DNA from: Lachnospiraceae bacterium G41
GTDB taxonomy: Bacteria; Bacillota; Clostridia; Lachnospirales; Lachnospiraceae
Direction: 5' to 3'
Length of the DNA: 52,893 nt
NCBI GenBank assembly: GCA_900100245.1
Contig: FNEU01000004.1
Span: forward strand, 1-52,893
Shown here: positions 1 through 52,893 of the stretch, in pieces
Layout of the letters: every line of letters begins with the position of its first letter
Position numbering within the stretch: the stretch's first letter is position 1
Position numbers and translations under genes: made by a program
The notes under the pieces: generated by a model
Database searches by the model: none
Told to the model about the DNA's origin: nothing
The model's input: only the letters and a program-made list of their open reading frames with translations

Positions 1-337
<337 letters not shown>

Positions 338-403
338 AGAGGTTAAGTTATCATAAGTCTTTTCATTAGAGAATTCTGTGTTCGGTTTTGAAGGTACAAA
401 CAA

Positions 404-477
404 GGCCTAGTGGCTCAGTTGGTTAGAGCGCCGCCCTGTCACGGCGGAGGTCGTCGGTTCGAGTCCGATCTGGGTCG
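404..477 (+). tRNA. tRNA-Asp (GTC)
   Basis: Complete cloverleaf: acceptor GGCCTAG pairs with CTGGGTC (470-476), D arm, anticodon stem CCGCC/GGCGG around loop CTGTCAC with anticodon GTC at 438-440, and a T arm with GTTCGAGTC. CCA is not encoded. It is the first of five tRNAs behind the 23S gene and probably cotranscribed with it. Confidence 0.97.
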
Positions 478-508
478 TTTCAACATAAGGTTGATATTTA
501 CTTTGCGT

Positions 509-581
509 GGGGTCTTAGCTCAGCTGGGAGAGCATCTGCCTTACAAGCAGAGGGTCACAGGTTCGAGCCCTGTAGGCCCCA
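509..581 (+). tRNA. tRNA-Val (TAC)
   Basis: Acceptor GGGGTCT pairs with AGGCCCC (574-580), anticodon stem TCTGC/GCAGA with loop CTTACAA gives anticodon TAC. D and T arms are canonical and CCA is not encoded. Part of the rrn-linked tRNA cluster. Confidence 0.97.
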
Positions 582-592
582 CTCACATTTAT

Positions 593-674
593 GGATGGGT
601 TCCCGAGTGGCCAAAGGGGGCAGACTGTAAATCTGTTAGCGACGCTTTCGGTGGTTCGAATCCACCTCCATCCA
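593..674 (+). tRNA. tRNA-Tyr (GTA)
   Basis: Class II tRNA with a long variable arm, as expected for bacterial tRNA-Tyr. Acceptor GGATGGG pairs with TCCATCC (667-673) with one G-T pair; the anticodon loop reads CTGTAAA, anticodon GTA. It lies 11 bases after tRNA-Val. Confidence 0.97.
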
Positions 675-698
675 GTTTGGGAGAAATCCTACCAATAT

Positions 699-771
699 CG
701 CGGGGTAGAGCAGCTGGAAGCTCGTCGGGCTCATAACCCGGAGGTCGTAGGTTCGAATCCTTCCCCCGCTA
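699..771 (+). tRNA. initiator tRNA-fMet (CAT)
   Basis: The anticodon loop CTCATAA sits on a stem with three consecutive G-C pairs (GGG/CCC), and position 1 is a C that does not pair with the T at position 72. These are the hallmarks of the bacterial initiator tRNA. The acceptor GCGGGG pairs with CCCCGC. One oddity: the T stem reads GTAGG against CCTTC, leaving a T-T mismatch at pair 50-64 where a T-A pair is usual. Confidence 0.95.
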
Positions 772-775
772 TTTT

Positions 776-848
<73 letters not shown>

Positions 849-858
849 TCTTTTATTT

Positions 859-878
859 CACCGAAAGGTGTTTTTTTT
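859..878 (+). terminator. rho-independent terminator of the rrn/tRNA operon
   Basis: Hairpin CACC-GAAA-GGTG followed directly by eight T. The short stem with a stable GAAA tetraloop and a long T tract is a convincing intrinsic terminator. Confidence 0.85.
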
Positions 879-916
879 ATGTCAAAATTCTGAAAAAACC
901 CTATTTTTACGCATTT

Positions 917-957
917 GCAACCGCCGGTTGACAAATTTCAAAGCCCGGTTGTTAGAT
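917..957 (+). promoter_or_regulatory. possible promoter with overlapping palindrome
   Basis: TTGACA at 928-933 is followed after 18 bases by TTAGAT (952-957). The -35 box overlaps a perfect inverted repeat CAACCG-C-CGGTTG (about 918-930). It could drive the small membrane protein at 1071. The -10 match is weak, so this is tentative. Confidence 0.35.
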
Positions 958-1070
958 TGCAACTTCATTTTTCCATATGATTTCCTTGTAAAGACGAGGG
1001 CAAAAAGTTAAACTTAAATTGCCCGATGAATAAATTTCATTTGGGCACGGCCCGGAAAGGATATCATATA

Positions 1071-1271
1071 ATGTTAACACCCGCACAGAAGAAGGCTAAA
1101 AGAATCAGATCCGGCTTAAGCGGCGCATACTGGTGTATCGTTGCCGCAACATATCTGCTTCTCGGACTTGCTTTTAATTTATGGCATCTTGCAGGCGTTA
1201 TCTTCCCCGTAGCCGGAGTAATTTATGCGGCTGCACTCGGAATTGTTAAGATTTTCGTAGACAAAGACTAA
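1071..1271 (+). CDS. small two-helix membrane protein, function unknown
   Basis: Predicted 66-residue protein with a basic N-terminal segment (about residues 1-15) and two hydrophobic stretches (about 18-35 and 38-60), so a small integral membrane protein. I chose the ATG at 1071 because GGAAAGG lies at 1054-1060, ten bases upstream; an in-frame ATG at 1026 has no such site. The pattern of two short helices with W, H and PVAG residues resembles the C-terminal membrane tail of some XRE regulators and DUF1700-type proteins of Clostridia, but here there is no DNA-binding part. No specific function can be given. It is monocistronic, closed by the terminator at 1303. Confidence 0.7.
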   Translation: MLTPAQKKAKRIRSGLSGAYWCIVAATYLLLGLAFNLWHLAGVIFPVAGVIYAAALGIVKIFVDKD

Positions 1272-1302
1272 AAGATTTATATAAAAAAATAACTAAAATT
1301 TT

Positions 1303-1332
1303 CCCCGAATGTTTAAAGCATTCGGGGTTTTT
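1303..1332 (+). terminator. intrinsic terminator
   Basis: Perfect nine-base stem CCCCGAATG/CATTCGGGG with a seven-base loop and five T. It ends the small membrane protein transcript and insulates the efflux operon. Confidence 0.9.
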
Positions 1333-1373
1333 ACTATATTTTAAAAAATCCCAATTTTTCTTTTAAAAAATGA

Positions 1374-1425
1374 TGGACAAATCTCAAAATTGTGCTATTA
1401 TAGTAATACCGACCGAACGGTCGGT
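1374..1425 (+). promoter_or_regulatory. promoter with TetR-type operator for the RND pump operon
   Basis: TGGACA (1374-1379) and TATTAT (1396-1401) form a promoter with 16-base spacing. Immediately downstream, over the expected transcription start, is a perfect inverted repeat, ACCGACCG-AA-CGGTCGGT (1408-1425). TetR-family repressors typically bind palindromes of this size and composition. The obvious ligand is the TetR protein encoded at 5412-6068 in the same operon, giving a negative feedback switch. The operator is seen; the repressor pairing is inferred. Confidence 0.8.
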
Positions 1426-1445
1426 CGGAAATGGAGATTTTTTTT

Positions 1446-4400
1446 ATGTCTAAATACAGTGTCAGAAAACCTTATACAGTCCTCGTGGGAGTGCTGCTAA
1501 TTATAGTACTCGGAGTTGTTTCTGTTACGAGAATGACTGCGGATCTTTTACCAAATATGAGCTTTCCGTATGTTGTCGTAATCACCACATATCCCGGCGG
1601 AACGCCCGAGGAAGTTGAAAGAAATGTCACTGCGCCGATTGAAGCACAGATGGCTACCACATCGAATATCAAGAATATTCAGTCGATGTCTTACAACAAT
1701 TATTCGCTGGTCATTCTTGAATACGAACAGAGCAGTAATATGGATTCCATAGTTATTCAGATGCAGCAGAAACTCGACCAGGTATCGGGTTCATTTCCTA
1801 CGGGTGTAGGTTCGCCTCTTATCATGCAGATTGACCCTTCGATGTTACCCGTAATGGTTGCATCCGCGGATGTCGAAGGCATGAATCAGATTGAGATTAC
1901 CGACTATGTAAATACTACTGTTGTTCCCTATCTTGAAAGCACGGAGGGTGTTGCAAGCGTCACCACAATAGGAAGCGTTGAAGAAAAGATTCAGATAACG
2001 CTTGATGAAGACAAGATTGATAAAATCAACAAAGATGTTTTGGTGAAAATCGAAGACAGCTTTATTGATGCACAGGAAGAAATCGATGAAGCAAAAGAAA
2101 AGCTCGATGAGGGAGAGCAGGAAATAAAGGACGGCCAGAGCAAGCTTGCCAAAGAACTTGCAAACGGAGCCAATGAAATTGTCAACGGCAAGATTCAGGC
2201 ATATATCGGTGAGGCTGCAATTGACAGCAATCTTTCGACACTCACGAATTTAAAACCTGCGCTTGAAAATGCCATAAATGCAGTCAATGCGTACAATCAG
2301 GAATTAAGCGTATATATGGAGCAGTATAATACGCTGCTTACATATAAAAATCTTCTTGAAAACGGTACGGATGAAGAGATATTTGCGGCTACCGGAATGA
2401 CCAGAGCACAGCTTATGGCTGTTATGGCGGAGCTTTCCGCATCCGCACCTCAGCAAATGCCGGATTCGACAGCTGTTCAGCAGGCTCTTGCGGCAGTTGT
2501 TGCAACGGGCGTTGATTTAAGAACGCTCGGTATTACTGCCGATTTTACGGATCTTCAGGCACTTTCATCACAGATGTCACGTGCTCTCGCACAGGTCAAT
2601 ACTTCAATCGCAACTCTTCAGGCGGCAAAACAGCCTCTGACCGAAGGCAAGATTTCACTTGACGATGCTTATAAAAAATTAAACGAAGGGCTCATAAACG
2701 GCATACTCGAAATCAGCCAAGGCGCCACAGAAATCGCCAATGCGAAAAATGCTCTTGAGCAGGGCCAAGACCAGCTTGACAGTGCAAAGGATGAGGCCGT
2801 TAAAGCAGCCGATGTTTCAAATATAGTCACGGCGGAAATGCTCGGCAATCTTATAGTCGCGCAGGATTTTTCTATGCCTGCAGGATATGTTCCGGACGGC
2901 AACAAACAGTATCTTATCAATGTCGGAGACAGTGTTAATACCGTAGAAGATCTTAAAAATATGGTTCTTTTGGATCTTGGAATGGACGGCATCAAACCCA
3001 TCTGCGTAAAAGATGTTGCCACGGTTGAAATAGTAAACAACGCTTCTGAATCATATTCAAAAATCAACGGCAATCCCGCAGTAATGCTTTCGATAGAAAA
3101 GCAGACCGGATATTCAACGGGTGATGTTACAGACAGACTGCTTGACCGTTTTGAGCAGATGGAAGAAGAAACTCCCGAGCTTAACATGGCGGTTCTTATG
3201 AACCAGGGCGTTTATATCGACATTGTTGTATCTAGCGTCCTTCAGAATATGCTTATTGGCGCAGCGCTTGCGATTATCATTTTGATTTTATTCCTAAAAG
3301 ATTTTAAATCGACATTTATTATTGCATGTTCGATTCCTTTAAGCGTAATATTCGCGATTGTGCTTATGTATTTCTCGCACATTACGTTAAATATAGTTTC
3401 CCTTTCGGGTCTGGCGCTTGGCATAGGAATGTTGGTAGATAACTCCATTGTAGTTATTGAAAATATATACCGACTGAGAAAAGAAGGCGTTACAGTCAAA
3501 AAAGCCGCGGCAGAAGGAGCAAAGGGTGTAGGCGGAGCTATTGCGGCATCTACACTTACCACAATCTGCGTATTTGTTCCCATCGTATTTTCCAAGGGCA
3601 TCACAAAACAGCTCTTTGTCGATATGGCATTAACCGTAGGATATACGCTTACGGCGTCCCTTATCGTGGCACTTACATTTGTTCCCGCAGCTGCTTCTCT
3701 CATGATAAAAGACGGTGAAGAAAAGCAGACAAAACTCTTTGACAGAATAAGAGATTTATATGCTTCGTTTTTACGAAACGTATTAAAGGTGAAACCGCTT
3801 GTTTTAATCCTTGCGCTTTTGCTTCTTGCAGGAAGCGTTTATGCAGGATTTTACAGAGGATTTTCATTCTTTGACATGGAGGTTGAAGTCGATCAGATTT
3901 CAATGACCGTGGCTCCGCCAAAGGGTGTGGAAATGACGGATGAAGAAATGATGGATGTCTGCGAAGAGGTTACCGCAAGAATAATTGACATTGACGGCAT
4001 TGATACAATCGGTGCAATGATGGGCGCGGACAGTCTTCTAAGCTCCTTCGGAATGGGTGGAGGAGGAGCCACATTCTACATTCTTCTTGATGAAGAAAGC
4101 GACCGTAAAATGAAGGATATTCAGGCGGATATCATCGACAGAACGAAGGATTTAAACTGCGATATCGATGTCACAACATCATCTACGGATATGACGTCTC
4201 TTTTAGGAAGTGGTCTCACCGTAATGGTTAAAGGTCGTGACCTTGACAAGATAAGGGAATACACCAAAGAAGTTGTTGCCATCATGGAAGAAACACCCGG
4301 TGTAATCGACATTAACGACGGACTTTCCGATACCACTCCGGCACTCAGAATTCACGTGGATAAATTAAAAGCGATGGAGTATCAGATGACGACGGCACAG

Positions 4401-5396
4401 GTCTACATGGAAGTAATGAAAGCCATAATGCCCGATACCGCAACAGCCAATCTTTCCGCAGAAATCAAGGATTACGACATTTACGTTATCTCTGACGAGC
4501 AGAAAGACACCACGCTTCAGGATATAAAAAATCTCAAATTCGATTACACCGACAGGGACGGAAAACACTATAAAATTCCTCTCTATAAAATAGTAACTTT
4601 TGAGGAAACTGACACATTAAACGTCATCAACCGTGACGCGCAGACCAAGTATATTAAAGTTACGGCTCAGATTGACGATGATCACAATATTTCATTTGTC
4701 GGCAACGAACTTGAAAACCGATTTAAAGAAATCGATATGCTTGAAGGCTACAAGATTGAGATGAGCGGTGAAGACGAAATGATTAAGGATGCCCTGCAGC
4801 AGGTAGTTTTAATGCTTATCCTTGCGGTAATATTTATTTACCTAATCATGGTGGCCCAGTTCCAGTCGTTCCTTTCGCCCTTCATCATCATGTTTACGAT
4901 TCCGCTTGCATTCACCGGAGGCTTCTTCGCACTCTTTGCGACGGGCTACAATGTATCGGTCATCGGCGCCGTAGGCTTTGTAATGCTGGCCGGTATCATA
5001 GTTAACAATGGTATCGTTATGGTCGATTATATCAACCAGTTAAGAGAGGCCGGAATGGGTAAAAAGGACGCAATAGTCGAGGCTGCGAAAACGAGACTCC
5101 GTCCGATTTTAATGACCACGCTGACCACCGTAATATCGATGTCAACACTGGCACTGGGACTCGGCGGAGGTTCATCGATGATGCAGCCGATGGCAATAGT
5201 TATGATAGGCGGACTTGTCTATGGTACACTGCTTACGCTTCTGGTGGTTCCCTGCCTCTACGATTTGTTTAACTCAAACAAATCAATGAAGAAGGACGAA
5301 TACGGAGAACTCATAAAAGAAGAGGAAACCGTTTTATCACCTGTGGTAGCACAAGAAATAAATGATGGTATAATACATTTTGACAGCATGGAATAA
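1446..5396 (+). CDS. RND-family efflux transporter (AcrB/SwrC type)
   Basis: Predicted 1316-residue inner-membrane pump of the resistance-nodulation-division superfamily, powered by the proton gradient. The N terminus reads SVRKPYTVLVG followed by a first membrane helix, then the typical DLLPNMSFPYVVV start of the porter domain. Two sets of six membrane helices flank the extracellular loops (clusters around residues 595-760 and 1115-1290). Gram-positive members such as SwrC are about 1050 residues; the surplus here is a Glu/Lys/Ala-rich, probably coiled-coil insertion at about residues 205-455. ATG 1446 is preferred over ATG 1431 because GGAG lies nine bases upstream. It is cotranscribed with the TetR gene that follows after 15 bases. 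Substrate unknown; lipids, surfactants or drugs are typical of the family. Confidence 0.92.
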   Translation: MSKYSVRKPYTVLVGVLLIIVLGVVSVTRMTADLLPNMSFPYVVVITTYPGGTPEEVERNVTAPIEAQMATTSNIKNIQSMSYNNYSLVILEYEQSSNMDSIVIQMQQKLDQVSGSFPTGVGSPLIMQIDPSMLPVMVASADVEGMNQIEITDYVNTTVVPYLESTEGVASVTTIGSVEEKIQITLDEDKIDKINKDVLVKIEDSFIDAQEEIDEAKEKLDEGEQEIKDGQSKLAKELANGANEIVNGKIQAYIGEAAIDSNLSTLTNLKPALENAINAVNAYNQELSVYMEQYNTLLTYKNLLENGTDEEIFAATGMTRAQLMAVMAELSASAPQQMPDSTAVQQALAAVVATGVDLRTLGITADFTDLQALSSQMSRALAQVNTSIATLQAAKQPLTEGKISLDDAYKKLNEGLINGILEISQGATEIANAKNALEQGQDQLDSAKDEAVKAADVSNIVTAEMLGNLIVAQDFSMPAGYVPDGNKQYLINVGDSVNTVEDLKNMVLLDLGMDGIKPICVKDVATVEIVNNASESYSKINGNPAVMLSIEKQTGYSTGDVTDRLLDRFEQMEEETPELNMAVLMNQGVYIDIVVSSVLQNMLIGAALAIIILILFLKDFKSTFIIACSIPLSVIFAIVLMYFSHITLNIVSLSGLALGIGMLVDNSIVVIENIYRLRKEGVTVKKAAAEGAKGVGGAIAASTLTTICVFVPIVFSKGITKQLFVDMALTVGYTLTASLIVALTFVPAAASLMIKDGEEKQTKLFDRIRDLYASFLRNVLKVKPLVLILALLLLAGSVYAGFYRGFSFFDMEVEVDQISMTVAPPKGVEMTDEEMMDVCEEVTARIIDIDGIDTIGAMMGADSLLSSFGMGGGGATFYILLDEESDRKMKDIQADIIDRTKDLNCDIDVTTSSTDMTSLLGSGLTVMVKGRDLDKIREYTKEVVAIMEETPGVIDINDGLSDTTPALRIHVDKLKAMEYQMTTAQVYMEVMKAIMPDTATANLSAEIKDYDIYVISDEQKDTTLQDIKNLKFDYTDRDGKHYKIPLYKIVTFEETDTLNVINRDAQTKYIKVTAQIDDDHNISFVGNELENRFKEIDMLEGYKIEMSGEDEMIKDALQQVVLMLILAVIFIYLIMVAQFQSFLSPFIIMFTIPLAFTGGFFALFATGYNVSVIGAVGFVMLAGIIVNNGIVMVDYINQLREAGMGKKDAIVEAAKTRLRPILMTTLTTVISMSTLALGLGGGSSMMQPMAIVMIGGLVYGTLLTLLVVPCLYDLFNSNKSMKKDEYGELIKEEETVLSPVVAQEINDGIIHFDSME

Positions 5397-5411
5397 ACGG
5401 GGGTTTAGGAA

Positions 5412-6068
5412 ATGATAAACGAAGATCTTTACGGATATATTCAGGAGATGGAAAATCTTCCCGAAAAGGAAATAAAAATCTATCTTGCGGTAGGAGAACT
5501 CATAAAAGAAGGCAAAGATATAGGAAGCCTTACAATAAGCGAAATTTCAAACCGCGCCGGCATAGGAAAAGGTACCACATACGAGTATTTTGAGAGCAAG
5601 GAAGAACTTATATACAAAGCCCTTCATTACTTTGTAATTGACTCTCTTAAAGTCGTGCTTTTAAAAATGCTTGATGAGGGCTCTTTTAAGGATAAGTTTT
5701 ATTCGGTAATGGATTATATGTGGGACAGCCGTTTAGGTGAAGATACGGTTCAGTCCATAATGAGTTTCGTTCGAAATATTAATCCCGCATATAAGGAAGC
5801 TCCGGTCACAAAAAATGCAGAGAAATACGACCCCTGCACTGCAACCAATTTCATCGAAATGCTGTTAAAGCAGTATCTTAACTCAGGTTTCGAAGAAGGC
5901 ATATTCACCGAAAAGGACGAAATCTACAGAAAGAATGTTTTAAGTTCACAGGTTCTTTTATTCCTTTTCCTAATGAAGGATATAAGAGAAGAAGAGCGTA
6001 AAAAAGAAATCGAAGATTACGTTTACGACGGAATGATTATGCTGCTTAATTCGAGAAAAAATGATTAA
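5412..6068 (+). CDS. TetR/AcrR family transcriptional regulator
   Basis: Predicted 218-residue repressor. The N-terminal helix-turn-helix is clear at about residues 22-62, with the family pattern TISEISNRAGIGKGTTYEYF followed by SKEEL. The C-terminal half is helical and variable, the usual ligand-binding and dimerisation domain. It lies 15 bases downstream of the RND pump and almost certainly controls that operon through the palindrome at 1408-1425. Ligand unknown. Closed by the terminator at 6087. Confidence 0.92.
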   Translation: MINEDLYGYIQEMENLPEKEIKIYLAVGELIKEGKDIGSLTISEISNRAGIGKGTTYEYFESKEELIYKALHYFVIDSLKVVLLKMLDEGSFKDKFYSVMDYMWDSRLGEDTVQSIMSFVRNINPAYKEAPVTKNAEKYDPCTATNFIEMLLKQYLNSGFEEGIFTEKDEIYRKNVLSSQVLLFLFLMKDIREEERKKEIEDYVYDGMIMLLNSRKND

Positions 6069-6086
6069 TGATTGATTATTTTTTAA

Positions 6087-6115
6087 GGTTGCGTCTTTTA
6101 TGGCGCAATCTTTTT
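6087..6115 (+). terminator. intrinsic terminator with CTTTTATGG loop
   Basis: Stem GGTTGCG/CGCAATC (one G-T pair) with loop TCTTTTATGG and five T. The loop CTTTTATGG recurs in two other hairpins of this window (17468-17499 and 36325-36351). Confidence 0.85.
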
Positions 6116-6118
6116 ATA

Positions 6119-6149
6119 TTGTACAAAACTCCCAACAATATGGTATAAT
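6119..6149 (+). promoter_or_regulatory. promoter of the degV gene
   Basis: A perfect -10 box TATAAT at 6144-6149, preceded by TTGTACA around 6119-6125 at 18-19 bases. It lies 30 bases upstream of the chosen ATG. Confidence 0.65.
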
Positions 6150-6179
6150 TAATTAACTATGAGAAAAGGAGCAAACAAG

Positions 6180-7031
6180 ATGGGCAAGACAATAATAATG
6201 GCAGACAGCACCTGCGACCTTTCAAAAGAATTAATCGAAAAATATCAGATTGAAATAATTCCTCTTTGCATCATTATGGATGACAAGAGTTATTTTGACG
6301 GAGTTGACACAACCGCCGAAGAAATAATTGCGTGGTCAAATGAAAAGAAAACCACACCCAAAACAAGTGCAGCAAGTATCGAAGTTTCAATGGATGCTTT
6401 GAAACCTCACAAGGAAGCCGGAGATGACGTTATCTTTATCGGTATCTCCGAAGACATGAGTACCACCTGCAACGTCATCCGCCTTGCGGCACAGGATCTC
6501 GAATATGACAGAGTATTTGTCATCAACTCGATGAACCTTTCCACAGGTATCGGACTTCAGGTTTTAAGAGCGGCCGAAATGCGCGATGCGGGAAAGAGTG
6601 CCGAGGATATTTATGAAGAAATCAACGGCGCCAGAGATAAAGTAAGAGCAAGCTTCGTGCTCGATCAGCTTGTATTCCTCTCAAGAGGCGGCAGATGTAA
6701 CGCAGTTACAGCACTTCTTGCAAACGCACTCAAATTAAAGCCCAGGATTGAAGTTAAAATGGGCAAGATGGGAGTTGGCACCAAGTACAGAGGAAAAATG
6801 CAGAAGGTTCTTATTTCATATGTTGACGATATGAAAGAGGATTTGCTTAAAGCTGATAAAACAAGAGTATTCGTTACCTACTGTTCGATGGATCACGACC
6901 TCGTACAGCCCGTGGTTGATTATCTTAAGGAACTCAATTATTTCGACGAAATCCTTGAGACACAGGCAGGCGGCGTTATTACGAGCCACTGCGGACCCGG
7001 CACACTCGGCGTGCTCTTCTATCTTCAGTAA
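6180..7031 (+). CDS. DegV family protein (fatty-acid binding)
   Basis: Predicted 283-residue cytoplasmic protein. The start MGKTIIMADSTCDLS and the C-terminal HCGPGTLGV pattern are typical of DegV proteins, which bind a fatty acid between two domains; related FakB proteins deliver exogenous fatty acids to the FakA kinase. Length fits the family (about 280). ATG 6180 has AAAAGGAG eight bases upstream, whereas the longer in-frame start at 6159 has none. No fakA gene is nearby, so a role as FakB is possible but not shown. It may be cotranscribed with the nucleotide-kinase-like gene at 7075. Confidence 0.9.
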   Translation: MGKTIIMADSTCDLSKELIEKYQIEIIPLCIIMDDKSYFDGVDTTAEEIIAWSNEKKTTPKTSAASIEVSMDALKPHKEAGDDVIFIGISEDMSTTCNVIRLAAQDLEYDRVFVINSMNLSTGIGLQVLRAAEMRDAGKSAEDIYEEINGARDKVRASFVLDQLVFLSRGGRCNAVTALLANALKLKPRIEVKMGKMGVGTKYRGKMQKVLISYVDDMKEDLLKADKTRVFVTYCSMDHDLVQPVVDYLKELNYFDEILETQAGGVITSHCGPGTLGVLFYLQ

Positions 7032-7074
7032 AAAAACTAAGGGGAAAAGAACCAAAAGGTTTTAAAAGATTTAA

Positions 7075-7665
7075 ATGGGAAAGATTTATTGTATCTGCGG
7101 AAAAAGTTCGTCCGGCAAAGATACTGTTTATAAAAGACTTTTGGCTGATGAAAATCTTAAATTAAATCAGCTCGTAACATACACTACAAGACCTATCAGA
7201 GAAGGCGAAGTAAACGGAAGAGAATATTTTTTCATCGACGAAGCCAAAGCGTTAGCGCTTCATGAAGAAGGCAAAATCGTTGAATCAAGAGCTTACAATA
7301 CCGTTTTTGGAATATGGAAATACATGACCGTCGATGACGGAGACATGGAACTTGATAAAAAAAGTTATATCGTAATCGGCACACTCGAATCCTACGTTCA
7401 GATAAGAAATTATTTTGGCAAAGACAAAGTTGTTCCCGTAATGATTGACGTGGATGACGGCGAAAGACTCGAAAGAGCTCTTAAAAGAGAAAGACAACAG
7501 GCGAGTCCTAAGTACGATGAAATGTGCAGAAGATTCCTTGCTGATTCCGCAGATTTCAGTGAAGAAAAAGTTAAGAGCGCCGGTATTGAAAAGGTATTTG
7601 TAAACGACGATCTCGAGGATTGTATTTCGAAGGTCAGGGAATATGTTTTAAGTATGGAAGCATAG
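7075..7665 (+). CDS. guanylate kinase-like nucleoside monophosphate kinase
   Basis: Predicted 196 residues with an N-terminal P-loop GKSSSGKDT and the TYTTRPIREGEVNGREYFF segment that is diagnostic for the guanylate kinase fold (GMP-binding TRPxRxGExxGxxYxF). The expected reaction is phosphate transfer from ATP to GMP. The P-loop with D-T in place of S/T-T and the weaker C-terminal match leave room for a specialised paralogue rather than the housekeeping Gmk. It stands just upstream of holB, the place that thymidylate kinase occupies in Bacillus. The Shine-Dalgarno site is weak. Confidence 0.82.
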   Translation: MGKIYCICGKSSSGKDTVYKRLLADENLKLNQLVTYTTRPIREGEVNGREYFFIDEAKALALHEEGKIVESRAYNTVFGIWKYMTVDDGDMELDKKSYIVIGTLESYVQIRNYFGKDKVVPVMIDVDDGERLERALKRERQQASPKYDEMCRRFLADSADFSEEKVKSAGIEKVFVNDDLEDCISKVREYVLSMEA

Positions 7666-7699
7666 ACTATGGTTTGGGGATTACAAAAGGTGAATGACT

Positions 7700-8692
7700 A
7701 TGGCAAGATTTGAAGACATTATAGGACAGGACCATTTAACCGAATATTTTAAAAAAGCAATTGCTACCGGAGAGGTTGCACACGCATACATCATCGAAGG
7801 TGAAATGAGAAGCGGAAAGGAATTCATTGCAAGAGTTTTTTCCGAGGCTCTTTTATGCGAAGGCGAAGGCGAAAAGCCCTGCGGCAAATGCCAGTCATGC
7901 CTGCAGATGGAAAACAACGCCCATCCGGATTTTTACAATATCGTTCATGACAAACCGGGCTTAATCAGCGTGGATGATGTCAGAGATCAGGTTGTAAAAG
8001 ACATTAACACAAAGCCTTTCAAAGGCAAATATAAAATCTATCTTATCAACGAAGCAGAGATAATGAATGAAGTGGCTCAGAACACTCTTTTAAAGACTCT
8101 TGAAGAGCCGCCCGAATACGTGGTAATTATTCTTTTAACCACATCCAAGGAAAAGCTTCTGCCCACCATTCAGTCAAGATGCGTTAAGCTCTCGCTTAAG
8201 CCCGTTGAGAAAAAGATCTTAAAGAAATATCTCATGAAGGAATTTAAGATTCCCGATTACAAAGCAGATATTGCGGTATCTTTCTCACAGGGTAACTTCG
8301 GTAAGGCCAAAATGCTCATCATGAATGAGGATTTCGACAAGATGAAAACCGAAGCCGTATCGCTCCTTAAACACATAGGTGAGATGGATGCTCCCGACAT
8401 CATGGAAGCCATCAACAAGATCAAGGAATATAAGTACGACGAGATAGATTACCTTGATATTTTCTCGGTATGGTACAGGGACGTTCTTTTGTTCAAGGCA
8501 ACGAACGATGTTAATGACCTTGTATTCAAACAGGAAATACAGTATATTAAATCAGTGGCCAAAAAGACGAGTTACGAGAAGATTGATGATATCGTAAAAG
8601 CTCTTGAAAAGACCAAAACCAGATTAAAAGCAAAAGCAAATTTCGAAACCTGCATGACTTTGTTGCTTGAAGTCATAAAAGGAACAGGATAG
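7700..8692 (+). CDS. holB: DNA polymerase III delta' subunit
   Basis: Predicted 330-residue clamp-loader subunit, AAA+ fold. It opens with FEDIIGQDHL and has a degenerate Walker A (GEMRSGKE), the zinc-knuckle cysteines C53, C61, C64 and C67, the LLKTLEEPP segment after Walker B, and SRC near residue 160, all characteristic of delta'/gamma-type subunits. The ATG at 7700 has AAAAGGTGA seven bases upstream; the ATG at 7694 is too close to it. Followed by ricT, a gene order (holB-ricT-methyltransferase-rsmI) conserved across Firmicutes. Confidence 0.93.
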   Translation: MARFEDIIGQDHLTEYFKKAIATGEVAHAYIIEGEMRSGKEFIARVFSEALLCEGEGEKPCGKCQSCLQMENNAHPDFYNIVHDKPGLISVDDVRDQVVKDINTKPFKGKYKIYLINEAEIMNEVAQNTLLKTLEEPPEYVVIILLTTSKEKLLPTIQSRCVKLSLKPVEKKILKKYLMKEFKIPDYKADIAVSFSQGNFGKAKMLIMNEDFDKMKTEAVSLLKHIGEMDAPDIMEAINKIKEYKYDEIDYLDIFSVWYRDVLLFKATNDVNDLVFKQEIQYIKSVAKKTSYEKIDDIVKALEKTKTRLKAKANFETCMTLLLEVIKGTG

Positions 8693-8702
8693 AAAGGTAA
8701 GT

Positions 8703-9872
8703 ATGGCAGAAGTAGTCAGTGTGCGTTTCCGTACGGCAGGAAAGCTTTATTATTTCGATCCCTTGGATTTTGAAATCAAAAAGGGCGACCATGTAATAGT
8801 AGAGACTGCCAGAGGCATGGAATACGGAACCGTTATCGGAGAAAGAAGAGAAGTTGCGGAAGAGAATATTGTAAGACCTTTAAAGCCGATCCTCAGAATT
8901 GCAACGCCAGAGGATGACGAAAAGGAAGCAGACAATCTCGCCGTAAGAGAAGAAGCATATAAAATCTGCAAGGAAAAGATTGCAAAGCATGAGCTCCCCA
9001 TGAAACTGGTGGAGGCTGAATATACATTCGACCGTAAAAAACTCATGTTTTATTTTACTGCGGACAATCGTATAGATTTCCGTGAACTCGTAAAAGATCT
9101 TGCAGCGGTATTTAAGACCAGAATCGAATTACGCCAGATTGGTGTAAGAGACGAGATTAAATTACTCGGTGGTGTAGGTATGTGCGGCAGAGAATTCTGC
9201 TGTCATTCATATCTTCACGAGTTTGCTCCCGTTTCTATTAAGATGGCCAAGGAACAGAACCTTTCGCTTAACCCGGCAAACGTTTCCGGTGTCTGCGGAA
9301 GACTTATGTGCTGTCTTAAAAACGAAGAGGAAACCTACGAGGAATTAAACAAAACAATGCCCGGCGTGGGCGATACGGTTAAGACAAATGACGGCTTTAA
9401 CGGTGAAGTTGTAAGTATCAATGTCTTAAGACAAAAAGTCAGAGTAGTCATTGAGATAAAAGATGAAAAAGAAATCAGGGAATACAACGCTTCCGAACTG
9501 TATTTTAAGAAGAAATCCCACAAGGATAAAGAAGAGGCTATAAGCGAAGAAGATTTAAAGGCGCTTGAACTTCTTGAAAAGCAGGAACAGGAAGACATTA
9601 TCGAGACCGAAAGAGAGCAGGAAGAGGAACAAAAAGAAATCTTGGGCTCACCCAAGAATGACCGTAATTTTGAGAGAAAGAAATTCGACAAAAAGAACGA
9701 CAATTCTTTCGAAGGCAAGGGTAAGAAGAAAGAGAAAAAGGACTGGGAAAAGAACGGTCCCGGACCTCAGAAAGACGATAAAAAGAAATCGGGCAATCCT
9801 CAGAAGAAAAACAACGGACGTTACCACAACAACCGTCGTGAATCAAGACCCAGACGAAACGGTGATGAATAA
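8703..9872 (+). CDS. ricT: RicT/YaaT (PSP1 family) iron-sulfur protein
   Basis: Predicted 389 residues. Residues 1-255 are the PSP1/RicT domain, with the cysteine cluster C161, C166, C167, C198, C203 and C204 used by the RicA-RicF-RicT complex, which in Bacillus carries iron-sulfur clusters and directs RNase Y mRNA processing and phosphorelay. After about residue 260 there is a long, low-complexity, highly charged tail rich in Lys, Glu, Asn and Arg, ending in a very basic stretch, longer than in Bacillus; it may bind nucleic acid. The stop overlaps the next start by eight bases. Domain call is firm; the role in this organism is inferred from Bacillus. Confidence 0.9.
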   Translation: MAEVVSVRFRTAGKLYYFDPLDFEIKKGDHVIVETARGMEYGTVIGERREVAEENIVRPLKPILRIATPEDDEKEADNLAVREEAYKICKEKIAKHELPMKLVEAEYTFDRKKLMFYFTADNRIDFRELVKDLAAVFKTRIELRQIGVRDEIKLLGGVGMCGREFCCHSYLHEFAPVSIKMAKEQNLSLNPANVSGVCGRLMCCLKNEEETYEELNKTMPGVGDTVKTNDGFNGEVVSINVLRQKVRVVIEIKDEKEIREYNASELYFKKKSHKDKEEAISEEDLKALELLEKQEQEDIIETEREQEEEQKEILGSPKNDRNFERKKFDKKNDNSFEGKGKKKEKKDWEKNGPGPQKDDKKKSGNPQKKNNGRYHNNRRESRPRRNGDE

Positions 9873-10605
9873 TTTACTTAAGGAAAACGAAAGAATAGAT
9901 TCGCTTCAAAGAAACGGGTACAGTATAATCCAGAACTCTACCCGTTTTTGTTTTGGTATGGACGCGGTTCTTTTAACAGAGTTTGTAAGACTTAAAAAAG
10001 ACGACAAAGTCATGGACCTCTGCACGGGCACAGGAGTCATTCCGATTCTTTTATCAGCCAAAACAGAAGCAGGGCATTTCACGGCTGTAGAGATTCAGGA
10101 AGAAGTGGCCGACATGGCCAAAAGAAGCGTAATCTTAAATCATCTCGAAAAAAAGATAAATGTAGTCTGCGAGGATTTAAACAACTTAAGAGGCACCTTT
10201 GAAAACGCCTCCTTTGACGCCGTGACGGTTAATCCGCCCTACATGATACCGGGCAAAGCGCTGGTTAATCCCGACGAGAGCAAGGCCGTTGCAAGGCATG
10301 AGATAAAATGCACCCTAAAAGATGTCTTATCCGTATCTTCATTCCTTTTAAAAAACGGCGGCAGATTTTTTATGGTGCATAAACCCGACAGGCTGGATGA
10401 AATCATCGTAAAGATGAAGGAAGAAAAACTCGAGCCAAAGAGGCTTCGCGTGGTTTATCCGCGCATCGATTCAGAGCCCAACATGATTTTAATCGAGGGC
10501 GTAAAATGTGCCGCTACAGGCATGAGAGTCGAAAAGCCTTTGATTATTTATGACGAAAACGGTAACTATACACCTGAAGTAAGCAAAATCTATGAGGAAG
10601 CATAA
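9865..10605 (+). CDS. tRNA1(Val) (adenine37-N6)-methyltransferase-like protein
   Basis: Predicted 246-residue SAM-dependent methyltransferase, homologous in context to Bacillus YabB and similar to TrmN6/YfiC. The start NERIDSLQ..GYSIIQ and F-G-DAVLL are typical, with SAM motif I DLCTGTGVIP at residues 51-60 and the adenine-N6 catalytic motif NPPY at 123-126. ATG 9865 overlaps the ricT stop by eight bases, suggesting translational coupling; an upstream in-frame extension runs through ricT in another frame and is not credible. The stop overlaps the rsmI start (TAATG). Confidence 0.88.
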   Translation: MNNLLKENERIDSLQRNGYSIIQNSTRFCFGMDAVLLTEFVRLKKDDKVMDLCTGTGVIPILLSAKTEAGHFTAVEIQEEVADMAKRSVILNHLEKKINVVCEDLNNLRGTFENASFDAVTVNPPYMIPGKALVNPDESKAVARHEIKCTLKDVLSVSSFLLKNGGRFFMVHKPDRLDEIIVKMKEEKLEPKRLRVVYPRIDSEPNMILIEGVKCAATGMRVEKPLIIYDENGNYTPEVSKIYEEA

Positions 10606-11444
10606 TGGCAGGTATTTTGTATTTGTGTCCGACTCCGATAGGAAACCTAAAGGATATCTCCGAGCGCGTGCTTGAGACCCTGAGGGAAGCTGATTTAATC
10701 GCAGCCGAGGACACCAGAAATTCGATGAAACTGATGAACGCTTTTGACATTCATGTGCCGATGACAAGCTACCATGAATACAACAAAACCGAAAAAGCGT
10801 ACACACTAATCGACAAGTTAAAAGAAGGAACAAATATTGCGCTTATTTCCGACGCAGGCACGCCCGGCATCTCCGATCCCGGCGAAGTGCTTGTGAAAAT
10901 GTGCCATGAAGAGGGCATAAAAGTTACCTCTCTCCCCGGCCCCTGCGCATGCATCACGGCATTAACACTTTCGGGCTTTTCCACAAGAAGATTTTCCTTT
11001 GAGGGCTTTCTTCCTTCGGATAAAAAAGAGCGTAAAGAAGTCCTTGAAGATCTTAAAAAAGAATACCGCACATTCATCATTTACGAGGCGCCCCACCATC
11101 TTAAGGGCACACTCGAAGAATTAAAAGAAGCATTGGGCGGCGAGAGAAAAATCGCAGTCTGCAGGGAACTTACCAAAAAATTCGAGGAAGTTTTGCGTTT
11201 CGACCTTGAGGGCGCAGCCCTCTTTTATGAGAAAAACGAGCCCAAGGGCGAATTCGTGCTTGTACTCGAAGGCTTGGACAGAAATGCCGAAAAAGAAAAG
11301 ATTCAAAAAAACTGGCAGGAAATGTCTGTTGAGGACCATATGAAGATTTATCTGGACGCCGGAATGGACAAAAAAGAAGCCATGAAAGCGGTCGCAAAAG
11401 ACCGCGGTGTCTCAAAAAGCGAAGTTTACAATGCTTTGCTGTAA
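10605..11444 (+). CDS. rsmI: 16S rRNA (cytidine1402-2'-O)-methyltransferase
   Basis: Predicted 279 residues, the normal RsmI length. Signature segments include LYLCPTPIGNLKDIS at the N terminus, AEDTRNS near residue 36, SDAGTPGISDPG near 85 and ATALTLSGF-like glycine/serine loop, all part of the tetrapyrrole-methylase fold that binds SAM. It methylates the ribose of C1402 in the 16S decoding centre. The start overlaps the preceding stop by one base, so translation is coupled. Confidence 0.95.
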   Translation: MAGILYLCPTPIGNLKDISERVLETLREADLIAAEDTRNSMKLMNAFDIHVPMTSYHEYNKTEKAYTLIDKLKEGTNIALISDAGTPGISDPGEVLVKMCHEEGIKVTSLPGPCACITALTLSGFSTRRFSFEGFLPSDKKERKEVLEDLKKEYRTFIIYEAPHHLKGTLEELKEALGGERKIAVCRELTKKFEEVLRFDLEGAALFYEKNEPKGEFVLVLEGLDRNAEKEKIQKNWQEMSVEDHMKIYLDAGMDKKEAMKAVAKDRGVSKSEVYNALL

Positions 11445-11493
11445 AGTATCTTAAAACGATTTGTGAAGTTTCTGTAAATATATAAATTTGTGG

Positions 11494-11522
11494 TTGACAA
11501 AGAAATTTACTGATAATATACT
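11494..11522 (+). promoter_or_regulatory. promoter of the acyl carrier protein gene
   Basis: TTGACA (11494-11499), 17-base spacer, TATACT (11517-11522). This is a nearly ideal housekeeping promoter, 55 bases upstream of the ATG. Confidence 0.88.
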
Positions 11523-11577
11523 CATAGTCGTTAAGGCTAGACTAAAAATATTATTAATATAAAAATGAGGTGTCACA

Positions 11578-11811
11578 ATGCTTGATAAAATAAAAGAGAT
11601 TATTATTGAACAGCTTAATCTTCAGGGAGTTGAAATCACAGAAGAAACATCTTTTAAGGATGACCTTGGTGCAGACTCTCTCGATTTGTTTGAACTCGTA
11701 ATGGCATTCGAAGAAGAATTCGGAATCGAAATGCCCCAGGATGATCTTGAGAATATCGAGACAGTCGGCGATGTTATCAAACTTTTAAAGGATACAGGTA
11801 TCAACGACTAA
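11578..11811 (+). CDS. acpP: acyl carrier protein
   Basis: Predicted 77 residues, acidic and helical. The [13 protein letters not shown] segment places the 4'-phosphopantetheine attachment serine at residue 34. It carries acyl chains in type II fatty-acid synthesis. GAGGTG lies upstream of the ATG. It is a stand-alone transcript with its own strong promoter and terminator rather than sitting in a fab cluster, so it could be either the housekeeping AcpP or an accessory carrier protein. Confidence 0.94.
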
Positions 11812-11835
11812 TCTTCTCATAAAAGATAAAAATAC

Positions 11836-11866
11836 AAGAACCGGAGCATTTCGGTTCTTTTTTCTT
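11836..11866 (+). terminator. intrinsic terminator after acpP
   Basis: Stem AAGAACCG/CGGTTCTT (11836-11843 and 11852-11859), eight-base loop, then a T-rich run. Confidence 0.9.
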
Positions 11867-11870
11867 TTTC

Positions 11871-11899
11871 TTGATTATGAAAGCGATTTTTATTATAAT
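11871..11899 (+). promoter_or_regulatory. promoter of the DUF1846 gene
   Basis: TTGATT (11871-11876), exactly 17 bases, TATAAT (11894-11899), 30 bases ahead of the start codon. Confidence 0.82.
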
Positions 11900-11928
11900 T
11901 AAAGAGATTTTGAAAAGGGGTAAGCATG

Positions 11929-13413
11929 ATGAACAAAATTGGCTTTGACAACGATAAATATCTTAAATTGCAGTCTGAAAAAATCAAAGAGAGAATAGAC
12001 TTTTTCGGAGGCAAACTTTATCTTGAATTCGGAGGCAAACTTTTCGACGATTATCATGCATCCAGGGTACTCCCCGGTTTTAAGCCCGACAGTAAAATAA
12101 AGATGCTTTCGCAGTTAAAAGACGAGGCTGAAATTGTTATCGTTATTTCCGCTGCGGACATTGAAAAGAATAAAATGAGAGCCGACCTCGGCATCACATA
12201 CGATGTGGATGTTTTAAGACTTATTGATGCATTCAGAGGATACGGACTTTATGTCGGCAGTGTATGCCTTACACATTTTGCATCACAGCCCAGCGCAGTG
12301 GCTTATCAGAAAAAGCTCGAATCGCTCGGTCTTAAGGTCTACAGACATTATCCTATCGCAGGTTATCCTTCCAATATTCCTTTTATCGTAAGCGATGACG
12401 GATTTGGAAAGAATGATTATATCGAAACCACACGTTCACTCGTCGTAATTACGGCGCCGGGACCCGGATCGGGCAAGATGGCAACATGTCTTTCCCAGCT
12501 TTATCATGAATACAAGAGAGGCATCAAAGCAGGTTATGCGAAGTACGAGACTTTCCCTATCTGGAATCTCCCTCTTAAACATCCCGTAAACCTTGCATAC
12601 GAAGCCGCAACGGCAGACCTTCAGGATGTAAACATGATTGACCCGTTCCATCTTGAAGCATACGGAATTACGACAGTTAACTACAACAGAGACGTGGAAG
12701 TATTCCCCGTACTTAACGCAATGTTTGATAAAATCATCGGTGAATCACCTTACAAATCACCGACCGACATGGGCGTTAACATGGCAGGCTTCGGTATCAT
12801 CGATGATGATGTTGTAAGCGAGGCTTCCAAACAGGAAATTATCAGAAGATATTACAGTGCTCTTTGTCAGCGAAGACAGGGTATAGCAGACGATGAAGAG
12901 TGCTTAAAGATAGAGCTTCTTATGAAGCAGGCGGGAATCACCGTGGACGACCGTAAGGTTGTATCCGCAGCCAAAGTTAAGGCTGAGGCTACAGGCGAAC
13001 CTGCTGCAGCCATCGAACTTCCCGACGGCAGAATTATCACCGGAAAGACGAGCGAACTGCTCGGAGCTTCCAGCGCAATGCTTTTAAATGCATTAAAAGC
13101 ACTTGCAGGAATCGATGATGATAAGGAGCTTATTAAGGCTACCACATTAGGTCCCATCCAGGATCTTAAGGTAAACCATTTAGGTAACAGAAACCCCAGA
13201 CTTCATACGGATGAAGTTTTAATCGCTCTTTCAATATGTGCGGCAGAAGATCCTGACGCAAGAGCGGCAATCGAACAGATTCATAATCTTAGGGGTTCAG
13301 AGGTGCATTCAAGTGTGATTCTTTCACACGTGGATAAAAATGTATTCAGGAAGCTAGGGGTAAATTTAACATGCGAACCTGTATACGAAACTAAATCACT
13401 ATACCACAAATAG
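11929..13413 (+). CDS. DUF1846 domain-containing protein
   Basis: Predicted 494 residues, full length for the DUF1846 family found in Firmicutes. Visible hallmarks are the IGFDN start, [12 protein letters not shown], a P-loop-like glycine turn GPGSGKMA near residue 180, and [21 protein letters not shown]. The family has no firmly established function that I can name; structural work has linked it to a Rossmann-like nucleotide-binding fold. ATG 11929 is preferred over ATG 11926 because AAAAGGGG is eight bases upstream. It precedes the AIM24-like gene by 13 bases, so they are likely cotranscribed. Confidence 0.9.
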
Positions 13414-13426
13414 GAGGGGTAATTTT

Positions 13427-14107
13427 ATGAAGTACGAAGTAAAAGGCGAACCGTTTCCCGTTGTAGTTTGCAACATGGGAGCAAATGAGAGTGTTAAGTG
13501 TCAGGCAGGAGCTATGGCTTGGATGACTCCTAACATGGAGATGAAGACTCAGTCCGGCGGATTGGGCAAGATGTTTGGTAAGGCTCTTACCGGCGAGGCT
13601 CTTTTCGAAAACGTTTACACCGCTCAGGGCGGCGAAGGAATGATCGCATTCACAACAGGTGTTCCCGGAAAGATTCTTGCAGTCAGCCTTGAAGGCGGAA
13701 AGACAATCGTTGCTCAGAAGAAATCATTCCTTGCTTCATCTACAACAGTAGAAATGGAAACAACATTCCAGAAGAAATTCGGCGCAGGCCTTCTTGGCGG
13801 CGAAGGATTTGTAATGCAGAAGTTTTCAGGAAGCGGAGATCTTTTCCTTGAAATCGACGGTTCAATGATCGAGTACGATCTTGCACCCGGACAGGTTATG
13901 TTAGTTGATACCGGTTCTCTTGCAGTTATGGAAGGCACAGTTCAGATGGACATTGAAACAGTTAAGGGCGGCTTAGGCAATAAGCTCGTTGGTGGTGAAG
14001 GATTCTTCAATACCAAACTTACAGGACCCGGAAAAGTATGGTTACAGACAATGCCTGTATCTCAGCTTGCTGAGGCCATCAAACCTTTCATTCCTACAGG
14101 AAGATAA
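13427..14107 (+). CDS. AIM24/TIGR00266 family protein
   Basis: Predicted 226 residues, rich in glycine and beta strands, without signal peptide or membrane helix. The features QAGAMAWMTP, GGLGKMFGKALTGE and repeated GGEGFF(V)-type turns are those of the AIM24-like beta-helix/sandwich family. The mitochondrial member supports inner-membrane organisation; bacterial roles are unknown. AGGAGGGG precedes the start. Confidence 0.88.
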   Translation: MKYEVKGEPFPVVVCNMGANESVKCQAGAMAWMTPNMEMKTQSGGLGKMFGKALTGEALFENVYTAQGGEGMIAFTTGVPGKILAVSLEGGKTIVAQKKSFLASSTTVEMETTFQKKFGAGLLGGEGFVMQKFSGSGDLFLEIDGSMIEYDLAPGQVMLVDTGSLAVMEGTVQMDIETVKGGLGNKLVGGEGFFNTKLTGPGKVWLQTMPVSQLAEAIKPFIPTGR

Positions 14108-14139
14108 TTTTTTCGATTGTATTTAACTTTCGACTAAAT

Positions 14140-14171
14140 CGGACCGGGCTAAAATCAGTCCGGTCCGTATT
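14140..14171 (+). terminator. probable terminator
   Basis: Perfect eight-base GC-rich stem CGGACCGG/CCGGTCCG (14140-14147 and 14160-14167) with a 12-base loop, followed by a weak T-rich stretch. Confidence 0.65.
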
Positions 14172-14183
14172 TCGTAAAACGGT

Positions 14184-14207
14184 GGCCGGCTCCTTTAGGT
14201 GCCTGCC
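14184..14207 (+). repeat. CCGGCTC-type leader hairpin
   Basis: GGC-c-GGC-t-CC-TTTA-GG-t-GCC-t-GCC folds into one stem with a C-T and a T-T mismatch. It ends 17 bases before the AlaX-like start codon. Two related hairpins with the same CCGGCTC arm and a mismatch in the same place precede the GNAT gene (17468) and the FKBP gene (38767). Confidence 0.55.
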
Positions 14208-14223
14208 TCCTAAAAGAGATGAT

Positions 14224-15450
14224 ATGAAAACTTTAAAGATTTTTGACACGGATGCCTTCGTGGATACCAACGAAGCAACCATCCTCACATGCGAAAAATC
14301 AAATAAAGAAGGCTATGAAGATTGTTATGAAGTGATTACCGATTCGACGATTTTTGCTCCCGAAGGCGGCGGGCAGAAATGCGACGAAGGATTTTTCGAA
14401 GACGCCCCCGTAAAAGACGTACAGGAAATCAACGGTGAAATAGTTCACTTCCTTGAAAATGAAATTAAGGCAGGAACGAAAGTACTGCAAAAGATAGATA
14501 TGAATCTTCGCTTCAGACGAATGCAGAATCACAATGCAGAGCACTTAATCTGCGGCCTGATTCACAAGAAATTCGGGTATGATAATGTCGGCTTTCATCT
14601 TTCAGAGATAAGATATGATGACGGAAGCATTGCAAGCATCGAAGCGATAATGGATGTCGACGGACTGGTATCCGCAGAAGACCTGAAAGAAATCGAAATG
14701 AAAGCCAATGTGGCCATTTCCGAAAACGTTCCGATTTATGCGATTTTACCGAGCAGTGAAGAGGCTGAAAAGATAAGCTATCGAAGCAAACTCGACATAA
14801 ACGAAAACTTAAGACTTGTAATAATAGACGGTTATGATGTTTGCGCCTGCTGTGCTCCGTGCCTTGACTCAAGCGCACAGATACAGCTTGTAAAAATAGT
14901 TGATTTCTTCCCTCACAGAGGCGGCATGAGATTAACGCTTAAAGCGGGAATCGACGCCGTAAAAGATTACATCGCTCTTCACGACGACAATAAAAACACA
15001 ATGAAAATCCTCTCCTGCGAAAGAGGCAGATGCGCCGAGGCAGCAGAGAGAATGAATGTTAAGCTGACCGAAGCTCACGAAGAAAAAGTATCTCTTAAAA
15101 GACAGATAACCGTGATGCTCGAAAAAGAACTTAAAAACACCATTCGAATGCAGGGGTCAAAATACATAGTTTATTTCGCGGATTCGATAGATGAAATTCA
15201 GGCAAGGGCACTTATAAACGAAAATGTCGCAGAAGCCGAAAAGGTTATCGTTGTAATGTTTGACAAAAACGACGATACCTACAGATTCGTGGCAGGAAAG
15301 AACGAAAACCTTACCGACATTTCACTTAGAGAACTTGCAAACAAAATGAAAATAAACTTAAATGCCAGAGGCGGCGGAAGCGAGCAGATGATTCAGGGAA
15401 GCGTAACTTCCGACAGTGAAACGATAAAAAAATTCTTTGATTCACTTTAA
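14224..15450 (+). CDS. alanyl-tRNA editing (AlaX-like) protein
   Basis: Predicted 408 residues. The N-terminal half is an AlaRS-type second additional domain: an FAPEGGGQ turn near residues 44-51, a zinc-binding HxxxH motif (H103, H107) and a second metal site in the segment CACCAPC, where most relatives have a C-G-G-T-H pattern. The C-terminal part resembles the DHHA1 domain of AlaRS with a glycine-rich ARGGGSEQ motif near the end. Such free-standing proteins hydrolyse mischarged Ser- or Gly-tRNA(Ala). The ATG at 14224 is chosen; a GTG at 14182 lies inside the leader hairpin. It sits immediately upstream of metG. The altered second metal motif is unusual. Confidence 0.85.
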   Translation: MKTLKIFDTDAFVDTNEATILTCEKSNKEGYEDCYEVITDSTIFAPEGGGQKCDEGFFEDAPVKDVQEINGEIVHFLENEIKAGTKVLQKIDMNLRFRRMQNHNAEHLICGLIHKKFGYDNVGFHLSEIRYDDGSIASIEAIMDVDGLVSAEDLKEIEMKANVAISENVPIYAILPSSEEAEKISYRSKLDINENLRLVIIDGYDVCACCAPCLDSSAQIQLVKIVDFFPHRGGMRLTLKAGIDAVKDYIALHDDNKNTMKILSCERGRCAEAAERMNVKLTEAHEEKVSLKRQITVMLEKELKNTIRMQGSKYIVYFADSIDEIQARALINENVAEAEKVIVVMFDKNDDTYRFVAGKNENLTDISLRELANKMKINLNARGGGSEQMIQGSVTSDSETIKKFFDSL

Positions 15451-15489
15451 AACCGCTCGGGCGAAGAAAGATACAGGAAGGAAGATAAA

Positions 15490-17460
15490 ATGGAAAACAA
15501 CAAGTATTATATTACAACGGCAATTGCATATACATCCGGCAAGCCGCATATAGGCAACAGCTACGAGATTGTGCTCGCAGACTGTATTGCCAGATTTAAA
15601 AGAAAACAGGGTTATGATGTTTTCTTTCAGACCGGTACCGATGAGCACGGTCAGAAAATCGAGTTAAAGGCTGAAGAAGCAGGCGTTACACCCAAGGCTT
15701 TCGTAGACGGTGTGGCAGGAGAAATCAAAGACATCTGCAAATGTCTTAACATTTCCTATGACCATTTCATCAGAACCACAGATGATTATCATGAAAAACA
15801 GGTCCAGAAAATGTTCAAGAAGTTTTATGAGCAGGGCGATATTTACAAGGGCTCATACGAAGGCCTTTACTGTACTCCCTGTGAATCCTTCTGGACACAG
15901 GCTCAGCTTGTTGACGGCAAATGTCCCGACTGCGGCAGAGAAGTAAAAGCAGCAAAAGAGGAAGCATATTTCTTCAAGATGAGCAAATATGCAGACAGAC
16001 TCATCGAGCACATCAACACTCATCCCGAGTTTATTCAGCCCGTATCCAGAAAGAACGAAATGATGAACAACTTCCTTCTTCCCGGACTTCAGGATCTCTG
16101 CGTTTCGAGAACATCCTTCAAATGGGGTATTCCCGTTGATTTTGATGACAAGCATGTTGTATATGTATGGCTTGATGCGCTTTCAAACTATATCACGGGC
16201 ATAGGCTACGATGCAGACGGTAACAGCAGCGAACAGTATAAAAAATACTGGCCCGCAGATCTTCATTTAATCGGCAAGGATATCGTAAGATTCCATACAA
16301 TTTACTGGCCCATCTTCTTGATGGCACTCGGCGAGCCCTTGCCCAAGCAGGTGTTCGGACATCCCTGGCTTCTTGCCGGCGACGGAAAGATGAGTAAATC
16401 CAGAGGCAACGTAATTTATGCAGACGACCTTGCTGCATTCTTCGGAGTTGATGCGGTCAGATACTTCATGGTTCACGAGATGCCTTACGAAAACGACGGC
16501 TCCATCACATGGGATTTGATGACAGAGAGAGTTAACGCAGATCTTGCGAATATTTTAGGAAACCTCGTCAACAGAACAATCTCCATGAGCAACAAGTACT
16601 TTGGCGGAATCGTTGAAGACAAGGGCGCAGCAGAAGCTGTTGACGAAGATCTTAAAAAAGTCGCTACCGAAGCCTATGCAAAGGTATGCGCCAAGATGGA
16701 AGACTTAAGGGCAGCAGACGCAATTACTGAAATCTTCACACTCTTTAAGAGATGTAACAAATATATCGACGAAACGGAACCCTGGGTACTCGCAAAGGAC
16801 GAGGCTAAAAAAGACAGACTCGCAACTGTTCTTTACAACCTTACAGAGAGCATTACAATCGGTGCATCTCTTTTATGGCCTTTCCTTCCCACCACTGCAG
16901 AAAAGATTGTCGCTCAGCTTAATACAGAGATCAGAGATTACGATAAGCTCGGCGAATTCGGTCTTTTTACAAACGGCACAAAGGTTACCGAAAAGCCTGA
17001 AATTCTTTTCGCACGTCTTGATATCAACGACGTATATGCTGAGGCAGCAAGAATCGCAGCCATTCAGAAGGCTGAAGCAGGCGTAACAGAAGAGCCTGAA
17101 AAGGAAGAAAACGCAATAGAAGTTAAGCTTAAAGATGAGATCACATATGATGATTTTGCGAAAATGCAGTTCGTTGTAGGTGAAATCGTAAAATGTGAGG
17201 AAGTTCCCAAATCAAAGAAGCTTCTCTGCTCACAGGTCAAAATCGGTAATATGACAAGACAGATTGTTTCGGGTATCAAGCAGTATTACAAGCCCGAGGA
17301 AATGGTCGGCAAGAAAGTAATGGTACTTCTTAACTTAAAGCCCGCAACACTTGCAGGCGTAGTTTCCGAAGGTATGTTACTCTGCGCCGAAGACGAAAAC
17401 GGCAATCTTGCACTTGTTTCTCCCGAAAAGGAAATGCCTTCGGGAGCTGAAATCTGCTAA
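15490..17460 (+). CDS. metG: methionyl-tRNA synthetase
   Basis: Predicted 656 residues, the MetG1-type length with a C-terminal tRNA-binding domain. Class I motifs: HIGN at residues 20-23 and KMSKS in GDGKMSKSRGN near residue 300. A CxxC pair in YCTPCES and a second in CPDCG form the zinc knuckle. The last 110 residues are the EMAP/Trbp111-like OB-fold domain (FVVGEIVKCEEV.., LNLKPATLAGVVSEGM). AGGAAGGAAG precedes the start. Charges tRNA-Met and the initiator tRNA. Confidence 0.97.
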   Translation: MENNKYYITTAIAYTSGKPHIGNSYEIVLADCIARFKRKQGYDVFFQTGTDEHGQKIELKAEEAGVTPKAFVDGVAGEIKDICKCLNISYDHFIRTTDDYHEKQVQKMFKKFYEQGDIYKGSYEGLYCTPCESFWTQAQLVDGKCPDCGREVKAAKEEAYFFKMSKYADRLIEHINTHPEFIQPVSRKNEMMNNFLLPGLQDLCVSRTSFKWGIPVDFDDKHVVYVWLDALSNYITGIGYDADGNSSEQYKKYWPADLHLIGKDIVRFHTIYWPIFLMALGEPLPKQVFGHPWLLAGDGKMSKSRGNVIYADDLAAFFGVDAVRYFMVHEMPYENDGSITWDLMTERVNADLANILGNLVNRTISMSNKYFGGIVEDKGAAEAVDEDLKKVATEAYAKVCAKMEDLRAADAITEIFTLFKRCNKYIDETEPWVLAKDEAKKDRLATVLYNLTESITIGASLLWPFLPTTAEKIVAQLNTEIRDYDKLGEFGLFTNGTKVTEKPEILFARLDINDVYAEAARIAAIQKAEAGVTEEPEKEENAIEVKLKDEITYDDFAKMQFVVGEIVKCEEVPKSKKLLCSQVKIGNMTRQIVSGIKQYYKPEEMVGKKVMVLLNLKPATLAGVVSEGMLLCAEDENGNLALVSPEKEMPSGAEIC

Positions 17461-17467
17461 TTTAACG

Positions 17468-17499
17468 GGGTGTCCGGCTCTTTTATGGGCCTGACACCC
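17468..17499 (+). terminator. hairpin after metG, CTTTTATGG loop and CCGGCTC arm
   Basis: GGGTGTC (17468-17474) pairs with GACACCC (17493-17499), then a C-T mismatch and GGCTC pairing with GGGCC, leaving loop TTTTAT. It is followed by a T-rich stretch (TATATATTTTT) and may terminate metG. It shares its loop with the hairpins at 6087 and 36325 and its CCGGCTC arm with those at 14184 and 38767. Confidence 0.6.
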
Positions 17500-17519
17500 T
17501 ATATATTTTTGGTGGGGAA

Positions 17520-17993
17520 ATGGATAAAAGATACGAAGTAAGGGCAGCGGTAAGAGACGAATGGGAAGATGCCATGGCACTCGCCTGGCGTAGCTTTAAA
17601 AAGTTCGTTGCGCCCGACTATTCCGACATGGGTGTAAAAGAATTTTCCAATTTTATATCCGACAACGGAATTTACAAAATGTTTTTAATAGGTGAATACA
17701 AACTCTGGGTGGCAGTGCTTGACGGCGAGATAGTCGGAATGATTTCGATTCGTGCTAAAAGACACATATCCCTCCTTTTTGTCGACGACAAACATCAGAG
17801 GATGGGAATAGGCAGAGATCTTATCAATACCGCGACAGATTATATGAAGCAAAACGGCGAGACTTTTGCTACCGTAAACGCTTCTCCTTACGGTATTAAT
17901 TTCTATCATGCATTAGGCTTTAAGGACACACGTTCCGAGTATGTGGATTCAGGAATGAGGGTCACTCCGATGAGGCTTGATTTCAAAAAATAA
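17520..17993 (+). CDS. GNAT family N-acetyltransferase
   Basis: Predicted 157 residues with the GNAT fold. The acetyl-CoA pyrophosphate-binding motif appears as DDKHQRMGIGRDLI (residues about 94-107, Q/RxxGxG/A), followed by the beta-bulge strand ATVNASPYGINFYHALGFK typical of the last third. Substrate cannot be predicted. GGTGGGG precedes the ATG. Confidence 0.88.
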   Translation: MDKRYEVRAAVRDEWEDAMALAWRSFKKFVAPDYSDMGVKEFSNFISDNGIYKMFLIGEYKLWVAVLDGEIVGMISIRAKRHISLLFVDDKHQRMGIGRDLINTATDYMKQNGETFATVNASPYGINFYHALGFKDTRSEYVDSGMRVTPMRLDFKK

Positions 17994-18211
17994 GGGCTGT
18001 TTTCAAGTCAATGTAAAGCTTGCACAAATATGCAACCTAAAAACATACAAATTAACCCCGCAAACAGATTTTGAAGGACAAAACTTACAAGGATTACCGA
18101 AAAGTTTGTGTAAATATGGTATGGTATTTTAAGGGCTTTGCACTTAAAATAACTACATACGGGTAAAACCCAAAAATAACAATACAGATTATAATGTAGG
18201 AGGAAAATTTA
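17994..18211 (+). promoter_or_regulatory. intergenic region with probable extended -10 promoter
   Basis: This 218-base AT-rich gap contains TGG-TATTTT at 18122-18130, an extended -10 box. The same TATGGTAT pattern precedes degV (about 6141) and the cupin regulator (36436). No convincing -35, terminator or riboswitch is seen. It would give a leader of about 75 bases for the ATPase gene. Confidence 0.4.
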
Positions 18212-19324
18212 ATGGCAGGATTATCTTTGAAGAATATCTGCAAAGTTTACCCTAACGGATTTGAAGCTGTTAAGGATTTCAACCTTGAAATCGCTGATCA
18301 GGAATTCGTAATTTTCGTAGGACCTTCAGGTTGTGGTAAATCTACAACTCTTCGTATGATCGCAGGTCTTGAAGATATCAGTTCAGGTGAATTGAGAATC
18401 GGTGACAGACTTGTAAATGATGTTGAACCTAAGGACAGAGATATCGCGATGGTATTCCAGAACTACGCTCTGTATCCTCATATGACTGTTCAGGAGAACA
18501 TGGCTTTCGGTCTTAAGTTAAGACATGTTCCCAAGGACGAAATCGACAAGATGGTTAAGGAAGCAGCTAAGATCCTTGATCTTACTCCCCTTCTTGATCG
18601 TAAGCCCAAGGCTTTGTCCGGTGGTCAGAGACAGCGTGTTGCAATGGGACGTGCTATCGTTCGTAACCCTAAGGTATTCCTTATGGACGAGCCTCTTTCC
18701 AACCTCGATGCAAAACTTCGTGTACAGATGAGAATTGAGATCGCTAAGCTCCATCAGAGACTTGGTACCACAATCATCTACGTTACACATGACCAGACAG
18801 AAGCTATGACACTTGGTACAAGAATCGTCGTTATGAAGGACGGTGTTATCCAGCAGGTTGATACACCTCAGAACCTTTATGACAAGCCTCAGAACCTCTT
18901 CGTTGCAGGTTTCATGGGTTCACCTCAGATGAACTTCCTTGATGCTATAGTAGAAGTACAGGGCGAGACAGCTTACCTTAACGTAGCTGGTCATTCAATT
19001 CCTCTTCCTCCCGCTAAGTCCAGAAAACTTATCGAAGGCGGCTATGACGGAAGAAGCGTAACATTCGGTATTCGTCCTGAAGACGTTTATGATTCCGAAA
19101 TGTATGTTGAAACATCTCCTATGAGTGTATTCGAATCACAGATTAAGGTTTACGAATTACTTGGTGCAGAAGTATTCTTATACTTCGATCTTGAGATGTT
19201 CCCTATGACAGCAAGAGTAGATCCCAGAACAACAGCAAGACCCGGCGATACAATTAAGTTCGCTCTTGACGTTGAGAAGATCCACGTATTCGACAAAGAA
19301 ACAGAACTTGTTATTACCAACTAA
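18212..19324 (+). CDS. sugar ABC transporter ATP-binding protein (MsmK/UgpC/MalK type)
   Basis: Predicted 370 residues. Walker A GPSGCGKST (near 37-45), Q loop FQNYALYPHMTV, signature LSGGQRQRVAMGRA, Walker B FLMDEPLSNLD and the H loop VTHDQ are all intact, followed by the MalK-type regulatory OB domain from about residue 240. No permease or binding protein is nearby. This fits the orphan, multi-use ATPases (MsmX/MsmK) that energise several carbohydrate importers. AGGAGG at 18198-18203 gives strong translation, and codon usage (for example CTT, GGT) suggests high expression. Confidence 0.93.
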   Translation: MAGLSLKNICKVYPNGFEAVKDFNLEIADQEFVIFVGPSGCGKSTTLRMIAGLEDISSGELRIGDRLVNDVEPKDRDIAMVFQNYALYPHMTVQENMAFGLKLRHVPKDEIDKMVKEAAKILDLTPLLDRKPKALSGGQRQRVAMGRAIVRNPKVFLMDEPLSNLDAKLRVQMRIEIAKLHQRLGTTIIYVTHDQTEAMTLGTRIVVMKDGVIQQVDTPQNLYDKPQNLFVAGFMGSPQMNFLDAIVEVQGETAYLNVAGHSIPLPPAKSRKLIEGGYDGRSVTFGIRPEDVYDSEMYVETSPMSVFESQIKVYELLGAEVFLYFDLEMFPMTARVDPRTTARPGDTIKFALDVEKIHVFDKETELVITN

Positions 19325-19345
19325 TATTCAGGTATTGTTACTTTT

Positions 19346-19375
19346 AAAAGGAAGCACGAAAGTGCTTCCTTTTTT
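19346..19375 (+). terminator. intrinsic terminator
   Basis: AAAAGGAAGCAC/GTGCTTCCTTTTT with a GAAA loop and T run; ends the ATPase gene. Confidence 0.93.
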
Positions 19376-19442
19376 GTGACACTGGGGGACGGGGGTGTAG
19401 TGTCATTTCACATGACACTACACCCTCGTCCCCTAGTGTTAC
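19376..19442 (+). repeat. REP-like palindromic element (GTGACAC..GGGGGACGGGG family)
   Basis: Two 31-base arms (19376-19406 and 19412-19442) around a five-base loop. They differ at only three positions, and each difference is a G opposite T, so the plus-strand transcript would pair along all 31 bases. The core GTGACACxGGGGGACGGGG is a palindrome family that is widespread between genes in Firmicutes and is related to REP elements mobilised by RAYT transposases. A half copy lies at 50170. Confidence 0.8.
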
Positions 19443-19511
19443 CCCTACTGAAATTTGACAATAATCCCACAATGTGTGAAAATAAGGAAGTTAATGGTGG
19501 GGGATCACTTT

Positions 19512-19955
19512 ATGGATGTTTCAAAAAAACTGAAAGAGTTAAGAGAAAACAAAGGTTTTTCTCTGAAAGAACTTGCCGAAAAATGCGGTAAGGAAGTCGG
19601 TCTGATAAAAGAGTGGGAAGAAGGAAGTACATTACCATCTGCATCGGACTTAATTGGTCTTTCCAAGGTTTACGGACTGACCATGGATGAAATGCTTTAT
19701 AACGATACCGAGACGCCCGAATACGACGGTGAAACCGGCACATACGCAAATCTTCCGGGAAGCGAAGAGGAAGGAAAAAAGGGCCTTACAAAAGCCGAGA
19801 AAATAACACTTATTATTTTCCCGGGTATTTGTCTTATCGTTTACCTTGCACTCGGCTTCGGTATGCATCTCTGGAGCCCGGGCTGGATTATTTTCTTGAT
19901 CATTCCGGTTTATTACATCCTTATTCTTATATTAAGCCACGTAGGAAAAAAATAA
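19512..19955 (+). CDS. XRE-family HTH protein with membrane tail
   Basis: Predicted 147 residues: an XRE helix-turn-helix (about residues 4-58, LKELRENKGFSLKELAEKCG..), an acidic linker, and two hydrophobic helices (about 104-122 and 127-145). A DNA-binding domain tethered to the membrane is a common arrangement in Clostridia; signal and targets are unknown. The ATG at 19512 is chosen because the HTH starts directly there and a G-rich site (GGTGGGGG) lies upstream. It lies 22 bases upstream of the aconitase gene, probably in the same operon. Confidence 0.85.
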   Translation: MDVSKKLKELRENKGFSLKELAEKCGKEVGLIKEWEEGSTLPSASDLIGLSKVYGLTMDEMLYNDTETPEYDGETGTYANLPGSEEEGKKGLTKAEKITLIIFPGICLIVYLALGFGMHLWSPGWIIFLIIPVYYILILILSHVGKK

Positions 19956-19977
19956 CTTTTAAAGGAGCATATATAAA

Positions 19978-22266
19978 ATGATAGAGTTGTTCGAGAGCGG
20001 AGCTTATCTCGTAGGCGGTGAAAAACTCATAAAAGAGTCGCCCGAAGCCTTAAGCGAGATTAAAAGCCTCACCGGCAAAGAAACCTCAAAAGAGGAAGCA
20101 AAAAAAGGAACCATAGCTTACGGTATATTGGAGAAGCACAACACTTCCGACAATATGGATAAGCTTAAAATAAGATTTGACAAACTGACATCCCACGATA
20201 TTACTTTCGTGGGTATTATTCAGACCGCAAGAGCATCGGGACTTGAAAAATTCCCCATGCCTTACGTACTTACCAACTGCCATAACTCACTTTGTGCGGT
20301 AGGCGGTACCATCAATGAAGATGACCATATGTTTGGTCTTACATGTGCGAAAAAATACGGCGGAGTTTATGTACCCCCTCATCAGGCAGTCATCCATCAG
20401 TTCGCAAGAGAAATGCTTGCAGGCTGTGGCAGAATGATTTTAGGTTCAGACTCCCATACACGTTACGGTGCACTCGGTACAATGGCAATGGGCGAGGGCG
20501 GACCCGAGCTTGTTAAGCAGCTTTTAAACCAGACATACGATATCAATATGCCCGGCGTTGTAGGCGTATATCTTGAAGGCACACCTATTAAGGGCGTTGG
20601 TCCTCAGGACGTTGCACTTGCGATTATCGGCGCAGTATTCGCAAACGGCTACGTTAAGAATAAAGTAATGGAATTTGTCGGCCCCGGTGTATCAAACCTT
20701 TCACCCGATTTTAGAATCGGTATCGACGTAATGACCACAGAGACCACATGTCTTTCCTCAATCTGGCGTACAGACGACAAGGTTAAGGAATTCTTTGAAA
20801 TTCATAAAAGACCCGAAGACTATGCAGAGCTTAATCCTGCAGATATTGCATATTATGACGGCATCATCAAGATTGATTTATCAACCATCAAGCCCATGAT
20901 TGCAATGCCTTTCCATCCAAGCAACACATACACTATCGACGAGTTAAACGAAAACCTCTTAGACATCCTCGACGATGTAGAAAAGAAGGCTCTTGTTTCA
21001 CTTGACGGTGCTGTTGAGTATTCTCTTAAGGACAAGGTAAAAGACGGCAAATTCGTTGTTGAACAGGGTATTATTGCAGGCTGTGCAGGCGGCGGATTCG
21101 AAAACATCTGTGCCGCAGCAGATATCCTCGACGGCAAATATATAGGAAACGGCGCATTCACATTAAGCGTATATCCCGCTTCAATGCCCGTATATATGGA
21201 GATTATCAAGAACGGCTGTGCCGCAAAGATTATGCAGACCGGTGCAGTGCTTAAAACAGCATTCTGCGGTCCCTGCTTTGGTGCAGGCGATACACCCGCC
21301 AACAATGCATTCTCCATCCGTCATTCAACCAGAAACTTCCCCAACAGAGAAGGTTCCAAGCTTCAGAGCGGACAGATTTCATCCGTTGCACTTATGGATG
21401 CACGTTCAATTGCCGCTACTGCAGCTAACCACGGTGTGCTTACACCCGCTACGGAGTTTGACGGAAACTTCAACGAGTATAAGTATTTCTTTGATAAAGC
21501 TATTTACGATAACCGCGTATTTGATTCAAAGGGCGTTGCTGATCCCAACCAGGAAATCCAGTTTGGTCCAAACATCAAAGACTGGCCCAAGATGTCAGCG
21601 CTCCCTGAAAACCTCCTCTTAAAAGTAGTATCCGAGATCCACGATCCCGTTACCACAACAGACGAGCTTATTCCTTCAGGTGAGACATCATCCTATCGTT
21701 CAAATCCTTTGGGACTCGCAGAGTTTGCGCTCTCAAGAAAAGATCCCGAATATGTTAAGAGAGCTAAAGCCGTTCAGGTTGCACAGAAGGCTCTTGAAGC
21801 AGGTGAATGTGCAGGCAAGGCTGTTCCTGAAGTAGGCGAAGTAATGGCTGTTGTAAAGCAGACATTCCCCAATGTAGAGCATGACAACCTTGGCGTAGGC
21901 TCCACAATCTTCGCAGTTAAGCCCGGTGACGGTTCTGCAAGAGAACAGGCTGCAAGCTGCCAGAAGGTACTCGGCGGCTGGGCAAACATCGCCAACGAAT
22001 ACGCTACCAAGAGATATCGTTCCAACCTTATCAACTGGGGTATGCTTCCCTTCTTAATTGAAAAGGGCGAGCTTCCTTTCAAGAACCTTGATTACATCTT
22101 CCTTCCTAACATCAAATCAGCAGTGGAAGAAAAGAAAGAAATCATCGATGCATACGTAGTTAAGGACGGCGCATTAAATAAGTTTGAGATGCGTATAGGT
22201 GAGCTGACCGATGAGGAAAGACAGATCATCTTAAAGGGGTGCCTTATCAATTACAACCGCGTATAG
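19978..22266 (+). CDS. aconitate hydratase family protein
   Basis: Predicted 762 residues. The three [4Fe-4S] cysteines are recognisable as C369 (in IIAGCAGGG), C430 and C433 (CGPC). The substrate-binding GSDSHT loop is at 156-161 and a swivelling C-terminal domain follows after about residue 560. The expected reaction is the citrate-isocitrate interconversion through cis-aconitate. Clostridia carry a 640-residue mitochondrial-like class and this longer, divergent class that is often annotated only as 'hydratase', so substrate specificity is open. No citrate synthase or isocitrate dehydrogenase gene is adjacent. AAAGGAG precedes the start. Confidence 0.85.
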
Positions 22267-22301
22267 AATAGGACAAAAGAATTCCTAAAATAAGCAATTT
22301 T

Positions 22302-22384
22302 AAGAGGTTTTTCAAACGTCAAATATATTTGTTTTTAGTTCGTGCAGATATATTTGTAGTTGATGAAAAACCTCTTTTTTTTTA
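22302..22384 (+). terminator. long terminator hairpin after aconitase
   Basis: AAGAGGTTTTTCA (22302-22314) pairs perfectly with TGAAAAACCTCTT (22364-22376), followed by a run of T. Within the loop CAAATATATTTG and CAGATATATTTG can extend the stem. The long outer stem and T tract make it a good terminator. Confidence 0.8.
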
Positions 22385-22775
22385 TTTTCTGTGTGGTATA
22401 TTTGTATCAACAAAAAGGAACGAAACAGTTTACCTTTTAAATCGAAAGTTTTAAGATTGCTGGCCAAGTTGAATTTTGATCCGAATCCTAAAATTTGATT
22501 TTCTTGTTTTCTTAGTAAAATAATAAAAATGTGACGGTTTTTGTTGAATTCTGTGACAAGAAATTTAAAGGTTGGGAAACGGATTGATTGGATACAGAAG
22601 CAGGAATTTTGAAACGGTAGATTTAGAAGAAGGGGGGACCAAGATCGAAAGATGTTCCCCAAATGCTGGATCGACATTAGTCATTGGAAAGAATGAGGTG
22701 TCGAAATGAATTTAGAAAAGTTGAAATAGGAAACCTTATTTGAAGCGCAAGGCTTTGGGTACGGTTTCCTTTTTC
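22385..22775 (+). ncRNA. candidate structured small RNA, unidentified
   Basis: This stretch has no plausible protein gene but has its own apparent promoter (extended -10 TGG-TATATT at 22394-22402) and ends in a terminator (GGAAACC 22729-22735 with GGTTTCC 22763-22769, then T). A transcript of about 365 bases would result. It includes a bulged hairpin with a GAAA loop around 22634-22665 and a seven-codon ORF behind a GAGGTG site at 22695-22729. I compared it by eye with RNase P, tmRNA, SRP and 6S RNA and recognised none. Existence as an RNA is inferred. Confidence 0.4.
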
Positions 22776-22792
22776 ATTACCGTAAAAGAGTT

Positions 22793-22817
22793 GCAGGCTT
22801 AAAGCCTGCTTTTTTTA
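22793..22817 (+). terminator. intrinsic terminator upstream of ddl
   Basis: GCAGGCT/AGCCTGC stem with a three-base loop and eight T; a second, tandem stop for transcripts from the preceding region. Confidence 0.85.
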
Positions 22818-22840
22818 TTTATTAATTGTATTGAAAGTAG

Positions 22841-22846
22841 TATAAT
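22841..22846 (+). promoter_or_regulatory. -10 box of the ddl promoter
   Basis: A perfect TATAAT 50 bases upstream of the ddl ATG. The T-rich bases 17 upstream (TTTATT) are a poor -35. Confidence 0.5.
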
Positions 22847-22895
22847 TAATGCGATATGTGAAAATATGCCCACAGGGCGGATTGGAGAATCAGAC

Positions 22896-23933
22896 ATGAA
22901 TATTGTAGTACTTGCAGGGGGCAATTCTACCGAAAGAGATGTATCATTAGTATCCGGCAAAGCGGTATATGAGGCTTTAAAATCCAAAGGCCACAATGTG
23001 GTTTTGCTCGATGTATTTTTCGGAATAGAAGATGTTGATGTAGAAAACATATTTGAAGATAAAAGAGACTGGGCGGAAGGAATCAAAAAAATCGGCGTAG
23101 ACAATCCCGACTCAGATTATATTAAGAGCTTAAAAGGAGCCGACAAGGATTTCTTCGGAAAGAACGTAAGAGAAATCTGTATGAAAGCAGACTTCGTATT
23201 TATGGCACTTCACGGCGCCAACGGAGAGGACGGAAGAATACAGGCAGCGCTCGACTTAATGCAGGTTAAGTACTCGGGCACCGATTATTTAAGCAGCGCC
23301 ATCTGTATGGATAAATCCATCACCAAGGAACTCTTCATAATGAACGGCATCCGTACACCTAAGGCTTACACAATCAGAACCGAGGACGGCTTTAAAGACG
23401 CCATAAAAGAAATAGGCTTCTCGATGGTTGTTAAAGCACCAAACGGCGGATCATCCGTAGGTGTATATATCGTAGATACCGAAGAAGAAGCATTTAACGC
23501 TATGAAGGAATGCTTCAAACTTGATAATCACGTTCTCTTTGAGCAGTACATAAAGGGCAGAGAATTTACCTGCGGCGTGCTGGACGGTAAGGCACTTCCA
23601 ATCGTTGAAATCGAGCCCGTCGAAGGCTTTTATGATTACAAGAATAAATATCAGGCAGGAAGTACAATCGAGACCTGTCCCGCAAAACTGGACGAGGATA
23701 TTACCCTCAATATTCAAAAGCATGCGGAAGAAGCGTTCAAGGCACTTCATATTAAAACCTATGCGCGTATAGATTTTCTTTTAAACGAGCAGAATGAAGA
23801 TTTCTGCCTTGAAGCAAACACGATTCCCGGTATGACACCGATGTCGTTAATCCCTCAGGAAGCAAAGGTTTTGGGAATCGATTTCCCCGAGCTTTGCGAG
23901 AAGATAATCGAAATATCACTTAACAAATATTAA
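22896..23933 (+). CDS. ddl: D-alanine--D-alanine ligase
   Basis: Predicted 345-residue ATP-grasp enzyme that makes the D-Ala-D-Ala dipeptide for peptidoglycan. The N-terminal VVLAGGNSTERDVSLVSG, ALHGANGEDGRIQ, the SGTDYLSSAICMDK segment, GGSSVGV and the C-terminal EANTIPGMTPMSLIPQ are all in place. ATG 22896 has TGGAGA upstream; the in-frame ATG at 22866 does not. The gene directly precedes murF, whose product consumes the dipeptide, so the pair is functionally linked. Confidence 0.92.
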   Translation: MNIVVLAGGNSTERDVSLVSGKAVYEALKSKGHNVVLLDVFFGIEDVDVENIFEDKRDWAEGIKKIGVDNPDSDYIKSLKGADKDFFGKNVREICMKADFVFMALHGANGEDGRIQAALDLMQVKYSGTDYLSSAICMDKSITKELFIMNGIRTPKAYTIRTEDGFKDAIKEIGFSMVVKAPNGGSSVGVYIVDTEEEAFNAMKECFKLDNHVLFEQYIKGREFTCGVLDGKALPIVEIEPVEGFYDYKNKYQAGSTIETCPAKLDEDITLNIQKHAEEAFKALHIKTYARIDFLLNEQNEDFCLEANTIPGMTPMSLIPQEAKVLGIDFPELCEKIIEISLNKY

Positions 23934-23978
23934 TCCGACAGGATATGTAGCGTAAGCCCTCGAAAAACGGAGGATACT

Positions 23979-26900
23979 ATGAAAATACTGACTATTGAAA
24001 ACATTGTATCGGCACTTGGCGCAAGCCTTGTAAACGGAGACGAATTTAAGGAAAAAGAAATACTCGGAGTTGCAATCGACTCGAGAAAAGTGGAAAAGGA
24101 CTTTCTCTTCTTTGCATTCAAAGGAGACAAGGTCGACGGCCACGATTATATAAAAGCTGCTTTTGACAACGGAGCGGCTGCTGTCGTATGCGAAAAAGTT
24201 CCCGAAGGCGAAGAGGGAGTCTGCATCGTAGTTGAAGACTCTGTCGAAGCAATTAAAAAACTTGCGACATACTACAGAGAAAAACTCGGCATAAAAGTAG
24301 TCGGTGTCACAGGCAGCATCGGCAAGACCACTACAAAAGAGTTTATCGCAACCGTTCTTTCACAGAAATACAATGTTTTCCGTACTGAGAAGAACCAGAA
24401 CAACCTCATCGGTCTTCCTCTTTCGATATTAAACATAAAAGAAAACAACGATGTAGCCGTGCTCGAAATGGGTATCAGCGAGTTCGGTGAAATGACCAAA
24501 TTATCGGAGATTGCAAAGCCCGATATCTGCGTCATCACAAACATAAGCGCATGCCACCTTGAAACATTAGGTTCTCTTGACGGTGTGCTTAAGGCAAAGA
24601 CTGAAATATTCGAATACATGAATCCCGAAGGAAGCGTAGTTGTATGCGGCGATGACGAGCGCCTTGCAACCATCGAAGAAGTCAAGGGCAAAAAGCCTGT
24701 TACATACGGTTTTGACGAAAAGAATGCAGTACATCCCACCAAGGTTGTTAACCGCGGTTTGTGGGGCAGCGAATGTACCGTAGAAGATAGCGACGGAATC
24801 TTTAACATAAGCATTCCCCTTGCAGGAAAGCATATGGTACTTGATGCCCTTGCAGCTGTAAGTGTTGCAAAGCTCCTTGATGTATCCGCCGAGCAGATCG
24901 GATTTGGTATATCCTGCGTAAAAGCACTTTCCGGCAGAAACAACATCATTCAGAAAAACAGCATCACGATAATCGACGACTGCTATAACGCAAGCCCCGA
25001 ATCAATGAAGTCGGGTCTTGATCTTTTAACAGAAGCAATCACTCCCACAGTGGCTATTTTAGGAGATATGCTCGAACAGGGCGAGAACGAGGAAAAGGGC
25101 CACGAGGAAGTCGGAGCATACGCAGTAGAAAAAGGCATCAACACAATCGTCTGCGTCGGACCTCTTTCAAAGAAAATGTATGATAAGGCACTTTCCGAGT
25201 CAGCCGTTAAATCAAACACAGAGGTGCTCTATTTTGCGACTGTTGACGAAGCAATAGAAAATCTTAACACTTATGTCAAAAGAGACGATACGGTGCTCAT
25301 AAAGGCTTCAAACGGCATGCATTTTAACCGCATCTTAGAAGCAATCACAAGCGACGAAAAGAAGGATACTTTTGAAAAGAGAGAAGAGAAACTTTTCGAA
25401 GCAGCACAGAAAGTTCCCGATGATGCATTAATCGGTGAGATAAAAGACGTAACACCTTCCGATGCTCCCGTTGCGGAAGTAAAAGAAGAAACAGCAGAGC
25501 CCGCAGCAGCTCCTGCCAAAACTAAAAAGACAAAGAGCGCGGATCAGAAAGAAAAAGAAAGCGCCGGCGCACAGCTTGGCATTATCATTGCGCTTGCAAT
25601 TGTAGCAATTCTTGCAGGAGTAATTGCGTTTGGTATCGTAAAACACAATATTTACAAGGATGCCACACAGGGTACGATAGTTTATTATGCAAGCAATAAG
25701 TACGGCACGAAAGGTCTTATCGAAGATAATGTAATCGCAAAGTCGAGCGATAATATCGTATGGAATACCGGCAGTCCTTATGTTCAGATGGGCTATGACG
25801 GAAAGTATTACTACTATGCGGTTCCCGACGGCGGCAACTACGAGATCTTCATAACCGACAAATACGGCAAGAACAAAAAGTCCGTTGAGAAAAACGTAAG
25901 AAAATACGAAATCCTTGATAAAGGAAACATCATCTTTATCTCGGGCAACGGCCTTTACACATACAATGCGAAAAAGGATGAAACTAATTTAATCGGCGAA
26001 TCGGTTTCTAAATTTGTTTTAAACAAAAAGAAAACCGAAGTTGCATTCTTTACATATGACGGCGATTTAAAGCGCATGAAAATAGGCGATCAGGAATCGC
26101 TTGAAGTAATCGATACCGCAGTCACATCTTTTGAATGCGCCGACGAAAAATTAAAGACAGTTTACTATTTCAAAAAATCAAACCTTTATGTAGGCAAGAA
26201 AGGCAAGCCTTCACTTCTTTTAAGCGAAGATGCAACAAAGGTTTATTTCGCACATAAAGAAAAGAAACCCATCATATATTTTAACGATTCCGAAAATGCA
26301 CTCTGGTATTACAACGGCAAGGCAAAAGAAGCCGTTAAGGTTACCGATAATGGTCAGAATGTCTATGGTGCAACTTTGGGTTATGCTTCTTTTATGATTT
26401 ATAAAGACGGCAAATGGGAATTTGTAAACAAGGATAATGTTTATACTTTTAAGGAATTTGAAACCGGTTCATTCACGCAGATTGTGAGCGCGGATTCCAA
26501 GCATATTTACTTCCTGGACGTTGATTCCGCGAAGAATACAAGTTCGGTTTATTCCGTATCCGCAAAGGGCTTTGGCAAGGAAAAGAAGGTCGTAAATGAG
26601 ACCGCAAATGTTGACAGCGTCGAATATATCGGTGAAGGATATATCTTCGTATTAAAGGATGACGGCGGCGGAAAGAAGGATCTTTATGAGAGAGAAAAAC
26701 TCGTTGCACGAAATATTGAACCCGGCAGCCTTAAAAAGACCGAGTACGGCGATGATTTCGTCTTCGCATATCAGGTTAAGGACGACGACGGATTCTACAA
26801 GATTGTACTTTTCGATGGCAAGAACATAAAAGACATCGGCAGCAGTCTTGATACCGATATTGTAGCCATGAGCAAAAAGAAAATTTACTTTAGAAGCCGC

Positions 26901-26996
26901 GGCGAAAAGTCAGGCTTTGAAATTAAATATTTTAACGGTCGCAAAGCAAAGACATATAAAGAAAGCATTGAAGAGTTTAAATATATTCAGTACTAG
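23979..26996 (+). CDS. murF: MurF ligase fused to a membrane anchor and extracytoplasmic domain
   Basis: Predicted 1005 residues; MurF enzymes are about 450. Residues 1-455 are a complete UDP-MurNAc-tripeptide:D-Ala-D-Ala ligase: P-loop VTGSIGKTTTK (110-120), KNQNNLIGLP (138-147), EMGISEFGEM, and the C-terminal DDCYNASPESM (333-343). A charged, Ala/Pro/Lys-rich linker (about 456-530) leads to one hydrophobic helix (533-554). The remaining 450 residues have repeated Tyr-rich beta strands of the kind seen in DUF5050 or beta-propeller sensors. By the positive-inside rule MurF would be cytoplasmic and the propeller outside. The reading frame is continuous, so this is a real fusion rather than two genes. 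A link between an external signal and precursor synthesis is a guess. Confidence 0.85.
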   Translation: MKILTIENIVSALGASLVNGDEFKEKEILGVAIDSRKVEKDFLFFAFKGDKVDGHDYIKAAFDNGAAAVVCEKVPEGEEGVCIVVEDSVEAIKKLATYYREKLGIKVVGVTGSIGKTTTKEFIATVLSQKYNVFRTEKNQNNLIGLPLSILNIKENNDVAVLEMGISEFGEMTKLSEIAKPDICVITNISACHLETLGSLDGVLKAKTEIFEYMNPEGSVVVCGDDERLATIEEVKGKKPVTYGFDEKNAVHPTKVVNRGLWGSECTVEDSDGIFNISIPLAGKHMVLDALAAVSVAKLLDVSAEQIGFGISCVKALSGRNNIIQKNSITIIDDCYNASPESMKSGLDLLTEAITPTVAILGDMLEQGENEEKGHEEVGAYAVEKGINTIVCVGPLSKKMYDKALSESAVKSNTEVLYFATVDEAIENLNTYVKRDDTVLIKASNGMHFNRILEAITSDEKKDTFEKREEKLFEAAQKVPDDALIGEIKDVTPSDAPVAEVKEETAEPAAAPAKTKKTKSADQKEKESAGAQLGIIIALAIVAILAGVIAFGIVKHNIYKDATQGTIVYYASNKYGTKGLIEDNVIAKSSDNIVWNTGSPYVQMGYDGKYYYYAVPDGGNYEIFITDKYGKNKKSVEKNVRKYEILDKGNIIFISGNGLYTYNAKKDETNLIGESVSKFVLNKKKTEVAFFTYDGDLKRMKIGDQESLEVIDTAVTSFECADEKLKTVYYFKKSNLYVGKKGKPSLLLSEDATKVYFAHKEKKPIIYFNDSENALWYYNGKAKEAVKVTDNGQNVYGATLGYASFMIYKDGKWEFVNKDNVYTFKEFETGSFTQIVSADSKHIYFLDVDSAKNTSSVYSVSAKGFGKEKKVVNETANVDSVEYIGEGYIFVLKDDGGGKKDLYEREKLVARNIEPGSLKKTEYGDDFVFAYQVKDDDGFYKIVLFDGKNIKDIGSSLDTDIVAMSKKKIYFRSRGEKSGFEIKYFNGRKAKTYKESIEEFKYIQY

Positions 26997-27008
26997 GCGG
27001 AGATTTAC

Positions 27009-28358
27009 ATGATAATAAAGAACGGTCGAATAATCGATCCTGCAAACCAAACAGACGCCATCGGAGATATCTTTGTCAAAGACGGTATCATAACGAATGT
27101 GATCATAAAAGATGATATGTCCGATAATGCGGACATATCGGATGAAGAAATTATAGATGCAACGGGCCTTGTCGTAATGCCCGGCTTTATAGATGTTCAT
27201 TCACATTTCAGAGATCCCGGATTTGAATACAAGGAAGATATTTATACCGGCGCCAAAGCAGCGGCAGCAGGCGGATATACGACCGTTGTTTTAATGTGTA
27301 ACACAAAACCCACAGTGGATACTCCAAAGACTTTGGATTACGTTTTAAACAAAGGGAAAGAAACCGACATAAAAGTCGAATCCTGCTCAACCGTAACCTA
27401 CGGTTTAAAGGGCGAGAAGCTCACGGATTTCGACGAAATGATTAAGCATGGCGCAGTTGGATTTACCGATGACGGCATTCCTCTGATGGATGAAAACATT
27501 CTTCGCGAAGCGTTCAGGAAAGCGAAAGATTATCCCGTCAGCCTTCACGAAGAAGATAAAACGCTCATAAAAAACAACGGCATCAATCACGGCAAAGCAA
27601 GTGAGTTTTATGGTGTATACGGCTCACCCAGAGAAGCGGAAATAAGTCTTATAAAAAGAGACTTACAGATAGCGCTCGAAGAAGGCGGAATGATAGACGT
27701 GCAGCATATTTCCTCAAAGGAAGGCGTAGAACTTGTTAGAAATGCGTTAAAGAAAGACATGGCAAACCAAGGAGTTTCAGAAGGATTTGCTATGGAAGAT
27801 AGCACTGAAGGCAATTCGAAACCGACGAGGCATATTCATGCTGAAGCAACTCCCCAGCATTTCTCGCTAACAGAAGATGCACTGATTGAAAAAGGTACGC
27901 TTGGCAAATTAAATCCTCCTTTCAGAGAAGAGGCCGACAGACTTGCAATCATCGAAGGCCTAAAGGATGGAACGATAGACTTAATCGCAACCGACCACGC
28001 GCCTCACGCAGCAGAAGAAAAGGCCAAGAGCATAACTGAAGCTCCAAGCGGAATGATAGGTCTTGAAACAGCATTCGCACTTGCTGTTACACATCTTGTA
28101 AATGAGGCAGGAATGAGTTTGTCGGATGTTGTAAGTAAGATTACGATTAATCCCGCAACTTTATATAAATTTGATCGCGGAACATTAAGTATTGGCAAAC
28201 CCGCGGACATCACTATCGCTGATGTGAATGAGAAGTGGGTTGTAACTAAAGACGATATAAAATCCAAATCATGTAATACACCTTTTTTAGGAGAAGAACT
28301 AACTGGAAGAATCAAGTACACAATATGTGACGGACGAATTGTGTATAAGAACATATAG
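27009..28358 (+). CDS. pyrC: dihydroorotase
   Basis: Predicted 449-residue amidohydrolase that cyclises carbamoyl-aspartate in pyrimidine synthesis. The N-terminal metal ligands appear in DVHSHFRDPG (near 62-71), and the ATDHAPH motif (near 326-332) provides the catalytic aspartate. Length and pattern fit the class I enzymes. It is the first of three pyrimidine genes (pyrC-pyrK-pyrD) and starts 12 bases after murF; a local GGAG precedes it. About 20 residues around 253-273 form an acidic extra loop. Confidence 0.94.
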   Translation: MIIKNGRIIDPANQTDAIGDIFVKDGIITNVIIKDDMSDNADISDEEIIDATGLVVMPGFIDVHSHFRDPGFEYKEDIYTGAKAAAAGGYTTVVLMCNTKPTVDTPKTLDYVLNKGKETDIKVESCSTVTYGLKGEKLTDFDEMIKHGAVGFTDDGIPLMDENILREAFRKAKDYPVSLHEEDKTLIKNNGINHGKASEFYGVYGSPREAEISLIKRDLQIALEEGGMIDVQHISSKEGVELVRNALKKDMANQGVSEGFAMEDSTEGNSKPTRHIHAEATPQHFSLTEDALIEKGTLGKLNPPFREEADRLAIIEGLKDGTIDLIATDHAPHAAEEKAKSITEAPSGMIGLETAFALAVTHLVNEAGMSLSDVVSKITINPATLYKFDRGTLSIGKPADITIADVNEKWVVTKDDIKSKSCNTPFLGEELTGRIKYTICDGRIVYKNI

Positions 28359-28366
28359 GAGGCAAC

Positions 28367-29143
28367 ATGTTTTACAGAAATATTGATGAAGGGAAGGTAA
28401 TTTCGCAGGAAGAAATATCAAGCGGAATCTTCAGCCTTCTCGTGGAGAATAAAGGCGCAGCATTTGCGTCGCCGGGACAATTTGTCGGAGTGTATCCAAA
28501 CAGCAAGGATACTCTTTTAATGCGTCCGATTAGTATTTGCGAAACTAAAGACGGCGCCACAAGACTTGTTTACAGAGTAGCTGGAAAGGGCACCAAAGAG
28601 TTTTCTTCTCTTCAGAAAGGTGATAAGGTTAAACTTATTGCCAACCTTGGTAACGGCTTCCCCATTGACGAAGTAAAAGGCAAATGCATTGTGCTTATGG
28701 GTGGCGGTATCGGAATCCCTCCCATGCTTGGTGTTGCAAAAGCGCTTAAGGGAGAAGATGTTCACGCATATCTTGGCTTTAGAAACAATGATACATTTCT
28801 TGCCGACGAATTCATGCAGTACTGCAAGCTTTATCTTGCAAGCGAAGACGGCAGCGTAGGCGTAAAAGGAAACGTTCTTGACGCACTTAGAGCAAGCACA
28901 GGAATAAAGCCCGACGTTATCATGGCATGCGGCCCCATGCCCATGCTTCGTGCTATCAAAAAGTACGCAGAAGAAAACGACATCATTGCATATATTTCGC
29001 TCGAAGAGCGCATGGCCTGCGGCGTGGGAGCGTGTCTTGGCTGTGTATGCAAGACAGTTAAAAAAGACGATCATTCACATGTAAACAATACAAGAATCTG
29101 TACCGAAGGTCCGGTTTTTGATGCAAGGGAGGTGGATATCTGA
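28367..29143 (+). CDS. pyrK: dihydroorotate dehydrogenase B, electron-transfer subunit
   Basis: Predicted 258 residues. FAD-binding RPISICE (near 46-52), the GGGIGIPPML nucleotide-binding turn, and the [2Fe-2S] cysteines in ACGVGACLGCVC plus a fourth in RICTEGP near the C terminus identify PyrK. It passes electrons from the PyrD FMN to NAD. Overlaps pyrD by one base (TGATG), consistent with 1:1 synthesis. Confidence 0.95.
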   Translation: MFYRNIDEGKVISQEEISSGIFSLLVENKGAAFASPGQFVGVYPNSKDTLLMRPISICETKDGATRLVYRVAGKGTKEFSSLQKGDKVKLIANLGNGFPIDEVKGKCIVLMGGGIGIPPMLGVAKALKGEDVHAYLGFRNNDTFLADEFMQYCKLYLASEDGSVGVKGNVLDALRASTGIKPDVIMACGPMPMLRAIKKYAEENDIIAYISLEERMACGVGACLGCVCKTVKKDDHSHVNNTRICTEGPVFDAREVDI

Positions 29144-30045
29144 TGAATACAAAAGTTACCATCGCCGGTGTGGAATTTAAAAATCCCGTTATGACTGCAT
29201 CGGGAACATTCGGCTCGGGAATGGAATATTCGCAGTTCGTGGATTTAAACAGACTCGGAGCTGTCGTTACCAAGGGTGTGAGCAACGTACCCTGGACAGG
29301 CAATCCTACTCCGAGAGTGGCAGAGGTTTACGGAGGCATGCTTAATGCCATCGGTCTTCAAAATCCCGGCGTCGACGTCATGATTGAGAGAGACCTTCCT
29401 TTCCTCGCAAAGTATGATACAAAGGTTATCGTTAATGTTTGCGGAAAATCTGTCGAAGATTATATTGAAGCGGTTGAAAGATTAAACGATACCGCAGTCG
29501 ATATGTTTGAAATAAACGTATCCTGCCCCAACGTAAAAGAAGGCGCAATCGCTTTCGGCCAGAAGGCAGATGCACTTTTTAACATAACGGATAAAATCAA
29601 AAAAGCTTCAAAGAAACCCATCATCATGAAGCTTTCACCCAATGTCACGGACATTACCGAAATGGCAAAAGCAGCAGAGGCAGCAGGAAGTGATGCAATC
29701 TCGCTCATCAATACCATTACCGGAATGAAGATTGACATTGAAAGAAGAAAAATGGTGCTTGCAAACAAAACCGGCGGAATGTCCGGCCCTGCTATAAAGC
29801 CTGTTGCGGTAAGAATGGTTTACCAGTGCTCAAAGGCCGTTAAAATCCCCATCATCGGAATGGGCGGTATTATGACGGGCGAGGATGCCATCGAATTCAT
29901 CATGGCCGGTGCGAGCGCAGTAGCAGTGGGTGCAGCAAACTTTATCAATCCTTATGCAACAATAGATGTGGTTGAAGGTATAGAAAGATTTATGATTTCC
30001 CACAATATTGCCGATATAAATGATATCAGAGGTTGTGTGGAATAA
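29143..30045 (+). CDS. pyrD: dihydroorotate dehydrogenase (NAD+), catalytic subunit
   Basis: Predicted 300 residues, class 1B. FKNPVMTASGTFGSGMEY, the NVSCPNVKEG loop with the catalytic cysteine (near 128), KLSPNVTDI and the FMN-phosphate-binding GMGGIMTGEDAIEFIMAGA are all present. It oxidises dihydroorotate to orotate with PyrK. Start coupled to the pyrK stop. Confidence 0.96.
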   Translation: MNTKVTIAGVEFKNPVMTASGTFGSGMEYSQFVDLNRLGAVVTKGVSNVPWTGNPTPRVAEVYGGMLNAIGLQNPGVDVMIERDLPFLAKYDTKVIVNVCGKSVEDYIEAVERLNDTAVDMFEINVSCPNVKEGAIAFGQKADALFNITDKIKKASKKPIIMKLSPNVTDITEMAKAAEAAGSDAISLINTITGMKIDIERRKMVLANKTGGMSGPAIKPVAVRMVYQCSKAVKIPIIGMGGIMTGEDAIEFIMAGASAVAVGAANFINPYATIDVVEGIERFMISHNIADINDIRGCVE

Positions 30046-30068
30046 GAGCAAATATCGGGGGATATGAT

Positions 30069-31370
30069 ATGGCAATTAACAAAACCGTAAGAGAAAAAGC
30101 ATATGCTAAGGTTAATCTCGGGCTCGATGTTTTAAGAAAACGCGAAGACGGATATCATGAAGTAAAAATGGTGATGCAGACCATCGGTATCTGCGATGAA
30201 CTGATTATATCCACCTCCGCCGATACTCACGGAGTTACCCTAAAAGCAGACGTAGACAATCTTCCGCTTGACGATACCAACTTAATCGTCAAAGCGGCCA
30301 ATCTTATAATCGAAAAATACGGCATCAAACAGGGCATTGAAGTTAAGCTCATAAAAAATATTCCAATGTCCGCAGGTCTCGCGGGCGGAAGTTCCGATGC
30401 AGCCGCAACACTTCGCGGAATGAACAGACTATTCGGCCTTGGTTTAACAGATGAAGAACTTTGCAGACTCGGTGTCAGAATCGGCGCAGACGTGCCTTAC
30501 TGCATCCGCGGCGGCACATACTTAGCCGAAGGCTTGGGCGAAATTCTCACTAAACTTCCCGACGTGCCTCAGTGTACCGTACTCGTGGCAAAACCCAAAT
30601 TCGGCGTTTCCACAGGCTACGTATATCAGAACTTAAGACTTGACCAGGTGCGCAAACATCCTGACGTAGATGCGGTTGTAGACTGCGTCAAGAAGAATGA
30701 CTTAAAAGGCATCGCTTTCAACATGGAAAACATCCTCGAGACAGTTACCATCCGCGACTATCCTTTTATCCAGATCATAAAAGACATAATGAACGACTTC
30801 GGCGCTTTGAAAGCCCTGATGAGTGGCAGCGGTCCTACAGTATTCGGATTGTTTGATAACAAGGCAAATGCAGAAAGGGCAGCAGTTACTTTACGAGATC
30901 TCGACGATGTCGGCGATGTAATTGTTACATGCTTCGAAAATCTTAACTCCGACGAGGTCACCAAGAAAGCTCAGATTACTCTTAAAAGTGTAATGGATGC
31001 CGACGAACCTTCGATTGAAGTTCATGATTGTATCGCAGTTGAAAGACGCGGAACCATCAGCGTATCCTATCGCGAAAAAGATCCCGAGACCGGTTCCGAA
31101 ATCCTCAACACCATGACCATCAGCGACAGACGCCTCGATTACAGCAAGGCAGGCTCAACCAGCACCCACATGGTCATCACTCCTGATGAAGCGACCAGTA
31201 CAATTTACCGTACACCATTTGGTAACATCATCATTGACATTATCTGTCACGAATATGTTCTCAACGAAATCGCTGACAGAATCATGCTCGAACTTGATTA
31301 TGATGTGATGCAGGGCGGCACAAACGTAAACCATTGCAACATGACGTTGGAAATCGAATATAATATCTAA
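30069..31370 (+). CDS. ispE: IspE kinase fused to a DUF1934-like domain
   Basis: Predicted 433 residues, while IspE is about 285. Residues 1-291 are a full 4-diphosphocytidyl-2-C-methyl-D-erythritol kinase of the GHMP family: AYAKVNLGLDV at the N terminus, the ATP-binding PMSAGLAGGSSDAAA (99-113) and MSGSGPTVFG (251-260). Residues about 300-433 resemble DUF1934 (YwiB-like, beta barrel), with the SVNTQMV-like STSTHMVIT and YRTPFGNI. The fusion has no stop or frame change. ATG 30069 follows GGGGGAT; a longer GTG start at 30033 overlaps pyrD. It makes a methylerythritol-phosphate pathway intermediate for isoprenoids; the role of the added domain is unknown. Confidence 0.86.
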   Translation: MAINKTVREKAYAKVNLGLDVLRKREDGYHEVKMVMQTIGICDELIISTSADTHGVTLKADVDNLPLDDTNLIVKAANLIIEKYGIKQGIEVKLIKNIPMSAGLAGGSSDAAATLRGMNRLFGLGLTDEELCRLGVRIGADVPYCIRGGTYLAEGLGEILTKLPDVPQCTVLVAKPKFGVSTGYVYQNLRLDQVRKHPDVDAVVDCVKKNDLKGIAFNMENILETVTIRDYPFIQIIKDIMNDFGALKALMSGSGPTVFGLFDNKANAERAAVTLRDLDDVGDVIVTCFENLNSDEVTKKAQITLKSVMDADEPSIEVHDCIAVERRGTISVSYREKDPETGSEILNTMTISDRRLDYSKAGSTSTHMVITPDEATSTIYRTPFGNIIIDIICHEYVLNEIADRIMLELDYDVMQGGTNVNHCNMTLEIEYNI

Positions 31371-31392
31371 AATATATTAATATTTCTTCATA

Positions 31393-31422
31393 CCTCGCAA
31401 CCAAATGGTTGCGAGGTTTTTT
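31393..31422 (+). terminator. intrinsic terminator after ispE
   Basis: Perfect ten-base stem CCTCGCAACC/GGTTGCGAGG, loop AAAT, six T. Ends the ddl-murF-pyr-ispE run of genes. Confidence 0.95.
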
Positions 31423-31558
31423 ATTGCCAAAAGTAACTTAATAAAGTAGAATGTGAATACATTCAAATCACATCATGTCCGATTCGGACATTATTTCCCG
31501 TTTTTTATAAAAATATGTGTATAACCTGGGGCAAAGTGTATTTTTTGACAGAAAGGAG

Positions 31559-31588
31559 TTGACACGATTGAGATATATCTCATACAAT
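31559..31588 (+). promoter_or_regulatory. promoter with internal palindromic operator
   Basis: TTGACA (31559-31564) and TACAAT (31583-31588) with 18-base spacing. The spacer contains the perfect 14-base palindrome TGAGATATATCTCA (31569-31582). An operator between -35 and -10 is the usual autoregulation site of HigA/XRE antitoxin-type proteins such as the one encoded just downstream. Confidence 0.78.
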
Positions 31589-31661
31589 AAAGTAAAAGAA
31601 ACAAACATAAATCCATTTATGATTGGATAAAAAGATACAAAGAAATAAAGAGGTGATTTTT

Positions 31662-31952
31662 ATGACTCTAAAAGAATATAAAGAAAAAAGAATGAAAGAT
31701 CCGGAGTTTGCGAAAGCTTATGTGGATATGCAGCCTGAAATGGAAGTGATTCGTGCTTTGATTGATGCGAGAATCTCTCAGAATATGAGCCAGAAAGAAT
31801 TGTCAGAGAAAACAGGCATAGCGCAGACGGAGATAAGTAAACTTGAAAACGGAACACGCAATCCGTCAATCAAACTGCTTCAGCGTCTCGCCGACGGAAT
31901 GGATATGGTGCTTAATGTAACATTTATACCCAAGGAAAAAATGATGAAATAA
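31662..31952 (+). CDS. XRE-family regulator, HigA antitoxin-like
   Basis: Predicted 96 residues. An N-terminal helical segment (KEYKEKRMKDPEFAKAY) precedes a helix-turn-helix at about residues 35-85 with SQKELSEKTGIAQTEISKLENG. This layout is typical of HigA-type antitoxins of HigBA modules. No toxin gene of RelE/HigB type is found on either side, so this is an orphan. AGAGGTGAT is upstream of ATG 31662. Probably represses itself at the palindrome 31569-31582. Confidence 0.88.
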   Translation: MTLKEYKEKRMKDPEFAKAYVDMQPEMEVIRALIDARISQNMSQKELSEKTGIAQTEISKLENGTRNPSIKLLQRLADGMDMVLNVTFIPKEKMMK

Positions 31953-31979
31953 AAAAAGGCAGTTCGTTTTGAACTGCCT
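31951..31979 (-). terminator. bidirectional terminator
   Basis: AGGCAGTTC (31957-31965) pairs perfectly with GAACTGCCT (31971-31979). On the minus strand the stem is followed by seven T, making a strong terminator for the 31986-32495 gene; on the plus strand the T run is weaker. Confidence 0.88.
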
Positions 31980-31985
31980 AATATT

Positions 31986-32495
31986 TTACTTTTTACTAAT
32001 CGGTTTCGCACCGGCCTTTTCCTGAAGCTTCTCAACCGTACGCTTGAAGACGTTTTTCTTCTTGGCGGGAGGAAGTTCCTGCTTGCCGTGCGCAAGTTTT
32101 ACGGATACGATGTACATTCCGCTGATAACAGCCTTAACTTCTTTCTTAACGGGAATGGAATCGAAGATCTTGTCGTCTGCGATGAGTGTTACGATCTGAG
32201 GTCCGACCTTAGCCTTTACAACGGGAACCTTTAAAAGTCTTGTCATCTTCGGCGCCTGATCAACTACCGACTGAGGGAAGCCTGCGTCTTTAAATCTGCA
32301 TTTCTTCTTGTCGATGATAAGCATTGTAACATTTTGTCTTGCGGCATCAATCTGCTTCTGTTGCTCAGCCTGCTTCTTATCCATTCTCTTTCCGACGAAG
32401 AAAAGAACGATAACTGCTATAAGTAAAACCAAGGTAATGGACATCATTACGATGGAGAATGGTGATATCTGTGCTAATAGTAAATTCGGTATCAT
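31986..32495 (-). CDS. membrane-anchored protein of unknown function
   Basis: Predicted 169 residues. One strong hydrophobic helix (about 14-35) is followed by a basic, Gln/Lys-rich segment, a compact beta-rich domain of about 90 residues and a Lys-rich C-terminal tail. No catalytic motif is visible and I do not recognise a named family. By the positive-inside rule the soluble domain would be cytoplasmic. AGGAGG lies seven bases upstream of the start on the minus strand, so the gene is well supported. It is divergent from the ATPase gene at 32778 across 282 bases. Confidence 0.78.
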   Translation of the reverse strand: MIPNLLLAQISPFSIVMMSITLVLLIAVIVLFFVGKRMDKKQAEQQKQIDAARQNVTMLIIDKKKCRFKDAGFPQSVVDQAPKMTRLLKVPVVKAKVGPQIVTLIADDKIFDSIPVKKEVKAVISGMYIVSVKLAHGKQELPPAKKKNVFKRTVEKLQEKAGAKPISKK

Positions 32496-32777
32496 TTATG
32501 GCCTCCTAAAAAATTGCTATATCATCATAACAAAAAACTCTGAAAATAGCAAGAATACATAAATTTGTAAAAATGTTTAAAAAAAGCCGTTAAGCATTAT
32601 AAAATATGTAGAATACGCGTATTGATTTATAAAAATTGCTGTGTTATCATAAACGCGATAAAATTTCACGAATTATACATAAATATAGGATATGATATGT
32701 ATGTCGAAAGAAATTTCGGCGTTCATTTTTTTACACAGTCAAAAATCCTATAGGAATTAATCATAAAAGGTCAGCAT
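32496..32777. promoter_or_regulatory. divergent intergenic region
   Basis: An AT-rich stretch of 282 bases between two divergently transcribed genes, so it must hold promoters for both. TATAGGA and several TTTACA/TTTATA-like elements are present, but I cannot pick convincing -35/-10 pairs. Confidence 0.3.
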
Positions 32778-33458
32778 ATGAGCGATAGGAAGTTTAACAT
32801 TATATGCGGTCATTACGGATGCGGTAAGAGCAATTATTCAATCAATCTTGCCCTCGATATGGCGAAGAACGGGCGCAGAGTCATGCTCGTGGATTTGGAC
32901 CTCGTCAATCCGTACTTCCTTTCATCGGGCTACAAAGATATGCTCGAAGAAAACGGCATCAAAGTAATCGCTCCGCTCTTTGCAAACACCAACGTCGAAA
33001 CGCCCGCGCTTCCCGCAGACTTAAACCTCATGTTTGAAACAGACATGGACGTCGTGATGGATCTCGGCGGCGACGATGCAGGCGCAGTAGTCCTCGGCCG
33101 CTACGCAGGGCAGCTTTCGCAGATTGACTACGAAATGACCTACCTTGTAAACAAATACCGTAACCTCACTGCCACAGTAGAAGATACGGTAGAAATCATA
33201 AAAGAAATCGAAGCCGCTTCACGCTGCAAGGCAACCAAGGTTTTAAATAACTCGCACTTAAAATTAGAGACAACATACAAAACCATTGAAGACTCAATCG
33301 ACTATGCAAAAGAAGTGGCAGAAAAGTTAGAGCTTCCATTCATAGGTACAACGATTCCAAAGTTTCTCTTGGAAGATGAAGAAATAAAGAACATAGTTGA
33401 ATCTAGTGATGAAACATTTATCCCAGTGGAGATTTTTGTAAAGGCTCCGTGGGAATAG
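32778..33458 (+). CDS. ParA/MinD-like P-loop ATPase linked to the VOR operon
   Basis: Predicted 226 residues. The N terminus IICGHYGCGKSNYSINLALDMA is a Walker A of the SIMIBI (MinD/CobQ) class, followed by MLVDLDLVNPYF (switch) and a hydrophobic strand VVMDLGGDDAG (Walker B/switch II). Homologues are regularly found next to ferredoxin-dependent 2-ketoacid oxidoreductase genes in Clostridia, as here. A role in maturation or regulation of that enzyme is inferred only from position. A 277-base structured gap separates it from the ferredoxin gene. Confidence 0.85.
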   Translation: MSDRKFNIICGHYGCGKSNYSINLALDMAKNGRRVMLVDLDLVNPYFLSSGYKDMLEENGIKVIAPLFANTNVETPALPADLNLMFETDMDVVMDLGGDDAGAVVLGRYAGQLSQIDYEMTYLVNKYRNLTATVEDTVEIIKEIEAASRCKATKVLNNSHLKLETTYKTIEDSIDYAKEVAEKLELPFIGTTIPKFLLEDEEIKNIVESSDETFIPVEIFVKAPWE

Positions 33459-33487
33459 AAAGTGCAAACCGACATTTATTAGACTAC

Positions 33488-33644
33488 CCGGGAGTGCCAA
33501 TCGTATGATGCACAAGCGGGTAATCGGTCACCGTCGGCACTTAACGAGCAGAGCACATTTGTGCGAAGGCGAGTTTAGTGACCGCTACGTGGGACCGCTT
33601 AGCGAGAGCGTGCCCGCGGTGTATCGTGCGGTTGGCACTCCCGG
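33488..33644. repeat. 157-bp nested inverted-repeat element
   Basis: CCGGGAGTGCCAA at 33488-33500 is exactly complementary to TTGGCACTCCCGG at 33632-33644, and the pairing continues imperfectly inward to about 33520 and 33613. Inside are further nested arms (GGTCAC/GTGACC, and GCACATTTGTGC at 33553-33564). A separate hairpin GGCAA..TTGCC follows at about 33650-33673. The element is GC-richer than its surroundings. It could be a MITE-like repeat or a structured leader RNA of the ferredoxin-vor genes. Confidence 0.7.
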
Positions 33645-33735
33645 TGAGAGGCAATGAAGTTATGCGGTTGCCACTCCCCCTGAAACGCACAAAACAACGG
33701 CTAAACATACACAAACGAAAGAGAGGAAAATACAA

Positions 33736-33942
33736 ATGGCAAAAGTTACGATTAACGAAGCTTTATGTAAAGGTTGCGGTCTTTGCGTCGAAGCGTGCCC
33801 CAAGAAATTGCTTGTGCTTGCTACGGATCATATTAATGCTAAAGGATATCATCCTTCTACAATGACCGATGAATCTCAGTGCGTTGGTTGCGCATCATGT
33901 GCAATCATGTGTCCGGATGTGGCTATCAAGGTGGAAAGATAG
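33736..33942 (+). CDS. 2x[4Fe-4S] ferredoxin subunit of 2-ketoacid:ferredoxin oxidoreductase
   Basis: Predicted 68 residues with two cluster motifs, CKGCGLCVEACPKK and CVGCASCAIMCPDV. It is the delta subunit (VorD/KorD) that carries electrons from the thiamine diphosphate site to free ferredoxin. Thirteen bases before the alpha subunit gene. Confidence 0.94.
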   Translation: MAKVTINEALCKGCGLCVEACPKKLLVLATDHINAKGYHPSTMTDESQCVGCASCAIMCPDVAIKVER

Positions 33943-33954
33943 GAGGAAAGATAA

Positions 33955-35019
33955 ATGGCAGAGAAAGTTTTGATGAAAGGTAACGAAGCTCTTGCCGAAG
34001 CAGCTATCCAGTGTGGCTGCAAGCATTACTTCGGTTATCCTATTACCCCTCAGACAGAGGTTGCCGCATATATGTCCAAGAGACTTCCCAAAGAAGGCGG
34101 TGTATTCCTTCAGGCAGAGTCAGAAGTAGCGGCTATCAACATGGTACTTGGTGCAACAAGTGCAGGTGTCAGAGCAATGACATCTTCATCTTCACCGGGA
34201 ATTTCACTTAAGTCCGAAGGTGTTTCCTACATCGGCGGTTCAGATCTTCCCGCACTTATTATAAATGTTTCAAGAGGCGGCCCCGGTTTGGGTGGTATCC
34301 AGCCTTCACAGTCAGATTACTGGCAGGCAACAAAAGCTTTAGGTCACGGCGACTTCCAGCTTTTCGTACTTGCTCCTTCAACCATTCAGGAAATGGTAGA
34401 CTTCGTATCACTTGCATATGAAGTAGGCGAGAAGTACAGAGTTCCCGCTATGATTCTTTCCGACGGTATGCTCGGACAGATGATGGAGCCCGTTGAATTC
34501 CCTACCAAAAAGGATGAACCCATCGCAGATAAGCCCTGGGCAACAAACGGTCACCAGAACAAGAGAAAGAAAAATATCATCAACTCATTATACATTCAGC
34601 CCGAAGAGCTCGAAAATCTCATAAAAGAAAGATACGAGCGTTATGCAAAGATCAAAGAAGAAGAGCAGAGAGCTGAAGAATTCATGTGTGACGATGCTGA
34701 AATCTTTGTAGTAGCTTTCGGCGCAAGCTCACGTGTATCAAGAAGTGCTGTAATGCAGGCAAGAGCAGAGGGTATCAAGGCCGGTCTTATCCGTCCCATC
34801 ACACTCTGGCCTTTCCCTGACAAGACAATAGAGAAGAACGTAGACAAGGCTAAGCAGTTCCTTTGCGTAGAAATGAACATGGGTCAGATGGTTGACGACG
34901 TTAAGTTAGTTGTCAGCGGACGCAAGGAAGTATCATTCTTCGGACGTACAGGCGGTATCATTCCTACACCGGCCGAAGTACTTGGCGAAATTCGTAAGCT
35001 TGCAGGAAAGGAGAATTAA
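33955..35019 (+). CDS. 2-ketoacid:ferredoxin oxidoreductase, alpha subunit (VorB-like)
   Basis: Predicted 354 residues. KGNEALAEAAIQCGCKHYFGYPITPQ is the typical N terminus, and SSSPGISLKSEG and GGPGLGGIQPSQ-DYWQ follow. It binds the 2-keto acid and contributes to CoA-dependent oxidative decarboxylation (3-methyl-2-oxobutanoate in VOR, 2-oxoglutarate in KOR). The sequence favours VorB/KorA; substrate cannot be fixed from sequence. Confidence 0.94.
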   Translation: MAEKVLMKGNEALAEAAIQCGCKHYFGYPITPQTEVAAYMSKRLPKEGGVFLQAESEVAAINMVLGATSAGVRAMTSSSSPGISLKSEGVSYIGGSDLPALIINVSRGGPGLGGIQPSQSDYWQATKALGHGDFQLFVLAPSTIQEMVDFVSLAYEVGEKYRVPAMILSDGMLGQMMEPVEFPTKKDEPIADKPWATNGHQNKRKKNIINSLYIQPEELENLIKERYERYAKIKEEEQRAEEFMCDDAEIFVVAFGASSRVSRSAVMQARAEGIKAGLIRPITLWPFPDKTIEKNVDKAKQFLCVEMNMGQMVDDVKLVVSGRKEVSFFGRTGGIIPTPAEVLGEIRKLAGKEN

Positions 35020-35021
35020 TC

Positions 35022-35780
35022 ATGGCTGTAGTATTTGAAAAACCCAAGGCATTAGCTGATGTGCCTTTTCATTACTGCCCCGGATGTACACACGGTATCG
35101 TACATCGTCTTGTGGCAGAAGTTTTAGATGAACTCGGCGTTGAAGGACAGACAGTAGGTGTTGCTTCCGTTGGATGTTCGGTATTCAGTTACAACTATTT
35201 TAACTGTGATATGGTACAGGCTGCACACGGCCGTGCTCCCGCAGTTGCAACAGGTCTTAAAAGAGCGCTTCCCGACAATGTAATCTTTACATATCAGGGC
35301 GACGGTGACCTCGCTGCTATCGGTATGGCAGAAACAGTTCATGCCGCTACAAGAGGGGAGAACATCACAGTTATCTTTATCAACAATGCTATTTACGGTA
35401 TGACAGGTGGCCAGATGGCTCCCACATCACTTCCCGGACAGGTTACACAGACTTCTCCTTACGGTAGAGATGTTAAGACAGCAGGTTACCCCATCCGTGT
35501 ATGCGAGCTTCTTTCAACACTTTCAGGAACAGCTTTAGCACAGCGTGTAACAGTTGATTCCGTAGCACATGTAAGAGAAGCTAAGAAAGCCATCAAGAAG
35601 GGCTTTGAAAACCAGATTAACAAGAGAGGATACTCCATCATCGAAGTTGTATCCACATGTCCTACCAACTGGGGACTTTCACCCAAGGAAGCTATTAACT
35701 GGCTTAGAGACAACATGCTTCCTTACTATCCTCTCGGAGTATATAAAGATGTTACCGCTGAAGAAGGAGGGGATAAGTAA
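35022..35780 (+). CDS. 2-ketoacid:ferredoxin oxidoreductase, beta subunit (TPP-binding)
   Basis: Predicted 252 residues. HYCPGCTHGIVHRL near the N terminus and the thiamine diphosphate motif YQGDGDLAAIGMAE..INNAIYGMTGGQ identify the beta subunit, which holds TPP and, in relatives, a [4Fe-4S] cluster. Starts two bases after the alpha gene; stop overlaps the gamma start by one base. Confidence 0.95.
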   Translation: MAVVFEKPKALADVPFHYCPGCTHGIVHRLVAEVLDELGVEGQTVGVASVGCSVFSYNYFNCDMVQAAHGRAPAVATGLKRALPDNVIFTYQGDGDLAAIGMAETVHAATRGENITVIFINNAIYGMTGGQMAPTSLPGQVTQTSPYGRDVKTAGYPIRVCELLSTLSGTALAQRVTVDSVAHVREAKKAIKKGFENQINKRGYSIIEVVSTCPTNWGLSPKEAINWLRDNMLPYYPLGVYKDVTAEEGGDK

Positions 35781-36313
35781 TGAGTACACTTAACGTTTTA
35801 CTTGCCGGATTCGGCGGACAGGGCATCCTTTTTGGAGGCAAGACACTTGCTTACTCGGGTCTTTTAGACGGAAAGAACCTTTCATGGCTTCCTTCATACG
35901 GACCTGAAATGCGTGGCGGTACATGTAACTGCTCAGTAGTTATCAGTGACGACCCCATCGGTTCTCCCCTTGTAACACAGCCTGACGTGCTTGTTGCAAT
36001 GAACCGTCCTTCACTTGAGAAGTTCGTAAATGCAGTTGTACCCGGCGGTATGATTCTTGTAGACAGCTCAATGGTTGACATCAAGGTAGAAAGAGACGAC
36101 GTAAAAGTATTTTACATCGACGCTACCAAGATTGCTGACGAAAACAATATGAAGAGCTGCGCAATCATCATCCTCGTCGGAAAGATGTTCAAGGAAATCG
36201 GTTTCCTTAACAAAGACGTTATTAACGATGCAGTTAAGAAAGTTATCCCTGCTAAAAAAGCAGCTATGATTGAACTTAACTTAAAGGCAATCGAAATCGG
36301 TCTTAACTCATAA
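35780..36313 (+). CDS. 2-ketoacid:ferredoxin oxidoreductase, gamma subunit
   Basis: Predicted 177 residues with LLAGFGGQGILFGGKTLAY and SYGPEMRGGTCNC, the signatures of the gamma (CoA-binding) subunit. Coupled to the beta gene by the TAATG overlap. Last gene of the operon, followed by the hairpin at 36325. Confidence 0.95.
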   Translation: MSTLNVLLAGFGGQGILFGGKTLAYSGLLDGKNLSWLPSYGPEMRGGTCNCSVVISDDPIGSPLVTQPDVLVAMNRPSLEKFVNAVVPGGMILVDSSMVDIKVERDDVKVFYIDATKIADENNMKSCAIIILVGKMFKEIGFLNKDVINDAVKKVIPAKKAAMIELNLKAIEIGLNS

Positions 36314-36324
36314 AAGAAAAAATC

Positions 36325-36363
36325 CTTCCCGCACTTTTATGGTGCGGGAAGTCATATATTTTT
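36325..36363 (+). terminator. terminator with CTTTTATGG loop
   Basis: CTTCCCGCA (36325-36333) pairs perfectly with TGCGGGAAG (36343-36351) around loop CTTTTATGG, followed by TCATATATTTTT. Third member of the same-loop hairpin family. Confidence 0.82.
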
Positions 36364-36396
36364 AAAGAAGGGATTTATACCCGTCTTTTATGATTG

Positions 36397-36444
36397 ACAC
36401 GCCATAATTTCTTGTGGCGTGTAATGTGTTTTTTATGGTATTCT
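36397..36444 (+). promoter_or_regulatory. hairpin and extended -10 promoter of the cupin regulator
   Basis: ACACGCCA/TGGCGTGT (36397-36404 and 36415-36422) is a perfect stem that is followed by TTTTTT. Just beyond is TGG-TATTCT (36436-36444), an extended -10 box 52 bases upstream of the ATG. The stem could be a terminator for upstream reading or an operator overlapping the -35 region. Confidence 0.5.
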
Positions 36445-36496
36445 AAAAATACGAATATTTAAGCAGTTCATAAGTGTTTAAAGAAAGGTACGAACT

Positions 36497-37045
36497 ATGG
36501 ATGAAATCAGAGAAATAGCTTTAAGAATCAAAGAACTTCGTGAAATCTGCGATTACACAGAGGAAGAAGTGGCAAAGCGAGTGGGCGTGGATGTCGAGAC
36601 ATACAGAGAGTATGAAAGAACCGGCAAAGATATCCCCATCAATACCATTTACCAGCTTTCGAAGATGTATAAAGTGGATATGTCCGAGATTCTTACGGGT
36701 GTTTCCGCAAAACTTAATACATATCAGGTGGTTCGTGCAGGATGCGGTGCAAAGGCCGACAGATATCCGGGTTACGAATTTAAGGACCTGGCTTATCACT
36801 ATGCAAACACGCTGATGCAGCCTTTTATAGTTACGCTTGATCCGTCCGACAAGCCCGCGGATTTGGTTACTCACAGGGGGGAAGAATTCAATCTCGTATT
36901 AGAAGGTACCGTCGTCGTCACCTTTGGTGACAAGGAATTAGTTTTGGAAAAAGGCGACAGTATTTATTTTAATCCCAATTACCCTCACGGACAAAGATGC
37001 GGAGGTAATACTCCCGCTACGTTCCTGACCATGATTGCGGAGTAA
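36497..37045 (+). CDS. XRE-cupin transcriptional regulator
   Basis: Predicted 182 residues. An XRE helix-turn-helix spans about residues 6-62 and a small-molecule-binding cupin barrel about 105-180 (HRGEEFNLVLEG, EKGDSIYFNPNYPHG). Proteins of this build sense a metabolite through the cupin. It lies 21 bases upstream of the acyl-CoA synthetase gene, the likely target and source of the ligand. AAAGGTACGAACT precedes the start. Confidence 0.92.
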   Translation: MDEIREIALRIKELREICDYTEEEVAKRVGVDVETYREYERTGKDIPINTIYQLSKMYKVDMSEILTGVSAKLNTYQVVRAGCGAKADRYPGYEFKDLAYHYANTLMQPFIVTLDPSDKPADLVTHRGEEFNLVLEGTVVVTFGDKELVLEKGDSIYFNPNYPHGQRCGGNTPATFLTMIAE

Positions 37046-37066
37046 GGAAACGGAGAGATAAAAGAA

Positions 37067-38749
37067 ATGTTAGAAAGATTTTTACCCAGAATAGATTTTG
37101 ACAGTTACGAAGATTTTAAGGCAAATTACAAAGTTACTCCTCCTCAGGATTTTAACTTTGCATACGATATAGTTGATGCATGGGCTAAGGAAGAACCTGA
37201 TAAAAGAGCCCTCCTCTGGTGCAACGACCACGATGAAGAAAGAACATTCACATTTACGGACATTTCAAAAATGTCCAATCAGGTAGCGAATATGTTCAGA
37301 GCCCGCGGACTTAAAAAAGGCGATGTAGTAATGCTTATTTTAAGAAGACGCTGGGAATACTGGATTACCGCTGTAGGTCTTATGAAACTCGGTGTAATAA
37401 TCGTACCTGGAACACTGCAGCTTACCAAAAAAGATATAGCATACCGTGCAAATGCAGCATCCATCAAAGCGTTTGTATGCGTTGATGATGCATACGTAAT
37501 TGAGCAGATGGAACTCGCACTTCCCGAAGCTCCCTGCATCGAGAGCGTATTTATAGTAGACAACAAGGAAAGAGAAGGCTGGATTAATTTCAACGCCGAA
37601 ATAGCAAAATATCCCGATACATTTGAGAGACCTACCGACGATCAGAAGACCGTAGGTACAGACCTCATGCAGATTTATTTCACATCGGGTACAACAGGAA
37701 TGCCCAAGATGGTTTGTCACAATTACTTCCATCCTTTGGGACATATTGTTACGGCTCATTACTGGCAGAGAGTACAGGAAAACAAGCTTCACATGTCTGT
37801 TTCAGACTCAGGCTGGGCTAAGTTCGGCTGGGGCAAAATCTACGGTCAGTGGATTTGCGGAGCTACAATTTTTTGCTACGACATGGATAAGTTCCATGCA
37901 AACAACCTTCTTGCCAAGATTGAAAAATACAAACTTACAACATTCTGTGCACCTCCTACAATGTACAGATTCATGCTTCAGGAAAAGGTTGAAGACTACG
38001 ATTTATCAAGCGTAGAACACTGGGCAACCGCAGGCGAAGCATTAAATCCCGAAGTATTTAACCGTTGGGAAGAATTAACAGGTAAAAAGATTGCATCAGG
38101 TTTCGGCCAGACAGAAGGTACGGTTTTAATCGCAAACTTCGAATGGTTTGAATCAAAGCCCGGCACACTCGGCAAGCCTTCACCCATTTATGATTTACAT
38201 CTTTTCGATGCTGACGGAAAAGACTGTGAAAACGGTGAAGAAGGAGAAATCGTTATCTGCGATGTAATAAACAATCCGCCCATCGGACTTTTCGTAGGAT
38301 ATTACAAGAACAAAGAATTAACCGACGAAGCTCTAGGTTCCGGCAACTATAATCTTAAGGACGTTGCATGGAGAGACAACGACGGATATTACTGGTTCGT
38401 AGGACGTCATGACGACGTTATTAAATGTTCCGGTTACCGTATCGGACCTTTCGAGGTAGAAAGTGCGCTCATCGAGCATCCTGCAGTAGTAGAATGTGCG
38501 ATTACAGCAGCTCCCGACCCCATCAGAGGCCAGGTAGTTAAGGCAAGAATCGTTCTTGCAGCAGGCTACACTCCTTCGGAAGAACTTACCAAGGAACTTC
38601 AGAACCACGTTAAGCATGCAACCGCTCCTTACAAGTATCCGAGAATCGTAGAATACGTTCAGGAACTTCCCAAGACTTTGGGCGGTAAGATTAAGCGTAA
38701 GGAACTTCGTGAAGAAGACGAGCGCATGTATGCAGAGATGAATTATTAA
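37067..38749 (+). CDS. AMP-forming acyl-CoA synthetase
   Basis: Predicted 560 residues of the ANL superfamily. AMP-binding motif YFTSGTTGMPKMV (near 206-218), GFGQTEG (near 344-350), YWFVGRHDDVIKCSGYRIGP (hinge, near 442-461) and the catalytic lysine in TLGGKIKRKEL near the C terminus. The sequence resembles medium-chain or acetoacetate-type acyl-CoA ligases. Preceded by its cupin regulator and close to a branched-chain type ketoacid oxidoreductase, so a role in branched-chain or aromatic acid activation is possible. Substrate not established. Confidence 0.92.
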   Translation: MLERFLPRIDFDSYEDFKANYKVTPPQDFNFAYDIVDAWAKEEPDKRALLWCNDHDEERTFTFTDISKMSNQVANMFRARGLKKGDVVMLILRRRWEYWITAVGLMKLGVIIVPGTLQLTKKDIAYRANAASIKAFVCVDDAYVIEQMELALPEAPCIESVFIVDNKEREGWINFNAEIAKYPDTFERPTDDQKTVGTDLMQIYFTSGTTGMPKMVCHNYFHPLGHIVTAHYWQRVQENKLHMSVSDSGWAKFGWGKIYGQWICGATIFCYDMDKFHANNLLAKIEKYKLTTFCAPPTMYRFMLQEKVEDYDLSSVEHWATAGEALNPEVFNRWEELTGKKIASGFGQTEGTVLIANFEWFESKPGTLGKPSPIYDLHLFDADGKDCENGEEGEIVICDVINNPPIGLFVGYYKNKELTDEALGSGNYNLKDVAWRDNDGYYWFVGRHDDVIKCSGYRIGPFEVESALIEHPAVVECAITAAPDPIRGQVVKARIVLAAGYTPSEELTKELQNHVKHATAPYKYPRIVEYVQELPKTLGGKIKRKELREEDERMYAEMNY

Positions 38750-38766
38750 AACCCAAACAGGTGCCC

Positions 38767-38803
38767 GGCTCGCGAAGCGTGCCCGGCTCCGAAAAAACCG
38801 GAG
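38767..38803 (+). repeat. paired leader hairpins, second one covers the Shine-Dalgarno site
   Basis: GGC-t-CGC-GAA-GCG-t-GCC forms a stem with a T-T mismatch, matching the hairpins at 14184 and 17468. GTGCCCGGCTC is directly repeated at 38761 and 38779. The following CTCCG (38787-38791) pairs with CGGAG (38799-38803), which is part of the ribosome-binding site GGAGG of the FKBP gene. Confidence 0.5.
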
Positions 38804-38809
38804 GAAAAA

Positions 38810-39979
38810 ATGAGTTCAGATAAACGCGAGGCACAAAAGAAAAATCGTGAAAAAGCAATCCAGAAAGCCAAGACAACCAAGACAGTAAAATGGATTGTAG
38901 TTGCAGTTGTAGGACTTACATTACTTGGAATTATCGGCTGGGCTGTGGCATCAAACATCGTAGTTGATACCAAGGCAGTTGAGGACTTCAGCCAGGGCTT
39001 AAACGAAGACGGTACAATTGCAGGAATCAAAGCAACAGACTATGTTGACCTTTGTAATTACGAAAATATCACCGTTTCCAGAAGCGAACATGAAATCAGC
39101 GAAGAAGACTGGAACAGCTATGTTGAGAATATTTTAGCAGCATATCCCGACAATTGCACTGACACTTCTGTCAAGATAAAAGAGGGCGACACCATCAACC
39201 TTGATTATGTCGGAAGTATTGACGGAGTTGAATTCCAGGGTGGCTCAACAGGCGGTATGGGAACAAGTCTTACAATCGGTTCACACGCTTATATCGACGG
39301 TTTCGAAGATGCAATCATCGGACACAATGTCGGCGAAAACTTTGATATCACCGTTACATTCCCCGAGGATTACGGCAAAGACGAATTAAACGGTAAGGAT
39401 GCTGTATTTAACATTACAGTTAACAGCGTTCAGGTGCCCTCCACATTCAATGATGATTTTGTAAAAGCACATTATTCTGACGTTGCATCAACCACAGAAG
39501 AATATAAGAAATATTATATAGATTCCAGATTTGATGAAAGCCTTCAGCAGTATCTGACAAAATATATAAGAGAGAATTCGACCGTAAAGAATTATCCCAA
39601 GGATTACTTAAAGACCGTAAAGGGCCAGATCAAAAACAACGACCTTCAGACATACGAGCAGTACAAAACGTATGGTGGCGAAGTTACAGTCGGAACGTTT
39701 GAAAACTTTACCGGCCTTAGCAAAAAGGAATACGAGGCATCCATTACTAATACGGCACAGAATACGATTGATGACAATCTTAAATTCCAGGCTATCTACG
39801 AGGACGCAGGCCTCACAGTCACACAGGAAGACGTTTACGCTATGCTTGATGCGTACGGCCTTGACAGTCAGTATTACAGCGTATACGAGCAGACATACGG
39901 CAAGCCTTATTTATATCAGACCGCTATGACATATGTTGTGCTTAAACATTTGCAGTCAAATGTGAATGTTACAGAATAA
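38810..39979 (+). CDS. membrane-anchored FKBP-type/trigger-factor-like peptidyl-prolyl isomerase
   Basis: Predicted 389 residues. A very basic N terminus is followed by a single membrane helix (27-49), an FKBP domain at about 125-210 (GDTINLDYVGSIDGVEFQGG.., IDGFEDAIIGHNVGE, VTFPEDYG), and a helical C-terminal region resembling the trigger factor chaperone domain. By the positive-inside rule the catalytic part is outside the membrane, where it would help fold secreted proteins. Unlike PrsA it has no lipobox. Confidence 0.88.
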   Translation: MSSDKREAQKKNREKAIQKAKTTKTVKWIVVAVVGLTLLGIIGWAVASNIVVDTKAVEDFSQGLNEDGTIAGIKATDYVDLCNYENITVSRSEHEISEEDWNSYVENILAAYPDNCTDTSVKIKEGDTINLDYVGSIDGVEFQGGSTGGMGTSLTIGSHAYIDGFEDAIIGHNVGENFDITVTFPEDYGKDELNGKDAVFNITVNSVQVPSTFNDDFVKAHYSDVASTTEEYKKYYIDSRFDESLQQYLTKYIRENSTVKNYPKDYLKTVKGQIKNNDLQTYEQYKTYGGEVTVGTFENFTGLSKKEYEASITNTAQNTIDDNLKFQAIYEDAGLTVTQEDVYAMLDAYGLDSQYYSVYEQTYGKPYLYQTAMTYVVLKHLQSNVNVTE

Positions 39980-40000
39980 ATTTATAAAGGAGATTTTTAT

Positions 40001-40987
40001 ATGAGTTCAAACGTAAGACCCGAGTCAATGGAAAGAATCACCACAGAAGCTTTGGCAAAAGCTTTTATCGACGAGCAGATTGCTGAGATTAAGGCGCAGG
40101 TTGGTGACAAGAAAGTACTTCTTGCTTTATCAGGCGGTGTAGATTCATCCGTAGTTGCAGCACTTTTAATCAAGGCTATCGGACAGAATCTTGTATGTGT
40201 ACATGTTAACCACGGCCTTTTAAGAAAGGGCGAGCCCGAGCAGGTTATCGAAGTATTCAAGAATCAGATGAATGCCAACTTAATCTATGTTGATGCAACA
40301 GACAGATTCCTTGATAAGCTTGCAGGCGTTGCAGATCCTGAAACAAAGAGAAAAATTATAGGCAAGGAATTCATCGATGTATTCGCTGAAGAAGCTTCAA
40401 AGCTCGAAGGAATCGAATTCCTCGCACAGGGAACAATTTATCCCGACATCCTTGAAAGTGACGGCGTTAAGGCTCACCACAACGTAGGCGGCCTTCCCGA
40501 AGAATTAAATTTTGAACTCGTTGAACCCGTTAAATTCTTATATAAAGACGAAGTACGTGTAGTTGGTAAGGTACTCGGCCTTCCCGACAACATGGTTTAT
40601 CGTCAGCCCTTCCCCGGACCCGGACTCGGTGTTCGCTGCGTAGGCGCTATCACAAGAGACAGACTCGAAGCATTAAGAGAAGCTGATGCAATCGTTCGCG
40701 AAGAAATCGGTAAACTTCCCGAAACCCCTTGGCAGTACTTCTGCGCAATTCCCGACATCAAGTCTACAGGTATCAAGTATGATGCTGCCGGCAAGGGCGA
40801 GCGTTACATGGGCTGGGCAGTTGTAATCCGTGCAGTCAACACCACAGACGCAGTTAAGGTTACAGTACCCGAAATTCCTTTCGCAACACTCTGCAAAATG
40901 AGAGACCAGATCGTTCAGATCCCCGGCGTCAACAGAGTACTCTGGGATATCTCAGAAAAACCTGTTGCAACCATCGAGTGGGAATAA
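40001..40987 (+). CDS. guaA: GMP synthase ATP-pyrophosphatase subunit without glutaminase domain
   Basis: Predicted 328 residues. The PP-loop LSGGVDSSV (43-51), VNHGLLRKGE, GTIYPDILES and the dimerisation domain ending ISEKPVATIEWE cover the C-terminal two thirds of GuaA. The roughly 190-residue class I glutamine amidotransferase domain is absent, as in archaeal split GuaA subunit B; no glutaminase partner is found in the window. It converts XMP to GMP using ATP and ammonia. Its last 27 bases are repeated at 42277, and the last part also at 47745, marking an integration hotspot. Confidence 0.92.
   Translation: MSSNVRPESMERITTEALAKAFIDEQIAEIKAQVGDKKVLLALSGGVDSSVVAALLIKAIGQNLVCVHVNHGLLRKGEPEQVIEVFKNQMNANLIYVDATDRFLDKLAGVADPETKRKIIGKEFIDVFAEEASKLEGIEFLAQGTIYPDILESDGVKAHHNVGGLPEELNFELVEPVKFLYKDEVRVVGKVLGLPDNMVYRQPFPGPGLGVRCVGAITRDRLEALREADAIVREEIGKLPETPWQYFCAIPDIKSTGIKYDAAGKGERYMGWAVVIRAVNTTDAVKVTVPEIPFATLCKMRDQIVQIPGVNRVLWDISEKPVATIEWE
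40961..40987 (+). other. attachment-site-like sequence, guaA 3' end (copy 1)
   Basis: The final codons of guaA (Pro-Val-Ala-Thr-Ile-Glu-Trp-Glu-stop). Compared with copy 2 at 42277-42303 it differs at three of 27 bases, all third codon positions. Bases 40969-40986 are identical to 47745-47762. The guaA 3' end is an established insertion site of genomic islands. Confidence 0.75.
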
Positions 40988-41024
40988 ACAGTTCAACGAA
41001 TCTTGACAAAATATTGACATTTGT

Positions 41025-41064
41025 AATACCACTTTCTTGACGGGAAAGTGGTATTATTTTTTTG
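41025..41064 (+). terminator. intrinsic terminator after guaA
   Basis: Perfect 12-base stem AATACCACTTTC/GAAAGTGGTATT around TTGACGG, followed by a T-rich tract. Confidence 0.93.
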
Positions 41065-41125
41065 TTTTAAAGAGTTGAAAAAAATAATCGCATTTCGAAA
41101 ATTAAAATCACTTAGGAGACAAAAA

Positions 41126-42163
41126 ATGAATACTACGGAAAAGAAAAAACTTTTGATTTTTGTAGCAGTGGCATATGGTATGGCTTATGTCATGTCTGCA
41201 CTGATGTTTATCGGATTTAAGAAAGGATACGATTTGACGGCTTTCGTCAATACAATGATGTTGTATCCCGCATGCGGCGTAATACTCGGCAAACTTATAT
41301 GCAAAAAAGAAGACGAAAAACTTCCGATGTTCGGATATATAACGGTTATTGTCACATGTGCAATTATGGTCGTTATGAGTATCTGCTCGCTTTTCATACA
41401 TTTTGAACCGTCAAAAAACGGTACGGATTTCTGGGCTTCGCTTTCTTCCGTTCCGCTTATTATCGGAAGCATTGTGGCATATGTTGCATTCTGGGCCTGC
41501 GGCAAAGAAAAAAGAATAAACGCAGGAGTTCAAAGAAGCAACTTCGGATGGTGTATTCTTTGGGCATTTATAACAGTTATTCTTTTGTTTGGAAGAGTAT
41601 TTTTAAGCGTATTCGCAACCGATTTATTTGCGCATAACCACGATGGATGGAATATGTTAAAAGGAGTATTGGTAAGTCCTTCATTCTGGATCGGATTCAT
41701 ATTCCTGCCTTTTAATTTCTTCTTATCATGGCTTGCGTTTTTCGGAGAAGAATACGGATGGAGATATTACCTTCAGCCTGTTATGCAAAGGAAAATGGGC
41801 AAACGCCTTGCGGTAATCGTTCTTGGCGTTGTATGGGCATTGTGGCATCTTGGTGCTGATTTTATGTATTACACCACAAAAGACGGCCCTCAAGCAATGG
41901 TGGCTCAGATTATTACATGTATTGCATTTGCGGTATTCTTTGGCTTCTTATATATGAAGACCGAAAACATCTGGCTTCTGGCATTTGCGCATTTTGCAAA
42001 CAACAACCTGACGGCTCTTTTTGCAGGAGGCGGAAGCCAAGCCATTCAGAATCAGTCCATTGCATGGTCGCAGCTTCCTATTCAAGCACTTTCTTTTATA
42101 ATTTTCATTCTCTTTATTCTTGCACCGATTTATTCAAACAAGAAGAAAGAAAAAGCAGAATAA
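41126..42163 (+). CDS. CPBP family intramembrane metalloprotease
   Basis: Predicted 345 residues with about eight hydrophobic helices. The CPBP (CAAX protease and bacteriocin-processing) motifs are present: EEYGWR (208-213), WALWHLG (238-243) with the second metal ligand, and AHFANNN near residue 298. Family members act in bacteriocin self-immunity, anti-sigma-factor cleavage or peptide processing. AGGAGA lies upstream of ATG 41126; the longer start at 41048 sits in the terminator. It is the only gene between guaA-end copies 1 and 2, so it looks like imported cargo. Confidence 0.9.
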   Translation: MNTTEKKKLLIFVAVAYGMAYVMSALMFIGFKKGYDLTAFVNTMMLYPACGVILGKLICKKEDEKLPMFGYITVIVTCAIMVVMSICSLFIHFEPSKNGTDFWASLSSVPLIIGSIVAYVAFWACGKEKRINAGVQRSNFGWCILWAFITVILLFGRVFLSVFATDLFAHNHDGWNMLKGVLVSPSFWIGFIFLPFNFFLSWLAFFGEEYGWRYYLQPVMQRKMGKRLAVIVLGVVWALWHLGADFMYYTTKDGPQAMVAQIITCIAFAVFFGFLYMKTENIWLLAFAHFANNNLTALFAGGGSQAIQNQSIAWSQLPIQALSFIIFILFILAPIYSNKKKEKAE

Positions 42164-42230
42164 ATATCATAAAGTGGAATTTATTGTAAGAGAAGGATAA
42201 AATTTTATTTGAGAGGCAATAATGACAGAC

Positions 42231-42273
42231 GGACCGTGCGTGAGCGAAGCTCACAGCACCGGTCCTGTTTTTT
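42231..42273 (+). terminator. intrinsic terminator
   Basis: GGACCG-TGC-GTGAGC with loop GAA pairs with GCTCAC-a-GCA-c-CGGTCC, then T run. Very stable hairpin directly upstream of guaA-end copy 2. Confidence 0.85.
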
Positions 42274-42276
42274 TAT

Positions 42277-42303
42277 CCTGTTGCTACGATTGAGTGGGAA
42301 TAA
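42277..42303 (+). other. attachment-site-like sequence, second guaA 3' end (copy 2)
   Basis: Encodes the same PVATIEWE-stop as the guaA terminus, with no open frame upstream. The three base changes are all synonymous, so the sequence evolved as a guaA coding end, presumably in another genome, before arriving here. A second terminator follows. Confidence 0.8.
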
Positions 42304-42312
42304 AGAGTCATT

Positions 42313-42353
42313 TCCCGCAAGCCTCTATTTGCAGGGGTTTGCGGGATTTTTTT
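42313..42353 (+). terminator. intrinsic terminator behind guaA-end copy 2
   Basis: TCCCGCAA (42313-42320) pairs with TTGCGGGA (42339-42346), followed by seven T. It probably served as the original guaA terminator and moved with this copy. Confidence 0.85.
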
Positions 42354-42381
42354 ATTTTCTGACGGCAAAATGCCTGCAAAA

Positions 42382-42432
42382 TTCCCACTTAATGTATAAA
42401 AAAATAAAATTAAAAAAATAAATAAGTGGGAA
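42382..42432. repeat. inverted repeat TTCCCACTTA / TAAGTGGGAA
   Basis: Perfect ten-base arms (42382-42391 and 42423-42432) flank a 31-base, almost pure A/T spacer. Each arm contains AGTGGGAA, which is also the core of the guaA-end copies. It may be an integrase arm or core site, or an operator or promoter region for the genes that follow. Confidence 0.55.
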
Positions 42433-42443
42433 ATGGCATAATA

Positions 42444-42695
42444 ATGTTATATTATACAATTGGAGGAAAGAAGATAAAAGATGAATTTCCAAGTATAAAA
42501 TATCCATATGTCAAAGAAATTGTTAAGGTGCCCGGAAAACTAGAAAAGGCAATACGATTCTACAATGATTTCAAATTATCACATCGTCGGCTATTTTATG
42601 ATTATTGTGAAGGGATGAGCGTGGAAGGCAAGCCGTATAATCCTTGGGCTACATTTAACGAAAAAATAGGGAATAAGGTGAAGATTTTGACATAA
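42444..42695 (+). CDS. small hypothetical protein
   Basis: Predicted 83 residues, basic and soluble, starting MLYYTIGGKKIKDEFP. No known domain is recognised. It lies ten bases upstream of the response regulator gene and on the same strand, so it is probably in the same transcript. The ribosome-binding site is weak (GTGGGAAATGG); an alternative is that only the last part is used. Confidence 0.5.
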   Translation: MLYYTIGGKKIKDEFPSIKYPYVKEIVKVPGKLEKAIRFYNDFKLSHRRLFYDYCEGMSVEGKPYNPWATFNEKIGNKVKILT

Positions 42696-42705
42696 GGGAG
42701 GCTTA

Positions 42706-43392
42706 ATGAAAATACAGATAGTTGAAGACGATCTTTCGCTTTGCGAAGGGGTAGCGATTACGCTTAACGAAAACAATGAATTTTACAAAGAAAATACTAG
42801 ACATGATGCCAAAGACGGATTTGACAATTACGGCAAGGAACTGGATATGATTATTCTAGATATCAATCTTCCGGATGGAAGCGGATATGATTATCTTAAA
42901 TATGTCAGGGAAAGAAGCGACGTTCCGGTTTTGATTCTTACGGCAAACGATCTGGAAATTGACGAAGTGACGGGACTTACCCTCGGAGCGGATGATTATC
43001 TGACCAAGCCTTTCAGTCTTGCTGTTTTAAGGGCAAGGGTAAATGCTTTGATAAGAAGAAGCGGTATTGCAAAAGAAACTGAAAAAAGAAGAGAAACGGT
43101 ATACAGACTTGATGATATGATTTTCGATTTTGACAAAATACTGTTCAAAAAAGGCAATGAGGATTTGTTTTTCAGCGTTAACGAACAAAAACTACTGAAA
43201 CTGTTTCTTGACAATAAAGGCCGGATATTGACCCGCGAAATACTTATGGAAAGACTTTGGGGCAATGAAGGCGAATTTGTGGATGAAAATGCACTTTCTG
43301 TTACAATAAACAGATTAAGAAGCAAGATAGATTCCGATTCCGAAAACAGGCACATAAATACCGTTTACGGACAGGGATATCGTTTTGAATAG
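42706..43392 (+). CDS. OmpR-family response regulator
   Basis: Predicted 228 residues. Receiver domain about 1-115 with acidic pocket E7, D8, D9, phospho-acceptor D52 (LDINLPDGSG) and K101 region (ADDYLTKPFS), followed by a winged-helix DNA-binding domain (SVNEQKLLKLF..., VDENALSVTINRLRSKI). GGGAGG precedes the ATG. Adjacent kinase and ABC transporter point to a BceR-like regulator of peptide-antibiotic resistance. Confidence 0.95.
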   Translation: MKIQIVEDDLSLCEGVAITLNENNEFYKENTRHDAKDGFDNYGKELDMIILDINLPDGSGYDYLKYVRERSDVPVLILTANDLEIDEVTGLTLGADDYLTKPFSLAVLRARVNALIRRSGIAKETEKRRETVYRLDDMIFDFDKILFKKGNEDLFFSVNEQKLLKLFLDNKGRILTREILMERLWGNEGEFVDENALSVTINRLRSKIDSDSENRHINTVYGQGYRFE

Positions 43393-43399
43393 GAGATAT

Positions 43400-44254
43400 A
43401 TGTTAGCCAACAGAACAATCGTAAGACTTGAAGAAATGCTGGATGATGCGATTGAAGGTACCTTTGTTGAAGACAAATACGACGAAAGCAGGATGTCGAG
43501 GCTCGAAAGCAGATGGAAGGATTTTCTGAGCAACTCGGTTTTGTCCAATAAGAATCTGGAAACCGAAAGACAGAGACTTGAACAGTTCATTTCCGATATT
43601 TCGCATCAGACCAAAACTCCGATGACGAATATCAAAATGTATTCTACCCTTCTTTCCGAAGAGGTTTCGCGTGGCGAAGATGCATCGCTTGAGAAAATAA
43701 GGAATTATTCCTCGGAAATAGAGAAACAGACTTCAAGACTCGAATTTTTAATAGAATCTTTAACAAAACTTTCAAGGCTTGAAAACGGAACTCTTTCGTT
43801 ATCGGCAAAAAAAGAAGATACGAACAAGCTGATACGAACATCGATTTCCGCCATAGAGTCAAAAGCGGCATTAAAGAACATTAAAATTATTTTAGACGAC
43901 GACAACGGATTAACCTCTTTGTTTGATATGAAATGGACGAATGAAGCTTTGGTTAACATTCTTGACAATTCTGTAAAATATACCCCCGAAGGCGGAGAAA
44001 TCAAGGTTTTTACAGAATCGTTCGAGATGTATAATGCCATACATGTTGTCGACAGCGGCCCGGGAATAAGCGAGGAAGAAGCGGCCAGGATTTTCGGAAG
44101 ATTTTACCGCGGAAATGAAGTCAAACAGGAGGAAGGCATCGGTATAGGGCTTTATCTTGCCAGAGAAATCATTTCCAAAGAAGAAGGATATATCAAAGTG
44201 GTTCCGAACAATAAAAGAAAAGGCGGAGAGATTGTCGTATATTTAAGAAAATGA
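43400..44254 (+). CDS. sensor histidine kinase without membrane helices
   Basis: Predicted 284 residues. Helical N terminus (1-55), dimerisation/phospho-acceptor domain with H69 in ISHQTKTPMTN, then the ATP-binding N (NILDNSVKYTP), D-G-G (VDSGPGISEEEA) and F/G (GIGIGLYLA) boxes. No hydrophobic segment is present, so it is cytoplasmic, unlike classical BceS with two helices. It may read the status of the partner ABC transporter. ATG 43400 has AGGAGA upstream; a TTG at 43385 overlaps the regulator stop. Confidence 0.92.
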   Translation: MLANRTIVRLEEMLDDAIEGTFVEDKYDESRMSRLESRWKDFLSNSVLSNKNLETERQRLEQFISDISHQTKTPMTNIKMYSTLLSEEVSRGEDASLEKIRNYSSEIEKQTSRLEFLIESLTKLSRLENGTLSLSAKKEDTNKLIRTSISAIESKAALKNIKIILDDDNGLTSLFDMKWTNEALVNILDNSVKYTPEGGEIKVFTESFEMYNAIHVVDSGPGISEEEAARIFGRFYRGNEVKQEEGIGIGLYLAREIISKEEGYIKVVPNNKRKGGEIVVYLRK

Positions 44255-44260
44255 TGAAAT

Positions 44261-44295
44261 AAAACCTCTTTATCGAAAAGATAAGGAGGTTTTTT
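44261..44295 (+). terminator. terminator-like hairpin that covers a Shine-Dalgarno sequence
   Basis: A 14-pair stem (44261-44274 with 44280-44293, one T-G pair) with loop GAAAA and a T tract, starting seven bases after the kinase stop. Its 3' arm contains AAGGAGG (44283-44289), a consensus ribosome-binding site for the 24-codon ORF at 44298. When folded it both terminates and hides that site. Confidence 0.8.
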
Positions 44296-44297
44296 AT

Positions 44298-44372
44298 ATG
44301 AAAACGAATATGAAATCCGGAAATCTTTCAAAATTGAAAGAATCGGGTAATATTTCAGAAAGAGTCGGCTGA
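44298..44372 (+). CDS. 24-residue ORF between kinase and ABC transporter
   Basis: ATG nine bases after AAGGAGG, then 24 codons to TGA. The peptide is hydrophilic and rich in Lys, Ser and Asn, with two similar halves (MKSGNLSKL and KESGNISER). It could be a leader peptide that controls the ABC genes at 44432, or simply chance. No family recognised. Confidence 0.35.
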   Translation: MKTNMKSGNLSKLKESGNISERVG

Positions 44373-44431
44373 TATGCTTATATTATCAAAATTATTATTC
44401 TAAGAATCGGCAAATGTCAAGGAGAACCAAT

Positions 44432-45103
44432 ATGAGTATTTTGGAAGCAAAAGATTTGAAAAAATATTACGGAAAGGATGAGACTCTTGTAAAAGCGCTT
44501 GACGGAGTTTCTTTAAATGTGGAAAAAGGCGAATTCGTCAGTATCATCGGAACAAGCGGAAGCGGAAAATCGACACTTCTTCACATGCTTGGCGGACTTG
44601 ACAATCCCACATCGGGAAAAGTAATCGTTGATGATAAGGATATTTCCGACTTGAAAGGCGATGAACTTTGCATATTCAGAAGAAGAAAAATCGGATTTGT
44701 ATTCCAGAGTTACAACCTTGTTCCTTCGATATCCGTTTATGAAAATATTGTTCTTCCCATCAAACTTGACGGAAAGAAAGTTGACAAAGAATTTATCGAC
44801 AATGTCATTGACACGCTCGGATTAAAAGAAAAGGTTAATGTTCTTCCGTCCAAATTGTCCGGAGGACAACAGCAAAGAGTTGCCATTGCACGTGCTCTTG
44901 CGGCAAAACCGGCCATTATTCTTGCGGATGAACCCACAGGCAATCTTGACAGCAAGACAAGTCAGGATGTTCTGGGATTGCTTAAAACAACAGGCAGGAA
45001 ATTTAACCAGACAATCATGATAATCACACATAACGATGAAATAGCACAAATGGCCGACAGAATCATTCATATCGAAGACGGCAGAATAATCGAAAACAAA
45101 TAA
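44432..45103 (+). CDS. ABC transporter ATP-binding protein (MacB/BceA type)
   Basis: Predicted 223 residues. Walker [11 protein letters not shown] loop [11 protein letters not shown], signature [15 protein letters not shown], Walker [16 protein letters not shown] and H loop ITHND are those of the LolD/MacB/BceA group. ATG 44432 has AAGGAGAA upstream; the ATG at 44414 precedes that site. Pairs with the permease 19 bases downstream. Confidence 0.95.
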
Positions 45104-45122
45104 ATCAATCGAAGGAAAAAAT

Positions 45123-47711
45123 ATGAAAGTCAAAAATAACAAAGCGATAAACAACCTTGCTTTAAGCGGAATAAAAAACAACATAAAAAAATATGCCCTG
45201 CTTTCAATTGCGGTAATTTTAACAACACTTATGTTTTCTTCGTTTTTTACGATTGTGGGAAGCATATTAAATGAACTGCAGCTTGCAAGCATGAGACGGG
45301 CCGGCGGAAGTGCTCATGCCGAAATAAAATATCTGTGCCAAAGCGAATACGATATCTTAAAAAAAGATTCAAAGTTCAAAGATATTTCATACAGAATTGT
45401 AGTCGGATTCGTTAGGGATGAAAGACTTAAAAAATTAAATGTGGAAGTAAATTATTTTGAGCCGCTTAACGCAAAAGGCTCTTTCTGCTATCCGGAAGAA
45501 GGAAGAATGCCGGAAGCCGAAAATGAAATTGTTTTAAGTGATTTAACACTCAAAGAACTTGGTGTTCCTAAAGAAATAGGTTCGGAATTATCTTTGGATT
45601 TACTTATAGGAAATGAAGTTAAAACATATGATTTTGTTCTTTGCGGATCTTACAGAGGAGATCCGATATCATTTGCACAGCAGGCGCTTGTTTCCGAAAA
45701 GTTTCAGCAAAAATACGCTCCCGTAAAACAAACTTCGTTTTTTGAAGAAACTGATTTTAATTATTCGGGATACATCATGGCTGATATTAATTTCCGCAAT
45801 TCATTTAACATTCAAAAGAAACTGGATAAGCTTATGTCAAGGACAGGATTAAATAACAGTAATTCCGGAGTAAACTGGGCTTATATGACCTCATCAATCG
45901 ATCCTTTGGCTATTGTACTTATGATAATGTTTTTGGCTGTTTTCTTCTTTGCCGGATATTTGATTATTTATAACATCTTTTATCTTAATATTATTTCTGA
46001 TACTCAGGAATACGGGCTTTTAAAAACTATCGGAACGACAGGAAAACAAATCAGACAAATAGTGTTAAGAAGAGCATCGCTGCTGTCATTATTCGGTATA
46101 CCCATAGGTTTAATATTGGGAATAGGAGTCGGAGCATATCTTTTACCTGTTATCACCGAGGATTTAAATACCGTTTCTTTTGACAAAGGGAAAGTTCATC
46201 TGAATGTATGGATTATTCTTCTGACTGTGGTTTTTTCATATGTGACCGTAATAATCAGTTCGCTTCGCCCGTGTAAAAACGCAGCACGCGTATCGCCGAT
46301 TGAAGCTTTGAAATTTACCGAAAAGCTTGGGAAGAACGGAAAACCAAAAAGAAAAAAGGTGATTGTAATTCTATCCTTAAGTCTTGCATTGGTGGTTCTT
46401 AATTCAACATTCGGAATATTGTCGGGTCTTGATTTAAACACCTTTATAGAAAAATATACTTCCGTTGATTTCAGCATCCAGGATGCGAGTTTTGACAATC
46501 CTTCCATGATATCTTACGGAATCGGAGTCGACAACGGTTTCTGGGAAGCGGCGAATGAACAGGATTCAATCGAAAATATCGGACGTCTGTACTTTGAGTT
46601 TGAAGAGGATACTCCTTACTGTTTTGATGATATAACATGGGAGAAGATTGAGAACGGATTATTAAAGACCCGGGAAGCAAGAGAGAGAATAGAATACTCA
46701 AACAGATATAATCCGAATTTTGATGTAAATGTTTTTATTGAAAATCTGAATAAAACGAAATCGCTTGAGGGAAAACTTTACGGAATGGATGAATTCGCGG
46801 TGAGCAAACTTGATGTTATCGAAACCCTTGACGGTTCGGATAAAATCGACATGGAAAAATTCAAGTCCGGGAAATACGTTTTGTTAAATCGATTTAATTA
46901 CGATGGAAGTTGTTACAACGCTCTTGATCCGGGAGATAAAGTCCTGGTGAGAAACAAAAGACCCGAGTTTTTTAAACCGAAATATTTTGCACAGGATGGC
47001 ACACCTTACACCTTTGGGGCATATGACGAGGCGCCTCTTGAAGAATATGAAGTACTGGCCTTGGTTGAGATTCCGCATCCGATAGAACGACATTCTTATT
47101 ACTCTTATGATTTCGACTGCATACTTCCTCCCGACGAATTCTTAAATATATGCGGCGATCGCCTTCCGGAGAGAGTATTGATTGATGTTAAAAACGAAAG
47201 TGAAGAAGAATTTGAAACGTGGATAAAAGATTATACCGAAAACGAGAACGATAATCTTTCATATATATCCAAGGCAAGTGTGGAGGAAGAATATAAATCC
47301 ACACGAAAAACCATAATATCAATCGGTTTTGTTCTGGTAGTAATTCTCTCGCTTATCGGACTGTTGAATTACGCAAATACAATTATTGCATCAATTATGG
47401 TTAGGAAAAGAGAATTTGCGATGCTGGAGGCTGTCGGAATGACCGGAAAACAGCAGATATTCAGCATGGTGAGGGAAGGATTGGGTTATTTTGTCTGGAC
47501 TGCAATTGTATCAACTGTTCTGTCTACTGTGGTTAATATTTTTATTCTCAGAAATCTTATGGATGGAACTGCAATTTTAATATGGCATTTTACGCTTTTG
47601 CCTCTTATAATCTGTTTACCTTTGTTTTTAATGTTGTCTGCTTTAATACCGGTTGCGTCATATTCGGTTTTAAACAAAAAAAGCGTAGTGGAACGTCTCA
47701 GAGTGGAATAA
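45123..47711 (+). CDS. FtsX-like ABC transporter permease
   Basis: Predicted 862 residues. One N-terminal helix (about 20-42), an extracytoplasmic domain (about 45-255), a three-helix FtsX core (about 260-385), a further helix near 415, a second large extracytoplasmic region (about 435-735) and a final three-helix core ending EALK/VVERLRVE. The FtsX repeats (GLLKTIGTTGKQIRQIVLRR and AMLEAVGMTGKQQIFSMVRE) are clear. Architecture with two large outer domains differs from classical BceB (one). Probably removes or senses antimicrobial peptides with the ATPase and two-component system. Confidence 0.92.
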   Translation: MKVKNNKAINNLALSGIKNNIKKYALLSIAVILTTLMFSSFFTIVGSILNELQLASMRRAGGSAHAEIKYLCQSEYDILKKDSKFKDISYRIVVGFVRDERLKKLNVEVNYFEPLNAKGSFCYPEEGRMPEAENEIVLSDLTLKELGVPKEIGSELSLDLLIGNEVKTYDFVLCGSYRGDPISFAQQALVSEKFQQKYAPVKQTSFFEETDFNYSGYIMADINFRNSFNIQKKLDKLMSRTGLNNSNSGVNWAYMTSSIDPLAIVLMIMFLAVFFFAGYLIIYNIFYLNIISDTQEYGLLKTIGTTGKQIRQIVLRRASLLSLFGIPIGLILGIGVGAYLLPVITEDLNTVSFDKGKVHLNVWIILLTVVFSYVTVIISSLRPCKNAARVSPIEALKFTEKLGKNGKPKRKKVIVILSLSLALVVLNSTFGILSGLDLNTFIEKYTSVDFSIQDASFDNPSMISYGIGVDNGFWEAANEQDSIENIGRLYFEFEEDTPYCFDDITWEKIENGLLKTREARERIEYSNRYNPNFDVNVFIENLNKTKSLEGKLYGMDEFAVSKLDVIETLDGSDKIDMEKFKSGKYVLLNRFNYDGSCYNALDPGDKVLVRNKRPEFFKPKYFAQDGTPYTFGAYDEAPLEEYEVLALVEIPHPIERHSYYSYDFDCILPPDEFLNICGDRLPERVLIDVKNESEEEFETWIKDYTENENDNLSYISKASVEEEYKSTRKTIISIGFVLVVILSLIGLLNYANTIIASIMVRKREFAMLEAVGMTGKQQIFSMVREGLGYFVWTAIVSTVLSTVVNIFILRNLMDGTAILIWHFTLLPLIICLPLFLMLSALIPVASYSVLNKKSVVERLRVE

Positions 47712-47744
47712 AAAATCACCCCTCTTCATAAAGGATTACTCGGG

Positions 47745-47762
47745 AACCATCGAGTGGGAATA
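47745..47762 (+). other. attachment-site-like sequence, guaA 3' end (copy 3)
   Basis: AACCATCGAGTGGGAATA is identical over 18 bases to the end of guaA (40969-40986). CTATTTGCAGG follows 20 bases later, as it does 21-22 bases after copy 2 (42325-42335), so similarity extends beyond the core. It bounds the two-component/ABC module on the right. Confidence 0.75.
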
Positions 47763-47811
47763 GAATTTACTTCTCACAACCCCTATTTGCAGGCAACAAT
47801 TTATTAACACT

Positions 47812-47844
47812 AAACCCGCAAGTTCTGAAGAACCTGCGGGTTTT
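47812..47844 (+). terminator. intrinsic terminator behind guaA-end copy 3
   Basis: ACCCGCA-a-GTTC with loop TGAA pairs with GAAC-c-TGCGGGT, followed by TTT. Its position and CCCGCA stem parallel the terminator behind copy 2. Confidence 0.8.
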
Positions 47845-47925
47845 AAATTTCCTCTGTTCTTTTGCCAAAGGTTATACAAAACTTGCAGTATTTTTAATAT
47901 CCTCGGCCATTTTCCCCGCTCATTG

Positions 47926-47954
47926 TTGAAATATTTGTTTTGATATATTATAAT
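47926..47954 (+). promoter_or_regulatory. promoter upstream of repeat array 1
   Basis: TTGAAA (47926-47931), exactly 17 bases, TATAAT (47949-47954). It reads into the leader hairpin, the six-unit array and the nuclease-like gene, predicting a 5' leader of about 500 bases. Confidence 0.85.
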
Positions 47955-47973
47955 TTCACTCACCACAATAAGT

Positions 47974-47998
47974 TGAGCTTAATTCTAAGCTCATTTTT
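47974..47998 (+). terminator. leader hairpin with T tract ahead of array 1
   Basis: TGAGCTTA (47974-47981) pairs perfectly with TAAGCTCA (47986-47993), loop ATTC, then TTTTT. It starts about 13 bases after the expected transcript start and looks like an attenuator. A weaker counterpart with G-T pairs occurs at 51458-51476. Confidence 0.65.
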
Positions 47999-48038
47999 CC
48001 CAGTTTAAACTCATATAAACTATATAATGCACTGAAAT

Positions 48039-48384
48039 TACGGGTGTAGAAAGAAAAGTGCGCTAATACCCGTAAAATAAAACAACCCTCACTGCGGGAC
48101 TACGGGTGTAGAGAAAAAAACGCGCTAACACCCGTAAAATAAAGCGACTCACACCGCAGAACTACGGGTGTAGAGAAAAAAACGCGCTAACACCCGTAAA
48201 ATAAAGCGACTCACACCGCAGAACTACGGGTGTAGAGAGAAAAACGCGCTAGCACCCGTAAAATAAAGCGACTCACACCGCAGAACTACGGGTGTAGAGA
48301 AAAAAGCACGCCAGCACCCGTAAAATAAAGCGACTCTCATCACAGGACTACGGGTGTAGAGGAAAAAACGGCGCTAACACCCGC
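48039..48384 (+). repeat. tandem array 1: six inverted-repeat units, 62-bp period
   Basis: TACGGGTGT begins at 48039, 48101, 48163, 48225, 48287 and 48349, an exact 62-base spacing. Each is followed after about 18 purine-rich bases by ACACCCGTA, giving a 36-base hairpin and a 26-base linker (AAATAAAGCGACTCACACCGCAGAAC-like). Variants in the arm (ATACCCGT in unit 1, GCACCCGT in units 4 and 5) keep pairing through G-T pairs. Linkers are nearly identical, so this is not a CRISPR. The array ends about 78 bases ahead of the gene at 48462. Confidence 0.93.
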
Positions 48385-48461
48385 AAAAAAAAGAAATGTT
48401 CCCCAAAAGAACAGGATATAAGTTGGAAATTAGAAGAAAACAGAAAGAAAAGGGGTAAAAA

Positions 48462-49259
48462 ATGGAAAACTATAGTGAAATACTCAAAAGTCAATTGGAT
48501 GAAATTAATGATTTGATAGCTAAATCAAATAAGAATCTTTCAAAACTACAGAATGTTCCGAATCGTAGTATTATGGTAAGTCATTGCAATGGATGCGACC
48601 AGTATTATTGGTATAACAAGGTTGAAGATACAAAGGAATATATCAAAAAATCACAAAAAGGAGAATTGAGAAAAACCCTTCAACGTGACTACGAAATTTC
48701 CGTCAACAAAAAACTGAACGCCCTCAAAAGAAAACTTTCAAAATTCCTGAAAACCTATGATATCGACGAAATAGAAAAGGTTTATTCCAACCTTCCGGAA
48801 GCAAGAAAAAATCTTGTAACTCCAATAGTGGATACAAAGGAAGAGTTTGTAAAGAAGTGGGAAAGCGTAGAATATGAGCCGATGGAAATCAACGATAATA
48901 TTGAATTTGTATCAGTTAACGGAGTTAAGGTCAGGTCAAAATCCGAGTTGATTATTGCCAATATGCTGGAGAAAAACGGAGTCTGCTACAGATATGAATA
49001 TCCAATCATACTTAAAGGGTTGGGAACTGTAAGACCGGATTTTCTCTGCCTGAATAAACGAACACTAAAAGAATATGTTTGGGAGCATTTTGGCATGATG
49101 GATAATATAGCGTATGCCAATAAAAACATAGCTAAAATCCAAACATACGAGCAGAATGATTTCCTCGCGGGAAAAAACATGATCATGACATTTGAGTCAT
49201 CGATGACTCCGCTCAGTTCAGCCACAATAAAACAAATGATAGAAGAATATTTGTTATAA
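48462..49259 (+). CDS. PD-(D/E)XK nuclease-like protein associated with repeat array 1
   Basis: Predicted 265 residues, no signal or membrane segment. Residues 1-30 and 70-100 are helical, probably coiled coil. The C-terminal half has a nuclease-like pattern: RSKSE (E162) in the first helix, YRYEYP, RPDF (D193) and WEHFG (E208, H209), with H at the place of the usual lysine. I recall related Clostridia proteins annotated only as hypothetical; no function is known to me. It is about 70% identical to the protein at 51927, with least similarity at residues 36-69. AAGGGG precedes the ATG. Catalytic activity is inferred from motifs only. Confidence 0.8.
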   Translation: MENYSEILKSQLDEINDLIAKSNKNLSKLQNVPNRSIMVSHCNGCDQYYWYNKVEDTKEYIKKSQKGELRKTLQRDYEISVNKKLNALKRKLSKFLKTYDIDEIEKVYSNLPEARKNLVTPIVDTKEEFVKKWESVEYEPMEINDNIEFVSVNGVKVRSKSELIIANMLEKNGVCYRYEYPIILKGLGTVRPDFLCLNKRTLKEYVWEHFGMMDNIAYANKNIAKIQTYEQNDFLAGKNMIMTFESSMTPLSSATIKQMIEEYLL

Positions 49260-49363
49260 AATTTTATCACCATTGGTGACAGAATTTGGTTGGTCTAATC
49301 AATGGATGATATGTTAAAATAATTAAGAAAGTATTCTAACCACCCACAGAAAGGAAGAATAGT

Positions 49364-50146
49364 ATGGCAAATATTTCTGTTCGCTTTTATTCAAACTGTT
49401 TGAGAAGATTTACGACATTTAATATGTATCTGCCCAATGATATAAGGGAAGAGGAGCCCAACGAGTCGGAGTACGCGAATCGTCCGGTCAAGACGCTGTT
49501 CCTGCTTCACGGATATACGGGCGACGCAGATAACTGGGTGCCGTGGTATCTGGCGGATAAGTATAATTTTGCGGTAGTGATTCCAAACGGCGAGAACGCA
49601 TTCTGGCTCGACGGCATATCGACAGGCCATGCATTCTGCAAATTCGTGGGCGAGGAACTCATGGATTATGTAAGGCGAGTTTTCGGCCTTGCAAAAACAA
49701 AGGAAGACACCTACATTATGGGAATGTCCATGGGCGGATTCGGCGCACTGCACACCGCTTTGTACTATCCTGATAAATTCGGCACCGCTACAGCACTTTC
49801 TCCCGCATTAATTGTACATGAAGTAGCGTCCCTAAAAGAAGGCGAAGGAAACGGGATAGCAAATTATGAGTACTTCAGAGAATGCTTCGGAGATCTCACG
49901 AAGGTGCTTGAAAGCAGGAACAATCCCGAAACGCTCATAAAAGAAATAAAAGCCGAAGGCAAAGACTGCCCTAAAATATACATGGCTTGCGGAACGGATG
50001 ATTTCCTGATTGAGAACAACCGAAACTTCCACAAATTCCTTGAATCCGAGGGAATTGAACATGTTTATGCGGAAGAAAAGGGCGATCATAACATGGAATT
50101 TTGGGACAAATATTTGCGGATATTTATACCTAAGATGTTCGAATAA
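49364..50146 (+). CDS. esterase D-like alpha/beta hydrolase
   Basis: Predicted 260 residues. The FLLHGYTGDADNW oxyanion-hole segment, nucleophile elbow GMSMGGFG (Ser near 122), a catalytic aspartate in CGTDDFL and a histidine in KGDHNMEFW near residue 245 make up the triad. The family includes S-formylglutathione hydrolase, acetylxylan and feruloyl esterases, the latter fitting a plant-polymer degrader. No signal peptide, so intracellular. AAAGGAAG precedes the start. It stands between the two repeat-nuclease loci. Confidence 0.92.
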   Translation: MANISVRFYSNCLRRFTTFNMYLPNDIREEEPNESEYANRPVKTLFLLHGYTGDADNWVPWYLADKYNFAVVIPNGENAFWLDGISTGHAFCKFVGEELMDYVRRVFGLAKTKEDTYIMGMSMGGFGALHTALYYPDKFGTATALSPALIVHEVASLKEGEGNGIANYEYFRECFGDLTKVLESRNNPETLIKEIKAEGKDCPKIYMACGTDDFLIENNRNFHKFLESEGIEHVYAEEKGDHNMEFWDKYLRIFIPKMFE

Positions 50147-50169
50147 CTCGAGGGTGCTTTGGCTACCGG

Positions 50170-50197
50170 GTGACACAGGGGGACGGGGTTTTAATGT
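50170..50197 (+). repeat. half copy of the REP-like element
   Basis: GTGACACAGGGGGACGGGG matches the left arm of the element at 19376 at 18 of 19 bases. The complementary right arm is missing, so it is a degenerate or half element. Confidence 0.65.
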
Positions 50198-50293
50198 AAT
50201 AGAAAAACTTAAAATGAATCTTTAGCAAATTTTCCCATAACAATCCTATGTTCATTTCGTGTATTATTTTGAATGATCATTCGGAGGCCAGTA

Positions 50294-51322
50294 ATGAAAA
50301 ACAACGTAAGAAAAATATTCGCAACATTAAGCATATTAATACTTGCGGTATTATCAATGACCGGGTGTGGCAAGAAGGCACCCGAGTTTAGCGATGAAAT
50401 AATGTTTTCGCTTCGTGTATATGAGCCGTGGATTTATGAATCGCTTCACTATACTCTGCTTTGCGACGGAACCCTGATAGTACAGTATTACGAAACAGAA
50501 CTCGGAAGAGAGACAATTTCAGATGAAAGAATGGATGAGATAAAAAAGAAATTCTCTGCTGAAAAAGTTTACAATATGAATGTGGGAAAAGAAGCTGACT
50601 TTACAGACGGAACAAGGAGTTACATTGTTCTTTATGACAGCGACGGAAATGAAATAGAAATCGGAGGATATGAGGTATCAAGCAGAAAGTTTAATAGTCT
50701 CTTTTATGATCTTTATGCTTTGTGTGAAGACGATTATACCAAGCAGTTTTCGGATCTTCTGCTTGAATGCAGGCGTGAAGGAGTAACCTACCGCGAAAAA
50801 TATATGAATAACAATGTTTCGGATGAGCCGGAAGAAACCGATCCCGAAGAAGAAACCTGGAAAGAAATGGAATGCGAATATATAAACAGTTTCAAGTGCG
50901 GATATTTAAGCCAGAATAACGCTCCGAGTGCGTATGTTATATACCTGATTGAAACAGATGAAGAAGCGGACTATGCAGAAGAAAAGCTTGGAATGAGAGA
51001 ACCTGATGATCCGGATGAATTATGGAGTTTTAATACAGATGTTTCTGATGTTTTTCAGGAAATGAGGATGAATTATTCGACAGCTATATATAATTATCTG
51101 ATTTATTATACGGAATACTCTCAGGGCGGTAATTATTCCCATGCCGATGCCGTAATAACCAATGGCAGGGAGATATCGTTTAATTATGATGTTGTTGAAT
51201 CACCGGAAGGAGACTTTGGTACAGATGTAATGGACGGAGATATCGTTTTTGCAGCCGTTCCGAAGTACTGTTTCAAAGACCTGGAATTAACCAATACGGT
51301 AAGCCCGCTGGAAGAAAAATAA
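50294..51322 (+). CDS. lipoprotein of unknown function
   Basis: Predicted 342 residues. A basic N terminus, hydrophobic helix (about 8-22) and lipobox SMTGC with C25 mark a signal-peptidase II lipoprotein exposed on the outer face. The mature part is acidic with no recognised motif; a segment around residues 178-196 is almost all Glu, Asp, Pro and Thr. GGAGG lies upstream of ATG 50294; an earlier ATG at 50273 lies before it. Closed by the terminator at 51355. Confidence 0.82.
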   Translation: MKNNVRKIFATLSILILAVLSMTGCGKKAPEFSDEIMFSLRVYEPWIYESLHYTLLCDGTLIVQYYETELGRETISDERMDEIKKKFSAEKVYNMNVGKEADFTDGTRSYIVLYDSDGNEIEIGGYEVSSRKFNSLFYDLYALCEDDYTKQFSDLLLECRREGVTYREKYMNNNVSDEPEETDPEEETWKEMECEYINSFKCGYLSQNNAPSAYVIYLIETDEEADYAEEKLGMREPDDPDELWSFNTDVSDVFQEMRMNYSTAIYNYLIYYTEYSQGGNYSHADAVITNGREISFNYDVVESPEGDFGTDVMDGDIVFAAVPKYCFKDLELTNTVSPLEEK

Positions 51323-51354
51323 TAAGTGATTTTCCGCAGCCACAATGACGTGTA

Positions 51355-51395
51355 CCCCTTTTCCGAACAATCGGAGAAAGGGGTTTTTATTTTTT
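51355..51395 (+). terminator. intrinsic terminator after the lipoprotein gene
   Basis: CCCCTTTTCCGA pairs with TCGGAGAAAGGGG (one bulge), loop ACAA, then TTTTTATTTTTT. Confidence 0.92.
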
Positions 51396-51414
51396 CTGCT
51401 TATACAATGCTGTA

Positions 51415-51443
51415 TTGATAATTAAGCAAGACAGTATTATAAT
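51415..51443 (+). promoter_or_regulatory. promoter upstream of repeat array 2
   Basis: TTGATA (51415-51420), exactly 17 bases, TATAAT (51438-51443). Same layout as the promoter of array 1; the following leader shares CTAAGCT, TTTCCC and TGAAATTACG with it. Confidence 0.85.
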
Positions 51444-51508
51444 CACAGTCATCAACGGAGTTTAAATCTAAGCTTTGTATTTCCCTAAACCTATTAAACA
51501 TATTGAAA

Positions 51509-51894
51509 TTACGTGCGAAACAGTGTCTTTATTTGAAACGCTCGTAAAAGAGTTCGCCTTTGGTCGTGATACTACAAGCGGAAAACAAGAGAAGTCTAAA
51601 ACGCACGTAGTACAACTAAGTCGCAGGAGCAAAACTACGCGCAAAAAGCAAGAGAGGAATAGAACGCACGTAGTATAACGAAGTCGCAGGAGCAAAACTA
51701 CGCGCAAAAAGCAAGAGAAGTTAAATACGCGCGTAGGAAAACGAGTCCGCATGTAAAATACTACGCGCAAATAACAAGAGAAGATATAAACGCTCGTAGT
51801 ATAACGAAGCAGCCAGCGCAAATCTACGCGCAAATAACAAGAGAAGTCCCAAACGCGCGTAAGAAAGTAGAACCATAGATAAAATACTACGCGC
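51509..51894 (+). repeat. tandem array 2 (upstream part): inverted-repeat units, 63-bp period
   Basis: The arm ACTACGCGC or a close variant begins at 51571, 51634, 51697, 51760, 51823 and 51886, an exact 63-base spacing, after a first variant unit TTACGTGCG at 51509. Each is followed by a purine-rich loop (AAAAAGCAAGAGAAG-like) and the complementary arm (ACGCGCGTAGT-like) about 30 bases later. In the first unit both arms change together (TTACG with CGTAA). The last arm (51886-51894) is unpaired and runs straight into the AAAGGAGG of the gene at 51927. Confidence 0.92.
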
Positions 51895-51926
51895 GAAAAA
51901 CAAAAGAAGAAGAAAAAGGAGGTAAC

Positions 51927-52724
51927 ATGGAAAACTATAATGAAAAACTAAAAGCTCAAATTAAGGAAATTGATGACCTGATAGCGAAATCAAACAAGAA
52001 TTTGTCTAAACTTCAAAACGCTCCAAATCGCAAAGTAAGAGTGGGTAAGAGTAACGGAAGCTACCAGTATTATTGGGTTGATGAGAAGACTCAAAAAAGG
52101 GTATATGTTCCAAAATCCAAACTGGAAGATTTGAGAAAAACTGTTCAGCGCGATTATGAGAAAAAAGTAAACAAGAAACTAAAAACACTGAGGAGAAGAC
52201 TGTCTGATTTCATAAGAATATTTGATGTTGACCAAATAGAAAGTGTTTATACCAATCTTTCAGCAGCAAGAAAAAAGCTTGTAATGCCAATAGTTGAAAC
52301 AAAAGAAGATTTCATAAAAAGGTGGAAAAGCGTCCAATATGAGCCAATGCCTATCGAAGAAAATACAGAATTTGTTACTGCGAACGGAGTCAAAGTCAGA
52401 TCAAAATCTGAACTAATAATTGCCAACATGCTGGAACAAAACGGAGTCAGCTATCGATACGAATATCCATTAACACTACGCGGGTTAGGAACAGTTCGCC
52501 CGGATTTCTTTTGCCTGAATGAAAGGACCGGAAAAGAGTATATTTGGGAGCATTTTGGAATGATGGATAACATTGCGTATGCCAACAGGAACATTAGCAA
52601 GATTCAAACCTATGAGCAAAACGGCTTCCTTGCAGGGAAAAACATGATTATGACCTTCGAAGCATCTGCAACACCGCTTAACTCGTCTTCGGTAATGCGT
52701 ATGATAGAAGAATATTTATCATAA
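51927..52724 (+). CDS. PD-(D/E)XK nuclease-like protein associated with repeat array 2
   Basis: Predicted 265 residues, collinear without gaps with the protein at 48462. The putative active-site residues E162, D193, E208 and H209 are conserved, as is the sequence from about residue 155 to the end. The most different stretch is 36-69, which here is basic and rich in Lys, Val and Tyr (beta-hairpin-like) and may give binding specificity. AAGGAGG gives strong translation. Repeat units of the same array lie on both sides, so the gene sits inside the array. Function unknown; hairpin DNA or RNA binding is the working idea. Confidence 0.8.
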   Translation: MENYNEKLKAQIKEIDDLIAKSNKNLSKLQNAPNRKVRVGKSNGSYQYYWVDEKTQKRVYVPKSKLEDLRKTVQRDYEKKVNKKLKTLRRRLSDFIRIFDVDQIESVYTNLSAARKKLVMPIVETKEDFIKRWKSVQYEPMPIEENTEFVTANGVKVRSKSELIIANMLEQNGVSYRYEYPLTLRGLGTVRPDFFCLNERTGKEYIWEHFGMMDNIAYANRNISKIQTYEQNGFLAGKNMIMTFEASATPLNSSSVMRMIEEYLS

Positions 52725-52893
52725 AAGAAACATATTAGCGCATTATTCTTATGATGCACTACGAGATAAAAACAAGAGAAGAAAAAAACGCGCGTAGGAT
52801 AAAGAGAAGGCAATCGCAATGCTACGCGCGAAAAGCAAGAGAAGATATAAACGCTCGTACTATAACTAAGCAGCTAGCGCAAACTTACGCGCG
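52725..52893 (+). repeat. tandem array 2 (downstream part), running off the window
   Basis: The 63-base periodic arms resume after the gene at 52758 (ACTACGAGA), 52821 (GCTACGCGC) and about 52884 (CTTACGCGC), with complementary arms at 52788 and 52851. The purine-rich loop AACAAGAGAAG is kept. The array continues beyond the end of the sequence. Confidence 0.88.

Follow-up and report, generated by a model that had tools for sequence, protein, structure and literature searches.

A putative PD-(D/E)XK-type nuclease family of rumen and gut bacteria with helically phased inverted-repeat arrays beside its own gene

In Lachnospiraceae bacterium G41, six inverted repeats with an exact 62-base step lie between a promoter and a gene for a nuclease-like protein, which raises the question of whether array and gene form one unit and, if so, in which form the repeats would be recognised. 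We have addressed this question in the window, the whole stretch of 52,893 nucleotides of contig FNEU01000004.1 that was analysed, and in related genomes. We favour, at a probability of roughly 60%, the reading of a two-part module for DNA recognition, whose PD-(D/E)XK-type nuclease would bind its own phased arrays both in cis and in trans. The features of the window that bear on this reading are as follows.

47743–47762, + strand: copy of the guaA 3' end, holding GAGTGGGA, just before module 1
47926–47954, + strand: sigma-70-type promoter of the leader, TTGAAA-17-TATAAT, 11 of 12 consensus letters
47974–47993, + strand: leader hairpin TGAGCTTA-ATTC-TAAGCTCA, with a similar leader in loci L298, L299, L301 and L302
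48039–48385, + strand: array 1, six inverted-repeat units with a 62-bp step (6 helical turns), half-site TACGGGTGT
48462–49259, + strand: copy 1 of the array-associated, putative PD-(D/E)XK-type nuclease, 265 aa
48549–48665, + strand: codons for residues 30–68, a predicted three-stranded sheet and proposed half-site reader
48909–49256, + strand: codons for residues 150–265, the putative nuclease domain, with S159, K160, E162, D193 and H209 invariant
51510–51907, + strand: array 2 (approximate ends), half-site TACGCGC, 63-bp step
51927–52724, + strand: copy 2, a paralogous putative nuclease, 69% identical to copy 1
52758–52893, + strand: array 2b, 3' of copy 2, with the same half-site TACGCGC as array 2, running on past the window and across a run of N to ~53250 of the contig

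The promoter, the leader hairpin, the six units with TACGGGTGT/ACACCCGTA arms and a purine-rich interior, and the 265-residue ORF had all been reported in a preliminary description of the locus and were confirmed in every case, the units starting at 48039, 48101, 48163, 48225, 48287 and 48349 and the RSKSE, RPDF and WEHFG motifs of copy 1 occupying residues 158–162, 191–194 and 207–211, respectively. Promoter-like sites are no more frequent in the region than in shuffled sequence (5 versus a mean of 5.4) and only the quality of TTGAAA-17-TATAAT stands out. The exact arm pattern of array 1 occurs at eight sites in the 2.6-Mb genome, every one inside arrays, and the reversed control pattern at none. 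A similar leader precedes arrays in other genomes whether the gene is present or absent, as in G009:C67 and G009:C14, where leader and array are followed by no gene. The observation is larger than originally reported, as a second module, composed of array 2, the paralogue and array 2b, spans 51510–52893 and 13 gene-less arrays are found elsewhere in the genome.

Several further features of the arrays and their surroundings were observed. Array 2b is interrupted by a scaffold gap (run of N, G000 C21:52894 to ~53153), and C4, C11 and several contigs of relatives end inside or beside arrays. Arrays flank the gene on both sides, like terminal repeats, in L104, L082 and around copy 2 of the window. 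In L098 (3423–3919, 5776–6169), the gene's own array has mostly 84-bp steps, and a second array, with a CCGATAG-type half-site repeated every 75 bp (7 turns), is located ~1 kb downstream. Within the window, guaA-derived direct repeats bound successive blocks which hold a CAAX protease gene, two-component and ABC genes, and module 1.

The proposal that array and gene form one unit is borne out at the level of linkage. At least three inverted-repeat units, as called by a single unit finder, were detected upstream of the gene in 72 of 108 homologue loci and fewer than three in the other 36, these being the loci with at least 150 bp of upstream sequence, read up to 900 bp, and including two contigs that occur twice (70 of 106 distinct). 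Among named loci with 900 bp upstream, at least three units were present in 45 of 68 upstream windows compared with none of 66, 63 and 74 distant windows, none of 68 upstream windows after shuffling of their letters and 5 of 76 windows just downstream. With the threshold lowered to two units, the corresponding counts are 60 of 68 upstream versus 8, 16 and 12 in the distant windows, 27 downstream and 7 in the shuffles. By eye, no array was found in homologue loci L017, L034 and L035. Array and gene belong together.

The protein belongs to an undescribed family that occurs in rumen and gut bacteria. Relatives were found in 27 of the 99 genomes searched, own genome included, and in GTDB contigs at least 565 of at least 594 pattern matches encode a relative; the best 80 of these, kept as named loci, include Lachnospiraceae, Treponema and Fibrobacter. 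In a tree of 78 of the 80, nine of ten Spirochaetota rows and four Fibrobacterota rows form one group, with a support of 91/85 that is below the starred level. The window protein matched nothing in Pfam or NCBIfam at E ≤ 1, no informative family in PHROGs and nothing under E 0.35 in a PDB sequence search. The C-terminal half matches the PADLOC profiles PDC-S68 (8e-26) and HEAT_CxxC_PDDEXK (7e-5), with matches among the five proteins scanned confined to the nuclease domain and no whole-protein match to a known defence system. An AlphaFold model (pLDDT 90, pTM 0.62) begins with a helix, which is followed by a three-stranded sheet, a long helix and, C-terminally, an alpha/beta domain. Invariant residues are S159, K160 and E162 (107 of 107 rows) and D193 and H209 (106 of 106), while E208 is conserved in 105 of 106 and the classical ExK triplet is absent; these conserved residues of the nuclease core presumably have catalytic roles. 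The E..PD..E pattern had originally been read as that of PD-(D/E)XK nucleases, and the PADLOC profiles and invariant residues support this reading, the fold search agreeing weakly, such that the C-terminal part is likely a PD-(D/E)XK-type nuclease domain. Structure prediction, which had been proposed as a check, gave a divided result: PD-(D/E)XK enzymes are among the top Foldseek matches, with Bax1, R2 endonuclease, arenavirus endonucleases, Vsr, DrdV and MunI listed, but all are weak (best E 0.005), prefoldins and a designed protein also appear and none reaches E ≤ 0.001. Of the two results that the preliminary description had named as refuting, homologues mostly without nearby arrays and a predicted structure lacking a PD-(D/E)XK core, neither clearly occurred. 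A fold search with the N-terminal domain returned no DNA-binding domain match, the best being a prefoldin at E 0.18 and lambda integrase appearing only at E 2.5; that the N-terminal part is an arm-binding-type domain is a guess.

Among close relatives, the half-site as judged from sequence comparison tracks the N-terminal beta-sheet and not the nuclease domain. Between own genome (G000) and G023 at the gene locus, identity is 95–100% up to ~47980, 40–58% in the array, 54–77% over residues 1 to ~60, 83–100% in the rest of the gene and 91–100% beyond it, residues 73–265 being 94% identical, and the half-sites are TACGGGTGT and TACGGGCT, respectively. Cassette-like exchange of array and sheet is indicated by this one genome pair. 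Across seven close proteins, residues 30–68 are 72–97% identical within half-site groups and 31–54% identical between them, the groups comprising three proteins with TACGGGTGT, two with TACGGGCT and two with TACGCGC, and the half-site of the seventh protein (L014) being taken from its array instead of the consensus table. Where residues 150–265 are at least 75% identical (56 pairs, which are not independent), half-site and sheet similarity have a rank correlation of 0.86. Over all 2415 pairs, the sheet gives a partial rank correlation of 0.16, higher than in any of 500 permutations (maximum 0.11), the linker region giving 0.14 and the nuclease 0.07. The coupling is clear among close relatives and weak at distance. 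From this coupling alone, recognition of the repeats by the protein, as first suggested for this locus, is likely.

The spacing of the units bears on the form in which they would be recognised. Unit steps cluster at 51–53, 62–65, 73–76, 84–86, 94–95 and 106 bp, corresponding to 5 to 10 helical turns, with one outlying step of 45 bp, from L096, in which a palindromic half-site is read out of register. For the 83 step values, which derive from 69 of 70 arrays after exclusion of 22 of 253 raw steps outside 45–112 bp, many of them unit multiples, the resultant length R is 0.859 at 10.5 bp, with a best period of 10.6 bp and a mean phase of 0.26 bp. Distances from a whole turn do not exceed 1, 1.5, 2 and 2.5 bp in 71, 77, 81 and 82 of these values, respectively, compared with the 19, 29, 38 and 48% expected under uniform spacing. 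Phasing persists without the 6-turn class (44 values, R = 0.850), in Spirochaetota and Fibrobacterota alone (20 values, R = 0.845) and in step differences within arrays (n = 14, R = 0.893); none of 10,000 uniform draws reached the first three of these R values, although formal p-values overstate the phasing because of the common descent of the arrays. The outer TAC..GTA distance is 36–39 bp in 34 of the 42 arrays with a TAC half-site, 26 arrays being without TAC. A steady TAC..GTA distance combined with steps in whole turns indicates that the dyad is nearly constant and that the linker varies by whole turns. Recognition on double-stranded DNA would be expected to go with whole-turn spacing, for which RNA offers no evident reason. 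Each unit is best taken as a pair of half-sites in double-stranded DNA, putatively ~37 bp across.

In the favoured reading, each array unit would be a dyad of two inverted half-sites, ~37 bp across, and the spacing of units by whole turns would place the dyads on one face of the DNA. The N-terminal helix-sheet-helix domain would read the half-site, presumably as one dimer per unit, and dimers may stack along this face, coating the array cooperatively. As the array lies in the 5' leader of its own gene, the module may be self-regulating, binding between promoter and start codon repressing the gene. Gene-less arrays with the same half-sites would be bound in trans, and the nuclease probably acts at or near the arrays, where it may help to copy, expand or remove them.

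Gene-less arrays go beyond pure self-regulation. The own genome contains 13 arrays with the same two arm kinds and no adjoining gene, in 12 regions on eight contigs (C4, C8, C10, two on C11, four on C17, two on C20, C21:108290 and C22), those on C4 and one on C11 reaching the contig end, and a protein search of this genome returned only the two window genes. These solo arrays occupy the gaps between clear long ORFs. Overlap with mechanically called ORFs was seen in L118, L128, L131 and L132, L131 having a downstream ATG after the array, and in L126 an ORF meets the edge of the array; all were judged to be repeat read-through or spurious. For nine of the 13 (C4, C8, one on C11, two on C17, both on C20, C21 and C22), the distance to the 3' end of a gene is no more than 90 bp. 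Across the genus, the pattern TACGGGY..RCCCGTA is present in 10 of 31 genomes, with 24, 19, 9, 5 and 27 sites in G000, G009, G010, G020 and G023, the genomes with a TACGGG gene-borne array. Sites are absent from 21 of the other 26 genomes, the remainder having 7 (G008), 5 (G006), 2 (G003), 2 (G019) and 1 (G026), and the reversed control has one site each in two of the 31. A protein search detected no gene in the draft genomes G006 and G008.

Comparison of individual sites between relatives revealed differences in array content. At C22, a 4-unit array is absent in G023 and G013, where the matches to the G000 flanks abut with a 5-base overlap; G000 has TAAAT on both sides of the ~293-bp insert and G006 keeps short ends only. 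This is the one array site at which a 5-bp direct repeat was seen; it does not establish transposition, and the array may have been lost in the relatives and not gained in G000. At C20:53156, G013, G020, G003 and G010 show no array beside the corresponding flank and have a different gene content there as well, while G023 has another array sequence beyond an extra gene and G006 an altered array. The C10 array is present in G023 and reduced to a half-unit remnant in G006. At the gene locus itself no clean empty site was found, G006 being 99% identical as far as the preceding gene and different beyond it.

Two other kinds of repeat were encountered at these sites. A ~45-bp dispersed repeat, CAGATTAACTTTCAGTTTTATAGACGATGACAAATCGGGATTTG, occurs at L007:4896–4939, in L008 near 5030 (right part only) and at G000:C9 (L304, L305), G003:C41 (L307), G020:C124 (L308), G010:C27 (L309) and G011:C2 (L310), in most cases separating a gene from the start of the one that follows, like a gene-cassette junction. 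At L126:3776–3985, immediately to the left of the C10 array, sequence resembling a tRNA 3' end (TTCGAATCCCTCCGTCTGCGC and variants) is repeated, and homology to several relatives stops at these repeats.

A stronger form of the favoured reading, in which the nuclease, docked as a phased filament, would copy arrays to sites after stop codons and swap array and reading domain as a cassette, is possible but is held only tentatively. An unlikely, though serious, alternative is that a domesticated DNA-binding protein acts as a host regulator or chromosome organiser, with the arrays serving as operators or anchoring sites between genes and nuclease activity used rarely or for array maintenance. The arrays are phased like protein-binding sites, one lies between the promoter and the protein's own gene, and 13 are distributed over eight contigs of own genome, some of them common to G000 and G023; arrays shared between species suit a host role as well as mobility. 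This view is at odds with the invariance of the nuclease residues in 106–107 rows, and the position of nine of 13 solo arrays so close to the 3' end of a gene is a poor fit to operators.

Improbable as well is passive carriage, in which other recombination systems, such as guaA 3'-end islands and cassette-like repeats, spread arrays and gene while the nuclease is uninvolved. Besides the copy at 47743, guaA 3'-end sequence is present at 40967, within guaA itself (the guaA-like ORF of the window spans 40001–40987), and at 42283 (4 mismatches of 20), and all three copies hold GAGTGGGA, the core at which, according to PMC9376610, an island integrates into the 3' end of guaA; the probable setting of module 1 is therefore a hotspot for islands. 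Of the 80 named loci, 14 have a guaA-like ORF close to the module, in 13 of them upstream. The arrays of C8 and C11 share 267 bp at 99% identity in different contexts, and the 45-bp dispersed repeat, which adjoins both, may have moved them. Passive carriage, however, leaves the phasing and the half-site coupling unexplained.

It is quite unlikely that the protein is a defence nuclease that cuts foreign DNA while the arrays mark self DNA or store the enzyme in inactive form. Such a role would agree with the resemblance of the nuclease domain to the PADLOC candidates PDC-S68 and HEAT_CxxC_PDDEXK and with half-site and reading domain differing as a block at a fixed locus, as under specificity-diversifying pressure. 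The resemblance is nevertheless confined to that domain; among 464 flanking ORFs in 80 loci, no cluster but guaA occurs in more than five loci (14 largest clusters listed), and viral_contigs contain no TACGGGTGT dyad, the TACGCGC matches listed there (80 of at least 120) being all single sites.

Carriage of the module by phages or plasmids was considered separately and rejected. Two phage-labelled and two plasmid records were retrieved, all distant matches, and seven of eight viral relatives, likewise distant, match the nuclease part only; the TACGGGTGT dyad is absent from viral_contigs and the TACGCGC matches in viral sequences are taken as chance.

Pairing of the arms had been described as preserved by the changes in units 1, 4 and 5 of array 1; these changes are G-T (G-U in RNA), but unit 6 has an A-C mismatch (ACACCCGCA). 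Over 59 arrays, 2660 paired cells comprise 2475 Watson-Crick, 52 G-U, 48 A-C and 85 other combinations, and distinct mismatch events number 39 G-U versus 39 A-C. Changes from G-C pairs lean towards RNA (19 to G-U, 11 to A-C), whereas changes from A-T pairs lean the other way (20 to G-T, 25 to A-C), and the 35 events in which both sides changed would be given by RNA stems and symmetric DNA sites alike. Rfam returned no match above gathering score for 46000–52893 (E ≤ 1), one sub-threshold match next to the array scoring 22.7 versus 40 bits. An RNA system, with a transcribed array whose hairpins the nuclease would bind or process, is very unlikely: the array between a good promoter and the gene, the three G-U compatible arm changes of array 1 and the excess of G-U among changes from G-C pairs speak for it, but unit spacing in whole B-DNA turns, the overall near-equality of G-U and A-C and the lack of an Rfam match above the gathering score in this region speak against it, and the RNA option of the recognition first proposed is left unsupported.

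Comparison with known systems places the module by its logic and not by its parts. Iteron and operator arrays of replication initiators and transposon ends are tandem helix-phased sites beside the gene of their binder; the units described here, in contrast, are inverted pairs at a spacing of 5 to 10 turns, with gene-less copies and a putative nuclease instead of an initiator or transposase. CRISPR and TIGR loci are regular arrays near a nuclease gene, but the present arrays are without variable spacers, arms, interior and linker all repeating within an array. Bax1, Vsr, R2 endonuclease and PDC-S68 have the C-terminal nuclease core in common with the family, which differs from them in an N-terminal half-site-linked domain and cognate arrays. 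The literature covered by our searches, with subscription papers and preprints mostly outside it, contained no description of such arrays, and because database and literature searches returned neither the protein family nor phased arrays, the system appears to be categorically new.

That an enzyme can have cognate repeats dispersed in the genome is already known in general terms. In RAYT/REP systems, according to PMC2817692 and PMC3116915, an enzyme gene is associated and coevolves with palindromic repeats, has dispersed extragenic cognates, and REP abundance follows the presence of the RAYT gene; REPs usually exceed 100 per genome (PMC2817692). Here too an enzyme gene is combined with inverted repeats and the cognate arrays are dispersed and correlated with the gene, as seen in the solo arrays and the per-genome site counts. 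Repeats on both sides of the gene, another RAYT/REP trait, surround copy 2, while windows in general have them upstream (45 of 68) far more often than downstream (5 of 76). The differences are substantial, as RAYT is an IS200/IS605-type tyrosine transposase and the present protein a PD-(D/E)XK-type nuclease, by our assignment, with no Pfam match; no transposase is among the 25 listed of 40 weak matches (28 members). Thirteen solo arrays were found here, and their ~37-bp dyad units are phased by helical turns. By our analysis the module is nearest to RAYT/REP in logic, with unrelated parts, and is not a member of it.

A widespread protein family of gut and rumen bacteria thus appears to carry a binding-site array beside its own gene. 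Genome sequences alone would then give access to what are probably hundreds of naturally matched proteins and DNA sites, and a new sequence-specific domain for reading DNA could be tested directly, together with its code. If the favoured reading is true, a REP-like partnership of enzyme and repeat arose with a nuclease unrelated to tyrosine transposases; if, in addition, the arrays are copied by the nuclease, the modules would represent bacterial repeat elements of an undescribed class, in which a restriction-like nuclease generates its own landing sites and spreads them.
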